DNA from: Phaeobacter gallaeciensis DSM 26640
GTDB lineage: Bacteria; Pseudomonadota; Alphaproteobacteria; Rhodobacterales; Rhodobacteraceae
Length of the DNA stretch: 64,000 nt
NCBI RefSeq assembly: GCF_000511385.1
Contig: NC_023137.1
Location: 875,001 to 939,000 of the forward strand
Direction: 5' to 3'
The position numbers and the translations under genes were made by a program. Of the stretch, positions 1-64,000 are shown one piece after another; within the stretch, counting starts at the first letter, position 1; every line of letters starts with the position of its first letter. Below the pieces are notes generated by a model that searched no databases, had not been told where the DNA came from, and saw nothing but the letters and a program-made list of their open reading frames with translations.

Positions 1-1270
<1,270 letters not shown>

Positions 1271-1344
1271 TGTTCCAGTAACAGGCAGTGACACAATGAA
1301 CCAAAAGCAAAACTAAAACATGGACTTCATGTCGATTGTATCTC

Positions 1345-1372
1345 CGCGACGTCTCAAAATAAAAACGTCGCG
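1345..1372 (+). other. 23S-5S spacer hairpin
   Basis: A perfect 8-bp inverted repeat (CGCGACGT at 1345-1352, ACGTCGCG at 1365-1372) with a 12-nt A-rich loop lies in the spacer between 23S and 5S rRNA. It probably acts in pre-rRNA processing. A second pairing, TGGATTTT at 1377-1384 with AAAATCCA at 1511-1518, encloses the 5S gene like an RNase III processing stalk. Confidence 0.6.
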
Positions 1373-1390
1373 AATATGGATTTTCCTCGG

Positions 1391-1507
1391 TTTGGTGGTC
1401 ATAGCGCAAGTGAAACACCCGGTCCCATCCCGAACCCGGAAGTTAAGCACTGTTGCGCCGATGGTACTGCGTCTTAAGGCGTGGGAGAGTAGGTCACCGC
1501 CAAACCT
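1391..1507 (+). rRNA. rrf: 5S ribosomal RNA
   Basis: About 117 nt with 5S hallmarks: the terminal helix TTTGGTGG at the 5' end pairs with CCGCCAAA at the 3' end, and the conserved internal segments CCCATCCCGAACCCGGAAGT and GGGAGAGTAGGTC are present. It lies about 120 nt after 23S and about 100 nt before tRNA-fMet. Ends are set from the terminal helix and could shift by 1-3 nt. Confidence 0.95.
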
Positions 1508-1604
1508 AGTAAAATCCATAAATCTAAACGATCAAAAATACCTTCAGATATCCCAGCTGAAGGGACACCTTCCTAATCACAAAAAACGTGATCTGGAAAT
1601 ATAC

Positions 1605-1681
<77 letters not shown>

Positions 1682-1894
1682 ACTTAAGCAAGCAATAACA
1701 AATACTTACAGTCGTCTCCGGGCGGCTTTCCGTGTTTGGAACAACGGCGCTGGAAGCAACGCGGAAGAAAACAGAACCAAGTGGCACCGTGGCGGAGATG
1801 GGTTTTGCCGACCATCTTTGAAGTGCTTTTGCATCTGGCCCGGTTCTGTTAACGTTGGCTTAACAAAAAACGCCATAGGCAGGCAGTCGAGCAT

Positions 1895-2971
1895 ATGCAC
1901 ACAGGCTTTCGAGGCACCTACGTTATTTCGTGGGGGCAGACCGAGGTTGATGGTCTGCCAGGGGCGCCGGTATCCGCCGTCGCTACTGGGGCCAGTTGGC
2001 GGTGGGGCGGAGCGCCCTTGCGCGTTGACGGGCCGGGGAACCTTCTACAGTTGGAACCGAGCGATAGAGCGCGCGATTTGCGGCGCAGCGCGGCGCGCAG
2101 TGTGCGCCGGTTGGTGGGGCTGGCGATAGATCCCAAGGCTGAAGAAACCGGGTCGCAGGCTGCAGAGCCGGACACCGCGACAGTGCTGCGGGACCGCCAT
2201 TTTGTGGTCACGGACGGGCTGCGCAATTACACTGTCACCCTGATTGAGGTGGGGCAGGGGCGACGTCCCTTGCTGATGTTCGTGGATTGCCGACCACCGC
2301 AGGACACAGATCTCTGGATTGTGGATGTACGGCTTGAGGGCTGCGACCGGGCGAATGTGTCGTCCCATACCGGGGTGATCTGTTTTACGCCCGGCACGAT
2401 CTTGCGGACGCCCGCAGGCGGGGTGCTGGTCGAACACTTGCAGGAAGGGGACTGGATCCAGACCCGCGACAGCGGTGCCCAGCAGATCCAGTGGATTGGC
2501 GCGCGGCGCATGAGTGGAGCGCGCCTGTATGTGGCGCCAGAGCTGCGTCCGGTGCGGATCAGGGGCGGCGCGCTAGGCATGCAGAGGCCGGATGCGGATC
2601 TTCTGGTCTCCCCCAGCCACCGCATGTTGTTGCGCGGGCCGCATGTGCAGAGCCTGTTCAACACCTCCGAGGTGCTGGTTGCGGCGCGGGATCTGATCAA
2701 CGGGCGCGATATTGTCGTCGATACCCAGTTGCGCGAGGTCACCTATATCCATCTGTTGCTGTCGGATCATCAGGTGCTTTGGGCGAATGGGGTGGAGACG
2801 GAGAGTTTTCATCCGGCCCAGGCCGCGCTGAGTGCGCTGCGTTGCGAAGACCGGACGCGCCTGTTGCAGGTGCTGCCGGATCTGGAGGTGGACCCGATGC
2901 GCTATGGCGATTTTGCGCGTCGCAACCTGAGCCAACCGGAGGCGGCTATCCTACGCCATGCTGCCGCCTGA
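1895..2971 (+). CDS. Hint-domain protein
   Basis: A 358-residue protein with a C-terminal Hint (hedgehog/intein) domain of the Hint_2 type common in Rhodobacteraceae. Hint begins at about residue 161: the putative nucleophile Cys163 sits in VICFTPGT, block B is SPSHRMLL with His242, and the domain ends with HQVLWANGVETESFHP near residues 292-307. The N-terminal 160 residues have no fold that I recognise and no signal peptide. Family members are inferred autoprocessing proteins, but their substrates are mostly unknown. The ATG at 1895 has only a weak ribosome-binding site. No intein-like C-terminal Asn-Cys/Ser junction is evident. A second Hint protein lies at 53257-54033. Confidence 0.85.
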   Translation: MHTGFRGTYVISWGQTEVDGLPGAPVSAVATGASWRWGGAPLRVDGPGNLLQLEPSDRARDLRRSAARSVRRLVGLAIDPKAEETGSQAAEPDTATVLRDRHFVVTDGLRNYTVTLIEVGQGRRPLLMFVDCRPPQDTDLWIVDVRLEGCDRANVSSHTGVICFTPGTILRTPAGGVLVEHLQEGDWIQTRDSGAQQIQWIGARRMSGARLYVAPELRPVRIRGGALGMQRPDADLLVSPSHRMLLRGPHVQSLFNTSEVLVAARDLINGRDIVVDTQLREVTYIHLLLSDHQVLWANGVETESFHPAQAALSALRCEDRTRLLQVLPDLEVDPMRYGDFARRNLSQPEAAILRHAAA

Positions 2972-3049
2972 TCCATCGCGGATCAGAGGGGGCGGGCTCT
3001 TGGAAATTGCCCTGTTTTTCGGCGCGGGACATAGCGCCAGAAAAGCTGG

Positions 3050-3077
3050 TTGACTCTCTCCAGCCCTCGTCTATACA
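3050..3077 (+). promoter_or_regulatory. candidate promoter for rpsD
   Basis: TTGACT at 3050-3055 and TATACA at 3072-3077 are separated by 16 bp, close to the housekeeping sigma-70 consensus. Transcription would start near 3084, giving a leader of about 135 nt before the GTG start of rpsD. Such a leader has room for autogenous control by S4, but no known S4 site was recognised in it. Confidence 0.5.
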
Positions 3078-3218
3078 CGCGGCTTCATTGGTGTTGGTGG
3101 CTCCCGCAAGGGAATGCCTGTCATGCCCGAAGCGCGCGAGTGAGTGCAACGCGGAGCAAGAGGACAACGCCCTTCGATGCAGCCATCTGGTTGTGATATA
3201 AACTGAAGGAGATCAGCC

Positions 3219-3839
3219 GTGACCAAACGCACGTCTGCCAAGTACAAAATTGACCGCCGTATGGGCGAAAACATCTGGGGCCGTCCGAAGTCCCCGGTGA
3301 ACCGTCGTGAATACGGCCCCGGCCAGCACGGTCAGCGCCGTAAGGGCAAGCTGTCCGATTTCGGTATCCAGCTGCGCGCCAAGCAGAAGCTGAAAGGCTA
3401 CTACGGCGACCTGACCGAGAAGCAGTTCCGCCGCATCTACTCCGAAGCGGAGCGTGTAAAAGGCGACACCGGTGAGAACCTCATTGGTCTGCTGGAACGC
3501 CGCCTGGATGCGGTTGTGTACCGTGCCAAGTTTGTTGCAACCGTTTTTGCAGCCCGTCAGTTCGTGAACCACGGTCACGTGCTGGTCAACGGCAAGCGCG
3601 TGAACATCCCCTCCTACCGCGTGAAGGAAGGCGACGTGATCGAAGTTCGCGAGAAGTCCAAGCAGATGACCGCGCTGCTGGAAGCTGTTCAGCTGCCTGA
3701 GCGTGACGTGCCTGACTACGTTGAAGCTGACCACTCCAAAATGACCGCCACCTTCGTGCGCGCACCGGGCCTGTCCGACGTGCCGTACCCGGTTGTCATG
3801 GAACCGAACCTGGTCGTCGAATTCTACGCCAAGAACTAA
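3219..3839 (+). CDS. rpsD: 30S ribosomal protein S4
   Basis: A 206-residue S4, of normal length. S4 binds 16S rRNA early in small-subunit assembly. The N-terminal [20 protein letters not shown] is typical of alphaproteobacterial S4, and the S4 RNA-binding fold covers about residues 95-155 ([33 protein letters not shown]). Translation starts with GTG at 3219, after the ribosome-binding site AAGGAG. The gene stands alone, not in the alpha operon, with its own candidate promoter and a strong terminator. Confidence 0.98.
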
Positions 3840-3867
3840 GTCTGTCCCAATCGGACAAGACAGAGAA

Positions 3868-3895
3868 GGGGCTGCCATCGGGCGGCCCCTTTTTT
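3868..3895 (+). terminator. rho-independent terminator of rpsD
   Basis: A GGGGCTGCC/GGCGGCCCC stem with one G-U pair and a short loop is followed by a run of six T, about 30 nt after the rpsD stop codon. Confidence 0.9.
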
Positions 3896-4044
3896 CGTTT
3901 GGGGGCTGCCGCTGCGGTTTCGGCTGTCCAACGGTCGCGCCGCCCAGCTTGCACCATTGGCATTAACGATTGTCAGCGGCCCCCTCACAGACCTATCCTG
4001 CCCGCAGAGGCCCGTTCAGAGGCCATGGAACAGGAAGGTAGACG

Positions 4045-4617
4045 ATGAAGATGACCCGTATTCTGGGGTTGGCTGCGATGGCGGCTGTGACGGCAACATT
4101 GACATGGGCGGCCCCCCTGCGCCTGACACCGGCGGATCCGCAGCCCCGCGGGCTGAAGCCCGGCCTGTCGGTGCGCTATGCCTATCCCGATGATGTGAAA
4201 ACTCTGCGCAGCGCCGCCAAGGCGCTGGAGGCCGGTGCGGAAGCTGGTCCGCCGCTCAAAGGGCTGGACTATCGCGATACCAGCATTGGGCAGAAGGCGC
4301 TGACTTCAAAGCGCTCCGAGAATGTCGCGGCGGATATTCGTGGCTATGTGCGGTTCGATGCGCCGGGCATCTATACCATTGATTTTCTCACCAATGACGG
4401 AATGCGCGCGGTGATCGGCGGCAAGGTCGTCGGCAAGTTCGATGGCCGCCAGACCTGTCAGGAGACCTTTGCCCAGAAGGTGGAAGTGCCCAAGGCGGGC
4501 TGGTATCCGCTGCAGGTGCTGTATTTCCAGCGGTTGAACACCTCCTGCCTGCATATGCGGATGGGGCCGGAAGGCAGCCGTGTCACCTGGATGCCGAACA
4601 AGGCCTTTGGCCGGTAA
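4045..4617 (+). CDS. small exported PA14-like protein
   Basis: A 190-residue protein with a signal peptide (MKMTRILGLAAMAAVTATLTWAA, probable cleavage after about residue 23). The mature part resembles a PA14 beta-barrel: LKPGLSVRYAYP near the start, then VRFDAPGIYTIDFLTNDGMR, VIGGKVVGKFDG and AGWYPLQVLYFQRLNTSCL, matching the family pattern of a ligand-facing strand followed by a 'displays/weight' strand. PA14 domains often bind carbohydrate. A ribosome-binding site (AAGG) precedes the ATG at 4045. It is convergent with the Lrp-type gene downstream. Its ligand and partners are unknown. Confidence 0.7.
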   Translation: MKMTRILGLAAMAAVTATLTWAAPLRLTPADPQPRGLKPGLSVRYAYPDDVKTLRSAAKALEAGAEAGPPLKGLDYRDTSIGQKALTSKRSENVAADIRGYVRFDAPGIYTIDFLTNDGMRAVIGGKVVGKFDGRQTCQETFAQKVEVPKAGWYPLQVLYFQRLNTSCLHMRMGPEGSRVTWMPNKAFGR

Positions 4618-4658
4618 CAGCCGGCGGCGATCATGATGCCACCGGTGGGTGTCCGCCG

Positions 4659-5120
4659 CTACAATGGCAGCGGGCGTCCCTCTGCGATGGCTTCCATCGC
4701 GAAATATGAGGTAACGCTGTCCAGCTCGACCCCTTCGATCAGGCGCTGGTAGACCTTGTCATAGCTCGCCATATCCTCTGTCACCACCTTGAGCTGATAG
4801 TCGTAGTCCCCGCCGATGCGGTGAAAATCGACAACTTCGGGGATGGTTAGCACGTGTCGGCGGAAGGTCTGCAGCCAGTCCGCTGAATGGTGCCGTGTGC
4901 GCAGCATGACAAATACCACCAGATCCAGCCCCAGCTGTTTGCGGTCCAGCCGGGCGGTGGTGCCCTGCATCAGGCCGCTTTCTCCGAGGGTTTTCAGCCT
5001 CCGCCAGCAGGCGTTCTGAGACAGGCCGACTTGTTCCGCCAGATCGCGTTGAGAGAGGCTTGCGTCACGCTGAAGCGCGCGTAGGAGGGCAAGGTCGATG
5101 TGGTCCAGCTTATGCGTCAT
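4659..5120 (-). CDS. Lrp/AsnC-family transcriptional regulator
   Basis: A 153-residue regulator with an N-terminal winged helix (residues about 5-60; LDHIDLALLRALQRDASLSQ) and a C-terminal RAM ligand/oligomerisation domain (GGDYDYQLKVVTEDMASY). The start MTHKLD at 5120 was chosen because it aligns with family starts; an upstream in-frame extension of 26 codons looks non-coding. It is divergent from hisC-tyrC with about 156 bp between them, so regulation of those genes by an amino-acid effector is plausible but inferred. A second Lrp-type regulator lies at 52656-53156. Confidence 0.93.
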   Translation of the reverse strand: MTHKLDHIDLALLRALQRDASLSQRDLAEQVGLSQNACWRRLKTLGESGLMQGTTARLDRKQLGLDLVVFVMLRTRHHSADWLQTFRRHVLTIPEVVDFHRIGGDYDYQLKVVTEDMASYDKVYQRLIEGVELDSVTSYFAMEAIAEGRPLPL

Positions 5121-5276
5121 GGCGCCATCATAGGCAGGGGGCAAACGGGAGTTCAATCGCTCAGTGTTGCGGTGCTGCCCGGAACCGGCGCCCTGCAACC
5201 GAAAGCGGGACGTCTTGCCGCTTTCCCATTGCGGTCAAGGTGGTTATTACGAAGCGGCATCTAAGGAGCATCTATC

Positions 5277-6362
5277 ATGACCCACATCGCGCCGCAGCCT
5301 GGCATTCTGGATATCGCTCTCTATGAGGGTGGGGCTGCCCATGTGAAGGGGATGAGCAATGTGACCAAGCTCTCCTCCAATGAAAACCCGCTTGGGCCAA
5401 GCCCGAAAGCCATTGAGGCCATGCAGGCGGCGGTCGCTCAGATGCATCGATATCCCAGTTCCGATCACAGCGGCCTGCGTCAGGCCATTGGCGAGGTCTA
5501 CGGCCTGCCGATGGAGCAGATCATCTGCGGGGCGGGCAGTGACGAGATCATCACCTTCCTCTGTCAGGCTTATGCGGGGCCGGGCGATGAGGTTCTGTTC
5601 ACCGAGCACGGCTTTGCCATGTATCGGATCAGCGCGCTTGCCGCCGGGGCGACACCAGTTGAGGTTGCCGAGAGCGACCGTGTCACAGATGTTGACGCCT
5701 TGCTGGCTGGCTGCACGGAGCGAACGCGGTTGGTGTTCATCGCCAACCCGAACAATCCCACAGGGACCATGATCGGCGCCGCTGATCTGGCGCGTCTGGC
5801 GGATGGTCTGCCCAAGAGCGCGTTGCTGGTGCTGGATGGCGCCTATGCGGAATATGTCGAAGGCTACGATGCTGGTGCAGCGCTGGTGGCGAGCCGCGAC
5901 AACGTTGTGATGACGCGTACGTTCTCGAAGATCTACGGACTGGGTGGCGCGCGGGTTGGTTGGGGCTATGCGCCAAAGCCGGTTATCGACGTGCTGAACC
6001 GGGTGCGGGGACCATTCAACCTCTCCTCTACGGCGCTGGCCGGGGCCGAAGCTGCGGTGCGCGATACCGAGTACACCGAACATTGCCGTCAGGAAAACGC
6101 CAAATGGCGGAGCTGGCTGGCGGAGGCACTGGCGGAGCTGGGCATCCCCTCGGACACCTCTTGCGCCAACTTCATTCTGGCGCGGTTTGCCAGCCCGGAA
6201 GAGGCCGGCGCCTGTGACGCATTTCTTCAGTCGCGCGGGCTGATCGTGCGTCGGGTGACAGGCTATAAACTGCCTGCTGCTTTGCGGATCACGGTCGGGG
6301 ATGAGACCGCCTGCAAAGCGCTCGTTGCTGCGGTGAAAGCCTTCAAAGGGGGCGCAGCATGA
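5277..6362 (+). CDS. hisC: histidinol-phosphate aminotransferase
   Basis: A 361-residue PLP-dependent class I/II aminotransferase. It converts imidazole-acetol phosphate to histidinol phosphate; in this lineage HisC may also transaminate aromatic keto acids. [11 protein letters not shown] near residues 32-42, NPNNPTGT near 158-165 and the PLP lysine Lys218 in [16 protein letters not shown] are diagnostic. The start follows AAGGAG with good spacing. Its stop overlaps the start of tyrC (ATGA), and the pairing with a prephenate/arogenate dehydrogenase points to a role in tyrosine synthesis as well. Confidence 0.93.
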
Positions 6363-7279
6363 GTAAACCCATCTACACCCGCATCGCACTGATCGGTCTG
6401 GGCCTGATTGCCTCCTCTATGGCGCATGCCATTCGCCGTGGCGGGCTGGCGGGCGAGATCACTGGATATGCCCGCAGCTCCGAGACCCGCGATACCGCGC
6501 GACGCATCAACCTGTGTGATCGCGTCTGTGATACGGCTGCGGAGGCGGCGCAGGACGCTGATCTGGTTGTGCTCTGTGTGCCCGTCGGGGCGATGGAGGC
6601 TGTGATGGCGGAGATTGCGCCGGTGTTGAAACCCGGTGCTACGGTTTCGGACGTGGGGTCGGTCAAACGCCATGTGATCGACGCGGTGCAGCCGCATATC
6701 CCGGAGGGGGTGCATTTTGTGCCCGCGCACCCTTTGGCCGGGACGGAACATTCCGGGCCAGAGGCTGGATTTGCGGAGCTTTATGACAATCGTTGGTGCC
6801 TGTTGGTGCCAGTGGAGGGCAGCGAGCGTGCCCCGGTGGAGCGACTACGGCAACTCTGGGAGGGGATGGGCGCCAATGTTGATGAGATGGATGCCGATCA
6901 CCATGATCTAGTGCTTGCCGTGACCTCCCACGCGCCGCATCTGATCGCCTACACAATGGTAGGGGTCGCAGATGACCTGCGCCGGGTCACCGACAGTGAG
7001 GTGATCAAATATTCGGCTGCGGGGTTCCGGGACTTTACCCGGATTGCGGCCTCCGATCCGACCATGTGGCGGGATGTCTTCCTGACCAACAAGGATGCGA
7101 CGCTGGAAATATTGGGTCGCTTCACGGAGGAGCTGTTTGCGCTGCAGCGGGCGATCCGCACCGGAGACGGTGAGCATCTGCACCAGTATTTCACCCGCAC
7201 CCGCGCCATCCGCCGCGGCATTATCGAGGCGGGGCAGGATACAGCTGCTCCGAACTTTGGCCGTGAGGCAAAATCATGA
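6359..7279 (+). CDS. tyrC: prephenate/arogenate dehydrogenase
   Basis: A 306-residue NAD(P)-dependent dehydrogenase of the TyrA/TyrC family, which performs the oxidative decarboxylation in tyrosine synthesis. A Rossmann motif [12 protein letters not shown] lies at residues about 9-20. [16 protein letters not shown] near residues 120-135 and the catalytic-region [19 protein letters not shown] near 182-200 are typical. There is no chorismate mutase domain. It overlaps hisC by 4 nt and the next gene by 4 nt, so the three are translationally coupled. I cannot tell prephenate from arogenate preference. Confidence 0.92.
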
Positions 7280-8139
7280 GATGCGGCTGGATGGCCGGGC
7301 TGCGTGCTCTCTCAATTGCAGCTGGGCTGACCACGCTGGTTGCGGTCAGTGCCGGTGCCACGGCAGCCAATGCGCCGGAAACCTCCCTGCGGCCCAATGC
7401 GCGCCCGCACCCGGTGTCCGATGCAGCGGTGACGGCTGCTGCGCTCTCTGTCACCGCAGAGCTGCGCCCTCAATCGCGCCCGCAGTCGGAACAGGCTATC
7501 GCCCTGGCTGCGTTGAGCCTGCCGCTAGTACCTGCGGGGCCCGACGCCTCTCTGCGTCCGCATTTGCGACCCGGGGATCTGGCGGAGAAGATCCTGTTTG
7601 GCAAACGCAAACGCCGCAAGACCTCTGTCTGCGGTGATATCGACATTCAGGGCAGTAAGGTTGGCACGGTGCCGGGTCGATTGAACGGCTGCGGGGCAAA
7701 GAATGCCGTGCGCGTCCGCTCGGTCGCGGGGGTGACGCTCAGCCAGCAGTCGGTGATGACCTGTGACACGGCGCGCGCGCTCAAGAAATGGGTTGAGCGG
7801 GATGTGATCAAGGCCTTTGGCCGCCGTGACAAAGTGGTCTCCATGCGGGTGGCCGCGCATTATTCCTGCCGCACCCGCAACAACCGTCCCGGTGCCAAGA
7901 TTTCCGAACATGGTCGCGGCAAGGCGATTGATATCTCAGGTTTTGTACTGGAGAGCGGTAAGGTTGTCACCGTGCTGAAAGGCTGGACCGCGCGCGCCAC
8001 GCGCAAGGGGCTGCGCAAGATGTGGAAAGGTGCCTGTGGTCCATTTGGCACCGTGTTGGGACCGCTGTCGGATCGCTACCATCTGGACCATTTCCATCTG
8101 GATGTGGCGCGACATCGCGGCGGTCCTTATTGTCGTTAA
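7276..8139 (+). CDS. extensin-family protein, exported
   Basis: A 287-residue protein with a signal peptide (GLRALSIAAGLTTLVAVSAGATA) and a C-terminal extensin-like domain (residues about 115-287). The domain shows SEHGRGKAIDISGF and YHLDHFHLDV, which together resemble the His/Asp/His zinc ligands of M15-type peptidoglycan peptidases, and four or more Cys. The linker carries three copies of an LRPxxRP repeat (LRPNARP, LRPQSRP, LRPHLRP). A cell-wall role is inferred. It is the last gene of the hisC-tyrC transcription unit and ends 4 bp inside the convergent DUF2125 gene. Confidence 0.85.
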   Translation: MRCGWMAGLRALSIAAGLTTLVAVSAGATAANAPETSLRPNARPHPVSDAAVTAAALSVTAELRPQSRPQSEQAIALAALSLPLVPAGPDASLRPHLRPGDLAEKILFGKRKRRKTSVCGDIDIQGSKVGTVPGRLNGCGAKNAVRVRSVAGVTLSQQSVMTCDTARALKKWVERDVIKAFGRRDKVVSMRVAAHYSCRTRNNRPGAKISEHGRGKAIDISGFVLESGKVVTVLKGWTARATRKGLRKMWKGACGPFGTVLGPLSDRYHLDHFHLDVARHRGGPYCR

Positions 8140-9140
8140 CGCAGGACCAGACGGGGCGCCGGGCCAATGGGCAGCGGGCCTAGCGCGACATAGCCGGATT
8201 TGAGCGTGAGCGGCAGATCAAGATCGCGGTGGTTGCCGCCGAGGCCGGCGAAAACCTGCAGCACCTGTTCAATGCCCGCGCGAACGCGGGGCGGCAGGTT
8301 TCCTGCAGTCTCTGCCATTTGCAGAATGTCCTGCCAGTTCTCGACTTGCAGCGCGAGGTCGCCCTCCGGCAGGCCGGTTTCATCAAGGCTGATATCCCCC
8401 GTGGCTTTGATCCGCATTGGCCCCCAGCGGGCTTCGGCCAGATGTAGTGTAATCTCGCGGGGCTGAGGGCGCCGCAACTCAATCGCGTTGCGGTCCCAAC
8501 CGGTGTCGAAATGTACCTCCATATCGATGGCAACCACGTCGAGACGATCTGGTACGCCCTGCGTAGCCGCGAGACGCTGGCGCAGCAGCGGATGTGGCAA
8601 CACGCCTTCGGCGCGAGCGCTGATCTGATACTGCGCGGGATCGCCGATCTGGCTCATTTCCAGCGCAAAGGTCTCACCGCTTAGATCCAGTTTGTCATCG
8701 CTCTTTAGGCTCCAGTCATTGGACTGCGCGCGCAGCTCTTCGAGGTCGAGCGCGGACCCGGGAGCGAGCTGCAAATCGGCGCGTAACCCATCGGCCTGAA
8801 TGGTGGTGGTGGCGTCGAAATAGGAGAGTTTCTGCGGCGTTGGTGGCAGTCGCAGCGTTAGGGTGCCAGGCCATATCGCGAGGCTGCGAATGTCGAGCCA
8901 ATCGGCGCGCCAGGCCAACCCTGTGCCGGGATCAGCAAGGGCAGGGGTGGTGATCCGATGATGGTGGTGCAAGGGAAAGCCCGTGGTATGCAGTGCTGCA
9001 TAATCCGCCTGCCAGCCCTGACGCTGTTGCTCGGCAAACCAACCATCAAGCCCCTGACGCAGGCCCCAGCCCGCAATGGCCCAGTAAAGGCTCCAGACGC
9101 AGGCGGCAATCAACAGCAGTTTTGTCCATCGGATCATCAT
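8136..9140 (-). CDS. DUF2125-domain protein, membrane-anchored
   Basis: A 334-residue protein with an N-terminal signal anchor (LLLIAACVWSLYWAIAGWGL) and a periplasmic remainder containing FPLHHHHRITTPALADPGTGL and a beta-rich body that matches alphaproteobacterial DUF2125 proteins. The function is unknown; the architecture suggests an envelope lipid or protein scaffold of the AsmA-like type, which is inference. Two adjacent ATG codons (9140, 9137) are possible starts. It overlaps the extensin gene by 4 bp tail to tail and is divergent from the ChaC-like gene. Confidence 0.8.
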   Translation of the reverse strand: MMIRWTKLLLIAACVWSLYWAIAGWGLRQGLDGWFAEQQRQGWQADYAALHTTGFPLHHHHRITTPALADPGTGLAWRADWLDIRSLAIWPGTLTLRLPPTPQKLSYFDATTTIQADGLRADLQLAPGSALDLEELRAQSNDWSLKSDDKLDLSGETFALEMSQIGDPAQYQISARAEGVLPHPLLRQRLAATQGVPDRLDVVAIDMEVHFDTGWDRNAIELRRPQPREITLHLAEARWGPMRIKATGDISLDETGLPEGDLALQVENWQDILQMAETAGNLPPRVRAGIEQVLQVFAGLGGNHRDLDLPLTLKSGYVALGPLPIGPAPRLVLR

Positions 9141-9204
9141 TCGGCCTCTTTTCTGGACGTTGAATTTGATGTTTATAGACCGCGATCAAAAAAGGGCCAG
9201 CGTC

Positions 9205-9735
9205 ATGACCATGTGGGTATTTGGATACGGATCTTTGTTGTGGAACCCGGGCTTTCCGGTCGCCCGCCGCGAAGTCGCGACGCTGCCGGGGTATGCCCGG
9301 TCCTTCTGCATGAAATCCATCCATCATCGCGGCAGCGAGGAGAAGCCGGGGCTGGTTCTGGCATTGGACGCGATAGATGGCGCCGCCTGCACCGGGATCG
9401 CGCTGGCGGTTGAAGCGGGCCACGAGGAACAGACATTGCAGGAGCTGCGGGCGCGGGAGCTGATCTCCTCGGCCTATGTGGAGAAAGATCTGACGGTCCA
9501 GCTGGCCAGCGGGGGGGACGTGACGGCGGTCACCTATGTGATTGACCCGGATCACAATCAATATTGCGGTGGTATCAGTCTGGAAACTCAGGCGCGGATC
9601 ATTGCGGAGGCGGTTGGCGGGCGTGGTCCCAATACCGAATACCTCTTTAATACGGCGGAGCATCTGGCCGAGATCGGGTTGCGCGATGCCGATTTGGATT
9701 GGCTGTCGGCGCGTGTGCGGGATCTTGCATCATAA
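9205..9735 (+). CDS. gamma-glutamylcyclotransferase (ChaC-like)
   Basis: A 176-residue ChaC-family enzyme, expected to cleave glutathione to 5-oxoproline and Cys-Gly in the cytosol. The N-terminal substrate loop WVFGYGSLLWNPGF is at residues about 4-17. RSFCMKSIHHRGSEEKPGLVL and the acidic stretch ending ELISSAYVEKDL, containing the likely catalytic Glu, follow. The ATG at 9205 was preferred over one 45 nt upstream because it places the conserved YGSL motif at the usual distance from the N-terminus. Confidence 0.9.
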   Translation: MTMWVFGYGSLLWNPGFPVARREVATLPGYARSFCMKSIHHRGSEEKPGLVLALDAIDGAACTGIALAVEAGHEEQTLQELRARELISSAYVEKDLTVQLASGGDVTAVTYVIDPDHNQYCGGISLETQARIIAEAVGGRGPNTEYLFNTAEHLAEIGLRDADLDWLSARVRDLAS

Positions 9736-9813
9736 AGCCTTGGCTCTTTTGAGGTTTTGCCTATAGGCTCCGGTTCTGCAAGAACACCAATAAAGTGTCA
9801 GGAGCCACAGACC

Positions 9814-10995
9814 ATGGCGCAGCCAGACCGCGAAAGCAGGCCGCAGTTTTCCCAACCGGTACGCCAGATCATCATGATGCTGATTGCCCTTGGGCTGTCG
9901 GGGGTTGGGGCCTTTGTGGCGCTGCCGCGGGTCCTGCCGGTTTTTGAGGCCAATCCCTGGCTTAACGGGTTTATCCTGCTGGTGTTTGTCTTTGGTGTGA
10001 TGGCCTGTTTCTGGCAGGTGCTGCAGCTGATCGGGTCGGTGCGCTGGATCGAAGGGTTCGCCGCCGGGGTGACCAGTGATGATGATCGCCCGCCGTCGAT
10101 GCTGGCGCCGCTGGCCTCGCTGTTGCGCTCACGGGGCGCGCGGATGCAGCTGGGGTCCTCGTCGACCCGGTCGATCCTGGATTCCGTTGCCACGCGGATT
10201 GATGAAGAGCGCGAAATTACGCGTTACATCGTCAATCTATTGATTTTTCTCGGCCTTCTGGGGACCTTTTACGGTCTGGCGACCACAGTACCTGCGGTGG
10301 TGGATACCATTCGCAGCCTTGCCCCGCAGGAGGGGGAAGAGGGTATTGCGGTGTTCAATCGGCTGATGACCGGGCTTGAGGCGCAGCTGGGGGGCATGGG
10401 TGTTGCTTTTGCCTCATCATTGCTGGGGCTGGCAGGGTCGCTGATTGTTGGCCTGCTGGAGCTGTTTGCAGGTCATGGTCAGAACCGGTTCTACCGCGAG
10501 CTTGAGGAATGGCTTTCCTCCTTCACTCGGGTCAGTTTCTCCTCCGGTGAAGAGACAGGTGGCGGTGAAAACAGTGCGCTTGCTGGGGTGCTGGACAGTA
10601 TGACCGAGCAAATGGATGCGCTGCAGGCGATGTTCGTCCAATCATCCGAAGGGCGCGCCGGGGTGGATCAGAAGCTGTCCGCGCTGGTTGATGCGATCAC
10701 GGATATGAACCGGCGGCAGGATCAGTCCGAAGGCACCGCGCGCGCGCTTGAACGGGTGGCTGTCGGGCAGGAAGCCCTGACCGAGCTGATGCGTGCTCAG
10801 GGAGATGTCGGGCTGGACGCCGAAAGCCGGATGCGGCTGCGCTCCATCGATGTGCAGATGCTGCGTATCCTTGAGGAAATCTCCGCCGGACGTCAGGAAA
10901 GCCTTGCTGAATTGCGCAAAGATATCGACCTCTTGGTCAAAGCCTTTGCCAGACCACGTGGGTTGGGTCGCAGCGCGCGCGGGTCCGAGGATTAA
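9814..10995 (+). CDS. MotA/TolQ/ExbB-like proton-channel subunit
   Basis: A 393-residue inner-membrane protein. Transmembrane segments are visible at about residues 19-42, 50-72, 138-165 (YIVNLLIFLGLLGTFYGLATTVPAVV region) and 195-226. The last pair carries the GLLGTFYGL and GGMGVAFASSLLGLAGS motifs of the MotA/TolQ/ExbB pore. After residue 240 it is cytoplasmic and rich in heptad-like helices. The start follows CAGGAGCC at about 9799. Three bases separate it from the OmpA/MotB-like gene, so they form a two-subunit ion-driven complex by inference. No flagellar or ton/tol genes are nearby. Confidence 0.85.
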   Translation: MAQPDRESRPQFSQPVRQIIMMLIALGLSGVGAFVALPRVLPVFEANPWLNGFILLVFVFGVMACFWQVLQLIGSVRWIEGFAAGVTSDDDRPPSMLAPLASLLRSRGARMQLGSSSTRSILDSVATRIDEEREITRYIVNLLIFLGLLGTFYGLATTVPAVVDTIRSLAPQEGEEGIAVFNRLMTGLEAQLGGMGVAFASSLLGLAGSLIVGLLELFAGHGQNRFYRELEEWLSSFTRVSFSSGEETGGGENSALAGVLDSMTEQMDALQAMFVQSSEGRAGVDQKLSALVDAITDMNRRQDQSEGTARALERVAVGQEALTELMRAQGDVGLDAESRMRLRSIDVQMLRILEEISAGRQESLAELRKDIDLLVKAFARPRGLGRSARGSED

Positions 10996-10998
10996 GCC

Positions 10999-12966
10999 AT
11001 GGCTTTGTCACGTCGCACCGGACAGCGTTTTCAGGCCTCGATCTGGCCGGGATTCGTAGATGCGATGACCGGTTTGCTGCTGGTCTTGATGTTCCTCCTG
11101 ACCATTTTCATGGTGGTCCAGTTTGTCCTGCGAGAGACGATTTCCGGGCAGGAAAGCCAGCTGGATGAGCTGGCAGCAGAAGTCGGGGCGCTCGCTGATG
11201 CTCTGGGCCTCGAAGAACGTGCGAACAGTCAATTGCAGGCGCGGCTTGGGGCGCTGTCGGCCACGCTTGGAACCACCCAGGGTGCGTTGGAAACAGCAGA
11301 GGCAGACCTTGCAGCTGCGCGGGGCGAGATCAGCGATTTTGAGGCGCAGGTCGCCCAGTTGCTGCTGCAACAGCAGGACGCCAACGCCACCATCCGTGAT
11401 CTGACCGCAGAGCGGGCAGCGCTGCAGGCGGCACAGAGCGATCTGGAAGGCGAGCGGGACGCGCTGTCGCAGGCTCTTGCGGCCAGTCGCGATGAAATCG
11501 ATGCCCAGACAGAGGCTGCGCGCCTTGCCGCAGCCAAGCGGGAGGCGCTGGAAGCGCTTGTTGCTGATCTCGAAGGGCAGGCGTCTGAGGCAAGTGCAGC
11601 AGCTTCGCAGTTGGAAGCGGAGCTGACCGATGCAGAGGCTGCACGTCTTGCGGAGGCGGCTGCCGCAGAGGCGCTGCGAAATCGCTTGAAGACAGCAGAC
11701 GCGGAATTGACGGCGATGACACTGGCCCTGGAAGAACAGCGTCAGGCCGCGGAAGATACGCTGACGTTGCTGGCGGCCGCGGAAACCGCCAAGGAGCAAT
11801 TGGATGCGCAGTTGGCGGACGTGTTAGACGCGCTGGATGTCGCAAAGGTGGCAAACGCGGACCGTGACGCATTGGCCGAGCGCTTGACCCGCGTTCTCGC
11901 ACAGTTGGAAACCGCGCAGATCAACGCCGATTCACAGGTTGCCGCACTGCAGGCAGAGCTGGAGCAGCTTCGTGAGAGCCGCGACGCGGCAACCTCTGAG
12001 TTGGAAAATACAGCAACAGAACAGGCTGAAACGGAACAGCGTCTGCTGGAGGCCCTGTCTCAGCTGGAACAGGCCAATGCAGCGGCTGCTGACCGGGAGG
12101 TGCTGCAACAACGCCTGCTTGCAGCGCTGACTGAGGGCGAAGAGCGGGCCGCGGAAACCGCAGATCTGGCCAGCCTCGCCGAACAGCGCGCGGCCCTCTT
12201 GGCACAGGCCCGCGAGAGCCTCAGCACGGAGCAGGCGGTGTCAGAGGAGGCGCAGCGACAGACGGCACTTCTCAACCAACAGGTTGCGGCGCTGCGAGAG
12301 CAGCTCGGTGGGTTGCAGGCGCTGCTGGATGACTACAAGGCCCGTGACGCCGCACAATCGGTGCAGATGCAAAATCTCGGTCAGGATCTGAACGCCGCAC
12401 TGGCGCGGGCCGCTGCCGAGGAACGCCGCCGCCGTCTGCTGGAAGAAAGTGAGCGTAAGCGACTGGAAGCCGAGGCCGAACAGCTGAGCAGCAAGGCCCA
12501 GGATCTGGAGCAATACCGCTCGGAATTCTTCGGCCGCCTGCGGGATGTCCTGGGCAACCAGGAAGGGGTGCGGATCGAGGGGGATCGCTTTGTCTTTGCC
12601 TCTGAGGTGTTGTTTGCCCCGGGGAGCGCGGATTTGTCGCCGGTCGGGCGGGCGGAAATTGGCAAGGTCGCCGGTATCCTGCAGGCTGTTGCGGCGGCAA
12701 TCCCGCCGGAGATCAACTGGATCATCCGTGTGGATGGTCACACCGATGACACGCCGCTTGGTATCCATCCGAAATTTGCCGACAACTGGGAGCTAAGCCA
12801 GGGACGCGCCCTGTCGGTTGTGCGCTATATGGTGCAGGCGCTGGGCATTCCGCCCGAGCGCCTGTCTGCCAATGGGTTTGGTGAGTATCAGCCGGTGAAC
12901 CCTGCACAGACTGCGGCGGCCCGGGCGCAAAATCGTCGGATTGAGCTGAAGTTCACCGAACGCTGA
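10999..12966 (+). CDS. MotB/OmpA-like protein with long coiled coil
   Basis: A 655-residue partner of the preceding channel protein. One transmembrane helix near residues 22-45 (GLLLVLMFLLTIFMVVQFVL) has Asp21 immediately before it, in the position of the proton-binding Asp of MotB/ExbD. Residues about 48-505 are almost uninterrupted Ala/Glu/Gln/Leu-rich coiled coil. The C-terminal 150 residues form an OmpA-type peptidoglycan-binding domain (VDGHTDDTPLG near 577, NWELSQGRALSVVRYM, SANGFGEYQPV, NRRIELKF). The length of the coil is far above that of flagellar MotB. A tethering or force-transmission role across the periplasm is inferred. Confidence 0.85.
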   Translation: MALSRRTGQRFQASIWPGFVDAMTGLLLVLMFLLTIFMVVQFVLRETISGQESQLDELAAEVGALADALGLEERANSQLQARLGALSATLGTTQGALETAEADLAAARGEISDFEAQVAQLLLQQQDANATIRDLTAERAALQAAQSDLEGERDALSQALAASRDEIDAQTEAARLAAAKREALEALVADLEGQASEASAAASQLEAELTDAEAARLAEAAAAEALRNRLKTADAELTAMTLALEEQRQAAEDTLTLLAAAETAKEQLDAQLADVLDALDVAKVANADRDALAERLTRVLAQLETAQINADSQVAALQAELEQLRESRDAATSELENTATEQAETEQRLLEALSQLEQANAAAADREVLQQRLLAALTEGEERAAETADLASLAEQRAALLAQARESLSTEQAVSEEAQRQTALLNQQVAALREQLGGLQALLDDYKARDAAQSVQMQNLGQDLNAALARAAAEERRRRLLEESERKRLEAEAEQLSSKAQDLEQYRSEFFGRLRDVLGNQEGVRIEGDRFVFASEVLFAPGSADLSPVGRAEIGKVAGILQAVAAAIPPEINWIIRVDGHTDDTPLGIHPKFADNWELSQGRALSVVRYMVQALGIPPERLSANGFGEYQPVNPAQTAAARAQNRRIELKFTER

Positions 12967-12976
12967 CGGCGCTGTG

Positions 12977-13561
12977 TTATCGCCTTGTCGCTCTGCCCTC
13001 TGGTCCCGCAGTTGCGAGCGCTGAGCGTTGTTTTCGCCGCGCTGACAGGCGGGATATCAGCGCCTTCGCCTCGGTCGGTGGTTCCTGCTCAATCCGCCTG
13101 TAGTTGCTGCCATCTCGCTGACGCGTCAGCAGTCCGCAGGAAATCATGGTCCGGCGTAAGGTTGCGGGGTCCTCAAACTCATGTTCTGCCAGCAGGAGTC
13201 TGTTCACTTCCGTCTCGGGCATTGGTGTGTCGGGCGGGAACACCGCCCAAAGACCAAAGAGCGCGAGCGTCTGCACCGCCCGTCGGGAGGGCCAGCGCAG
13301 CAGTCGCCCCGAAGCATCAAATTGGGTGAGTGTGCGTTCAATCAGCCGGTGATCAGCGGAGGGCGCCGTATTGGCCTGCGCCAGACGTCCGGCAGCGGCC
13401 TGAACGGCGCGCTGATGTTGCAGGTTCTGAAATCCGGCCGCGCGCGCCAGCATATTCATCAGCGTCAGATGGGGTGGACTGGCCTCCCCCAGTTGACGGG
13501 CCAGAGCTCGGGAGAAATGCGACAGGTCATCGACCTGTAAGGGAATAGATTTGCGGGTCAT
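12977..13561 (-). CDS. DUF2087-domain protein
   Basis: A 194-residue protein. The C-terminal half matches DUF2087: WPSRRAVQTLALFGLWAVFP, then ETEVNRLLLAEHEFEDPATL and RRTMISCGLLTRQRDGSNYR, a winged-helix-like module often found in small regulators. The first 90 residues are helical and unassigned. The start MTRKSIPL at 13561 was chosen over an upstream Met because of the better N-terminus. It converges on the coiled-coil gene with only 10 bp between. Regulatory function is plausible but not shown. Confidence 0.75.
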   Translation of the reverse strand: MTRKSIPLQVDDLSHFSRALARQLGEASPPHLTLMNMLARAAGFQNLQHQRAVQAAAGRLAQANTAPSADHRLIERTLTQFDASGRLLRWPSRRAVQTLALFGLWAVFPPDTPMPETEVNRLLLAEHEFEDPATLRRTMISCGLLTRQRDGSNYRRIEQEPPTEAKALISRLSARRKQRSALATAGPEGRATRR

Positions 13562-13760
13562 ATTGCATCCAATTGGCGCCCGTCCTGGTCGTTGGTCGCT
13601 GGCTTGACGACGCGGCGCCATCTGCAATGGAAACCGTTCGATTGGATGGCAGGTTTAGCTCTCCCATGCGGGAGCAGCGACGCCTCGGTGTCTGCCGACC
13701 GCGACCGTAGACTAGCGCGTAGCCAAGGCGAGGCCAAGAGGGCTTCGCTTTGGCCCATCC

Positions 13761-14726
13761 TTATTCGACGGTCATGTCCTGCTGATGGTCATCAATGATC
13801 TCTCCGTCACGCAGCAGCGTCGCCGTGGCGGAGTAGCGACCGGGTTGGAGCCCGGCACCGTGGATCCGCTTGCCCGCTGCGCGGAACAATTGCGCCTGAG
13901 TTTTCTCCAACCGCTCAGTCTGCTCCAGCACGGGGCCGTCCGGCCCGTCGATCCGTAGCATCAGCTGATCACCACTGCGCGCGCCGAAGGCATAGGCCCA
14001 AAAAACCAATGCGCCTGACCCGGCGGGCAGGGGAGCCTGATCCGCTGTTCCGGCCTTGATGGCGGGAAATTTCGGGACATGATCGGCAAATCCACTGCCC
14101 AGAAACCCGCCAGCCTGATAGGTGATATCGTCTGCCCAGAGCGGTGTGCCTATGTCTGCACCGCAACCTCGCTCCATGCGGGGGCCGAACGGATCAACCG
14201 TCTTGCCGTCCTTGCGCACAGAGAGGTGCAAATGCGGGAATTGTGTGCTGCCAGAAAGGCCGATTTCTCCCAAAGGGGTGCCTGCAGTCACCTTGTCTCC
14301 CGACTTCACAAGAATGGAGCCGCGTTTCATATGGCAGTATTGGGTTTCCCAACCATCCCCGTGACGCAGCAGAACCCCATTGCCGCATTCGCGGCCCTTA
14401 ATGGCAGGATCGCCGGGGCCGGTGGAATAGCGGTCTTCCATCCCGTCGCGGCTACCGGCCACGGTGCCATCTGCGGCGGCGAATACGGTGACGCCAGCAT
14501 CCATATCGCTCAGGTAGGGCAGGGCAATGTCTGTGCCCTTGTGCCCATCGTAGGTAAGCGGATTGCAGGTGAAATCCTGTGTCGCCGGCCCCAACGCGCG
14601 GTCAACATATTGCTGGATCTGGCAGCTGTCGCCCAAAGTACAATCAACGGGCCAATCCAGAACGAGATCGCTCGCCGCGACGGGCGCGGCGAGCGATGAG
14701 ATAAATGCAAAAGGCAAGAGCCGCAT
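13761..14726 (-). CDS. M23-family metallopeptidase, exported
   Basis: A 321-residue LytM-type peptidase with a signal peptide (MRLLPFAFISSLAAPVAA). The zinc ligands are visible: His62 and Asp66 in HKGTD, and His165/His167 in FPHLHLSV. The domain is interrupted by Cys-containing insertions (CNPLTYDG, GRECGNGVLL) typical of the Rhodobacteraceae group. The last 100 residues form an additional beta-rich region. It probably cleaves peptidoglycan cross-bridges or activates amidases. It starts 4 bp after the clpA stop, so it is likely co-transcribed with clpA. Confidence 0.9.
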   Translation of the reverse strand: MRLLPFAFISSLAAPVAASDLVLDWPVDCTLGDSCQIQQYVDRALGPATQDFTCNPLTYDGHKGTDIALPYLSDMDAGVTVFAAADGTVAGSRDGMEDRYSTGPGDPAIKGRECGNGVLLRHGDGWETQYCHMKRGSILVKSGDKVTAGTPLGEIGLSGSTQFPHLHLSVRKDGKTVDPFGPRMERGCGADIGTPLWADDITYQAGGFLGSGFADHVPKFPAIKAGTADQAPLPAGSGALVFWAYAFGARSGDQLMLRIDGPDGPVLEQTERLEKTQAQLFRAAGKRIHGAGLQPGRYSATATLLRDGEIIDDHQQDMTVE

Positions 14727-14730
14727 CGGG

Positions 14731-17052
14731 TTACTCGGCCGTCAGAAGGGGCGGCTTGTCTCCCGAGATGCGCGGTTTGGCTGGGCCTTCGATCCTGAGA
14801 TCCAGTTTGCCATCCTTGATGCCGACCTTAACAAGACCACCTTTGGCGAGTTTGCCGAACAGCAGCTCCTCGGCCAGTGGTTTCTTGATGTGCTCCTGAA
14901 TGACGCGGCCCAGAGGGCGGGCGCCCATCCGGTCATCATAGCCCTTGTCCGCAAGCCATTCGGCGGCCTTGCGGGTCAGCTCGATCGAGACATTGCGATC
15001 CATCAGCTGGGCTTCCAACTGCAGGACGAACTTCTCGACAACTTGCAGGATCACATCCTTGGGCAGCGGTGCGAAGGAGATGACCGCGTCCAGACGGTTG
15101 CGGAATTCCGGCGTGAAGGTCCGTTCAATCGCGGCGGTGTCCTCGCCCTCGCGCCGGTCACGGCCGAAGCCAATGGCCGCCTTTGCCTGTTCGGAAGCGC
15201 CGGCATTCGAGGTCATGATCAGCACCACGTTGCGGAAATTCACCGTGCGACCGTTGTGGTCGGTCAGCTGGCCATTGTCCATCACCTGCAACAGGATGTT
15301 GAAGACATCCGGGTGCGCCTTCTCGATTTCATCCAGCAGAAGTACACAATGGGGATGTTGATCGACACCATCGGTCAACAGGCCACCCTGATCGAAACCG
15401 ACATAGCCCGGAGGCGCGCCGATCAGGCGGGAGACCGCGTGTTTCTCCATGTACTCCGACATGTCAAACCGCAGCAGCTCTACGCCAAGCGTATCGGCGA
15501 GTTGCTTGGCCACCTCGGTCTTGCCGACACCGGTGGGGCCTGCAAAGAGGTAGTTGCCGATGGGTTTTTCCGGCTCACGCAGGCCCGCCCGCGCCAGTTT
15601 GATGGCACTGGACAGGGCATCAATTGCGGCGTCCTGACCGAACACCACCCGTTTTAGCGAGCGTTCCAGATCCTTCAGCACTTCGGCATCGTCCTTGGAG
15701 ACATTCTTCGGCGGGATTCGGGCGATTTTGGCGACAACGGCCTCGATCTCCTTGACGCCGATGGTCTTGCGGCGCTTGCTTTCCACCACCAGATGCTGGG
15801 CGGCGCCTGCCTCATCAATGACGTCAATGGCCTTGTCCGGCAGTTTGCGATCATTGATGTAGCGGGCCGACAGTTCGACCGCAGATTTGATCGCATCGCT
15901 GGTAAAGCGGATGCCGTGATGCTCCTCGAAATAGGGCTTCAACCCCTTCAGGATCTCGATGGAATCTTCAACCGAAGGCTCATTCACGTCGATTTTCTGG
16001 AACCGGCGCGACAGGGCGCGGTCTTTCTCAAAATGCTGACGGAATTCCTTATAGGTGGTGGATCCCATGGTGCGCAGCTTGCCGCCCTGAAGGGCGGGCT
16101 TCAGCAGGTTAGAGGCGTCCATCGCGCCACCAGATGTTGCCCCAGCGCCAATCACGGTGTGGATCTCATCGATAAACAGCACTGCGTCGGGGTGATCTTC
16201 CAGCTCGGTCACCACGGCTTTCAGGCGTTCCTCAAAGTCACCGCGATAGCGGGTGCCTGCCAGCAGCGCGCCCATGTCGAGCGAGTAGATGGTGGTTTCC
16301 GACAAGACCTCAGGGGTTTCACCAGCGACAATCTTGCGCGCGAGACCTTCGGCGATGGCGGTTTTGCCAACCCCGGGATCGCCGACCAGTAGGGGGTTGT
16401 TTTTGCGACGGCGGCACAGCACCTGAATGCAGCGCTCAACCTCGTGGCTTCGCCCGATCAGAGGGTCAATGTCACCTTCGCGGGATTTCTCATTGAGATC
16501 GACGCAGTATTTCGCCAGCGCGCTCTCTTTCTTGTCGCCCTCGGTGGTTGGCTGAGGTTCATCCTCGACTTCCGGGGAGCCGGAGACCGGGCGGGATTCA
16601 CCAAAAGCCGGATCCTTGGCTACGCCATGGGCAATGAAGTTCACCGCATCATAGCGGGTCATGTCCTGATCCTGCAGGAAATAGGCTGCGTCGCTCTCAC
16701 GCTCGGCGAAGATGGCCACCAGAACATTTGCACCTGTGACCTCAGTCCGGCCGGAGCTTTGTACATGGATGGCGGCGCGTTGGATCACGCGCTGAAAGGC
16801 AGCGGTTGGAACCGCTTCTGAGCCGTCGATATCAGTGACCAGATTGGCGAGATCCTCATCGACAAATTCGACAAGGGTCGCGCGCAACTCGGTGAGGTCC
16901 ACGCTGCAGGCGCGCATAACGCGTGACGCCTCAGGCTCGTCCAGCAGGGCAAGCAGCAGGTGTTCCAGGGTTGCGAATTCGTGACGCCGTTCGTTTGCCA
17001 GCGCAAGCGCGGCGTGAATGGCCTGTTCCAAAGTGCTCGAGAATGAAGGCAC
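14731..17052 (-). CDS. clpA: ATP-dependent Clp protease ATPase ClpA
   Basis: A 773-residue Hsp100 unfoldase that feeds ClpP. It has an N-terminal Clp repeat domain (residues 1-145), AAA1 with Walker A GDPGVGKT and Walker [19 protein letters not shown], and AAA2 with GPTGVGKT and [13 protein letters not shown]. There is no ClpB-type middle coiled coil, and the IGF-type ClpP loop appears as [14 protein letters not shown]. clpS is not adjacent upstream, unlike in many bacteria; a GloB-like gene lies there instead, 182 bp away. Confidence 0.96.
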
Positions 17053-17234
17053 GGGCGTGCTCCTCTTGGTCTTGGGTTGGCGGTGAGGCTGCGGGACGGA
17101 TGCCTAGCCTTCCACAGTCCAACCATGTCCTGATAGTATTAGAGTTTGGTTGATAGTTGCCCGGCTTCAAGTTCTTTCTTGCAATTTCTTGTCACATTTA
17201 TCGTGACTGTGCCGTGAAAAGGGGCCTGGCACGG

Positions 17235-18008
17235 TCAAAACTTGTCCTTCCGGGTCCGAATTTCGGCGAAGACTGCTGCCGCCGAGGCGTCCGGCATTCC
17301 AACCGCGGTCTTCAGGCTGTCGAGATGTGCCCGCAGGAAGGGGTTAGTGTCCAGTTCGTCCTGCAACCGCGAGGGCACGGTTGGCAGATCATCGGCGCGG
17401 GCGGCATCAATGGCTGTGCAGCGGCGTTGCAGCGCGGCGTTATCCGGCTCGATTGTGAGTGCGAAGCGGGCATTGGACTGGGTATACTCATGGCCGGAAT
17501 AGACCGTCGTGTCTCCCGGCAGGGCTGCGAGTTTCTGCAGGCTCTGCCACATTTGTTCCGGTGTTCCCTCAAACAAGCGGCCACATCCCAGCGCCATCAG
17601 GCTGTCTGCGGTGAAGAGTGCGGCGGCATTCGGGACGTGAAAGGCGATATGACCAACCGTATGCCCGGAAACATCCAGCACGCGGACGTCATGGCCAAGG
17701 CAGGTGAAACTGTCGCCTTCTACCACTTCCAGGTCCAGCTCGGGCAGGCGATGGGCGTCAGCCTTGGCTCCGATGATTTGTGGGTCATAGGCGGCGCGCA
17801 GCTCCGCAACGCCGTCAATGTGATCCCAGTGATGATGCGTGAGCAAGATCTGATCCAACCCCCAGCCGCGGCGGTCCAGTTCGGCGCGAATGGCGGTGGC
17901 TTCGGGCGCATCCACCAGCGCGGTCTGACTGCTGTCGGCATTGTGCAGCAAAAAGGCATAGTTGTCGGAGAGACAGGGCAGGGTAACGATCTCAAGGGGC
18001 ATGGTCAT
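17235..18008 (-). CDS. gloB: hydroxyacylglutathione hydrolase (glyoxalase II)
   Basis: A 257-residue metallo-beta-lactamase-fold enzyme that hydrolyses S-D-lactoylglutathione in methylglyoxal detoxification. The metal site is THHHWDHIDG (His58, His60, Asp62, His63), with GHTVGHIAFHV and SGHEYTQSNARFAL downstream, the latter diagnostic for GloB. The first of two adjacent ATGs (18008) is given; 18002 is equally possible. It is divergent from the methyltransferase gene (66 bp), so both promoters lie in that gap. Confidence 0.94.
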   Translation of the reverse strand: MTMPLEIVTLPCLSDNYAFLLHNADSSQTALVDAPEATAIRAELDRRGWGLDQILLTHHHWDHIDGVAELRAAYDPQIIGAKADAHRLPELDLEVVEGDSFTCLGHDVRVLDVSGHTVGHIAFHVPNAAALFTADSLMALGCGRLFEGTPEQMWQSLQKLAALPGDTTVYSGHEYTQSNARFALTIEPDNAALQRRCTAIDAARADDLPTVPSRLQDELDTNPFLRAHLDSLKTAVGMPDASAAAVFAEIRTRKDKF

Positions 18009-18073
18009 TCGCTTCTCGATGGGTAAACTGACGGCGACTGGCCTCAGATTGGCCCAAGCAACGGACGCCCGCA

Positions 18074-18820
18074 ATGCATCTTGATGTTCAGGATCTGAGG
18101 AATTTCTATTATCGCAGCACCCTGGGGCGGGCAGCGCAGGCGTCAATCCGTGGGCGGCTGCTCGAATTATGGCCCGAAGCGGCGGGACAGACGGTTGCGG
18201 GCTTTGGCTTTGCCGCACCATTGCTGCGCCCCTATCTGGCCGAGGCGCGACGGGTCATGGCATTGATGCCGGGGCCGCAGGGGGTGATGCAATGGCCTGC
18301 GGGACTGCCCAATGTTTCGGTTCTCTGCGAGGAGACAGCCTGGCCGATTGAAACCGGACATGTCGACCGGCTGGTGTTGTTGCACGGGCTTGAGACCTCG
18401 GATCGGCCGTCGCATCTTCTGGAGGAATGCTGGCGGGTGCTTGGTCCCGGCGGGCGAGCCGTGTTTGTTGTGCCCAATCGCGCAGGCCTTTGGGCGCGGT
18501 CGGATGTGACGCCGTTCGGGTTTGGGCGGCCCTATACGCTGAGCCAGGTGGAAAATCAGCTGCGGCTGCATCAGTTCACCGTAGAGCGGCATTCTGCGGC
18601 GCTCTATCTGCCGCCCAGTCAGCGCCGCTTTTGGCTGAAATCCGGCCCATTGTTTGAACGTATGGGCGACCGGTTGCCGGCGATGCTGGGGGGCGGCGTG
18701 TTTCTTGTTGAGGTCAGCAAGCAGGTGCATCCCCAGCGCGGCGAGATGACCCGGCTGCGACCGCCCAGTCCGATCCGGGTGCTGGAAGGGTTGTCCAACC
18801 CGCTCCCGGAGCCGGCTTGA
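18074..18820 (+). CDS. class I SAM-dependent methyltransferase
   Basis: A 248-residue protein of the methyltransferase-11 type. The SAM site is degenerate at the first loop ([16 protein letters not shown] instead of a Gly-rich motif), followed by [40 protein letters not shown], which is the typical post-I to motif III region. The substrate is unknown. Divergence from gloB is a conserved-looking arrangement in this group, but that is recollection rather than observation. Confidence 0.8.
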
Positions 18821-19373
18821 GCCAACGCAACGTCTCGGACCTGATCAGCAGGGTGGGTTTCTACCTTGGTTGACCATGGGTCGCCAGCGCAGGACGCTGC
18901 GTCGCGGGCGCCTTGGGCTGGACAGGCGGCGGAAATTCGGGCGGTCTCAAATAGGCAGGTCTTAATCTTGGTGCGGCGAATGGCGTGACGTTACGGGAGC
19001 CGACGCTGGGCAGTTGGCGGCTTGATTCCCCGCTGATGGTTCAAAATCGCGCTTTCAGCGCTCATTTTCGACGGTTTGGAGGTTTTTTCACCTGCAAGGC
19101 GTGTTTTTTGCTGATTTGGAATCGCAAAATTGACCCCTAAAGTTGGTTTTTTTGACGCATGTTCTGTCGTTTCATCGGGCGTTATCGTCTAATCATTTGA
19201 AAACGCTTATAACTTCCTTTTTCACCCTGCCGTCCAAGGCAGTTGATAGGTTGCCAACGCTCTGCTACATCCACGCTGATTTTGACGCCCCACCAAATTG
19301 TGGGGAGACCTCACGCCCCCGGACGCCGCCTGCACTAGGTCAGCCAACCGGGGCCAATATCGGAAGGGTGGAC
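18821..19373. other. intergenic region upstream of atpHAGDC
   Basis: 553 bp without a convincing gene. The distal part is GC-rich and the part from about 19030 is T-rich. The ATP synthase promoter must lie here: TTGATA at 19243-19248 and TACATC at 19266-19271, 17 bp apart, form a weak candidate about 100 bp before atpH. No terminator for the upstream methyltransferase was recognised. Confidence 0.4.
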
Positions 19374-19934
19374 GTGTCCGAACCAGCTTCGATCTCCGCA
19401 GGCATTGCCGCGCGCTATGCCACCGCGATCTTTGAGATCGCCGAAGAGAGCAAGGCGCTTGATAGCCTTGAAACCAGCATCAATGACCTGTCTGCCGCTT
19501 TGGCGGATAGTGAAGATCTCCGCGATCTGATCACGTCACCCCTGGTGTCGCGTCAGGAGCAGGGAACAGCGATCACCGCGATTGCCAAGAAAATGGGCCT
19601 GGACCCGGTTCTGAGCAATGCGCTGACGCTGATGGCCGAAAAGCGCCGCCTGTTTGTGCTGCCTGCGCTGCTTGACGCCCTGCGCGCACGCCTGGCCGAA
19701 ACCCGTGGTGAGATCACCGCCGATGTCACATCGGCCAAGGCGCTGACCAAGACCCAGAGCGAAAAGCTGGCCAAGACCTTGGCTGAGCGCACTGGCAAGA
19801 AGGTCGTAATCAATGCAACCGTCGATGAAAGCATCATTGGCGGTCTTGTCGTTAAAGTGGGCTCGAAGATGATCGACAACTCGATCCGCTCCAAGCTCAA
19901 CTCCCTACAGAACGCAATGAAAGAGGTCGGATAA
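19374..19934 (+). CDS. atpH: F1F0 ATP synthase subunit delta
   Basis: A 186-residue delta subunit, which connects the F1 head to the peripheral stalk. Features include SAGIAARYATAIFEIAEES at the N-terminus and the conserved C-terminal IIGGLVVKVGSKMIDNSIRSKL. The GTG at 19374 was chosen over upstream in-frame ATG codons because the family begins with (M)SEPASISAG-like sequence and a GGAAGGG ribosome-binding site precedes it. The stop codon is directly followed by the ATG of atpA. Confidence 0.96.
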   Translation: MSEPASISAGIAARYATAIFEIAEESKALDSLETSINDLSAALADSEDLRDLITSPLVSRQEQGTAITAIAKKMGLDPVLSNALTLMAEKRRLFVLPALLDALRARLAETRGEITADVTSAKALTKTQSEKLAKTLAERTGKKVVINATVDESIIGGLVVKVGSKMIDNSIRSKLNSLQNAMKEVG

Positions 19935-21473
<1,539 letters not shown>

Positions 21474-21487
21474 GGGGGGATCAGGCG

Positions 21488-23814
<2,327 letters not shown>

Positions 23815-23825
23815 GGAGGGCCCTG

Positions 23826-24239
23826 ATGGCTGATACGATGCAATTCGACCTCGTGAGCCCGGAGCGCCGCCTGGCGTCGCTCCCGGTGACCGCGGTAATG
23901 ATCCCCGGCGCGGAAGGCGACATGACGGCTATGGCCAATCATGCGCCGACCATCACCACGCTGCGTCCGGGTGTCCTGCGGGTCGAAAGCCCGCAAGGCA
24001 CATCGGAATACCTGGTCACCGGTGGGTTTGCTGAAATCGGCGCTGACGGTCTGTCTGTCCTTGCTGAGAAGGCAATCCCCATGGACCAGCTGACGCGCGC
24101 GCAACTGGACGAGCTGATTGAAGAGGCCCGCACGACCTACAAGGCTGTGCAGGACACTGATCAACCGCATGGTCTCGTTGAAGATGCGGCGAAGCTGCTT
24201 GCTGATATGGAAGCCCTGGGCACACATATGAGCCTCTGA
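23826..24239 (+). CDS. atpC: F1F0 ATP synthase subunit epsilon
   Basis: A 137-residue epsilon subunit, which binds gamma and can inhibit ATP hydrolysis. The N-terminal beta sandwich ([34 protein letters not shown]) is well conserved, and the C-terminal helical part is short. It is the last gene of the atp operon, followed 30 bp later by a terminator. Confidence 0.97.
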
Positions 24240-24268
24240 TTTCTCAGAGCCATGGCAGAAGAATATGA

Positions 24269-24299
24269 ACCGGCCCCTTGCGGGCCGGTTTTGTTTTTT
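24269..24299 (+). terminator. rho-independent terminator of the atp operon
   Basis: The stem ACCGGCCC/GGGCCGGT with a CTTGC-type loop is followed by TTTGTTTTTT, 30 bp after the atpC stop. Confidence 0.92.
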
Positions 24300-24372
24300 G
24301 GCACTCTTGCCGCGGGGATCACGCAAAGAGTGAAAAACGGGCAGGGTGCAGCAGCGGGGGCGGGCACGCAGT

Positions 24373-24723
24373 ATGAAACGGGTACACAGCCCCAGGCTTG
24401 GGGTGGATCAGGGCGATATCGAGATTTTCTCGGAGTTCGAGAATGGCGGCAGCATGTGGACAGGGGCGGGCCCACGCGAACGTCGACGCAAGGTGCGGTT
24501 TTCCGAACCCTTTGCGGAGATACCTGCGGTGCATCTGTCCAGTTCATTGATGGATATCGATTCCGGGGCCGCGATCCGGGCCGAGCTGGTCGCTGAAACC
24601 ATCACTCCCGACGGGTTCGAGGTGGTCTTTCGCACCTGGAACGACAGTCGTATCGCACGGATACGGGCCGCCTGGATGGCCATCGGTACACTGCCCTTTG
24701 CGGACGACTGGGACGTGCCCTAG
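24373..24723 (+). CDS. H-type lectin domain protein
   Basis: A 116-residue protein that matches the H-type lectin pattern (discoidin II / Helix pomatia agglutinin fold): an N-terminal DIEIFSEFENGGSMW, RRRKVRFSEPFAEIPAVHLS, then DGFEVVFRTWNDSRIARIRAAWMAIG. There is no signal peptide. The family binds GalNAc-type sugars in animals; in bacteria the ligand is usually unknown. The start MKRVHSPRLG at 24373 gives the domain a short leader. It is convergent with the GFA-family gene (6 bp). Confidence 0.75.
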   Translation: MKRVHSPRLGVDQGDIEIFSEFENGGSMWTGAGPRERRRKVRFSEPFAEIPAVHLSSSLMDIDSGAAIRAELVAETITPDGFEVVFRTWNDSRIARIRAAWMAIGTLPFADDWDVP

Positions 24724-24729
24724 ACGGCT

Positions 24730-25107
24730 CTAATCGCTGTCTCGGTCCTTGTTGTGTCGGATTGTGCCCGCGAACTCGGGCAACCAGTGCTCACGTCGGT
24801 CGCACCAAAGCTCATAGTCAGGCGTCAGACCACCTGTGTCGTCCAGACTGCCCAGATGCACCTCGATTTCACCCCCCGTTTTGGCAAAGACTGAGGACCC
24901 GCAGGTACCGCAGAAATAGCGTCCCTTATAGTGGCGCGGCCTGCCGTCAACGTGGACCGCCTGCGTGGGAAAGATAGCGGCGGCATAAAACAACGCCCCG
25001 TGATGTCTGCGGCAGTTCCGGCAGTGGCAGATGCCAACCCTGAGCGGCGGACCGGACGTGGTGACCCTGACGGCACCACACAAGCAGCCACCCTGATAGT
25101 GTTTCAT
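24730..25107 (-). CDS. GFA-family zinc protein
   Basis: A 125-residue protein of the GFA (glutathione-dependent formaldehyde-activating) superfamily. Zinc-binding cysteines are visible in GGCLCGAV, CHCRNCRRH and CGTCGSSVF. Many members do not act on formaldehyde, so the substrate is undetermined. The second Met of the frame (MKHYQGGCLCG) is taken as start because the family begins just before the first CxC. Confidence 0.88.
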   Translation of the reverse strand: MKHYQGGCLCGAVRVTTSGPPLRVGICHCRNCRRHHGALFYAAAIFPTQAVHVDGRPRHYKGRYFCGTCGSSVFAKTGGEIEVHLGSLDDTGGLTPDYELWCDRREHWLPEFAGTIRHNKDRDSD

Positions 25108-25183
25108 GCGCCTCACTCCCGCTTCGCGACGTCTGGCAGTTTAGCACTTCTACCGGGGCGATGACATGGACGGGCCTGCAACG

Positions 25184-25220
25184 AAAAACCCCACGCGCCG
25201 GGTGCCGGGCGTGGGGTTCA
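25184..25220 (-). terminator. rho-independent terminator of prs
   Basis: On the minus strand, GAACCCCACGC pairs with GCGTGGGGTT around a short GC-rich loop and ends in TTTTT. It lies about 25 bp after the prs stop codon. Confidence 0.88.
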
Positions 25221-25245
25221 AATTCTCTACGTCTAAGGGCGCGGC

Positions 25246-26265
25246 TTAGCCGTTGCGCGACAGCGACTCGTAGATCGGAACCAGTGTCTTGTCCTCAAAC
25301 AGCGAGGATACAGAGGTGCCGTGCCAGATATTGAGGATCGCCTGAGTGAAGAGGGGGGCGGTCGGCAGGATGCGGATGTTCGGCGCGCCGAGAACCGCTT
25401 CGGTCGGCTGAATGGTGTCGGTCAGCACCAGCGATTTCATCACCGAGTTGGTGACGCGTTCCACTGCGGGGCCACTCATTACCCCGTGGGTGATATAGGC
25501 GTGGACCTCTTTGGCGCCATTGTCGAGCAGGACCTGAGCGGCCTTGCAGAGGGTGCCAGCCGTGTCGCACATGTCGTCGATGATCAGACAGATCTTGTCG
25601 GTCACATCGCCAATAACAGTCATCTCGGCAACTTCCCCGGCTTTTTCACGGCGTTTGTCGACGATCGACAGCGGCGCATTGATGCGCTTGGCCAGTTCAC
25701 GGGCACGGGCCACGCCGCCCACGTCGGGGGAGACCACCATGAGTTCGTCCATGTTGTCCTTGAACTGGTTTTTCACATCCAGTGCAAAGATCGGCGAAGC
25801 ATAGAGGTTGTCCACGGGGATATCAAAGAAGCCCTGGATCTGTGCGGCGTGCAGGTCCATGGTCAGGACCCGCTCGATCCCTGCGCCGGTCAGCATATTG
25901 GCAACCAGTTTGGCTGAAATCGGTGTGCGCGCCTTGGTGCGGCGATCCTGACGGGCATAGCCGAAATACGGGATCACCGCAGTGATCCGCTGGGCCGAGG
26001 AACGGCGCAGCGCATCGGCGATGATCAGCAGTTCCATCAGGTTGTCATTGGCCGGGTTCGAGGTCGGCTGAATGATGAACATGTCCTCGCCACGGACGTT
26101 CTCATAGACTTCGACGAAGATTTCGCCGTCGTTGAACCGTTCGACACGAGCATCGACGAGGCCCTGATCGACACCGCGGTGCATCGACATGCGGCGGGTA
26201 ATGGTTTCGGCAAGCGGAAGATTGGCGTTCCCAGCAATCAGCTTGGGTTCGTTCAAGGTCGGCAT
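25246..26265 (-). CDS. prs: ribose-phosphate pyrophosphokinase
   Basis: A 339-residue class I PRPP synthase, making PRPP from ribose 5-phosphate and ATP for nucleotide, His and Trp synthesis. Key motifs are [37 protein letters not shown] and the PRPP-binding loop [17 protein letters not shown]. It is about 20 residues longer than the E. coli enzyme. It is transcribed alone; the 212-bp gap to the divergent hydrolase gene holds both promoters, which I could not place with confidence. Confidence 0.97.
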
Positions 26266-26477
26266 TGGCTGTTATCCCCAGGCAGCAATGGCAGTGTGAC
26301 AGATTCGTGATGTTGAACCCCGCTTAGCATGGGCGTACCGTCGCGCCTAGATTTAATGCGGGGGAACAGGCCCATGGTGGCGAAGGACAGAGCAGGGGAA
26401 ACCTGCTGGGGTTGCGGGGAGGCGTGGACAATAATGGTATTGGTTGAAGGGGGCCTCATCGCCACGCCAGGGTGGCA

Positions 26478-27344
26478 ATGATGGCGGTGATTTCTAACGG
26501 GCTGACGCAGCCTGTCGCCAGCCATGTTTTGGGAGGTGGCCCCAGAAAAGTGGTGGCAGTTCATTGTTCGCTGGCTCACTCGGGTGCCTGGCGCGGGTTG
26601 GCTACTATTCTGGAAGAACAAGTCACGGTCTCCAGCTTTGACATGTTGTCCCACGGCCGTAGCCCAGACTGGGATGGCGAGGGGTTGCTGCAGTTGCGCA
26701 ACGCAGAGGCAGGTCTGGCTCTGATTGAGGCTGAAAACCTCGCCAAAGAGGGGCCGATTGATCTGATCGGTCATTCTTTTGGTGCCACTGTTGTTTTGGC
26801 AATGGCCCAGTTGCGCCCGGATCTTGTGCGGTCTCTGGTGATGGTTGAGCCGGTGTTCTTCTCGCTCGCCGCCGCCGCGGCAACTGCGGATCCGGCAGCC
26901 GTTGAGGCGCTGCGCAGGGATCACGTGACGGTGCGCGAAACATATCTGCGCGGCGACGTTGAACATGCGACACGGCTGTTCAATCGGGCCTGGGGCGCAG
27001 GCCATCCAAAGTGGAACGACCTTCCCGAAAGCGCCCGAGACGCCATGGTGCGCAGTTTTCCAGCCGTGATGGCCTGCGATACGCAGGTCTATGAGGATAT
27101 GCTGGGGGTACTGACGCCGGAGAAGCTGGGGCGCGTGACGATGCCCTGTCTACTGATTGATGGCGGCAAGAGCCAACCCATCATGCATGAGGTTATTCGT
27201 GCGCTGGCTGCCCGGCTGCCGGATGTGACCTGCCGCCGGATTGACAGCGCGGGGCATATGCTGCCCATCACCCATCCTGCTGAAACCGCCGCGCTGCTGC
27301 AGGGATTCTGGCCGGAGATCGTACCAGCACCAGCTCAAGTCTAA
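26478..27344 (+). CDS. alpha/beta hydrolase
   Basis: A 288-residue hydrolase with the nucleophile elbow GHSFGA (Ser near residue 98), an oxyanion region VHCSLAHSGAW and a catalytic His in SAGHMLPITHP near the C-terminus; an Asp in CLLIDGG completes the triad. The cap domain runs from about residue 125 to 205. The substrate is unknown. ATG 26478 or 26481 are both possible after AGGG; a GTG at 26472 is less likely. Confidence 0.88.
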   Translation: MMAVISNGLTQPVASHVLGGGPRKVVAVHCSLAHSGAWRGLATILEEQVTVSSFDMLSHGRSPDWDGEGLLQLRNAEAGLALIEAENLAKEGPIDLIGHSFGATVVLAMAQLRPDLVRSLVMVEPVFFSLAAAAATADPAAVEALRRDHVTVRETYLRGDVEHATRLFNRAWGAGHPKWNDLPESARDAMVRSFPAVMACDTQVYEDMLGVLTPEKLGRVTMPCLLIDGGKSQPIMHEVIRALAARLPDVTCRRIDSAGHMLPITHPAETAALLQGFWPEIVPAPAQV

Positions 27345-27388
27345 GTTATCCATCATGTCCCTTGCCGGGGCTGTGTGACCATAGAAAC

Positions 27389-27422
27389 CCGAGGCGGCAC
27401 TGCGCCTCGGCTTCGCGTTTTT
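27389..27422 (+). terminator. probable terminator of the hydrolase gene
   Basis: A perfect 8-bp stem CCGAGGCG/CGCCTCGG with a 6-nt loop, followed after seven bases by TTTTT, 45 bp after the stop codon. The gap between stem and T run makes it less than ideal. Confidence 0.6.
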
Positions 27423-27448
27423 GAGGGTCCTGGGGCGATATCCTGGGA

Positions 27449-27883
27449 TCAGATATCGTTCACTGTGGTGACGGTTTCGCGAAAATAGTCAATTTTTCCA
27501 TCCGCCTGATGCGACAAGATGAAGGTGACGCTCTCCACCATGCGGCCACGCACAGCGTAGTGATAGCGTTGATGAAAGCGGGTGTTGTACCAGCCATCGC
27601 CCAGATCCTGTGAGCTTAGCCCGACAATTTTGGTGCCCTGGGGAAACACCTCCGGCCCAAGCCGGGACAGGATCACGCCGAAGCCTTCAATATCCGTGGC
27701 CTGTTGCCAGCTGACGTCGACACCGTCGCTGTCGCGGTAATGATCAATACGGAAATCAATGTCCGGCGCGATAAAGCCCATCAGCGCGGGATCGCCCGCT
27801 TCAAAAAGCCGGAGCAGCTGCTCGATGGCAGGTTGCGATGTGGTATCGGTGCCGGGGGCGGTGGCCAGATTGGTTGCGGGCAT
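27449..27883 (-). CDS. SnoaL/NTF2-like protein
   Basis: A 144-residue protein of the NTF2/SnoaL-like fold: an N-terminal helix (IEQLLRLFEAGDPALMGFIAPDIDFRIDHY), then strands GWYNTRFHQRYHYAVRGRMVESVTFIL. Members are isomerases, cyclases or ligand-binding proteins; no catalytic residues allow a choice. The ATG at 27883 follows AGGAGAACACC. It is divergent from a LysR regulator across 91 bp that contain a LysR-type box, so it is the likely target of that regulator. Confidence 0.7.
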   Translation of the reverse strand: MPATNLATAPGTDTTSQPAIEQLLRLFEAGDPALMGFIAPDIDFRIDHYRDSDGVDVSWQQATDIEGFGVILSRLGPEVFPQGTKIVGLSSQDLGDGWYNTRFHQRYHYAVRGRMVESVTFILSHQADGKIDYFRETVTTVNDI

Positions 27884-27950
27884 GGTGTTCTCCTGTTGGG
27901 TGTGAAGACAGGATCGCAAAGAAATCGGGCATAGGGAATTGCTCTGCCAT

Positions 27951-27965
27951 CTATCTTTGATATAG
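27951..27965. promoter_or_regulatory. candidate LysR-type operator (T-N11-A)
   Basis: CTATCTTTGATATAG has 4-bp inverted arms (CTAT/ATAG) and fits the T-N11-A rule for LysR-type regulators. It lies 9 bp upstream of the LysR start codon and within the intergenic region shared with the SnoaL-like gene, as expected for an autoregulatory and target-activating site. Confidence 0.55.
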
Positions 27966-27974
27966 TTTTGATCT

Positions 27975-28850
27975 ATGGATGATCTCACACCGCTTCGATA
28001 CTTCCGCGCTGCCTATGAGTTAGGGACCTTCAGCGCCGCGGCTCGCGCCTGCGATGTACGCCAGCCATCGGTCTCTGCCGCGATTGCCCGGCTTGAAGAT
28101 CGCTATGACGGGCCATTGTTTCACCGCAGCAGGGATGGGCTAACCCCAACCGCGCTCGGCCATGAGCTGTATAGTCAGGCCGGGGGTGTTCTGGCGCAGG
28201 TGAGCCAGCTTGAGGCACGGCTGAAGGGTCATGTGGCGCGTATGGTGCGGGTGTATTGCGCACCGGATGTGATGATGGCGTCGTTTGAAGCCGGGCTGGC
28301 TCGGATCCGCCGCGCGGTGCCGCGGGCGCAGTTCCAATTCACCGATGATGCACTGCAGGCAGATCTGCAGTTTGTCGCCGAAAGCTGCCTGCCGCGTGGC
28401 TGCGGGTATCACCCGCTTTGGCAGGAGCGTTACGGCCTCGCATTTCACAGTGCCCATCCGCTGTTGGCGAAGGCAACGCTGACGCTCGCCGATCTGGCCG
28501 GGGAGGCGCTGATCGCCCGCCCTTACTGCCCGAGCGCCGATCGCTTTCTGACCGGGCTGGCGCAGGGGGAGGCGGTATCGGCGGGGCTGCGGGTGGCAGC
28601 GAGTGCAATCCATGATGCCCAGCTGATGGATCTGGTGGCAGCCGGGCTGGGGGTGGCGCTGATGCCGATGTCCCATGGTGAGGCCCATCGTGGCCTCGTG
28701 TTGCGTGAGATTTCGGATGTTGACCCGGTGACACGCGTTGTTGGTGTCGGGTACCGTAAGACCGGGTTTGCGGGTGACATGGCGCGGCATTTCCTCAACC
28801 GCGAGAGCGTCATGGGCGCGATGTCTTCGGCCTCGGTGGCGGCAGTCTGA
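27975..28850 (+). CDS. LysR-family transcriptional regulator
   Basis: A 291-residue LTTR. The winged helix is at residues about 3-60 (LRYFRAAYELGTFSAAARAC, QPSVSAAIARLE), and the effector domain covers about 90-290. The short N-terminus starts at ATG 27975. It is divergent from the SnoaL-like gene and converges on ltaE 36 bp downstream. The effector is unknown. Confidence 0.93.
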   Translation: MDDLTPLRYFRAAYELGTFSAAARACDVRQPSVSAAIARLEDRYDGPLFHRSRDGLTPTALGHELYSQAGGVLAQVSQLEARLKGHVARMVRVYCAPDVMMASFEAGLARIRRAVPRAQFQFTDDALQADLQFVAESCLPRGCGYHPLWQERYGLAFHSAHPLLAKATLTLADLAGEALIARPYCPSADRFLTGLAQGEAVSAGLRVAASAIHDAQLMDLVAAGLGVALMPMSHGEAHRGLVLREISDVDPVTRVVGVGYRKTGFAGDMARHFLNRESVMGAMSSASVAAV

Positions 28851-28851
28851 A

Positions 28852-28873
28852 GGCAGCCGTTGGAACCGCTGCC
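28852..28873. other. hairpin between lysR and ltaE ends
   Basis: GGCAGC and GCTGCC form a 6-bp stem that can extend through GTT/AAC with a C-C mismatch. It sits between two convergent stop codons. Neither strand has a T run, so an intrinsic terminator is doubtful. Confidence 0.35.
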
Positions 28874-28886
28874 CTCAGGATATGAC

Positions 28887-29921
28887 CTACAGCAGCGCCA
28901 GAAACGCGTCGATCTGATCGTCGCCGATAGACCAGTCACAGACAAAGCGCGCTGTAACCTCTTCCTCTGCGGCGCCGTCCAGAGTTCCGTCCCAGAGGTG
29001 ATAGACGGCGCCCGCATCGAACAGCCGCTGATGGGTCGCGCGGGGCAGCGCGGCAAAGATCATATTGGCCTGCGGTTCATGACTGAACTGGGCCCCCGCA
29101 TCGCGCAAGCCCGCAGTCAGACGCGCGGCTTTTGCATTGGCGGTGCGGGCGTTTCTCAGCCACAGATCATCGGTCAGATAGGCCAGCATCTGCGCCGACA
29201 GATAACGGTGTTTGGAGAACAGATGAGCTCCGCGTTTGCGGCGATATTCGAACTCCTGCGCCTTTGCCGGGTCAAAGAAGATCACCGCCTCAACCCCCAT
29301 GCAGCCATTCTTGGTGCCGCCAAAGGACACCACATCGACGCCTGCTTTCCAGGTCATCTCCGCCGGGGTGCAGCCGAGCGAGACCAGCGCGTTGGTAAAA
29401 CGCGCGCCGTCCAGATGGACCGGCAGATCATAGGATTTCGCCACATCGCATAGTGCTCGCAGTTCGTCGAGCGAATAGACGGTGCCGAATTCTGTCACTT
29501 GTGTAATCGACACCGGTCCGCGTTGAGGGCCGTGTACGCCACGGGTTTCCTCGCCTTCAATCGCGCTGCGCAGATCGATGGGCGTCATTTTGTCTTCGCC
29601 AGTGATCAGTGTCAGCTTGGCCCCGCCGGTATAGAATTCCGGCCCGTTACATTCATCCATATTGATATGGGACGGGCCGGTGCAGAATACCGTCTGCCAG
29701 GGCTGGCACAGAGTCGACAGTGCCAGAACATTGGCCGCCGTGCCGGTTGCCACCAGATAGACCGCGGCCTGCGGCGCCTCAAAGATCTCGCGAATGCGGG
29801 AAGTGACCTTGGCCATCTCCTCATCGGCGCCATAGCCCATGGCGTAGCCAGTGTTTGCGGCATTCAGTGCTGCGAGGATTTCGGGATTGGCCGGGCCGGA
29901 ATTGTCAGAGGCGAAATGCAT
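28887..29921 (-). CDS. ltaE: low-specificity L-threonine aldolase
   Basis: A 344-residue PLP enzyme that cleaves L-threonine/allo-threonine to glycine and acetaldehyde. FASDNSGPANPEIL at the N-terminus is typical, PLP is bound at Lys204 in SFGGTKNGCMG, and HLDGARFTNALVSLG is the conserved aspartate/arginine region. It begins at the base after the stop of the ycgN-like gene (TAAATG) and is the last of a five-gene minus-strand cluster. Confidence 0.93.
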   Translation of the reverse strand: MHFASDNSGPANPEILAALNAANTGYAMGYGADEEMAKVTSRIREIFEAPQAAVYLVATGTAANVLALSTLCQPWQTVFCTGPSHINMDECNGPEFYTGGAKLTLITGEDKMTPIDLRSAIEGEETRGVHGPQRGPVSITQVTEFGTVYSLDELRALCDVAKSYDLPVHLDGARFTNALVSLGCTPAEMTWKAGVDVVSFGGTKNGCMGVEAVIFFDPAKAQEFEYRRKRGAHLFSKHRYLSAQMLAYLTDDLWLRNARTANAKAARLTAGLRDAGAQFSHEPQANMIFAALPRATHQRLFDAGAVYHLWDGTLDGAAEEEVTARFVCDWSIGDDQIDAFLALL

Positions 29922-30392
29922 TTAGAGCGGCTCCTCGATAATATGCTCTTCCCAGTCTTCTTCGGGGGTGTCGAATTCAGAAACGGTCCAGCCGCGCACC
30001 GAGACGCCTGCCTCATGTACGCTGGCCGGATCACCGGTGATCAGCGGGTGCCAATCGGGTAGGGGTTTGCCCTCCCACAGCAGGCGATAGGCGCAGGTCT
30101 GCGGCATCCAATAGGCGTGCGTGTCCAGATTGTCCGGTTTCAGAACGATACATTCCGGAACAAACTGGTGACGGTTTTCATAATGGGCGCAGCGGCAGGT
30201 GGCATCATCCAGCAGGCGGCAGGCAACACGGGTCAGCGCAACCTCACCACTGTCTTCGTCTTCCAGCTTGTTGAGGCAACATTTGCCACAGCCGTCACAA
30301 AGCGCCTCCCACTCACGGTTGTTCAGCTTGGCGAGCGGTTTCTTTTCCCAGAACCGTTTGGCCAGTCCGTTGCGATCAATACCGTCGCTCAT
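29922..30392 (-). CDS. YcgN-family cysteine-cluster protein
   Basis: A 156-residue protein of the YkgJ/YcgN (UPF0260) group. Eight cysteines in the order C-x2-C-x3-C (LCDGCGKCCLNKLED) then CRLLDDATCRCAHY, CIVL and TCAY suggest a bound metal or iron-sulfur cluster, which is inference. The function is unknown. Its ATG at 30392 overlaps the ribF stop (ATGA). Confidence 0.88.
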   Translation of the reverse strand: MSDGIDRNGLAKRFWEKKPLAKLNNREWEALCDGCGKCCLNKLEDEDSGEVALTRVACRLLDDATCRCAHYENRHQFVPECIVLKPDNLDTHAYWMPQTCAYRLLWEGKPLPDWHPLITGDPASVHEAGVSVRGWTVSEFDTPEEDWEEHIIEEPL

Positions 30393-31321
30393 AGGGCCGC
30401 CAAAAGGCTGCGCGCCTGTGAGCAATCCGCGTCCATCTGCGCCAGCAACCCGTCCAGCCCGTCGAAAGTCATTTCCGGGCGCAGGTATTCTACCAGACCG
30501 ACAGACAGCGTCGCGCCATAGAGATTGCCGGTGAAATCAAACAGGAAGGTTTCGATGTTGGGATGGCTGCCGTCAAACATCGGACGCACACCAACGGAGG
30601 CCGCCCCGTGATAGCTGCCCTGATGCGGCCCATCCAGCACGTCAACCAGCACCGCATAGACGCCAAATGCAGGTTGATGCAGCCCGTCGATCGACATATT
30701 CGCGGTGGGATAGCCCAATTCGCGGCCGCGCTGTTCGCCGCCGATCACTTCGCCCTCAATCCGGTGCCAATGGCCCAGCATATTGGCGGCATCCCGTGGG
30801 CGTCCGTCGCTTAGCGCGCGGCGAATTGCGGTGGAGGACACCGTGTCCTCTGAGTATTCCATCAGCGGGGCGATGGTCACGCCAAAGCCCATATTCTCGC
30901 CAAAGCGTTTGAGATCTTCGGCGGTGCCTGCGCGCCCCTTGCCGAAACAGAAGTCAGAGCCGACAACGACATGCCGCAGCCCCAACCCGTCAGCGATGAC
31001 CTTGCGCGCAAAAGCTTCGGGTGTGAGACCAGACAACGCGGCGTTGAAGTTCAGCTGATAGAGGCGCTCGACCCCCAGCTTTTCCAGTCGCGACGCGCGC
31101 GCCTCCGCTGACATCAGCCGGAACGGCGGGGCCTCTGGGGCAAAGAACTCACGTGGGTGCGGCTCAAATGTCATCACCCCCAGCGGGGCTTGCGGCTCTG
31201 CCTCGCGGGCCAGGTCGATGACCGATTGATGGCCGCGATGAACACCATCGAAATTGCCGATGGCGGCGGCGGCTCCACGATCCTTTGGATCTACGAATTG
31301 AAAGTCACGTATAATGCGCAT
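30389..31321 (-). CDS. ribF: bifunctional riboflavin kinase/FAD synthetase
   Basis: A 310-residue enzyme converting riboflavin to FMN and FAD. The N-terminal nucleotidyltransferase has GNFDGVHRGHQ (residues about 22-32) and GSDFCFGKGRAG; the C-terminal flavokinase domain begins near 180 (GEVIGGEQRGRELGYPTANM). The ATG at 31321 is preferred to a GTG two codons upstream. It is translationally coupled to the ycgN-like gene, and a MaoC-like gene lies 81 bp upstream. Confidence 0.96.
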   Translation of the reverse strand: MRIIRDFQFVDPKDRGAAAAIGNFDGVHRGHQSVIDLAREAEPQAPLGVMTFEPHPREFFAPEAPPFRLMSAEARASRLEKLGVERLYQLNFNAALSGLTPEAFARKVIADGLGLRHVVVGSDFCFGKGRAGTAEDLKRFGENMGFGVTIAPLMEYSEDTVSSTAIRRALSDGRPRDAANMLGHWHRIEGEVIGGEQRGRELGYPTANMSIDGLHQPAFGVYAVLVDVLDGPHQGSYHGAASVGVRPMFDGSHPNIETFLFDFTGNLYGATLSVGLVEYLRPEMTFDGLDGLLAQMDADCSQARSLLAAL

Positions 31322-31402
31322 GGCCACTGCCTAGCCGCGCCGACGCGCGCTTGCAAGAGCCATGCCGCGGGTTGGTGCCGGTTGCTGCAGGGCCGTCCTG
31401 GC

Positions 31403-31846
31403 TCAGTCAAACTTGCGGGACGGCGCCATCACCATGGCCTCACCGACCAACACCTTCTTGCCGTCGACCATGCAGCGGCAATCCAGCTTGACCCGCCGTT
31501 TGTCGATTTCGATGCCAGTGACTTCGACCTCGGCCAGAACCAGATCGCCGGGGCGCACAGGGGCGAGGAATTTCAGCGACTGGCTCATGTAGATGGTGCC
31601 ATGGCCGGGCAGCTGTTCTCCGATGACCGCAGAGATCAACCCGGCTGTCAGCATTCCATGGGCAATGCGCCCCTGAAACATCGTATCCTGAGCGTAATCC
31701 TCATCCAGATGCACAGGGTTATGATCGGTCGAGACTTCGGCGAACATCTCGATGTCTTTATCTGTCACCTCTTTGCGCAGATAGCGGACCATCCCCATTT
31801 CGATATCTTCAATGCAGATGGTCCCGCGTGGAAAATTGTCCAACAT
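31403..31846 (-). CDS. MaoC-family dehydratase
   Basis: A 147-residue hot-dog-fold protein. The hydratase signature FAEVSTDHNPVHLDEDYA and RIAHGMLTAGLISAVIG contain the catalytic Asp/His pair of R-specific enoyl-CoA hydratases. The substrate is unknown. The ATG at 31846 follows GGGAGAGGC; an upstream in-frame Met has no ribosome-binding site. It lies between the HAD and ribF genes on the same strand. Confidence 0.9.
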   Translation of the reverse strand: MLDNFPRGTICIEDIEMGMVRYLRKEVTDKDIEMFAEVSTDHNPVHLDEDYAQDTMFQGRIAHGMLTAGLISAVIGEQLPGHGTIYMSQSLKFLAPVRPGDLVLAEVEVTGIEIDKRRVKLDCRCMVDGKKVLVGEAMVMAPSRKFD

Positions 31847-31988
31847 GTGCCTCTCCCGGTTGCCGTAGGTTTGCTGCCGATTGTCCCAGCGTGCAGTGTT
31901 GGCGCAACGCGGAAACAATCGGGCAAATAAAGACTCTTTACGGCAACTTTATTACTTCGCAACTGCAGAAAGGCAAGTGTTTTCTGGC

Positions 31989-32864
31989 TTAGCGCAATTT
32001 GCCGATGGAATAGGTCGGTGCAGAATTTTCCTTTTTCAAATATTGGGTTAGCGCGGTTTTATCGGGTTGGTGATCGGTTTGGGTCTCTTTTGCGGCAAGT
32101 CCACCTGTTATGAACAGTGAGTCCAGACCCTCCCCCATTGCGCCGGCGACATCCGTATGCGGCCCATCGCCGATCGCCAGAATGTCGCGATCAGCGATGT
32201 CTTGGCCCAGTTCCGCGAGACGGCGACGCGCCAGATCATAGATCGGGGGATGTGGTTTGCCGAAATACAGGCTCTCACCACCCATTTCGGTATAAAGCCG
32301 CGCCAGCGCGCCGGCGCACCATTCGCGGGTTTCGCCACGATCGACCACGATATCGGGGTTCGCGCAGAGCAACTTCAAGCCCATTTGCTTGGCATAGAGA
32401 AAGTCGGGCCGGTTCACGTCAGGGTCTGCTTGGGTGTCAAAGGGGCCGCAGCAGACGATGCCCTCAGCTTCCTTAAGCGGCACTCGGATGACATCAAGCG
32501 GATCGTCCAGCATTTTCAATGGTTCGAAGAACCCGGCGTCGCGCTCCCATTCGCCCATGAAATAGACTTTGCTTCCGACCGCACCATTGAACATCGCCGC
32601 TCGCGCGGAGTCGCCGGAGGTGGCAATGGTGTCATAGGCATCATCCGGCACACCAAAGTCGCCCAACTGGGAGGCGACCCCGGCGCGGGGTTTTGGGGAG
32701 TTGGTCAGTAGCACAACGATCCCACCGTCCCTGCGATAGGCCTGCAGCGCTGCCACCGCTTCGGGGTAGGCTGTGATCCCGTTGTGAACGCAGCCCCACA
32801 GATCGACGAACAGGGCTTTGTATTGGTTTGAGACCTCTGCAAGTGAGGAAATGATCTGAGTCAT
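31989..32864 (-). CDS. HAD-superfamily hydrolase (TIGR01459-like)
   Basis: A 291-residue subfamily IIA HAD phosphatase. The nucleophile motif is LFVDLWGCVHNG (Asp near residues 20-24; the second conserved Asp is replaced by Trp-Gly in a DxWG arrangement), motif II is LLTNSPKP, and the C-terminal motifs are YFGKPHPPIYDLA and AIGDGPHTDVAGA. The group is alphaproteobacterial and often near ribF. A role in dephosphorylating a riboflavin-pathway intermediate is possible but inferred. Confidence 0.88.
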   Translation of the reverse strand: MTQIISSLAEVSNQYKALFVDLWGCVHNGITAYPEAVAALQAYRRDGGIVVLLTNSPKPRAGVASQLGDFGVPDDAYDTIATSGDSARAAMFNGAVGSKVYFMGEWERDAGFFEPLKMLDDPLDVIRVPLKEAEGIVCCGPFDTQADPDVNRPDFLYAKQMGLKLLCANPDIVVDRGETREWCAGALARLYTEMGGESLYFGKPHPPIYDLARRRLAELGQDIADRDILAIGDGPHTDVAGAMGEGLDSLFITGGLAAKETQTDHQPDKTALTQYLKKENSAPTYSIGKLR

Positions 32865-33003
32865 GGGCTGATCTTTCGCGTGATTTTCCGGTGCATAAAG
32901 CTATGGCAGAGCGTGCGGTATTTGACCAGATTGGCTCCATTTCCAGTTTTTTAACAACCGAAGGGTAGAACGAGAAAGAGTTTCAACCCTGAGGTGTGCT
33001 GTA

Positions 33004-34971
33004 ATGTTTCGAACTATCTCCACAAAAACCCGGTTTATGATCTCGGGGGCGGTATCGGTTTTTACGATCTTGGTGCTTGCTCTTATATCTGTTTACAGCC
33101 TTTGGCAGAGTGAACTGGAGTTGGAACGTCAAATAGATGTCACCAAAACGGTGCGACATGAGCTGAAAATTGACCTGTTACACGAGGAGCTGCACGCAGA
33201 GGTGCTCTACCTTGTGCTGGCGGGTGACCACGCCACAGCTGCTGAGCGAGAGGAGTTGCGTGCAAGGGTTGTGGAGGCCGGTGAAGAAATACGCACCAAC
33301 GTCGAATTGCTGAAACGAGACACGTTGCCACCGAAAGCTCTTGCCCAGGTTGAGGGAATGGCTCCCGAAATGGACGCGTTTTTGACTCAAGGTGTGGCTC
33401 TGGCTGAGTTGGCAATGACGGATAGGGTCGCAGCTGAAGCGGGCCTCGATGCGTTCGAAGAGAGCTACAAGGCGTTGAACACACAGCTACACCCCCTCAG
33501 CGATTGGATTGAGCAGGCAGCAATTGAAACGGCCGATGCCGCGCGTGCACATGATATGGCGCTGCTCTATACACTGTTGGGAACATCTGTCCTGCTCGTC
33601 TTGATCACGATCTACAACGCCCGCAAGATGACCTTGAATATCGTGCGCCCAATTGGTCGCATGCGCGAGGCTTTGCGAGAAGTCGCCGAAGGGGATTTTG
33701 GCCTGAAAGTCGAAGCCCGTATGCGTGGAGATGACTTTGGTCAGATTGCCCATGACATCGACCGGGTATCTGGACGCGTCATCGATGAGCTGGAAAAACA
33801 GAACGCGCTGCGAGGCGAAAGCGAAAAGGTGATCGACCGGTTGCGTCAGGGCCTGCAGCGGCTTGCGGCGGGCGATTTCAGCGATCAGATCAACGACAGC
33901 TTTGGTTCCGATTATGATCCGCTGCGGATCAACTACAACGAAACTGTGGATAAGCTGAACGAGGTCATGGCGCAGGTGGTCAAGGCGAGTGCAGCTATAC
34001 AGGCCCAGTCCGATGAAATCCGAAGCGGGTCCGAGGATATGTCTGCCCGCACCGAAAGCCAGGCCGCCACGTTGGAAGAAACAGCCGCTGCGCTGGAAGA
34101 GATGACGGTCAGTGTCAGTAACTCTGCGAAAAACGCCAAAGCGGTGGAAGGTGCGGTGGATTCCGCGCGCAAGGATGTTGAGAACAGTGGCCGGGTTGTC
34201 GAAGGCGCAATCGAAGCGATGAATGAGATTGAGCGATCCTCGGGCCAGATATCCCAGATCATCGGCGTTATTGACGATATCGCCTTCCAGACCAATCTGC
34301 TCGCCTTGAATGCAGGTGTTGAGGCCGCCCGAGCGGGTGAGGTTGGCCGTGGCTTCGCAGTCGTGGCCTCCGAGGTGCGTGCATTGGCGCAACGGTCATC
34401 GGATGCGGCCAATGAAATCAAAACACTGATCACAGCCAGCACCAGAACGGTCGAGGAAGGCGTTGAAAAAGTCGATAGCGCTGGTAAGGCCCTCTCGCAG
34501 GTTGTGGGCGAAGTGGTCAATATCGCGACTTTGGTTTCCGGGATCTCTTCGGAGTCCGGTGAACAGGCCCAGGGGTTGAACGAGATCAATATCGGAGTTG
34601 CTCAGCTGGACAATGTCACCCAGCAGAATGCTGCGATGGTTGAGGAATCCGGAGCGGCCATTCTAAAGATGAACAGTGAGACCTACGGACTTAATCAGAT
34701 TGTCAGCCAATTTATCCTGCTGACGTCCGACGGGGGCGAGGGCGGGTCCTCTACGGCAAAGCGCGCGGCAGCGGCGGTCGAGGCAGGCCATCCAGATGAG
34801 GAACGTTGGGAAGACTACAATGAGGTCTCCGCACATGGGTCCGTTTCAGGGGACGGCATTGATGAGTGGAACAGCCAAGGTTCGTCATCGCAAAATCCTG
34901 CTGCGTCGGCGAGCGGCGCCGAGAGCGATGATGGCTGGTCTGATGACGATGCGGTGGCCAATTTCGCATAA
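33004..34971 (+). CDS. methyl-accepting chemotaxis protein
   Basis: A 655-residue chemoreceptor. Transmembrane helices lie near residues 13-35 and 186-206, and the periplasmic sensing part between them is about 150 residues and helical. A HAMP domain (IVRPIGRMREALREVAEGDFG) follows, then a second HAMP-like stretch (RLQRLAAGDFSDQIND). The signalling hairpin tip IDDIAFQTNLLALNAGVEAA is at about 423-442, with methylation helices on both sides. No CheR/CheB pentapeptide is clear at the acidic C-terminus (SDDDAVANFA). No che genes are nearby. Confidence 0.95.
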   Translation: MFRTISTKTRFMISGAVSVFTILVLALISVYSLWQSELELERQIDVTKTVRHELKIDLLHEELHAEVLYLVLAGDHATAAEREELRARVVEAGEEIRTNVELLKRDTLPPKALAQVEGMAPEMDAFLTQGVALAELAMTDRVAAEAGLDAFEESYKALNTQLHPLSDWIEQAAIETADAARAHDMALLYTLLGTSVLLVLITIYNARKMTLNIVRPIGRMREALREVAEGDFGLKVEARMRGDDFGQIAHDIDRVSGRVIDELEKQNALRGESEKVIDRLRQGLQRLAAGDFSDQINDSFGSDYDPLRINYNETVDKLNEVMAQVVKASAAIQAQSDEIRSGSEDMSARTESQAATLEETAAALEEMTVSVSNSAKNAKAVEGAVDSARKDVENSGRVVEGAIEAMNEIERSSGQISQIIGVIDDIAFQTNLLALNAGVEAARAGEVGRGFAVVASEVRALAQRSSDAANEIKTLITASTRTVEEGVEKVDSAGKALSQVVGEVVNIATLVSGISSESGEQAQGLNEINIGVAQLDNVTQQNAAMVEESGAAILKMNSETYGLNQIVSQFILLTSDGGEGGSSTAKRAAAAVEAGHPDEERWEDYNEVSAHGSVSGDGIDEWNSQGSSSQNPAASASGAESDDGWSDDDAVANFA

Positions 34972-34981
34972 TACGGATTGG

Positions 34982-35015
34982 ACCAAGGCGCGCGGCAGAC
35001 ATGGCGTGCCTTGGT
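34982..35015 (+). other. hairpin after chemoreceptor gene
   Basis: ACCAAGGCGCGC and GCGTGCCTTGGT form a 12-bp stem with one G-U pair and a 10-nt loop, starting 11 bp after the stop codon. The T tract is missing, so it may be a transcript end-protecting hairpin or a weak terminator. Confidence 0.5.
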
Positions 35016-35561
35016 TGCGAACGTTAGCGATACAGTATCTTCAGATACAGGCGCTCCACATGATGTAGATATCAAGGTGGGCAGCATCGGGGTGGTAAGG
35101 ATGAGGCCCGTCTATATGAGGCCTGGGATGGCGCTTTGCGGCAATCCGGAGGGGCGTATCTGATCCTCGTGACCGCGTGGTGTACTCTGCCGACAGATTC
35201 TGCGCGGTTCTATCGGGCCATATAACCTGCCGAGCCACGGCGGGCTGGTCGGCAGCTTGACAGTCATGGCAGGTTTTGCGCGTTGCTGTAGGCAGGCTAG
35301 GCGCGGCCGCAGTTGGCATATGAGGCCAAGCCGTGCAGCGCAAAAGTAAAGCCAGCCCGTTTCTGATCTGGTTGCATAATTGCATATCAGGCTCATGATG
35401 CGCTGGCCCGGTCGCCGGTAGGGCATGCGACGTTGCAGACCTTAAACGCCGCCTGCCAACCATGCGCCCATGGCAAACCTAGGCATACGTGTTCGACGCG
35501 GCGAGGACATCCGGCGGAGCGCTGCTAGACAGCGCCCCCCTCTGCGGGATCGTTCGGAAAC
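35016..35561. other. gene-poor region
   Basis: About 550 bp without a supported gene. Open frames here lack ribosome-binding sites, recognisable domains and the codon pattern of neighbours. A small hairpin GCGCTG/CAGCGC (35519-35535) is present. It could hold a decayed gene or a small RNA; nothing decisive was seen. Confidence 0.4.
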
Positions 35562-35562
35562 C

Positions 35563-35594
35563 AAAAAATGCGGAGCTCGTTACAAGCTCCGCAT
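35563..35594 (-). terminator. rho-independent terminator of ppaC
   Basis: On the minus strand a perfect 10-bp stem (ATGCGGAGCT/AGCTCCGCAT) with a 7-nt loop is followed by TTTTTT. It lies 66 bp after the ppaC stop codon. Confidence 0.9.
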
Positions 35595-35660
35595 GTCTAA
35601 ATCAGGTTGCGGCAGCAGTAGGCCGCCGCCTTAACTCTGGCGCATTCAGATCCAGCGACC

Positions 35661-36581
35661 TCAGATCGCCAGATTGGGGATGATCTGTTTCTTACGGCTC
35701 ATCACGCCAGGAAGAACAACGGTATCGCCTTCGGCTGTGGCGTCAAAGCTTTTGGAGGCGAGGGTGCGGACCAGATCGTTGGGGACCAGCAGCGTGGCCT
35801 CTTCTTTCAGGATATCCACAACGAAGAGCAGGACCTGATCGACGCCATCTTCGTTTGCGACGGTTGTCATGGTCTCCATCAGCGACGCCTTGCGATCCAG
35901 AACAACGGCGGGAGCGGTGGTTTCCAGAACAGAGACGCGGAACTTGGTGCCCTCGACCGCATATTCCTTTGAATCCATCCGCAGCAGTTCCGCGTCGGAG
36001 AAGGCCGACACGTCGGATTTCGCGGCAAACATTTCTGCGGCATAGGCGGCAATGTCCACGCCCAGATCTTCGGCCAGGCTATAGGCCACGGCCTTGTCTT
36101 CCTGGGTTGTGGTGGGGGAGCGGAATTCGAGCGTGTCACTCAGGATGCAGGTCAGCATCGCGCCTTTGATGTCGCGCGGAGCCTGGGCCAGATCCGCGCC
36201 GATCATCTTCCACATGATGGTCGCGGTGCAGGCGACCGGCTCAATGCGGATGTTGATAGGGCCTTTGGTTTCAAGGCCGCCAACCAGTTTATGATGATCA
36301 ATGATCGCTTGAATATCGGCGCCATTGATATTGGCGGGCAATTCGGCAGGATTGTTGGTGTCGACGATCACGACAGGCTGATCATCGGCGACGTCTGCAA
36401 TGATCTCCGGCTTGTCCAACCCCCAGTGCTGCAGCATGAAGGCCGCTTCGGTGTTGGGCTCGCCCAGCAGTTTCGGCGCGGCTTCGACAGATTTGATCTG
36501 GTTGAGGTACCAAGACCAGATGATCGCTGAGCCGGTGGAGTCGGTATCAGGGGATTTATGGCCGAAGACGAAGGTGGTCAT
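35661..36581 (-). CDS. ppaC: manganese-dependent inorganic pyrophosphatase
   Basis: A 306-residue DHH-family (family II) pyrophosphatase, hydrolysing PPi in the cytosol. Metal ligands are in FGHKSPDTDS (His8, Asp12, Asp14) and AIIDHHKLVGG (DHH near 89-91), and the C-terminal substrate loop is DVLKEEATLLVPND...VLPGVMSRKKQIIP. The start MTTFVFGHK at 36581 was chosen because the family begins directly with this strand. No family I enzyme is in this window. Confidence 0.95.
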   Translation of the reverse strand: MTTFVFGHKSPDTDSTGSAIIWSWYLNQIKSVEAAPKLLGEPNTEAAFMLQHWGLDKPEIIADVADDQPVVIVDTNNPAELPANINGADIQAIIDHHKLVGGLETKGPINIRIEPVACTATIMWKMIGADLAQAPRDIKGAMLTCILSDTLEFRSPTTTQEDKAVAYSLAEDLGVDIAAYAAEMFAAKSDVSAFSDAELLRMDSKEYAVEGTKFRVSVLETTAPAVVLDRKASLMETMTTVANEDGVDQVLLFVVDILKEEATLLVPNDLVRTLASKSFDATAEGDTVVLPGVMSRKKQIIPNLAI

Positions 36582-36779
36582 GACGTGTGTCCTATGCAAG
36601 TGCCGGAATTTTGCGCGTCTTATAGGCATGGGGAGGGGACTTGTCACCCCGGGCCGGTGTCTGATCAATGCCGCTATGTTGTTCGTGCAGACCTACGCTT
36701 CAGGGCTGGTCTGAGACAACAGGCAGGCGATGGTGGCGAACTGCTTTTCCTTCGGCGCGGTCGGGGCTACCATCGCGCC

Positions 36780-37490
36780 ATGGACCGCGAAGATCAGCTC
36801 TATCCGCCTGTTAAGGCTCTGTTCGAAAGCCAGGGTTACACCGTCAAAGGCGAGGTCGGTGCGGCTGATGTGGTCGCCTGTCGCAGTGATGAGCCGCCGG
36901 TTATCGTGGAGCTGAAACTGCGGTTTTCGCTCTCCTTGTTTCATCAGGCGATCACGCGGCTTGCCCTGAGTGATCTGGTTTATATCGCGGTGCCCAAACC
37001 CTCGGGCCGTCAGGCGCGGCGAATGCTAAAGGACAATTTGTCGATGTGTCGGCGTCTGGGGCTGGGGTTGATTACGGTGCTGCCGGATGGGCGGACCGAG
37101 GTGCAGTGCGATCCAGGGCCATATGCGCCGCGCAAGTCGGCGAAAAAACAGACGCGACTGCTGCGCGAATTCCAGCGCCTTCAGGGGGATCCCAACGCAG
37201 GCGGCGCCACACGGCACGGCATTGTAACCGCATACCGTCAGGATGCGCTGCGCTGCGCCGCCCATCTGGCCGAACACGGGCCGAGCAAAGGAGCCGTCGT
37301 TGCTAAGAGCGCCGGTGTCCCCACAGCCACGCGGATCATGGCGAGCAATCACTATGGCTGGTTTGAGCGGGTGGAAACCGGCATCTATCAGCTGACAGAG
37401 GCGGGGCGTGCCGGGCTGATTCACTGGGCGCATAGCTGGGAGCCGATAGCGGCAGCCAGCGTCGCAGGCCCTGTGTCTGATCCAGCCTGA
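36780..37490 (+). CDS. DUF2161 PD-(D/E)XK nuclease-like protein
   Basis: A 236-residue protein. The N-terminal third has the PD-(D/E)XK layout: Asp in GAADVVACRSD, then VIVELKLRFS with the E-x-K pair, followed by HQAITRLALSDLVYIAVP. The C-terminal part (HGIVTAYRQDALRCAAHL, ATRIMASNHYGWFERVETGIYQL) resembles a winged helix. The family is common in alphaproteobacteria with unknown function. The start MDREDQLYPPVKALF at 36780 fits the domain boundary. It lies just upstream of the groESL promoter. Confidence 0.8.
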   Translation: MDREDQLYPPVKALFESQGYTVKGEVGAADVVACRSDEPPVIVELKLRFSLSLFHQAITRLALSDLVYIAVPKPSGRQARRMLKDNLSMCRRLGLGLITVLPDGRTEVQCDPGPYAPRKSAKKQTRLLREFQRLQGDPNAGGATRHGIVTAYRQDALRCAAHLAEHGPSKGAVVAKSAGVPTATRIMASNHYGWFERVETGIYQLTEAGRAGLIHWAHSWEPIAAASVAGPVSDPA

Positions 37491-37546
37491 CGGAGACGTG
37501 TGATGGGCGCGCCAGAATATTGCCACAAAATTTCCCCACGAGCCTG

Positions 37547-37578
37547 TTGACAGGGGCGCGCACCCTGCCTAGCTATTC
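37547..37578 (+). promoter_or_regulatory. candidate groESL promoter
   Basis: A perfect -35 TTGACA at 37547-37552 is followed by a poorer -10 region around TAGCTATTC at 37570-37578. It sits immediately upstream of the CIRCE element, the usual position for HrcA-controlled groE promoters. The exact -10 cannot be fixed by eye. Confidence 0.5.
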
Positions 37579-37583
37579 CATCG

Positions 37584-37610
37584 TTAGCACTCAGACGCGT
37601 TGAGTGCTAA
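37584..37610. promoter_or_regulatory. CIRCE element (HrcA operator)
   Basis: TTAGCACTC, a 9-bp spacer, then GAGTGCTAA: a perfect match to the CIRCE consensus. The repressor HrcA binds it and is released on heat shock when GroEL becomes occupied. It lies 62 bp upstream of groES, within the likely transcribed leader. hrcA itself is not in this window. Confidence 0.97.
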
Positions 37611-37671
37611 CACCTCCTGCGGGGAGTAGGAGGCGAGACAACAACCTTTGAGCCTTTAAGGAGCTACAAAG

Positions 37672-37959
37672 ATGGCATTGAAACCGCTTCATGACCGCGT
37701 GCTGGTCCGTCGCACCGAGAGCGAAGAAAAAACCGCCGGTGGTCTGATCATTCCTGATTCCGCCAAGGAAAAGCCGAGCGAAGGCGTTGTCGTCGCAACC
37801 GGCGAAGGCGCACGCAAGGACAGCGGCGAGCTGATCGCGATGGCTGTGTCTGCTGGCGACAAGATCCTGTTCGGCAAATGGTCAGGCACTGAGGTCAACG
37901 TCGACGGCGAAGAGCTGCTGATGATGAAAGAAAGCGACATCATGGGCATCATCGAGTAA
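37672..37959 (+). CDS. groES: co-chaperonin GroES
   Basis: A 95-residue Hsp10, lid of the GroEL chamber. It begins [21 protein letters not shown], contains the mobile loop around [12 protein letters not shown] and ends [10 protein letters not shown]. It starts 62 bp after CIRCE with the ribosome-binding site AAGGAG, and groEL follows 74 bp later. Confidence 0.98.
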
Positions 37960-38030
37960 GACGCCGGGTTTTCCCGACACCTTCTCTGATCCCATTCGCT
38001 GACAATTACAGATTTTCTCTAGGAGAGTGA

Positions 38031-39685
<1,655 letters not shown>

Positions 39686-39686
<1 letters not shown>

Positions 39687-39712
39687 TCCCAAATCCCACC
39701 GGGATTTGGGAT
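39686..39712 (+). other. perfect hairpin at groEL stop codon
   Basis: ATCCCAAATCCC and GGGATTTGGGAT pair perfectly (12 bp, loop ACC). The hairpin begins with the last base of the TAA stop. It has no T run, so it is not a standard terminator; it may protect the mRNA from 3' exonucleases. Confidence 0.75.
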
Positions 39713-39780
39713 GCGACAAAAGGCGATTGAGCAGATAGGCCAATCTGCCAGACGTCCGCCGCTTACGATGTTAGGAATTT

Positions 39781-39805
39781 GGGCTGCCTTCGGGCGGCCC
39801 TTTTT
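39781..39805 (+). terminator. rho-independent terminator of groESL
   Basis: The stem GGGCTGCC/GGCGGCCC with a TTCG-type loop is followed by TTTTT, 94 bp after the groEL stop. It resembles the rpsD terminator at 3868-3895. Confidence 0.9.
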
Positions 39806-39937
39806 CATTTTGGACGGCGAAGGCCCGCCTTGCGGACCTGCCTGCGACGCGAGTATTTTTGGAGAGGTGATTGCAGCGATGATCTGCTTGTCATTGCTCT
39901 CTTTTCGTTTTCGAAACGACGGCCTAAAGTCGCCCTC

Positions 39938-40831
39938 ATGGTCAAAGCCGTTTTTATTCAATCTTCGCATTCAGATTATGACGATCAGCCGGGCAAAGCA
40001 TATCACTTTCCGAAAAAACACTATTTGAGTCGGGTAGAACAAACCATTGGCGATTGGGTGATTTTCTACGAAGGACGACGCGGAGGTGGAAGAGGCTACC
40101 ATGCTGTTCAGCGCGTGCTTCAGGTTCAGAATGACCTTAACGACCCGGAAATGGCATACGCGCTGCTGGACGTCGGCAGTGAGTTGTCTTTCGAAAATCT
40201 CGTTCCCCGATGGGTAGATGGTCAGGGGCCGTTTGAAACTGGGCTGCCTAAATCGCGCGGCAGTAATACGAGCGCAGTCCGATTGATTTCTGATGGCGAT
40301 TTTGCGCGGATAATCAACGCAGGGCTGGAGGCACGGAACGAGCCGAATGCCATTCCAAGAATCGGAGATGTCGTCGCTGAGTCGGGTTTTGCAGAGGCGC
40401 CGACACCCTTTGAACCCCAGATCCAACCGCGCGAGATGCTGCTGTCCCAGCGGGCCTTCCGGGACCGTAGCTTTGCGAGGCAGGTCAAACATGCCTATGG
40501 CGGACGCTGCTCAATGTCAGGGCTGGAATTGCGCAATGGCGGCGGACGGCCCGAGGTGGAAGCAGCGCATATCGTGCCGGTCTCGGAACGTGGTCCCGAT
40601 ACTGTGCGCAATGGTTTGGCTCTGTCGGGAACAGTACATTGGATGTTCGACAGGGGGCTGTTGTCGATCAGCGATAGCAATGAAGTGCTTGTTGCCAAAA
40701 ATGCGGCGGATAAGGCGGTGCTTGACCGTTTGCTGCTGCCGGACAGGCGTTTGATCGAGCCTGAGAACGAGGCATATAAACCACATAAATCCTATCTCCG
40801 ATGGCATCGGGAAAATGTGTTTAAAGGCTAG
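39938..40831 (+). CDS. HNH endonuclease with reader-like N-terminus
   Basis: A 297-residue protein. The C-terminal HNH nuclease contains CSMSGLELRNGGGRPEVEAA, then HIVPVSERGPDTVRNGLAL and GTVHWMFDRGLLSI, giving the His, Asn and His of the ββα-metal fold (His near residue 211). The N-terminal 110 residues (YDDQPGKAYHFPKKHYLSRV, GDWVIFYEGRRGGGRGYHAV) look like a PUA/SRA-type beta barrel, as used by modification-dependent restriction enzymes to flip modified bases; this is inference from pattern only. Base composition appears more AT-rich than neighbours, suggesting acquisition. No methyltransferase gene adjoins it. Confidence 0.8.
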   Translation: MVKAVFIQSSHSDYDDQPGKAYHFPKKHYLSRVEQTIGDWVIFYEGRRGGGRGYHAVQRVLQVQNDLNDPEMAYALLDVGSELSFENLVPRWVDGQGPFETGLPKSRGSNTSAVRLISDGDFARIINAGLEARNEPNAIPRIGDVVAESGFAEAPTPFEPQIQPREMLLSQRAFRDRSFARQVKHAYGGRCSMSGLELRNGGGRPEVEAAHIVPVSERGPDTVRNGLALSGTVHWMFDRGLLSISDSNEVLVAKNAADKAVLDRLLLPDRRLIEPENEAYKPHKSYLRWHRENVFKG

Positions 40832-40925
40832 CGTCGTTCGCTATGGGAACGGGCAGGCTCTGAACCGGTGCCTGGACACAAAAATATCAGTGGTCCCGGG
40901 CATCCCGGCAGGGTAGCCCTAGCGC

Positions 40926-41807
40926 ATGCGTCTGATTTTTCTCGTCTCTCTCACCATGGTGGCCTTTGCTGCAAATTCCATTCTGGGCCGGTTGGCCATT
41001 GGTGGGGGCTATATGGAAGCCACCAGCTTTGGTTTGCTGCGGCTGTTTTCCGGGGCGGTGACGCTGATCGCGCTTTGTATGTTCAGCGGGCTGTCGATGC
41101 GGCGCGATCTGCGGCAGACGCTCTGGGGCGCGGCGGCGCTTTCGATTTACATCGTCGGGTTTTCCGTGGCCTATCAGGATCTTGATGCGGGGCTTGGCGC
41201 CCTGATCCTGTTTGGTGTTGTGCAGGTGTCGATGTTTCTCTGGGGGAGTTTCAGGGGCAGCTCGGTGTCTCGGGGGCAGATCGGCGGGGCAGGGATTGCG
41301 CTGATAGGGCTTGCGGTAGTGGTCTGGCCCGGCGATGGGGCATCCGCCGCGCCGCTGGGGGCGTCGTTGTTGATGGCTTTGGGAGGGCTTGGTTGGGCAG
41401 CGTATAGTTTGCTGGGGCGGGGGGCGAGGACGCCGCTCGCGGCGACGGCAGTAAACTTTGCTGGGGCAACCCTGATGATGGTGCCAGGGGTCTTGCTGTT
41501 TGGTGGCGATATCGTGGTGACGCGAACAGGGGTGCTTCTGGCGGTCTTGTCAGGGGCGGTGACTTCCGGACTTGGCTATGCGCTGTGGTATCATGTGCTC
41601 CCCAAATTGTTGCCTGCAGTGGCGGCAACGGTGCAATTGTCCGTACCGGTGATTGCAATCCTCGCAGGTGCTGCACTGCTGGGAGAGGTTGTCGCAGTTC
41701 CGCTGGTGATCGGGTCGGCAACTGTCCTGGGCGGCATTGCCGTGGTTGTCTTGTCTGCTCCCGGTCGCAGGACGGCGGCGCGCAGCAAAACGGTTGCGGA
41801 GCGCTGA
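40926..41807 (+). CDS. DMT-family transporter (EamA)
   Basis: A 293-residue inner-membrane protein with about ten transmembrane helices in two EamA repeats (residues about 5-135 and 145-285), as in drug/metabolite exporters. The repeat signature is seen in [21 protein letters not shown] and [23 protein letters not shown]. The substrate is unknown. A lipase-like gene follows on the same strand after 100 bp. Confidence 0.9.
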
Positions 41808-41908
41808 CACGTCGCGTCACAGGAGACCCCTTTGCGGTCCACCCTTCCCGTTGCAGCGCTTTGGCCCTATGTGCAGTGTTCCATGATCCCAGTGAGGTCG
41901 CGAGCACC

Positions 41909-42727
41909 ATGATCCGTTCTTTTATCCCCTCTGCGCTGGCGGGCGCTGTTCTGTGTTTCTCCGCAGCCATGGCGCGCGCGGATTGCGCCATCCTGCTGCA
42001 TGGGCTGGCCCGCAGTGAAATCTCACTGGCAGTGATGGGGCAGGTGCTTGAGGCGCGCGGTGTCAAGGTTGTTACCCCCGGCTACCCCTCGACTGACAAA
42101 GCGGTGGCGGATCTTGCGGCCGAGACATTGCCCGATGCGGTGGAGCACTGCACGGCCCTCATCTCAGAAGGTGAGCGTATCCACTTTGTCACCCATTCCA
42201 TGGGAGCCATCCTGCTGCGTCACTGGCTTCAGAACCACCGGCCCGACGCGCTGGGTCGCACGGTCATGCTGGCTCCGCCCAACCATGGCAGTGAGCTGGT
42301 GGATGAGCTGGGCGACTGGGAGGTGTTTGGCCTTCTGAACGGGCCGGCAGGCCTGCAGCTGGGGACGGATGCAAACAGCCTGCCCAACCAGTTGCCACCG
42401 GCCAGTTTTCCCGTTGGTGTGATTGCCGGCGATCTGTCTCTCAATCCGATTTTCTCGGCGATGATACCGGGAGCAGATGATGGCAAAGTCTCCGTGGAGA
42501 GCACCTATCTGGAGGGGATGGCAGATCACATCGTGCTGCCCGTCACCCATACGTTCATGATGAACAACCCTCAGGTTATCGCGCAGGCGCTGCATTTTCT
42601 CGACACCGGGCGCTTTGATCCCGATATCACGTGGCTCGACTCGATCACGGGACAGATTGAGGAGGCCTGCGCGGAAGGGCGGTGCAGTGACGACGGGAAC
42701 CAGCCGCCAGAGGAGGCACAGCCATGA
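41909..42727 (+). CDS. exported lipase-like alpha/beta hydrolase
   Basis: A 272-residue protein with a signal peptide ([15 protein letters not shown]) and an alpha/beta hydrolase fold. [15 protein letters not shown] is the oxyanion region, and [11 protein letters not shown] carries the nucleophile Ser near residue 97. A catalytic His is likely in [12 protein letters not shown]. Paired Cys residues near the C-terminus ([10 protein letters not shown]) suggest a disulfide, in keeping with a periplasmic location. The ATG at 41909 precedes the signal sequence. Its stop overlaps the phnM start by 4 nt. Confidence 0.88.
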
Positions 42728-43872
42728 GCGCGCTCGAACTGACATTGACCGGGGCGGATGTGCTGCGCCCAGATGGCGTAGAGCGTGGTGGCGAGCTGAC
42801 CTTCGCAGGAGGTGAGATCCAGACAGCGCGCGCCGGGCGGGCGATTGATCTGACAGGCTACCGTATATTGCCCGGCATCGTGGATTTGCACGGCGACGGA
42901 TTTGAACGCCATCTGGCGCCGCGTCGTGGGGCCATGAAGCAGATGACCGAGGGCGTGATTGCAGCCGAGGCTGAACTGGCCGCAAATGGCATCACCACCG
43001 CTGTGCTGGCGCAGTTCTATTCCTGGGAAGGTGGGCTGCGCGGCCCGGAATTTGCGAGTCAGGTGTTTGACGGGATCAAGGCGGCTCGGCCCCGGGTGGT
43101 GACGGATCTGATCCCACAACTGCGCTTTGAGATCCATCTACTGGATGCCTATGATGATCTGCCCGCTCAGATTGCACAATGGCAGGTGCCTTATGTGGTG
43201 TTTAACGACCATCTGCCGCATGACCGGTTGGCACAGGGAAAAAAACCGCCGCGCCTGACCGGGCAGGCGCTGAAAGCAGGGCGCAATCCGGACGTTCATT
43301 GGCAGATGCTGAAGGATATGCATGCCCGGCGGCCAGAGGTGCCCGCAGCACTTGATAAGCTGGCTGCGACGCTGGGATCTGCGGGAGTCTGTCTTGGCAG
43401 CCATGATGACCACAGCGCCGAGGACCGCATCACCTGGCGCAATCGCGGCGCACGGATTTCGGAATTCCCGGAAACGATGGAGGCCGCAGAGACGGCCAAA
43501 TCCGCTGGCGATGCTGTTATCCTTGGCTCGCCCAATGTGGTGCGGGGCGGCTCCCATAAGGGCAATGCCTCAGCGCTGGATCTTATTACCATGGGGCTGT
43601 GCGATGCGCTTTCGTCGGATTATCATTACCCCAGTCCGCGCCGGGCCGCGTTGATGCTCGAGCGCTCCGGCCTGCTGGATTTGGCAGGCGCCTGGCGGCT
43701 GGTGTCGGAGGGACCTGCGCAAATCCTCGGCCTTGGGGATCGGGGACGCCTGACCGCAGGGCTGCGCGCAGATCTGGTGATCCTTGACGCTGATAAACAG
43801 ATTGCGGCGACTTTTTCGGGCGGGCGGGTCAGCTATATGAGCGGCGATGTGGCCGCCAGATTCCTCACCTGA
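42724..43872 (+). CDS. phnM: PhnM-like metal-dependent amidohydrolase
   Basis: A 382-residue amidohydrolase closest to PhnM, which releases PPi from alpha-D-ribose 1-methylphosphonate 5-triphosphate in the C-P lyase pathway. The metal site [17 protein letters not shown] is at residues about 53-69, with further ligands in [11 protein letters not shown] and [11 protein letters not shown] and the Asp in LSSDYHYPS. No phnGHIJKL genes are in the window, so it is either a remote member of that pathway or a paralogue with another substrate. It is translationally coupled to the lipase gene. Confidence 0.85.
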
Positions 43873-44037
43873 TTGTGGTCAAGGAGGGGAGCGCGGCCCA
43901 TCAGGACGGAGGGCCCTCAGTGCCGCGCATAAAACCGGCGGGGCCGCTTTTACCGACCTGCCGCGTCTTTTGGTGTATTGTTGGCCAAGACGGTCCCCAG
44001 GGTTTGGGGAAGCGTTCCAATACCTCAGCCCCGCACT

Positions 44038-45126
44038 TCAAGTCTGCGGTTTTTGCACCCGGTTCACATGGCCCATCTTGCGTCCTGGCTTTGCCTCGGC
44101 CTTGCCATAGAGATGGAGTGCGGCGTTTGCTTCGCGCGCGAGCTCCGGCACCCGGTCCATATCTGCACCAATCAGATTCTCCATCACAACATCGCTATGC
44201 CGCTGCCCATCGCCAAGGCTCCAGCCTGCAACTGCGCGTATATGCTGCTCGAACTGATCAATGGCGCAGCCGTTTTGGGTCCAATGGCCGGAGTTATGAA
44301 CACGGGGGGCGATCTCGTTTACGATCAACCCTTGAGGTGTGACGAACAACTCGACCCCAAGCACACCGACATATTCCAGCGCATTCAGGATTTTGCCTGC
44401 CATCAGCACCGCATCCATACGTTGCCCCGCACTAAGCCGGGCAGGAACGGTTGTGGTATGCAGGATACCGTCGCGGTGGATGTTCTCACCGGGATCAAAA
44501 CAGGCGATTTCCCCGCTGACGCCCCGGGCTGCTATGACTGAGACCTCATGGCTGAAATTCACAAACCCCTCAAGGATCGAGGGCGCGCCTGCCATGGCAG
44601 CCAGTGCGTCGGTCGCGTCTTCAGGCGTTTTGATGCGGGCCTGCCCCTTGCCGTCATAACCAAAACGGCGGGTCTTCAGGATCGACGGGGCGCCGATCTG
44701 TGTCAGCGCTGCGTCGAGACTGGCCTGATCAGAGATATCGGCGAAGGGCGCAGTGGTCAGACCGAGATCCTGCAGAAAGGTCTTCTCGGTCAGGCGGTCC
44801 TGACTGATGCGCAGTGCCTCGCGGCCAGGGCGGATCGGCTTCAGTGTTTCCAGCAGATCAAGCGCCGAGGTCGGGATGTTTTCAAACTCATAGGTGATGA
44901 CATCTACGGAGGCGGCGAAGGCGGCCAGTGCATCGGCATCTTCATAGCTGGCGGTTGTAACCTGATGGGCGACATCGGCGGCGGGCGGATTGGCGCTGGG
45001 TTCAAAGATATGTGTTCTGAACCCGAGACGCGAGGCCGCGACCGAGAGCATCCGCCCCAGCTGACCACCACCGAGGATGCCGACAATAGCGCCGGGTTTC
45101 AGAGCGTTCTCAGACAGGTCAGTCAT
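44038..45126 (-). CDS. purK: N5-carboxyaminoimidazole ribonucleotide synthase
   Basis: A 362-residue ATP-grasp enzyme that carboxylates AIR with bicarbonate and ATP in purine synthesis. [20 protein letters not shown] marks the N-terminal domain, [18 protein letters not shown] the ATP-grasp lid, and [30 protein letters not shown] the substrate site. It overlaps purE by 8 bp and completes the PurK/PurE two-step route. Confidence 0.96.
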
Positions 45127-45619
45127 CGACAGGTTCCTCGGGAATGGAGGCGGAGAGTGCGGCGCGCCAGTCGTCGAGGCGTTGGGCGAGATCTGCGTCC
45201 TGCAGTGCCAGAATACCAGCTGCCATCAGGCCGGCATTGGCCGCCCCGGCGGCACCGATGGCCATGGTCGCCACGGGAAATCCCTTGGGCATCTGCACGA
45301 TGGAATAGAGCGAATCGACACCGGAGAGGGCGCGGGTCTGCACCGGCACGCCAACCACGGGCACGCGGGTTTTGGAGGCGACCATGCCGGGCAGGTGGGC
45401 GGCACCACCGGCGCCTGCGATAATCACCTGCAAGCCGCGGTCGGCAGCGGATTTGCCGTAGCTCCACAGCCGGTCGGGGGTACGGTGGGCCGAGACAATC
45501 TTGGCTTCATAAGGAATGCCCAGGTCATCCAGGAGGGTGGCGGCCTCTTTCATAGTGGGCCAATCCGACTGGCTGCCCATGATGATGCCCACTTTGATGT
45601 CGGCGGTGTGCTCTGGCAT
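45119..45619 (-). CDS. purE: 5-(carboxyamino)imidazole ribonucleotide mutase
   Basis: A 166-residue class I PurE, moving the carboxyl group of N5-CAIR to give [29 protein letters not shown] and [13 protein letters not shown] are the active-site segments. The start [11 protein letters not shown] at 45619 was chosen; an in-frame ATG six codons upstream is also possible. It is the first gene of the purEK pair. Confidence 0.95.
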
Positions 45620-45748
45620 AGGCTCAGATCCTGTCATGCCGCGGGCCTGCGAACCCGCTGGGTTGGAGGAAGCGCGCACTATAGAGAACCCTGTGCATCA
45701 CGCAATGCGGCAATGAACCCTTTGGGGCGCAGTGTTTAGAGGTCGGGA

Positions 45749-45973
45749 TCAGGCGATGATATCCGGTGTCAGCCGGTCTTCGATCAGCGCGATTTTGTCC
45801 TTCAGGATCAGCTTCTGCTTCTTCAGCCGCTGAATGGTCAGTTGGTCACTGGTGCCACGGTCCTGCAGGGCGGTGATTGCCTCGTCCAGATCGCGGTGTT
45901 GCCTGCGAAACACCTCCAGCTCCACCTGTAAAACATCATCGGTTTTCATGGAGATATCGGTTGGTGCGTTCAT
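45749..45973 (-). CDS. DUF465 (YdcH-family) small protein
   Basis: A 74-residue helical protein of the YdcH/DUF465 type: LEVFRRQHRDLDEAITALQD and LKKQKLILKDKIALIEDRL form a likely antiparallel coiled coil. The family is abundant in alphaproteobacteria with no established function. Met9 is an alternative start. It stands alone between purE and the heat-shock operon. Confidence 0.85.
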   Translation of the reverse strand: MNAPTDISMKTDDVLQVELEVFRRQHRDLDEAITALQDRGTSDQLTIQRLKKQKLILKDKIALIEDRLTPDIIA

Positions 45974-46056
45974 TGGCGACTCGGCTGCTGGCGGGTTAAG
46001 ACTTGGCGAATATTACGCTTTTAGGGGCTTTTGCGCCAGCGCTGCGGTGCCTTGGG

Positions 46057-46084
46057 CTTGTGAAAACGCATAAAACACCCATAT
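46057..46084 (+). promoter_or_regulatory. candidate RpoH-type promoter of hsp20
   Basis: CTTGTG at 46057-46062 and CCCATAT at 46078-46084, 15 bp apart, resemble the heat-shock sigma-32 pattern. They lie about 70 bp upstream of the small heat-shock gene. No CIRCE element is present here, unlike at groESL. Confidence 0.5.
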
Positions 46085-46151
46085 TCTTAGGAAAGCGGTC
46101 GCCATAATGGGGCCGCCACCATACGTCGCTTTAGAATCAAGGACGAAACCT

Positions 46152-46565
46152 GTGTCTAAACTCACACTCGGCTCGTATCCGCATATGTTGGGATTTGAGC
46201 AATTGGAACGCCTTCTGGAACGCTCGGCCAAGTCCGGGAATGAAGGCTACCCCCCTTACAATATTGAACAAACCTCAGATCATTCCTATCGCATCACGCT
46301 GGCCGTGGCCGGTTTCGGCGAGGCAGATCTGGCGATCACCGTGGAGGACCGGCAATTGGTCATCCGGGGTCGGCAGAGCGATGACAGCGATGGCCGTGTG
46401 TTTTTGCACCGGGGTATTGCCGCGCGCCAATTTCAGCGCATGTTTGTATTGGCGGATGGTGTCGAAGTTGGCGAGGCGGTCATGGAAAACGGGCTGCTGC
46501 ACGTCGATCTGACCCGGGCGCGACCGGAAACCGTGGTTCAGACAATCAACATCAAGAAGGGGTAA
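46152..46565 (+). CDS. Hsp20-family small heat-shock protein
   Basis: A 137-residue ATP-independent holdase. The alpha-crystallin domain spans about residues 35-125 (YRITLAVAGFGEADLAITVE, GRVFLHRGIAARQFQRMFVL, ENGLLHVDLTR); the C-terminal I-x-I is QTINIKKG. The start GTG at 46152 follows AAGGAC with 7-nt spacing, giving the family N-terminus SKLTLGSYPHMLGFEQLE; an ATG 45 nt upstream has no such site. DUF1150 gene follows 5 bp later. Confidence 0.94.
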   Translation: MSKLTLGSYPHMLGFEQLERLLERSAKSGNEGYPPYNIEQTSDHSYRITLAVAGFGEADLAITVEDRQLVIRGRQSDDSDGRVFLHRGIAARQFQRMFVLADGVEVGEAVMENGLLHVDLTRARPETVVQTINIKKG

Positions 46566-46570
46566 GACAT

Positions 46571-46795
46571 ATGCATACAGCCTATCAATTCAACGATGTG
46601 GACAGCCGTATTGTCTACGTGAAGGCCGTTGATGTGGCCGATCTCCCTGCTGAGGTTCAGGCCGGCGCTGACGGGCGCACACAGCTCTATGCGGTGCATG
46701 ATGCCGCGGGGGAGCAGTTGGCCTTGGTCAGTGACCGCAAGATGGCTTTTGTGCTGGCGCGGCAACATGATTATGCACCGGTGCCTGTGCACTGA
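46571..46795 (+). CDS. DUF1150 protein
   Basis: A 74-residue protein of the alphaproteobacterial DUF1150 family. YVKAVDVADLPAEVQAGADG and the C-terminal LALVSDRKMAFVLARQHDYA are characteristic. The function is unknown; its steady pairing behind hsp20 suggests a role linked to proteostasis. It ends the heat-shock operon, with a terminator about 70 bp downstream. Confidence 0.88.
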   Translation: MHTAYQFNDVDSRIVYVKAVDVADLPAEVQAGADGRTQLYAVHDAAGEQLALVSDRKMAFVLARQHDYAPVPVH

Positions 46796-46863
46796 CATCA
46801 TCGCTGAGGGGCAGGGGGCGAGAGCGGTATCGCTGTTGACAACCTTGCTGCAGTTCATCGGTC

Positions 46864-46887
46864 GGGCGCCCTCGTGGCGCCCTTTTT
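46864..46887 (+). terminator. rho-independent terminator of hsp20-DUF1150
   Basis: A perfect 7-bp stem GGGCGCC/GGCGCCC with loop CTCGT is followed by TTTTT. Confidence 0.92.
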
Positions 46888-46962
46888 CATGTTTGTGAAG
46901 GCACTCGGGCCTGATGATAGTGCCGAAAATCAATACGTTCTCATGAGCAGCGCTATATCGGA

Positions 46963-47018
46963 ACCTCCAAGTAAATGCCCCTTGCGATACGGTCATCGGC
47001 GTGGTCTTGCTTGGAGGT
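46963..47018 (+). other. inverted repeat in phzF-like gene leader
   Basis: ACCTCCAAG (46963-46971) and CTTGGAGGT (47010-47018) form a perfect 9-bp stem around 38 nt, ending 26 bp upstream of the start codon. The 3' arm contains the Shine-Dalgarno-like GGAGG. It could be a structured 5' leader or an operator; no known riboswitch was recognised. Confidence 0.4.
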
Positions 47019-47044
47019 GACGGGATTGATTGCGGGAGAGAGGC

Positions 47045-47926
47045 ATGCGCTACGATTTCGATTGGGTCGATGCGTTTTCCGCGCGGGCCTTTGGCGGTAA
47101 TGGCTGTGCGGTTGTGCATGGTGGTGCGGAACTGAGCGATGAGACCTGCATGGCCTATGTGCGGGAAACCTCGCTGGTAGAATGTACGTTTACCGGACCA
47201 TCTGATGTTGCCGATCTGCGGGTTCGCTATTTTCTGGCCAGCCGAGAGATTCCCTTTGCGGGCCATCCGACCATTGCGACCGTTGCGGCGCTGCGGGATC
47301 GCGGGCTGATGACCGGGGATGCGATCACATTGGAAACAGGTGCCGGGCTGGTTCGGGTCACCACTGCCGATGGTCTCATCGAAATGACACAGGTCGCGCC
47401 AGAATTCGGTGCCTTCGCAGACCCTGCACTTGTGTCGGCGGCGGTGTCGCTGCCGGTTGATTCCATTATCGGCCGTCCGCAGAAGGTTTCGACCGGTCTG
47501 CCCTTTTGCATCACTGTGCTGCGGGACCGGGCGTCGCTGGAGGCAGCCCAGCTAGATATTCCGGCGCTTACCCGATTGGGGGAGGCAATGGGCGCTGATG
47601 GCATCGACATGATGGAGCCATTTCTGGTGACTTTGGACGGCGCCACGGCGGAGGGGGATACGTTTTCACGGCTGCTGATGGCGCCGCCCAGTCCGCCCGA
47701 AGACCCTTTCACCGGTTCGGCAACCGGGGCGATGGCGGCCTATCTCTGGCATCATGGGCTGATGGAGCCGGATCGCTTCATCGCGGAACAAGGTCACGGC
47801 CTTGGCCGTCCGGGGCAAGCCGTCGTAACCCGGGTGGGTCCGGCGGATGCCCCCAGCGGCATCCGTGTGGCGGGCCGGGGCTATGTGCTGATGCGCGGCA
47901 CTCTCGATTTGCCTGACGTCAGCTGA
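47045..47926 (+). CDS. PhzF-family isomerase-like protein
   Basis: A 293-residue protein of the PhzF/YddE superfamily (diaminopimelate epimerase-like fold). DAFSARAFGGNGCAVV at residues about 8-23, the catalytic-Glu region ETSLVECTF near 40-48, REIPFAGHPTIATV and EDPFTGSATGAMAAYLW are diagnostic. No other phenazine genes are near, so a phenazine role is unlikely. The ATG at 47045 follows GGGAGAGAGG. Confidence 0.9.
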   Translation: MRYDFDWVDAFSARAFGGNGCAVVHGGAELSDETCMAYVRETSLVECTFTGPSDVADLRVRYFLASREIPFAGHPTIATVAALRDRGLMTGDAITLETGAGLVRVTTADGLIEMTQVAPEFGAFADPALVSAAVSLPVDSIIGRPQKVSTGLPFCITVLRDRASLEAAQLDIPALTRLGEAMGADGIDMMEPFLVTLDGATAEGDTFSRLLMAPPSPPEDPFTGSATGAMAAYLWHHGLMEPDRFIAEQGHGLGRPGQAVVTRVGPADAPSGIRVAGRGYVLMRGTLDLPDVS

Positions 47927-47944
47927 AAGAAAGGCCGGAACCTG

Positions 47945-48805
47945 ATGCGGGAACCTGCGATTGCGGTGGTGCCTTATGGGACCAGACTGACCCGCAACTT
48001 TGCCAAGCGTGACCTCTCCACCCTGCATTGGCCACTCGGCTGCCCTGAGGCGCTGGGCGGCGGGCAGGTCGCAGACCTGACAGCGCAGGATCATCTGATT
48101 GTCTGGGCCAAAACGGCCATGCACATGCAATGGCGGTGGCCCTGTCGTGCGCAGGTGTCCATGATGGTGATGGAGCCGAAGATCATGTCGGCGCTGCATC
48201 ATCGACTGTTGCCCTGGACGTGCCGCCGCTTTTTCCGGGTGTTCAGCTATGACCAGGATCTGCTGGGTCGGATCGGCAATGGCGTGTTTCTCCCCTTTGG
48301 CACCACCTGGGTGCCGGACTGGCTGGATCTGACCGTGGAGAAATGCGCGGATCTTTCGGTTATCGCTTCGGCCAAACGCGACCATCCCGGCCATAAGCTG
48401 CGCCATGAGATCGTAGATCATCTGCAAAGTACAAAGCCCGAGGCCGCCATCTTGGGGCGCGGATACCAGCCCTTTGAGGCAAAGTCCGACGGGCTTGCGC
48501 CCTATCGGTACAGTGTGGTGATTGAGAATGTGCAGGAGCGCAATTACTTCTCCGAAAAACTTATCGATGCCATCCTCTGTGAAACGGTGCCTATCTACTG
48601 GGGGTGTCCGAATATCAGCGATTTTCTTGATCCGACTGGCATGATGATCTGCGCCTCGGCGGAAGAGCTACGCGCTGCCATCGCAATGATATCCGAGGGG
48701 GATTATGCCGCGCGTCTGCCCGCGCTTCGGGCAATCAAGTCGGAGGCCGCGCGGTATGGCAGCATCGAACAGCGTGCGGCGAAGGCCCTTTTGGACAGTC
48801 TATAA
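47945..48805 (+). CDS. glycosyltransferase family 10 protein
   Basis: A 286-residue protein. The C-terminal GT10 (alpha-1,3/4-fucosyltransferase) signature is clear: YRYSVVIENVQERNYFSEKL at about 187-206, then AILCETVPIYWGCPNISDFL. The N-terminal acceptor domain is diverged. GT10 enzymes use GDP-fucose in known cases; acceptor and donor here are unknown. It lies 18 bp after the phzF-like gene and converges on the sulfate-activation gene with a shared terminator. Confidence 0.85.
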   Translation: MREPAIAVVPYGTRLTRNFAKRDLSTLHWPLGCPEALGGGQVADLTAQDHLIVWAKTAMHMQWRWPCRAQVSMMVMEPKIMSALHHRLLPWTCRRFFRVFSYDQDLLGRIGNGVFLPFGTTWVPDWLDLTVEKCADLSVIASAKRDHPGHKLRHEIVDHLQSTKPEAAILGRGYQPFEAKSDGLAPYRYSVVIENVQERNYFSEKLIDAILCETVPIYWGCPNISDFLDPTGMMICASAEELRAAIAMISEGDYAARLPALRAIKSEAARYGSIEQRAAKALLDSL

Positions 48806-48823
48806 AACTACACCGCTGCGACG

Positions 48824-48852
48824 AAAAAGGCCGCCCAACTAGGCGGCCTTTT
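48824..48852. terminator. bidirectional terminator
   Basis: GGCCGCC/GGCGGCC stem with a 6-nt loop, flanked by AAAAA on the left and TTTT on the right, so it can act for both the GT10 gene (plus) and the sulfate-activation gene (minus). Confidence 0.88.
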
Positions 48853-48870
48853 CAGTGTCTGTTGGCAGGA

Positions 48871-50946
48871 TTAGCCTGCAATCAGCCCCATGTTTTCCAG
48901 CTTCAGCAGAACCTGATGGGCGCAGTTGTCGACGTCGACATTCTCGGTCTCGACACGCAGCTCCGGGTCGGCTGGTACATCATAAGGGTCGGAGATCCCG
49001 GTGAATTCCTTGATCTTGCCTTCACGGGCCAGTTTGTAGAGGCCCTTGCGGTCCCGGCGCTCACATTCCTCGATCGAGGTGGCAACATGCACCTCAAGGA
49101 AGGCGCCGAACTGTTCCACATCTTCGCGCACGGCGCGACGGGTGGTGGCGTAAGGCGCAATCGGCGCACAAATCGCGATACCGCCGTTCTTGGTGATCTC
49201 AGACGCCACATAGCCGATGCGACGGATGTTGAGGTCGCGGTGCTCCTTGGAAAAGCCCAGCTCGGAGCTGAGGTTTTTCCGCACGATGTCGCCATCCAGA
49301 AGGGTGACCGGACGGCCGCCCATCTCCATCAGCTTGACCATAAGAGCGTTGGCAATGGTGGATTTGCCAGAGCCGGAGAAGCCGGTGAAGAACACGGTGA
49401 AACCCTGTTTGGAGCGCGGCGGCTTGGTTTTGCGCAGCTCGTTCACCACCTCAGGGAAGGAGAACCACTCAGGAATTTCCAGACCTTCGGCCAGACGGCG
49501 GCGCAGTTCTGTGCCAGAGATATTCAGGATGGTGACGTTGTCGCGATCTTCGATCTCGTCATTCGGCTCATACTGGGCGCGCTCCTGCACATAGACCATG
49601 TGCTTGAAGTCGACCATTTCGATGCCGATTTCTTCCTGATGCTCACGGAACAGGTCCTGTGCGTCATAGGCTCCGTAGAAATCCTCGCCGGCGGAGTTCT
49701 TGCCGGGGCCTGCGTGATCACGACCAACGATGAAATGGGTGCAGCCGTGGTTCTTGCGGATCAACCCGTGCCAGACCGCCTCGCGCGGGCCTGCCATGCG
49801 CATTGCCAGATTGAGCAGCGACATGGAGGTGGTGGCGGCCGGGTATTTGTCCAGAACGGCCTCATAGCAGCGCACGCGGGTGAAGTGATCAACATCGCCG
49901 GGCTTGGTCATGCCAACAACCGGGTGGATCAGCAGATTGGCCTGAGCCTCACGCGCGGCGCGGAAGGTCAGTTCCTGATGCGCGCGGTGCAGCGGGTTGC
50001 GGGTTTGGAAGGCCACGATACGGCGCCAGCCCAGCTTGCGGAAATAGGCGCGCAGCTCGTTCGGGGTGTCGCGACGACCACGGAAATCATAATGAACGGG
50101 CTGCTGGATGCCGGTCACGGGACCACCGAGATAGATCTTACCTGCGGTGTTGTGCAGATAGTTTACCGCCGGATGGGCGTCGTCATCGGCGCCAAAAACC
50201 TTCTCGGCTTCGTGCGATTTATTCGGCTCCCAGCGGTCGGTCACAGTCATGGTGCCGAGGATCACACCTTCCTGATCGCGCAGCGCGATATCCTCGCCAA
50301 TCTCCAGCGAGGCGGCGAAGTCCTCAGAGACATCCAGCGTGATCGGCATCGGCCACAGGGTGCCATCGGCTAGCCGCATGGTGTCGACGACGCTGTTGTA
50401 GTCTTCTTCGTTCAGAAAACCCTTCAGAGGGTTGAAGCCACCGTTCATCAGCAGCTCCAGATCGCAGATCTGGCGCGGTCTCAGGTCGTGGCTTTTCAGC
50501 TCTGCGGCTTCGACCTTCAGCTTTTGTGCGGAGTCATAGGAGACGTAAAGCTCCGGGATGGGGGCAAGGTTATTTTGCATCAACTTGGTCCTGTACTTAA
50601 ATGGGACGAGGCCACTGGTGGTTCCGGTGAGTTCCGCATGCAGCGCATCATATTCAGCGAACTTGCGGGTGAGAAATTGATCGGTGAGCCGGATCTTCTC
50701 GGCGGCACCGCGGGTGGTGAGGGCATAGGCAAAGCGTTGGCGCTTGTCCGGGCCGGCGCGTGCGCTGACCTTGACAAGCCCCGCCTCAGCAGCCGCACGC
50801 AGCTGCGCATTGAGCCGACCCAGAGAGATGCCCACAGCCGCCGCCGTGGCCCGCTGCGAGGCGTCAGGCGCCTTGTCGAGCTGGCTGAGGATACGAAAGA
50901 GTAGATCTTCGTCCTCATGGCTTGGGGTGGTGGGGGAGGCTGGCAT
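48871..50946 (-). CDS. winged helix–ATP sulfurylase–APS kinase fusion
   Basis: A 691-residue fusion. Residues 1-112 form a winged helix like EPS-associated MarR regulators (LLFRILSQLDKAPDASQRAT, ISLGRLNAQLRAAAEAGLVK, LTTRGAAEKIRLTDQFL). Residues 123-510 are ATP sulfurylase (QTRNPLHRAHQ, VGRDHAGPG), and residues about 515-691 are APS kinase with P-loop FTGFSGSGKST near 520. Together the enzymes make APS and PAPS from sulfate. The linker (GLVPFKYRTKL) has no stop codon. An internal ATG at 50580 with its own AGGA site would give the usual 569-residue enzyme. The upstream ATG at 50946 lacks a clear ribosome-binding site. A stop-codon loss or dual start is possible; the enzyme part is certain. Confidence 0.92.
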   Translation of the reverse strand: MPASPTTPSHEDEDLLFRILSQLDKAPDASQRATAAAVGISLGRLNAQLRAAAEAGLVKVSARAGPDKRQRFAYALTTRGAAEKIRLTDQFLTRKFAEYDALHAELTGTTSGLVPFKYRTKLMQNNLAPIPELYVSYDSAQKLKVEAAELKSHDLRPRQICDLELLMNGGFNPLKGFLNEEDYNSVVDTMRLADGTLWPMPITLDVSEDFAASLEIGEDIALRDQEGVILGTMTVTDRWEPNKSHEAEKVFGADDDAHPAVNYLHNTAGKIYLGGPVTGIQQPVHYDFRGRRDTPNELRAYFRKLGWRRIVAFQTRNPLHRAHQELTFRAAREAQANLLIHPVVGMTKPGDVDHFTRVRCYEAVLDKYPAATTSMSLLNLAMRMAGPREAVWHGLIRKNHGCTHFIVGRDHAGPGKNSAGEDFYGAYDAQDLFREHQEEIGIEMVDFKHMVYVQERAQYEPNDEIEDRDNVTILNISGTELRRRLAEGLEIPEWFSFPEVVNELRKTKPPRSKQGFTVFFTGFSGSGKSTIANALMVKLMEMGGRPVTLLDGDIVRKNLSSELGFSKEHRDLNIRRIGYVASEITKNGGIAICAPIAPYATTRRAVREDVEQFGAFLEVHVATSIEECERRDRKGLYKLAREGKIKEFTGISDPYDVPADPELRVETENVDVDNCAHQVLLKLENMGLIAG
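50578..50592 (-). promoter_or_regulatory. internal ribosome-binding site and ATG for Sat-CysC
   Basis: On the minus strand, AGGA at 50592-50589, an 8-nt spacer and ATG at 50580-50578 lie inside the linker of the fusion gene. They allow independent translation of a 569-residue sulfate-activation enzyme, starting MQNNLAPIPELYV. Confidence 0.6.
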
Positions 50947-50963
50947 CGGGTCGACTCAAGGTG

Positions 50964-50979
50964 TGTTCATGCGTGAACA
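50964..50979. promoter_or_regulatory. inverted repeat upstream of wHTH–Sat–CysC
   Basis: TGTTCA-TGCG-TGAACA is a perfect 6-bp inverted repeat with 4-bp spacer, 17 bp upstream of the first ATG of the fusion gene. A MarR-like dimer would recognise such a site, so autoregulation by the N-terminal domain is an attractive but untested idea. Confidence 0.5.
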
Positions 50980-51030
50980 AATCTCACGCTTTGCAGTCGC
51001 AGCAAAGGCAAAACCACTACGCTTTGAGTG

Positions 51031-51079
51031 AAAAAGACCGCCGTTCCCAAATTGCAACGCAAGCGGAACGGGCGGTCTA
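51031..51079 (-). terminator. probable terminator of trxB-rraB
   Basis: On the minus strand GACCGCCCGTTCC pairs with GGAACGGCGGTC (one bulge) around a 17-nt loop and ends in TTTTT, 50 bp after the rraB stop. Confidence 0.75.
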
Positions 51080-51130
51080 ATGCGATCCCTGCTTGGGAAC
51101 AGGGATTTGACTGTCTGGGACGGGCAGGGG

Positions 51131-52554
<1,424 letters not shown>

Positions 52555-52568
52555 TCATCTTATCATTG

Positions 52569-52603
52569 GCAAATATTGTTGCGCGCAACTGAAATAATAT
52601 TGC
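52569..52603. promoter_or_regulatory. palindromic operator candidate of Lrp-type gene
   Basis: A perfect 12-bp palindrome GTTGCGCGCAAC (52578-52589) is flanked by AT-rich half sites GCAAATATT and AATATTGC. It lies 53-87 bp upstream of the Lrp-type start codon, in the gap shared with trxB, as expected for autoregulation by an Lrp-type protein. Confidence 0.55.
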
Positions 52604-52655
52604 GTGTGCTTTGGATGCTGGTATAACAAACGGAAATTTCAACAGGAGCTTCCAG

Positions 52656-53156
52656 ATGGTCACAACACGCCTTGATCCGATTGATCGCAAGATTTTGTCG
52701 GAATTGCAGGCCGACGGTCGCATGACCAATGTTGAGCTGGCCAAGCGTGTCGGTATTTCCGCGCCCCCCTGCCTGCGCCGGGTGCGCTCGCTTGAGGAGG
52801 CGGGGTTGATCCGGGGCTATCACGCTGAAGTTAATGCCCGCGAACTGGGGTTCGAGGTGCAGGTTTTCGCCATGGTGGGGCTGGAGAGTCAGGCCGAGGC
52901 AGAGCTGAGCGCGTTTGAAGCAAAATGCCGGGAATGGCCGCTGGTGCGCGAGTGCCATATGCTGAACGGTGAGGTGGATTTCATCCTGAAGTGCGTCTCC
53001 CCCGATCTCAGCACGTTCCAGAGCTTTCTGACCAGTGATCTGCTGACCACTCCAAATGTGGCAAGCGTCAAGACATCGCTGGTCATCCGTGGCGCCAAGG
53101 ATGAGCCGGGTGTGCCGTTTGACGTTCTGGAGCAGCGTCTTGCCCGTGAGGCCTAA
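52656..53156 (+). CDS. Lrp/AsnC-family transcriptional regulator
   Basis: A 166-residue regulator. The helix-turn-helix is at about residues 5-55 (LDPIDRKILSELQADGRMTN, VGISAPPCLRRVRSLEEAGL), and the RAM domain follows (ECHMLNGEVDFILKCVSPDL). The start at 52656 follows AACAGGAG with 7-nt spacing. It is divergent from trxB. The ligand is probably an amino acid, not identifiable here. Confidence 0.95.
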   Translation: MVTTRLDPIDRKILSELQADGRMTNVELAKRVGISAPPCLRRVRSLEEAGLIRGYHAEVNARELGFEVQVFAMVGLESQAEAELSAFEAKCREWPLVRECHMLNGEVDFILKCVSPDLSTFQSFLTSDLLTTPNVASVKTSLVIRGAKDEPGVPFDVLEQRLAREA

Positions 53157-53192
53157 CCAAGGCCGATAGCCCTAGTTGCGAGTATGAAAAAG

Positions 53193-53217
53193 GGCGCCCT
53201 GCAAGCGGGCGCCTTTT
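53193..53217. terminator. bidirectional terminator
   Basis: GGCGCCC/GGGCGCC stem with loop TGCAAGC. The plus side ends in TTTT and the minus side in TTTTT, serving the Lrp-type gene and the convergent Hint gene. Confidence 0.85.
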
Positions 53218-53256
53218 GCGTAGGGTTTTAACATTCTTGCTGCGCGAAGATGGACC

Positions 53257-54033
53257 TCAGACCATATCAGGGTCTGAGGGGGCGACGCGGGGATAGGCCA
53301 GCGCGCCAAAGCCCGAAATCGACTCAACGTGAGAAAACAGGTTGAGATAGAGTGTGCGGATTGCATGGCTCACCAATTTCAACGCATCGGGACCCGGATG
53401 ATAGGTCTCAAACGGCAGACCGCCGACATTGATCACTGCGTGCCGGGGCAGGCAGATATGGTAGAGATCCACTGCCGTCGGGGGCGCGGTTTCCACAATG
53501 CTCATGCCGTCGTGGTACTGCTGTACCGGGATCAGAGAGGCGCCGTTTTCCAGCTGAAGACCGGGAAGCGGTGCGCGCTGCAGCAGGCGCGCCGCCGGAC
53601 CCGCGACAACCGTTGACATTGGTTTTGCCTCGCCCAGGCTATCGGCGGTAAAGCTTGTCAGCCGATGGCTGCGCCCGCTCTGGCCGCTGCGGGAGGGGAT
53701 TAGGCTGGTGCAGCCTTTCCACAGTAGTGGCTGCCGGTCTCCGTCGAAGGTAATCAGTTCGTCACCCGGCAGCAGATCCTCGATGGCGATGGGGCCTTGG
53801 GAAGTTTCGATCAGCGAGCCGCGGCAAAAGGCAGTAAAGGCCTCCTCAAACAGTGGTAGCGAAGGGGCCACATGGCGGGTTTCGGCGATGGATCCATTGG
53901 GCAACAGACTGCAGACGTCATAACGGCGCAGCTGAGGCCGCGCACCGCCGCGCTGGGCGGCTGGATCTTTCAACAGGGCGTTCGCTTCGACCGCATTGGC
54001 AGCTGCGCGGCGCAGCGACTGAGGTATGGTCAT
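53257..54033 (-). CDS. Hint-domain protein, degenerate block B
   Basis: A 258-residue protein with a Hint_2-like domain from residue 68. Block A is FCRGSLIETSQGPIAIEDLL with Cys70, followed by PGDELITFDGD, and the domain ends at LYHICLPRHAVINVGGLPFE and TYHPG. Where other members have SPxHR, this one reads VVAGPAARLLQ, so the block B His is absent and self-cleavage may be impaired. The start MTIPQSLRRA at 54033 follows GAGAGG; upstream in-frame codons look non-coding. Compare the intact Hint protein at 1895-2971. Confidence 0.82.
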   Translation of the reverse strand: MTIPQSLRRAAANAVEANALLKDPAAQRGGARPQLRRYDVCSLLPNGSIAETRHVAPSLPLFEEAFTAFCRGSLIETSQGPIAIEDLLPGDELITFDGDRQPLLWKGCTSLIPSRSGQSGRSHRLTSFTADSLGEAKPMSTVVAGPAARLLQRAPLPGLQLENGASLIPVQQYHDGMSIVETAPPTAVDLYHICLPRHAVINVGGLPFETYHPGPDALKLVSHAIRTLYLNLFSHVESISGFGALAYPRVAPSDPDMV

Positions 54034-54255
54034 GGCTAACTTGCCTCTCTCATGACTGTACAGACGTCGACTTCGACGGCGCGATGAGCAGAAAGCGCGC
54101 CAAAGCCGTTTGACCCCTGCCGGACGTCCCGCCCGCAATACGCACGGTTCGGGGTATGCGCCCAGCAGGGCAGGTAATCGCGGCGGGTCCCGCTTGGGCA
54201 GAGGCCGCCGCCTGGCCAGAACATTGGTGGACGATGTCTGGCCGGTATTCATCGT

Positions 54256-54278
54256 CCCCGGCGTGTTGTGAGCCGGGG
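54256..54278. other. hairpin after the 50-residue gene
   Basis: CCCCGGC/GCCGGGG, a perfect 7-bp stem with a 9-nt loop, 7 bp beyond the stop of the small minus-strand gene. No T run follows on either strand. Confidence 0.4.
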
Positions 54279-54284
54279 TGCAGT

Positions 54285-54437
54285 TCAGGCGCTTTTGACA
54301 GTTGCCTGCTGCGACGGGGTTTGATGACGGTGCTCAATCGCGGTTTGCCGGGTGGCGCCACGGGTCCAGGGCAGGCGGACCTCTTCGGTCTTGGCAGCAG
54401 CCACAATGGACTTGATGAAGCGCGATTTTAGTTTCAT
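54285..54437 (-). CDS. small basic protein (50 residues), unknown
   Basis: MKLKSRFIKSIVAAAKTEEV is the N-terminus, followed by RLPWTRGATRQTAIEHR. The gene has a strong ribosome-binding site, AGGAG, 8 nt before the ATG at 54437, and a hairpin after its stop. The amphipathic Lys-rich first helix and the PWTRGxxR motif are what I recall of small conserved Rhodobacteraceae proteins, but no function is known to me. It lies between the Hint and pgeF genes, same strand. Confidence 0.6.
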   Translation of the reverse strand: MKLKSRFIKSIVAAAKTEEVRLPWTRGATRQTAIEHRHQTPSQQATVKSA

Positions 54438-54630
54438 GAGGCGTCTCCTGTCGGGGCGGGGCAACCTCCTGTCGCCCGCGCGCTGTCTTGGCACCTTTTG
54501 TCGCCCGCCAATGCGCCAGCAATGTGGCCGATCTGTGGAAATCGCTGGAACGCCGATGCGCGGGGCTGCTCACGCCGCGTGGGGCGCGACGCAGTAGCGG
54601 GGAGCCTGTGACAGTCGTGTCTCGCGAAAC

Positions 54631-55398
54631 TTACAGTCGGATACAGGAAATGAGGCGCCCATAGTCTGCCTCTTTTTGGTGGGTCGCGCGCCGGAAGGAA
54701 TAGAACCGTTCCGGATCGGAATAGGTGCAATGACCCGTCCAGGCCGCCTCTGCCACGCCAGCGCTGCGGAGTTTGTGCAGGCCCAGCGATGGCAGGTCAA
54801 AAAGATACCGGTCGCCCTCGCCATTGGCAAAAAAACGGGCGTTGTCCGCATCCTGCATCATGAAGTCATCAAAGAACTCCGGGCCGACTTCATAGGCGCG
54901 CTGCGAGATCGAGGGGCCAATAACCGCGCGGGTGTTCTGACGACTCGCCCCCAGCTGTTCCATTGCATCCAATGTGGCTTCCAGCACGCCGTCCAGCGTG
55001 CCACGCCAGCCGGCATGGGCGGCGCCGACCACCTTTGCCTCGGCGTCGTGGAACAGCACCGGCTGGCAATCAGCCGTCAGGATCGACAGCACCACGCCGG
55101 GCACATTCGTGACCATCGCATCGGCCTGAATATCGCCCTGAATATTGTCCTGTTGCGCGCCGGAGATGGTCAGGACATTGGCCGAATGCACCTGATTTAC
55201 CCGGCCGAGCGCCTCTGGCGGGGCCTCCATTGCAGCGGCGACACGGGCCCGGTTGATCTGCACCGCCTCTCGCTGGTCAGAGGAGCCAAGCCCGCAGTTC
55301 AGCCCTGCAAAGATACCCGAAGACGCGCCACCGCGACGGGTGAAAAACCCGTGTTTGGTGCCGTTCAATAGATCGGAGATGAGAATTTCCAGCGTCAT
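54631..55398 (-). CDS. pgeF: PgeF-family purine/peptidoglycan-editing oxidase-fold protein
   Basis: A 255-residue protein of the YfiH/DUF152 (multicopper polyphenol-oxidase-like) family. The Cys-His-His metal site is seen in QVHSANVL, LSILTADCQPVLFHD and GAAHAGWRGTLDGVL, with IGPSISQRAYEVG near the C-terminus. In E. coli PgeF corrects mis-incorporated L-Ser in peptidoglycan precursors; purine nucleoside activity is also reported for homologues. It overlaps midA by 4 bp. Confidence 0.92.
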   Translation of the reverse strand: MTLEILISDLLNGTKHGFFTRRGGASSGIFAGLNCGLGSSDQREAVQINRARVAAAMEAPPEALGRVNQVHSANVLTISGAQQDNIQGDIQADAMVTNVPGVVLSILTADCQPVLFHDAEAKVVGAAHAGWRGTLDGVLEATLDAMEQLGASRQNTRAVIGPSISQRAYEVGPEFFDDFMMQDADNARFFANGEGDRYLFDLPSLGLHKLRSAGVAEAAWTGHCTYSDPERFYSFRRATHQKEADYGRLISCIRL

Positions 55399-56462
55399 GC
55401 GTTCAATCCCGGCGGAGGTGAGGCCTGCATGGGGAAAATCCCCAGCACTTTGAACAGGTTTCCCATTTCCTCAGGGTGCGTCAACCGTCGATGTGCGGCA
55501 ATCAATGATTGCAGGGCGTTCCCCTCCAGCCGCGCAGCCAGTGTCTGCGCGCGATCGGTGATGCCAAGACGCTCCAGAAACACGCCTTGTGGGGTCAGTC
55601 GGCTATGGCTGCAACCGGCGGCCTTCGCGGTTAGCGCCAGTGCCTCAAAATCAACATGGGTGGTCAGATCGGCGCTGCCGGGGGCGTCCAGCGGGTCGCT
55701 TGGCGCATGGGCGCGTAGGGCCTGCAGAGTATCCCCCAGGGAGCGCCAGTCGCCATAGTCCACGATCAGCGCGGCGCCGCCGTGGCTTGCAATCCGGGTG
55801 GCGATGGTCTGCACCATGGGCTGCGCCGCTTCGCAGAGTTCCACCAGATCGTCATCGCGGGTGTCCTCAAGACGATGCGCCAGCGCCGGCTGCTGTGCGA
55901 CAGCCCCAAGGCCAAAAGAGAGCTCACCATCCTGAAGTCCGACGGATTTTTCCCGCCAGCCCTCGCCATCCCGCAGGAACTGACGCACCGGCAGCGCGTC
56001 AAAGAACTCATTTGCGATTAGAAACAACGGCTGCTCGGGCAGGGCCGCCAGCGTGTCGAGCCAAAGAGGGGTGTAAACGTTCAGGGTCTCCGCCTGCTGG
56101 GTGCGCAGGGTGGGGGAGGCCTCAAGGAACGTGATTTGCATGGCATCATGGAAGCCCGGCACCTGTTTGGTCGCCCGCAGAAAATCGGCCATCAATGTGC
56201 CGCGACCGGGGCCAAGCTCGGCCAGAGTAAACGGGTTGGGGCTGCCCTGATCCAGCCAGCACTGCGCCAATGCCAGCCCGATCAACTCTCCGAACATCTG
56301 GCTGATCTCCGGTGCGGTGATGAAATCACCTGTACGGCCCAGCGGGTCGCGGGTGGTGTAGTAGCCATAGGTCGGATGCAGCAGCGCCTCCGCCATGTAG
56401 TCCGCAACCGAGATTGGCCCCTCTGCACGGATGCGGCTCGCGATGCAGTCATTCAGGGTCAT
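55395..56462 (-). CDS. SAM-dependent methyltransferase (MidA/NDUFAF7 family)
   Basis: A 355-residue class I methyltransferase. [20 protein letters not shown] and [17 protein letters not shown] open the domain, [19 protein letters not shown] is the SAM site, and [16 protein letters not shown] is the family signature. In mitochondria the homologue NDUFAF7 methylates an arginine of complex I; a similar role here is inferred. The start at 56462 overlaps the lgt stop (ATGA), so lgt-midA-pgeF form one translationally coupled unit. Confidence 0.92.
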
Positions 56463-57361
56463 GCGGGCACCGTTGACGGGCGACGGCTGCGCAGGACCAG
56501 AACGACACCGATGGCAATCATCGGGAGTGACAGGAACTGCCCCATGGTAAGCCCGTATCCACCGATGTGCCAGGCTAGCCCCAGCGGGTTGTCGATGGTC
56601 ACGAACTGGGCATCTGGTTGGCGTACAAATTCGACCATGAACCGCGCCGCGCCATAGCCTGCGAGAAACACGCCGGTGACCAGACCGGGATGGCGCAAGC
56701 CATTGCGGCGATAGACCAGCCACAGCAGAACCGCGCCGAGGATGAGCCCTTCCAGCAGCGCCTCATAAAGTTGCGAGGGGTGGCGCGCGCAGATCTCTCC
56801 CACTGCCTGACCGCAGGACTGCGCTGCGCGTCCCGGAAAGGCCACGCCCCAGGGCAGATCCGTTGTGCGCCCCCAGAGTTCGGCATTGTTGAAATTCGCA
56901 AGCCGCCCCAACAGCAACCCCGGCGGCACCGTATGAGCCACCAGATCGGCAATCTGCAGACGCGGGATCTGATTGCGAATCGCATAGACCCAGGTGGCGA
57001 AAATGACTCCGAGAAGCCCGCCGTGAAAGGCCATCCCTCCCTGCCAGATGCGCAGGATCTCTGTGGGGTTCTCCAAATAATAGCCGGGCTGATAAAACAG
57101 CACATAGCCAAGCCGACCGCCCAGAATGACACCTAGGATGATCCAGGTCAGCAGGTCTTCGACCTGTGCTGGCCGCATCGGTGGTTGGCCCGCAGGCCAA
57201 AGTGCGGTGCGCCGCAGGGCGGCGACGGCCAGCCGCCAGGCGATGACAATGCCAACGATATAAGCCAGCGCATACCAGCGCAGGGCAAATTGGCTGCCAA
57301 ACAGCTCAATCGTGAATATTTCCGGGGTCAGGTCGGGGAAGGGGAGCGTGAGTGCGATCAT
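56459..57361 (-). CDS. lgt: prolipoprotein diacylglyceryl transferase
   Basis: A 300-residue inner-membrane enzyme with about seven transmembrane helices, adding diacylglycerol to the lipobox Cys of prolipoproteins. The family signature [20 protein letters not shown] is near residues 152-171, and [15 protein letters not shown] carries the conserved His/Tyr. It is the first gene of the lgt-midA-pgeF unit. Confidence 0.96.
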
Positions 57362-57445
57362 ATGCCGTCAATGCCTCTGCGGGGGCTGCGGTGTCAACGG
57401 CTTGCCGCCGCCGGTGTTGATGCCCATATAGGGGGCAAGGCAGAC

Positions 57446-57706
57446 ATGGAGAAGACAATGCAGACTCGCAACAAGATCATGGACGATATTTCCCAGCTGA
57501 TGACCAATGCGATGGGTGTAGCCCATGGCGCGCGGGAAGAGGCGGAAACCGCCATGAAGGGGCTGATCGACCGTTGGCTGGCGGATCGCGATTTTGTGAC
57601 CCGTGAGGAATTCGACGCCGTACGCGCCATGGCGCAGAAGGCGCGCGAGGAGAACGAGGCGCTGAAAGCCCGGCTTGATGCGCTGGAAGCGGGTAAATCC
57701 GACTGA
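57446..57706 (+). CDS. UbiK-family (BMFP) accessory protein
   Basis: An 86-residue helical protein of the BMFP/UbiK family, a membrane-fusogenic accessory factor for ubiquinone synthesis in E. coli. RNKIMDDISQLMTNAMGVAH and FDAVRAMAQKAREENEALKA are typical amphipathic and coiled-coil segments. The start at 57446 follows AAGG; the second Met at 57458 is an alternative. A terminator lies 74 bp downstream. Confidence 0.88.
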   Translation: MEKTMQTRNKIMDDISQLMTNAMGVAHGAREEAETAMKGLIDRWLADRDFVTREEFDAVRAMAQKAREENEALKARLDALEAGKSD

Positions 57707-58081
57707 GCGCGATCGCAGGCTGAGGGGCAGGCAGAAGCCGCCAATCAGCGTCAAAATATCCGATCTGCAACATTTGACGGCGCGCGGCCCATTCCGGGTG
57801 GCGCGCTATTTTTTCGCGGATTTTTGGCCGCAAGGGTCAGCGTTCGACGGTGTGAGACCGCCGCCGTGCAGGCTCACAGCTTTTGTCACGATATTTTGAG
57901 TATGCGGGGCATTCGTCCACAACTTATTGCAGTTATCCCCAAATAAAGGGTTGCCAGACTCTCTCTCTGCCTCCACCATATCTAGTAGGAGAAGAGGAAC
58001 GTCTCCTCTCCTTATTGAGCAGGCCGCTAGCAATTGGGGGTGCCCCGCATCTCTTTTGCTAGAGATCAGAGAGGTGGCAAT
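57707..58081 (+). promoter_or_regulatory. intergenic region between ubiK and ybjN-like gene
   Basis: 375 bp without a gene. It contains the ubiK terminator (57780-57814) and a second hairpin-forming stretch at about 57987-58012 (AGAGGA with TCCTCT), which would lie in the leader of the YbjN-like gene. A promoter for that gene should be in the AT-richer part between 57890 and 57980, but no clear consensus was found. Confidence 0.35.
57780..57814 (+). terminator. probable terminator of ubiK
   Basis: GCGCGC/GCGCGC plus CCC/GGG, separated by a 2x2 internal loop, is followed by TATTTTTT. Confidence 0.7.
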
Positions 58082-58582
58082 ATGGCTCTTTCCGAACATT
58101 TTTTGGAAGACGAAATTCACCCTATCGACATCGTCGAACATCTGGCCTCGGACCATGATTGGGATTTCGACCGTATTGGCGACGACCAGATCGCCATGGC
58201 GGTGGAAGGCCAGTGGCGAACCTATTCGCTGACACTCGCGTGGTCCGGCTATGAAGAAACCCTGCGGATGGTATGCAGTTTTGAAATGGAGCCGCCGAAG
58301 GACCAGCTGCCAAGGCTATATGAGCTGATCAATGAGATGAATGATCAGTGCTGGGCGGGTGGTTTTACCTTCTGGCCCGATCACAAGCTGATGCTTTACC
58401 GTTACGGGTTGGTGCTGACCGGCGGGCAGGTGGCAAGCCCGGAGCAGATCGACACATTGATCAACTCCGCAGTCGCCAATTGCGAACGCTACTACCCGGC
58501 CATCCAATTGATGGTCTGGGGCGGGCAGTCGCCGCGTGACGCGCTTCAGGTCGCCATTGCAGAGGCTTACGGGCGGGCGTAA
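58082..58582 (+). CDS. YbjN-domain protein
   Basis: A 166-residue protein with a YbjN/sensory-type fold (type III chaperone-like alpha/beta): DIVEHLASDHDWDFDRIGDD, AMAVEGQWRTYSLTLAWSGY, LYELINEMNDQCWAGGFTFW. The function is unknown in bacteria; YbjN affects motility and stress phenotypes in E. coli. The ATG at 58082 follows AGAGGTGGC. It lies 57 bp upstream of proC, same strand. Confidence 0.85.
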   Translation: MALSEHFLEDEIHPIDIVEHLASDHDWDFDRIGDDQIAMAVEGQWRTYSLTLAWSGYEETLRMVCSFEMEPPKDQLPRLYELINEMNDQCWAGGFTFWPDHKLMLYRYGLVLTGGQVASPEQIDTLINSAVANCERYYPAIQLMVWGGQSPRDALQVAIAEAYGRA

Positions 58583-58639
58583 ACCTTTCCCGAACCGGTC
58601 CCGTATGGGGCCGGAGATCCGATCAGGGGAGGGGAAAGG

Positions 58640-59467
58640 ATGCAGGTATCAGAGATCGCAGCGCGCGGTATTGTGCTATTGGGCTGCGGTAAGATGGGCT
58701 CGGCGATGCTGGCCGGGTGGCTTGATCAGGGAGTATCACCTGATCGCGTCTCGGTGATTGACCCAAACCCATCCGATTGGCTGCGCCAGAGCGGTGTTCA
58801 TATCAACGCGCCGCTGCCCGAGGCTGGTGCCGATGCGCCGGGGATCGTGTTGATTGCGGTCAAGCCGCAGATGATGGGCGAGGCATTGCCGCAGTTGCAA
58901 CAGCTGGGCAATGGCGAGACGTTGTTTATCTCCGTGGCCGCCGGCACGTCGATTGCCACCTATGAAACCCTGCTAGGGGCCGAGACGCCAATTGTGCGGG
59001 CAATGCCGAACACGCCGGCGGCTGTCGGACGCGGGATTACCGCCATCATCGGCAATACTTGCGCCTCTGCGGATGATGTGACCCGCGCGGAGACGCTGCT
59101 GCAGGCCATCGGCCAGACTGTCCGGCTGGAGGGTGAGGCACAGATGGATGCGGTTACCGGGGTCAGCGGCTCCGGCCCGGCCTATGTCTTTCACCTGATT
59201 GAAACCCTTGCTGCCGCCGGGGAGGCCGAGGGGCTTCCGGCGGATCTTGCCATGCAGTTGGCCAAGGCCACGGTGGCGGGCGCAGGCGCGCTGGCGGAAG
59301 CGGCGGAGGAGACCCCAGCAGAGCTACGTGTGAATGTAACCAGCCCCAATGGCACCACTCAGGCTGCGTTGGAGGTACTAATGGATAAGGATGACGGCTT
59401 CCCACCCTTGCTGCGGCGTGCGGTGGCGGCGGCCTCCAGCCGATCAAAGGAGCTGTCTCGTGGATAA
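58640..59467 (+). CDS. proC: pyrroline-5-carboxylate reductase
   Basis: A 275-residue NAD(P)H-dependent enzyme for the last step of proline synthesis. GCGKMGSAMLAGWL is the Rossmann motif (residues about 14-27), and the C-terminal signature is DAVTGVSGSGPAYVFHLIET with TSPNGTTQAALEVL. Its end overlaps the next gene by 8 bp. The start follows GGGGAAAGG. Confidence 0.95.
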   Translation: MQVSEIAARGIVLLGCGKMGSAMLAGWLDQGVSPDRVSVIDPNPSDWLRQSGVHINAPLPEAGADAPGIVLIAVKPQMMGEALPQLQQLGNGETLFISVAAGTSIATYETLLGAETPIVRAMPNTPAAVGRGITAIIGNTCASADDVTRAETLLQAIGQTVRLEGEAQMDAVTGVSGSGPAYVFHLIETLAAAGEAEGLPADLAMQLAKATVAGAGALAEAAEETPAELRVNVTSPNGTTQAALEVLMDKDDGFPPLLRRAVAAASSRSKELSRG

Positions 59468-59798
59468 CATCAGTTTTGACGATTTTCTGAAGGTCGATAT
59501 CCGTGTCGGCGAAGTTGTGCGTGCTGAGGACTACCCCGAGGCCCGCAAGCCCGCGATCAAGATGTGGGTGGATTTCGGCGATGAAATCGGCGTGAAGAAA
59601 ACCTCTGCGCAGGTCACTGCGCATTACACCCCGGAAAAACTCTTGGGAAAACAGGTGATGGCGGTGGTTAATTTCCCACCCCGCCAGATCGGCAAATTCA
59701 TGTCAGAAGTGCTGGTTCTGGGACTGCCTGATGACAGCGGAGAGATCGTGCTGATCGGTCCTGATGGCGCGGTGCCAATCGGGGGGCGCATGCATTGA
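59460..59798 (+). CDS. csaA: CsaA-like tRNA-binding-domain protein
   Basis: A 112-residue protein consisting of one EMAPII-type OB fold, as in CsaA and the C-terminus of MetRS. FDDFLKVDIRVGEVVRAEDY and GRMH-ending VLLGLPDDSGEIVLIGPDGA are typical. It starts with GTG at 59460, overlapping the proC stop by 8 bp, and overlaps the next gene by 4 bp, so three genes are coupled. CsaA has chaperone or tRNA-binding activity; the role in this operon is unclear. Confidence 0.85.
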   Translation: MDNISFDDFLKVDIRVGEVVRAEDYPEARKPAIKMWVDFGDEIGVKKTSAQVTAHYTPEKLLGKQVMAVVNFPPRQIGKFMSEVLVLGLPDDSGEIVLIGPDGAVPIGGRMH

Positions 59799-60751
59799 GC
59801 GGAAAACTCTGGATCACCCGCCCGATGACGGCGGCGGTTGAGGCGCGTGCACGTGCGGAGTTTGATGTTGAGATCCGACAGGACACCACACCGTTGAGTG
59901 CGGCAGAACGCCAGCGTGCCCTTCGCGACTTTGACATTGTTGTGCCCACGCTCGGGGATCAGTTCGATGCGGCCAGTTTTGCGGGTGTGCCCGCGCCGCG
60001 CTGCAGGCTGCTGGCCAATTTCGGGGTTGGTTACAATCACATCAATGTCGCTGCGGCTGAGGCTGCGGGGGTCTTGGTCAGCAATACTCCGGGTGCGGTC
60101 ACCGATGCCACCGCCGATACCGCGCTGACGCTGATGCTGATGACGGCGCGCCGCGCGGGTGAGGGGGAGCGACTGGTTCGCTCCGGTCAATGGCAGGGCT
60201 GGCATCCAACCCAGATGCTGGGGCTGCATCTGACAGGCAAACATGTGGGTATCGTAGGGTTCGGTCGTATTGGTGAGGCGATAGCGCGGCGCTGTCACTT
60301 CGGTTTTGGCATGTCGGTCAGCTATCTGGCGCGCAGTGAAAAATCACCGGGCTTTCCGGTGGTCCGGGCCGACAGCCTGAATGCCTTGGCGGCAAGTGTC
60401 GATGTGTTGGTGCTGGCGGTGCCCGGCGGTGCGGAGACCCGACACCTGATCGACGCCGAGGTTCTGGCTGCGATGCGGCCTGAGGCGCTGTTGATCAATA
60501 TCGCTCGTGGCGAGGTCGTGGATGAGGCAGCTCTGATTGCGGCCCTTCAGGCGGGTCAGATCGCCGGGGCCGGGCTGGATGTCTATGAGTTCGAACCAGA
60601 GGTGCCGCAGGCGCTGCGACAGATGGAGCAGGTTACGCTCCTGCCGCATCTGGGCACCGCCACGGAAGAGGTGCGCAGCGATATGGGGCATCTGGCGCTG
60701 GACAATGTGGCGGCCTTCCTGGCTGGGAAGCCGCTGATTTCGCCAGTTTGA
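59795..60751 (+). CDS. D-2-hydroxyacid dehydrogenase
   Basis: A 318-residue NAD(P)-dependent dehydrogenase of the glyoxylate/hydroxypyruvate reductase type. GKHVGIVGFGRIGEAIARRC is the nucleotide site (residues about 148-167); the catalytic Arg is in INIARGEVVDEAAL, the Glu in YEFEPEVPQALR and the His in LLPHLGTATEEV. Translation appears to start at TTG (59795), overlapping the upstream stop as TTGA. Substrate preference is not readable. Confidence 0.92.
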   Translation: MSGKLWITRPMTAAVEARARAEFDVEIRQDTTPLSAAERQRALRDFDIVVPTLGDQFDAASFAGVPAPRCRLLANFGVGYNHINVAAAEAAGVLVSNTPGAVTDATADTALTLMLMTARRAGEGERLVRSGQWQGWHPTQMLGLHLTGKHVGIVGFGRIGEAIARRCHFGFGMSVSYLARSEKSPGFPVVRADSLNALAASVDVLVLAVPGGAETRHLIDAEVLAAMRPEALLINIARGEVVDEAALIAALQAGQIAGAGLDVYEFEPEVPQALRQMEQVTLLPHLGTATEEVRSDMGHLALDNVAAFLAGKPLISPV

Positions 60752-60812
60752 TAAAGCGCAAAGGCCAGGGCGCGGAGAGTATGCGCCCCACCTTAGTTTT
60801 GGTCTGAGTACG

Positions 60813-61412
60813 TCAGTCAGACGTCTCTGCAGGCAGATCGCCCGTGGCCTGTCGCCAGTGGCGACGGCAGAGCGACACATACGTTTCATTGCCGCCGATC
60901 TGTACCTGAGCGCCCTCAGTGATGGTCCGCCCCTGATCATCCTGCCGGATCACCATGGTTGCCTTCTTGCCGCAGTGACAGATGGTGCGCACCTCGCGCA
61001 TTTCATCGGCGAGCGCCAGCAGTGTCGCCGAGCCGGGGAACAGTTTGCCCTGAAAATCCACTCGTAACCCGTAGCACAGCACCGGCACCCGCAGATCATC
61101 GACCACCCGCGCCAGATCCCAGACCTGATCCGGAGACAGAAACTGCGCCTCATCGACAAAGATACTGGCGACCGGACCCGTCGACAGACGGTTGGCTACC
61201 TTGTCAAACAGGTTCTCGCCAGGGCGAAACATATCCGCCTCCGCACCAATCCCGATGCGAGAGGCGATCCGCCCCTGACCGGCGCGATCATCCAGCGCTG
61301 CGGTCAGCAAATAGGTGTCCATATTGTTCTCGCGGTAGTTATGCGAGGCTTGCAAGAGCACCGTCGATTTGCCGGCATTCATGGTGGAGTAGTGAAAATA
61401 AAGCTTGGCCAT
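60813..61412 (-). CDS. tdk: thymidine kinase
   Basis: A 199-residue type II thymidine kinase. The P-loop YSTMNAGKSTVLLQ is at residues about 8-21, the Mg/thymidine region IFVDEAQFLSPDQVWDL near 87, and zinc cysteines are in ICHCGKKA and VSLCRRHW. It belongs to the salvage pathway. The upstream 370 bp contain a structured RNA candidate. Confidence 0.96.
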   Translation of the reverse strand: MAKLYFHYSTMNAGKSTVLLQASHNYRENNMDTYLLTAALDDRAGQGRIASRIGIGAEADMFRPGENLFDKVANRLSTGPVASIFVDEAQFLSPDQVWDLARVVDDLRVPVLCYGLRVDFQGKLFPGSATLLALADEMREVRTICHCGKKATMVIRQDDQGRTITEGAQVQIGGNETYVSLCRRHWRQATGDLPAETSD

Positions 61413-61784
61413 GGGGCTGATTTAGCCGCAGTGCATCCCGGAGGAAACGGTTTTTTCACCGGTGGCAGCATGATCTGCGGGTATTCCGTTTTAAATGAAG
61501 CGCCCTGCACGCTGATGCCGGTTCGAGGTGAAACAACCCGAGAAACGAACCACACGACACTCGCGGCAGGGCGCAAACTGGACGGAAATTGCCCACCAGC
61601 GAAGGCTCACGAAACACGCCTCCGCCCCCAACACATTTCCCTGTCGTAAGACCTGGATCAGCGCTGTAAGTCCCTTAAAACGTTAGGGATAGAAATAGGT
61701 TCGCATTTCCTTTAAGTGTCGTGAATGGGAAATTAACGCGTTTCTTCCCCAATGGGGAAGCGGTCATATGCAGGTAGAATTTAT
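61413..61784. other. intergenic region between tdk and HTH-arsH
   Basis: 372 bp without a supported gene. It carries a highly structured stretch (61484-61587) described separately, and the promoters of tdk (minus) and of the HTH gene (plus). The last 60 bp before the HTH gene contain a small inverted repeat around CCCCAATGGGG at 61747-61757. Confidence 0.4.
61484..61587. ncRNA. candidate structured RNA, strand not determined
   Basis: Nested helices: TTCCGT/ACGGAA (61484-61489 with 61582-61587), GCGCCCTGC/GCAGGGCGC (61500-61508 with 61566-61574, perfect 9 bp) extended by CGC/GCG across a single bulged A, and an inner GGTTCG/CGAACC (61520-61525 with 61546-61551). The asymmetric loop between the last two helices is purine-rich. 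It is not a tRNA, and I could not match it to 6S, SRP, tmRNA or a known riboswitch. A cis-leader of tdk or of the HTH-arsH operon, or a free small RNA, are the options. Confidence 0.5.
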
Positions 61785-62246
61785 ATGGCAGACATAGGTA
61801 CTTATCTAAAAAAACACACCGAGGCGTTGGTCAAGGATGTGGGGATCGAGGCGGCCTGCCAGATCACAGGGAAATCCAAGGCGACGCTCGGGCGGTATTA
61901 TTCGGATAATGCCGAACACGCCGATCGCTTCATGCCGGTTGATGCGGTGGCCAAGCTTGAGGCGGCAGCATCCTTTCCGCATGTGACCTCTGGTCTGGCG
62001 GATCTGAAAAACATTACGCTGTCGTATTGCGAGGCGAGCCCCGCGTCAGAGGCCCGCAGTGGCGGTGTCAATGCGGACGTTATCGCGCTGAGCCAGCGCT
62101 TCGCCACCTTGATGAGTGAGTATCAGGAGGCGATGGCCGATGGAATTATCACCATCAACGAGGCCAAGCGACTGCTGCGTGAAACTGTGATGCTGCAGCA
62201 GGTGCTGCTGGATATGAAACTGCATCTGGAAGAAGAGAGTGGCTGA
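61785..62246 (+). CDS. HTH-containing regulatory-type protein
   Basis: A 153-residue protein not assigned to a named family. The N-terminal half contains a probable helix-turn-helix ([20 protein letters not shown], then [19 protein letters not shown]), and the C-terminal half is helical ([40 protein letters not shown]). The start is the ATG at 61785. It lies 1 bp before arsH, so a regulator of arsH is likely, but it is not of the ArsR type (no metal-binding Cys pair). Confidence 0.65.
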
Positions 62247-62247
62247 G

Positions 62248-62997
62248 ATGTCAACGGGGAAGGCCGCGACGCCTGAAGCACGAGCGGCCGAGGATCTACC
62301 TGCCCTTGTCGATGCCGCATTGCCACAGATTGATGTTGCTGGTTTGGCAGCGGGGGGCGACCCGCTGCATCCACCGCGCATTTTGCTCCTCTACGGGTCG
62401 TTACGGTCTGTAAGCTATTCACGAAAAGTCGTCGAGGAGGCCGCGCGAATCCTGCGTGCGCTGGGCTGTGAAACGCGGATCTTTGATCCGAGCGGATTGC
62501 CCCTGCCGGATGATGAGGGATCCGAGGGGCATCCCAAGGTCAGCGAACTGCGCGATCTGGTGGTCTGGAGCGAGGGCATGGTCTGGTCCAGCCCCGAACG
62601 CCATGGCGCAATGACCGGCATTATGAAAACGCAGATCGACTGGCTGCCGCTGTCGCTGAAAGGCGGCATCCGCACCACGCAGGGCAAGACGCTGGCAGTG
62701 ATGCAGGTCTCCGGCGGGTCACAATCCTTCAATGCGGTCAATCAGATGCGCATTCTGGGCCGTTGGATGCGGATGATCACCATTCCCAACCAGTCCTCTA
62801 TACCCAAGGCCTGGCTGGAATTTGGCGAGGGCGAGCGACTGCCTGACGGGCCGTTCTATCGCCGGGTTGTCGATGTGATGGAAGAGTTGGTGAAATTCAC
62901 CTGGCTGACCCGTGGCCGCAAGGATTACCTAGTCGACCGCTATTCCGAGCGGGTTGAAGATGTCGAAGCCGTGCATCAGCGGGTGTCGCAGAAATAG
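62248..62997 (+). CDS. arsH: ArsH-type NADPH-dependent FMN reductase
   Basis: A 249-residue flavodoxin-fold oxidoreductase. The FMN site is [16 protein letters not shown] near residues 46-61, and [40 protein letters not shown] and [20 protein letters not shown] are the conserved ArsH stretches. ArsH oxidises organoarsenicals or reduces quinones/metal ions with NADPH. No arsR, arsB or arsC is visible nearby. ATG 62248 or GTG 62239 are possible starts. Confidence 0.94.
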
Positions 62998-63031
62998 TCC
63001 GACCCGTCTGTCGCACCGTTCCACGAAAAAG

Positions 63032-63057
63032 GCCTGCCACACTCGGCAGGCTTTTTT
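63032..63057. terminator. bidirectional terminator
   Basis: GCCTGCC/GGCAGGC with a 6-nt loop, flanked by AAAAA on the left and TTTTTT on the right; serves arsH (plus) and the ketoacyl synthase gene (minus). Confidence 0.9.
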
Positions 63058-63097
63058 CTATGGCTCATGTTGTGTACTGGGGCGAGCCTGCGAAGGC

Positions 63098-64000
63098 TCA
63101 GGCAACGCGGCGCAGGATCACTGAACCCACGGAATAGCCTGCCCCAAACGAACAGATCAGCCCAAGATCTCCCGCGGCCAAATCATCTGAGTATTTTGAG
63201 AAAGCGATGATTGACCCGGCTGAGGATGTATTGGCGTAGTCCTGCAGGATATTGGGCTGTTCACCGGCCTCCGGCGTGCGGCCGAGGACTTTCTTGCCGA
63301 TGAAATCATTCATCGTCTTATTCGCTTGATGCAGCCAGAGCCGCTTCAGGTCGGTGTTTGCAACCCCTTCGGCCTCCATATGCTCGGCGATATGCTGGCT
63401 CACCATCGGCAGCACTTCTTTAAATACCTTACGCCCGTTCTGCATGAACTGCATGTCGCGGCGATCCTCGACGCCGTCCGGGCGGGAGCGGCGGAGGTAG
63501 CCATTGTTGTTGCGGATGTTGTTGGAGAAACTGGTGGCACAGCGGGTCGACAGGATCTCGAAATAGGCTCCCGTTGCGTCTTCGCTGCGCTCGATCAGGG
63601 TCGCAGTCGCCACATCGCCAAAGATGAAGTGACAATCGCGGTCGCGCCATTCCAGATGGCCGGAGCAAATCTCCGGGTTCACCACCAGTGCCGAACGGAT
63701 CGACCCCGACCGCACCATATCGGCAGCAGCTTGAATACCAAAGGTTGCCGAGGAACAGGCGACATTCATGTCAAAGGCAAAGCCCTCAATGCCCAGCAGC
63801 TCCTGAATTTCGATTGCCAGCGCAGGATAGGCGCGTTCCATATTGGAAGCGGCGCAGATTACGGCATCAACATCCGCAGCGGTCTTGCCTGCCTGCGCCA
63901 GCGCCTTCTTGGCGGCATCCAGCGCCATCTCCGCCATGATTGACGGCTCATCATCGGCACGTTGGCGCAGCAGTGGGTGCATCACCTCAGGGTCCAGAAC
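63098..64000 (-). CDS. beta-ketoacyl-ACP synthase III-like protein (partial, 5' end outside window)
   Basis: At least 300 residues of a thiolase-fold FabH-type synthase; the reading frame stays open to the window edge, so the N-terminus is missing. The active-site triad is visible: Cys in FDMNVACSSATFGIQAA, His in LWLHQANKTMNDFIG and Asn in ILQDYANTSSAGSIIAFS. FabH condenses acetyl-CoA with malonyl-ACP; members with extended insertions can use other acyl donors. No fatty-acid genes adjoin it inside the window, so its substrate is open. Confidence 0.9.
   Translation of the reverse strand, partial: VLDPEVMHPLLRQRADDEPSIMAEMALDAAKKALAQAGKTAADVDAVICAASNMERAYPALAIEIQELLGIEGFAFDMNVACSSATFGIQAAADMVRSGSIRSALVVNPEICSGHLEWRDRDCHFIFGDVATATLIERSEDATGAYFEILSTRCATSFSNNIRNNNGYLRRSRPDGVEDRRDMQFMQNGRKVFKEVLPMVSQHIAEHMEAEGVANTDLKRLWLHQANKTMNDFIGKKVLGRTPEAGEQPNILQDYANTSSAGSIIAFSKYSDDLAAGDLGLICSFGAGYSVGSVILRRVA

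Follow-up and report, generated by a model that had tools for sequence, protein, structure and literature searches.

A winged helix fused to ATP sulfurylase/APS kinase in Phaeobacter gallaeciensis and its relatives: a candidate autoregulatory trigger enzyme for sulfate activation

The fused gene and its surroundings

The window analyzed here is a stretch of 64,000 nucleotides from Phaeobacter gallaeciensis DSM 26640 (contig NC_023137.1, positions 875,001 to 939,000), and the coordinates given below refer to it. On its reverse strand lies a reading frame (48871..50946) of 691 codons, which begins with ATG, ends at TAA and has no internal stop. Its N-terminal part (residues 12-107; 50626..50913, reverse strand) corresponds to a helix-turn-helix (HTH) domain of the MarR_EPS type: against a cut-off of 88 bits, the profile TIGR04176 scores 84.2 bits on the whole protein and 88.9 bits on the first 122 amino acids alone, and HTH_24 matches residues 14-59. 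The AlphaFold model of this domain, mostly at pLDDT 80-90, displays the winged-helix pattern, with helices at residues 10-25, 31-38 and 42-54, strands at residues 58-62 and 72-76, and a long helix at residues 78-107. The third HTH helix (residues 42-54; 50785..50823, reverse strand) is, going by the winged-helix fold, the likely recognition helix. The model is uncertain in the linker (pLDDT below 50 at residues 117-128) and poor in the enzyme part, which was left out of use (mean pLDDT of the whole 56.5), and a search by sequence for solved relatives of the HTH gave no usable match (best E 0.076).

The remainder of the chain is, by profile and motifs, a bifunctional sulfate adenylyltransferase/adenylylsulfate (APS) kinase, with the activity predicted accordingly. 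NF004040/PRK05537 covers residues 121-690 with 1043.7 bits (cut-off 669; profile positions 4-571 of 572), and PUA_2, ATP-sulfurylase and APS_kinase match residues 131-281, 292-506 and 514-665, respectively. The motifs that we take to be the catalytic ones of both enzyme domains occur in the 116 complete fused loci as QTRNP[LM]HRAH (116), GRDHAG (115), strict GFSGSGKST (104), LLDGD (116) and FTGI.D (116). By these profile matches a catalytic and a DNA-binding domain are combined in one chain, as is characteristic of trigger enzymes. In the window's genome, the fused gene is the only strong match to the APS-kinase profile (202.3 bits; the other match reaches 23.8 bits and covers a third of the model), and one match of the PAPS-reductase type was found. 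The initial annotation had described a single stop-free frame leading from a winged helix of the EPS-associated type into a complete sulfurylase-kinase, and this description stands.

The two parts are joined by a linker (residues 108-122; 50581..50625, reverse strand), in which the enzyme's own ribosome-binding site had been suspected from the start. An AGGA is indeed located there (50592-50589), formed by the AGG codon of R119 and the first base of the T120 codon, eight bases before the ATG of M123 (50580-50578). Initiation at this ATG is predicted to yield a short form, a sulfurylase/kinase of 569 amino acids (48874..50580, reverse strand). Upstream of the whole gene, the palindromic, operator-like site GTTCA-N4-TGAAC is found at positions 50965-50978, 18 bases before the start codon (extended form 50962-50981), and a conserved CTTTGC (51002..51007, reverse strand) represents a possible, uncertain -35 element. 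The upstream neighbor (51472..52476, reverse strand) is by its sequence taken to be trxB. Fused and unfused alleles share this location: among loci that have at least 2.4 kb upstream, trxB precedes the gene in the same orientation in 86/89 fused and 53/62 unfused ones. Between trxB and the fused gene there is also a frame of 114 amino acids (51131-51475, reverse strand); similar sequence was seen upstream in 12/89 fused and 4/62 unfused loci, mostly about 2 kb away.

Conservation and spread of the fusion

The fusion is real and conserved. A sample of 292 genomes from the order contains it in 83, each a member of the window's family, and always in frames of 690-788 amino acids; the next TIGR04176 matches in this sample were stand-alone proteins of at most 81 bits. 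Within the genus the fused frame is carried by six of seven genomes, among them that of the window. In a public genome collection the best 80 of 581 loci, which were picked by score so that fused ones are over-represented, all extend from residue 1-12 as far as residue 689-691, the closest named relative among them being Phaeobacter italicus (93% identity, full length). Among the matches listed for a sample of 289 genomes of the class, none outside the window's family covers the HTH. One record, L030, titled Nocardioides marinus, holds a Roseobacter-type fused gene at 89% identity; its assembly is probably mislabeled.

Within the family (295 genomes), TIGR04176 separates two populations, stand-alone proteins scoring 114-157 bits and a fused branch scoring 76-99 bits. 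The former are encoded by short frames, with the exception of G257 (a 335-aa frame with a stop); the latter is found in 57 genomes by count of matches, in frames of 690-797 amino acids, and in G038, where it is cut by the contig end. The HTH of the fused branch was not met as a stand-alone regulator, all its frames being of about 690 amino acids or more apart from the contig-cut one.

Individual loci were compared in a set of 198 enzyme loci (133 fused, 65 unfused) that is not a random one. The 65 unfused loci were taken from among the matches listed, and the 133 flagged as fused were reduced, by removing three copies of the window's locus and deduplicating, to 122, which still hold one exact HTH pair (L007 and L009). 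The initial annotation had made its reading depend on whether relatives keep the fusion in length and linker or always have two separate genes. The span L106-P129 measures 24 residues in 122/122 fused loci, and no intact HTH gene was found in the 900 bases upstream of each of the 65 unfused enzymes; relatives thus carry either the fusion or the enzyme alone, and a separate HTH gene adjacent to the enzyme is rejected. In L165 (G162:C81) alone, the enzyme frame, itself intact, is preceded by the decayed remains of a winged helix, interrupted by stops and a frame break; this locus lacks the operator as well.

Computed over 577 pairs, pN/pS comes to 0.33 for the HTH, 0.50 for the linker and 0.11 for the first part of the enzyme, values that are rough owing to high synonymous change. 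Invariant residues are present in the fused HTH, which by these comparisons is under purifying selection. In a tree of HTH sequences, the 122 fused rows fall on one side of a branch and 19 stand-alone MarR_EPS rows on the other (SH-aLRT 100); a single origin of the fused HTH is likely, and only likely, because the tree has few columns and long branches meet at this very split, as the tool warned. A simple stop-codon loss of little consequence, raised originally as an alternative, does not agree with the presence of the fusion in many genera, the purifying selection on the HTH and the kept linker length. A recent loss of this kind is rejected by the genus and order counts and the full-length matches given above, and a sequencing artefact by the genus count and the same full-length matches.

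The internal ribosome-binding site and start codon

In all 122 fused loci the linker contains AGGA, and a start codon (ATG in 115, GTG in 7) follows exactly four codons after the AGG. The residue next to the conserved arginine varies (T 98, S 11, N 10, M 2, I 1), while the first base of its codon is always A, and valine at position 123 is encoded by GTG in 7/7 cases. AGG makes up 157 of the 6364 Arg codons of the fused genes, and 121 of these 157 are the linker codon; it is used for 36 of the other 6243 Arg codons (about 0.6%), and eleven other conserved Arg positions, where CGN is usual, each show AGA or AGG 0-5 times. The arrangement recurs in 30 of 30 further fused loci (39 of 40 parsed, not L267, and 30 kept, L249 included) and in 29/29 of a separate parse, with AGGA and ATG or GTG at fixed spacing; in L262, L280 and L281 the linker is one residue shorter and the spacing is still kept. 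The internal start pairs with the anti-Shine-Dalgarno sequence at a mean of -4.35 kcal/mol (89% reach -4 or better) and the first start at -1.81 (2%), to be compared with -1.17 for 1798 other in-frame ATGs (9%) and -2.9 for the 65 unfused starts (18%).

Taken as a pattern of nucleotide conservation, these results indicate that the internal ribosome-binding site and start are kept by selection on nucleotides for internal initiation and are not vestigial. The initial annotation had seen in the linker the translated relic of an old intergenic region; this is corrected here, the linker being coding sequence under constraint that contains an internal ribosome-binding site likewise constrained. Since the internal start is strongly conserved and no stop separates the domains, the one frame should give rise to a long form as well as a short one. 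The possibility of two separate products, also raised earlier, holds in part: the short form is expected from the conserved internal start, but a product consisting of the HTH only is not, because without a stop between the domains any translated HTH is joined to the enzyme.

The palindromic site upstream of the fused gene

GTTCA-N4-TGAAC is present upstream of the fused gene in exact form in 119 of 122 loci and with one mismatch in two; it is missing from L056, a locus with only 73 bases of contig ahead of residue F17, which was entered as an operator miss. Within 250 bases before the first start, chosen by a rule, it was found in 118/122 fused loci, and in the enzyme interiors in 0/122. The 600 bases upstream of the unfused enzymes contain it in 0/65 loci exactly and in 1/65 with one mismatch. 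Ten control palindromes of the same design gave 0 occurrences in fused promoters, upstream of unfused enzymes, upstream of stand-alone MarR_EPS genes and in enzyme interiors. The word is exact in 28 of 29 further fused loci (40 minus ten duplicates of the earlier set and minus L249, unparsed) and has one mismatch in the other, these loci being of the same family as the first set and not independent in descent. As this operator-like palindrome accompanies the fused HTH and unfused alleles are without it, the fused HTH is very likely a regulator, and the idea of a sulfate-activating enzyme with its own DNA-binding domain is borne out in silico.

The same word lies upstream of stand-alone MarR_EPS genes in 9/20 loci (13/20 for the variant G[CT]TCA), so that it looks like the recognition word of the MarR_EPS family. 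Upstream of such genes (L217-L234), an element GCGGTAGC is found between palindrome and gene in 15/20 loci; we take it to resemble the RfaH ops element, a likeness that would suggest antitermination in polysaccharide operons.

In fused promoters the operator consensus extends to TGYGTTCACGCGTGAACACA. This 20-bp form is present at the fused-gene promoter in 20 of 24 fused genomes, four lacking the extended form; other such sites number two across the 24 fused genomes (G000 C3, G004 C8) and one across 10 unfused genomes (G105). By count of TIGR04176 matches, 50 of 57 fused genomes are without a stand-alone MarR_EPS protein of at least 114 bits. Binding of the fused HTH to the palindrome at its own promoter is the best explanation because the word is shared with the family, the extended site is near-unique and these 50/57 genomes have no such stand-alone protein, and we hold it to be very probable. 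A further mark of trigger enzymes, a binding site at the promoter of the own pathway, is thereby present in silico as a predicted operator. CTTTGC is conserved 24-29 bases upstream of the palindrome in a palindrome-anchored profile of 119 fused promoters. A -10 element sought in the fused promoters could not be placed, the promoter hexamers being uninformative; for this reason the case for repression is made from the position of the operator, which may overlap the transcription start.

Eight core palindromes occur in the window's genome: one at the fused promoter, five in apparent coding frames, one at a frame end (L240) and one before an SDR-type gene (L238), with the gene names taken from a reading of the translations. 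The last of these (L238:1226; G000:C1:2362425) has the same letters in the unfused genome G005 and is probably another regulator's site; the letters of an infC-like site are also present in G005. A wider regulon is without support, since the other core palindromes lie mostly in apparent coding frames and the L238 and infC-like sites occur also in unfused G005; in a search at the level of strong sites, the target list looks like one gene. An RNA switch was rejected as no Rfam match reached the gathering score in the 16 of the 65 unfused loci searched.

Fused and unfused alleles

The fusion has a patchy distribution and is dispensable. Mapped onto a tree of 116 fused and 65 unfused enzymes, the fused/unfused label requires 36 changes, of which well-supported branches force 8, compared with a mean of 53.1 for shuffled labels, and both states are found within several genera. 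G005, from the window's genus, is unfused, without HTH and operator, and its enzyme protein is 97.5% identical to the window's. At the DNA level this identity is 75-87% within the first 480 enzyme bases and 87-96% after them; the 5′ value by itself is not outside the range of the genus, since G006, a fused member, has only 82-87% identity to the window throughout. The lower 5′ likeness of this unfused allele (L119; G005:C1:2415827-2417536) is perhaps due to recombination.

Among nearest pairs (mutual nearest pairs count twice) with a 3′ identity of 0.88-0.90, the 5′ loss is -0.076 for pairs of different state (n=14) vs. -0.040 for pairs of the same state (n=20), and at 0.90-0.93 it is -0.087 (n=5) vs. 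-0.032 (n=23). No clear 5′ difference between same- and different-state pairs was seen at a 3′ identity below 0.88. This pattern suggests that a 5′ cassette has been exchanged by recombination.

Relation to known systems

BirA, the biotin ligase/repressor of Escherichia coli, resembles the proposed enzyme in having an N-terminal winged helix and in regulating its own pathway, with an adenylated intermediate; the enzyme and the HTH family are others, and we know of no conserved internal start that would release a free enzyme from it. PutA, the proline dehydrogenase/repressor, has a DNA-binding fold other than the winged helix of the fused protein, together with a redox/membrane switch. BirA, NadR, PepA, PutA and PyrH are named as trigger enzymes in the available part of PMC8249747. 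BirA counts there among multi-target regulators, and PutA is a bifunctional enzyme with one target region only, the control region of the gene that encodes it, to which it binds much as is proposed for the fused protein (PMC8249747). AerR of Rhodobacter capsulatus, a regulator from a related bacterium, is according to the available part of PMC6199135 made in long and short forms from one frame by internal initiation with a ribosome-binding site; it differs in being no enzyme-HTH fusion, in its internal start (CTG, codon 41) and in a second transcription start that was found.

The closest solved bifunctional sulfurylase/kinases by sequence are the Aquifex SAT/APS kinase (PDB 2gks) and PDB 3cr8, and the fungal sulfurylases 1i2d and 1m8p are also among the closest structures; the matches to 2gks and 3cr8 start at residue 150 or later and, unlike the fused protein, contain no HTH in the matched part. 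Stand-alone MarR_EPS proteins share family and operator word with the fused HTH, but are separate proteins with higher scores and lie on the other side of the HTH tree.

A Phaeobacter mutant in the enzyme's gene, PGA1_c24800, matched here by enzyme and not by fusion state, had unchanged selenium volatiles, as given in the available part of PMC3678758. In the available text of an R. pomeroyi proteogenomics study (PMC3305630), "adenylyl" occurs in the reference list only and "SPO0900" is absent, and that of a regulon survey (PMC5343134) has nothing on a sulfate-activating enzyme with an HTH. At title level, the literature matches listed include no sulfate-activating enzyme with its own DNA-binding domain and nothing relevant on its regulation or on MarR_EPS. 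The mechanism set out below would belong with the trigger enzymes; what would be new is that the enzyme activates sulfate, that the HTH is of this family, that the operator serves a single gene and that free enzyme is released from a conserved start.

Proposed mechanism and alternative explanations

The comparative evidence makes it likely, in our judgment, that the fused gene encodes an autoregulatory trigger enzyme for sulfate activation, one frame giving rise to a long form that binds DNA and a short form that is free enzyme. The first start, with its weak ribosome-binding site, would produce the 691-aa form with the N-terminal winged helix, and the internal start, with its AGGA site, the 569-aa free enzyme in the same frame; a weak first and a strong second start would result in many free enzyme subunits and few DNA-binding ones. 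The long form would bind GTTCA-N4-TGAAC just upstream of its own gene and turn the gene down when enough enzyme, or product-loaded enzyme, is present. Bifunctional enzymes of the sulfurylase/kinase type form oligomers. Because the palindrome needs two HTHs and most subunits would be short, oligomers with two long subunits, and with them binding, should rise steeply with the amount of enzyme, which would in this way meter itself. A ligand may tune DNA binding, PAPS or APS being the likeliest signal since fungal sulfurylases are regulated by PAPS at their C-terminal kinase-like domain.

The same operator would also serve a plain autorepressor, in which the HTH steadies expression, enzyme ligands have no effect and the fusion only ties the dose of regulator to the dose of enzyme. 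Every operator observation fits this explanation, no ligand effect appears among the sequence results, and a fixed linker length alone does not imply signaling, so that we regard it as quite possible; for such a purpose, however, a separate HTH gene would suffice, yet the fused-type HTH is never found apart from the enzyme, which is suggestive only. If instead the short enzyme were all that matters, the HTH would be a leader translated at low level and kept mostly for translation or by chance. The better anti-Shine-Dalgarno pairing at the internal site, the AGGA and start kept throughout and the common occurrence of unfused alleles would all agree with this, as would the 2D-gel table of a Roseobacter litoralis proteome, where, in the available part of the source, the row matched by enzyme name gives 64.39 (unlabelled), near the size of the 569-aa form (PMC4103551). 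The purifying selection on the HTH, with its invariant residues, and the operator that goes with the HTH nevertheless make this explanation unlikely.

Two further explanations detach either the operator or the internal start from the proposed role. The operator could belong to another regulator, e.g., a stand-alone MarR_EPS protein acting in trans, with some other role for the fused HTH; stand-alone genes do have the same word upstream, and cross-binding is for this reason possible where both kinds exist (7/57 fused genomes), but most fused genomes are without such a protein and the word is absent upstream of the unfused enzymes, which renders this explanation distinctly improbable. AGGA and M123, finally, could be kept for the protein, R119 and M123 being nearly constant residues across fused loci. 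The arginine is, however, AGG each time, whereas other conserved Arg positions usually have CGN, the valine at position 123 is always GTG, and the base after AGG is always A while residue 120 varies; a need of the protein is thus the explanation to which we give hardly any weight.

Implications

Returning to the autoregulatory trigger enzyme, we tentatively extend it, with somewhat less than even confidence, to a self-metering enzyme in many Roseobacter-type bacteria. A minority of DNA-binding and a majority of free subunits would form mixed oligomers that read the amount of enzyme and its PAPS/APS load at a one-gene operator, and operator, HTH and internal ribosome-binding site would swap between strains as one 5′ cassette by recombination, such that regulated and unregulated versions of a core gene are exchanged in nature. 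A rare Arg codon kept as ribosome-binding site offers a simple way to spot dual-product genes. If the proposal is true, natural fused and unfused alleles are at hand, even within one genus, and a regulator, an operator and a likely signal would be named for sulfate assimilation in abundant marine bacteria.
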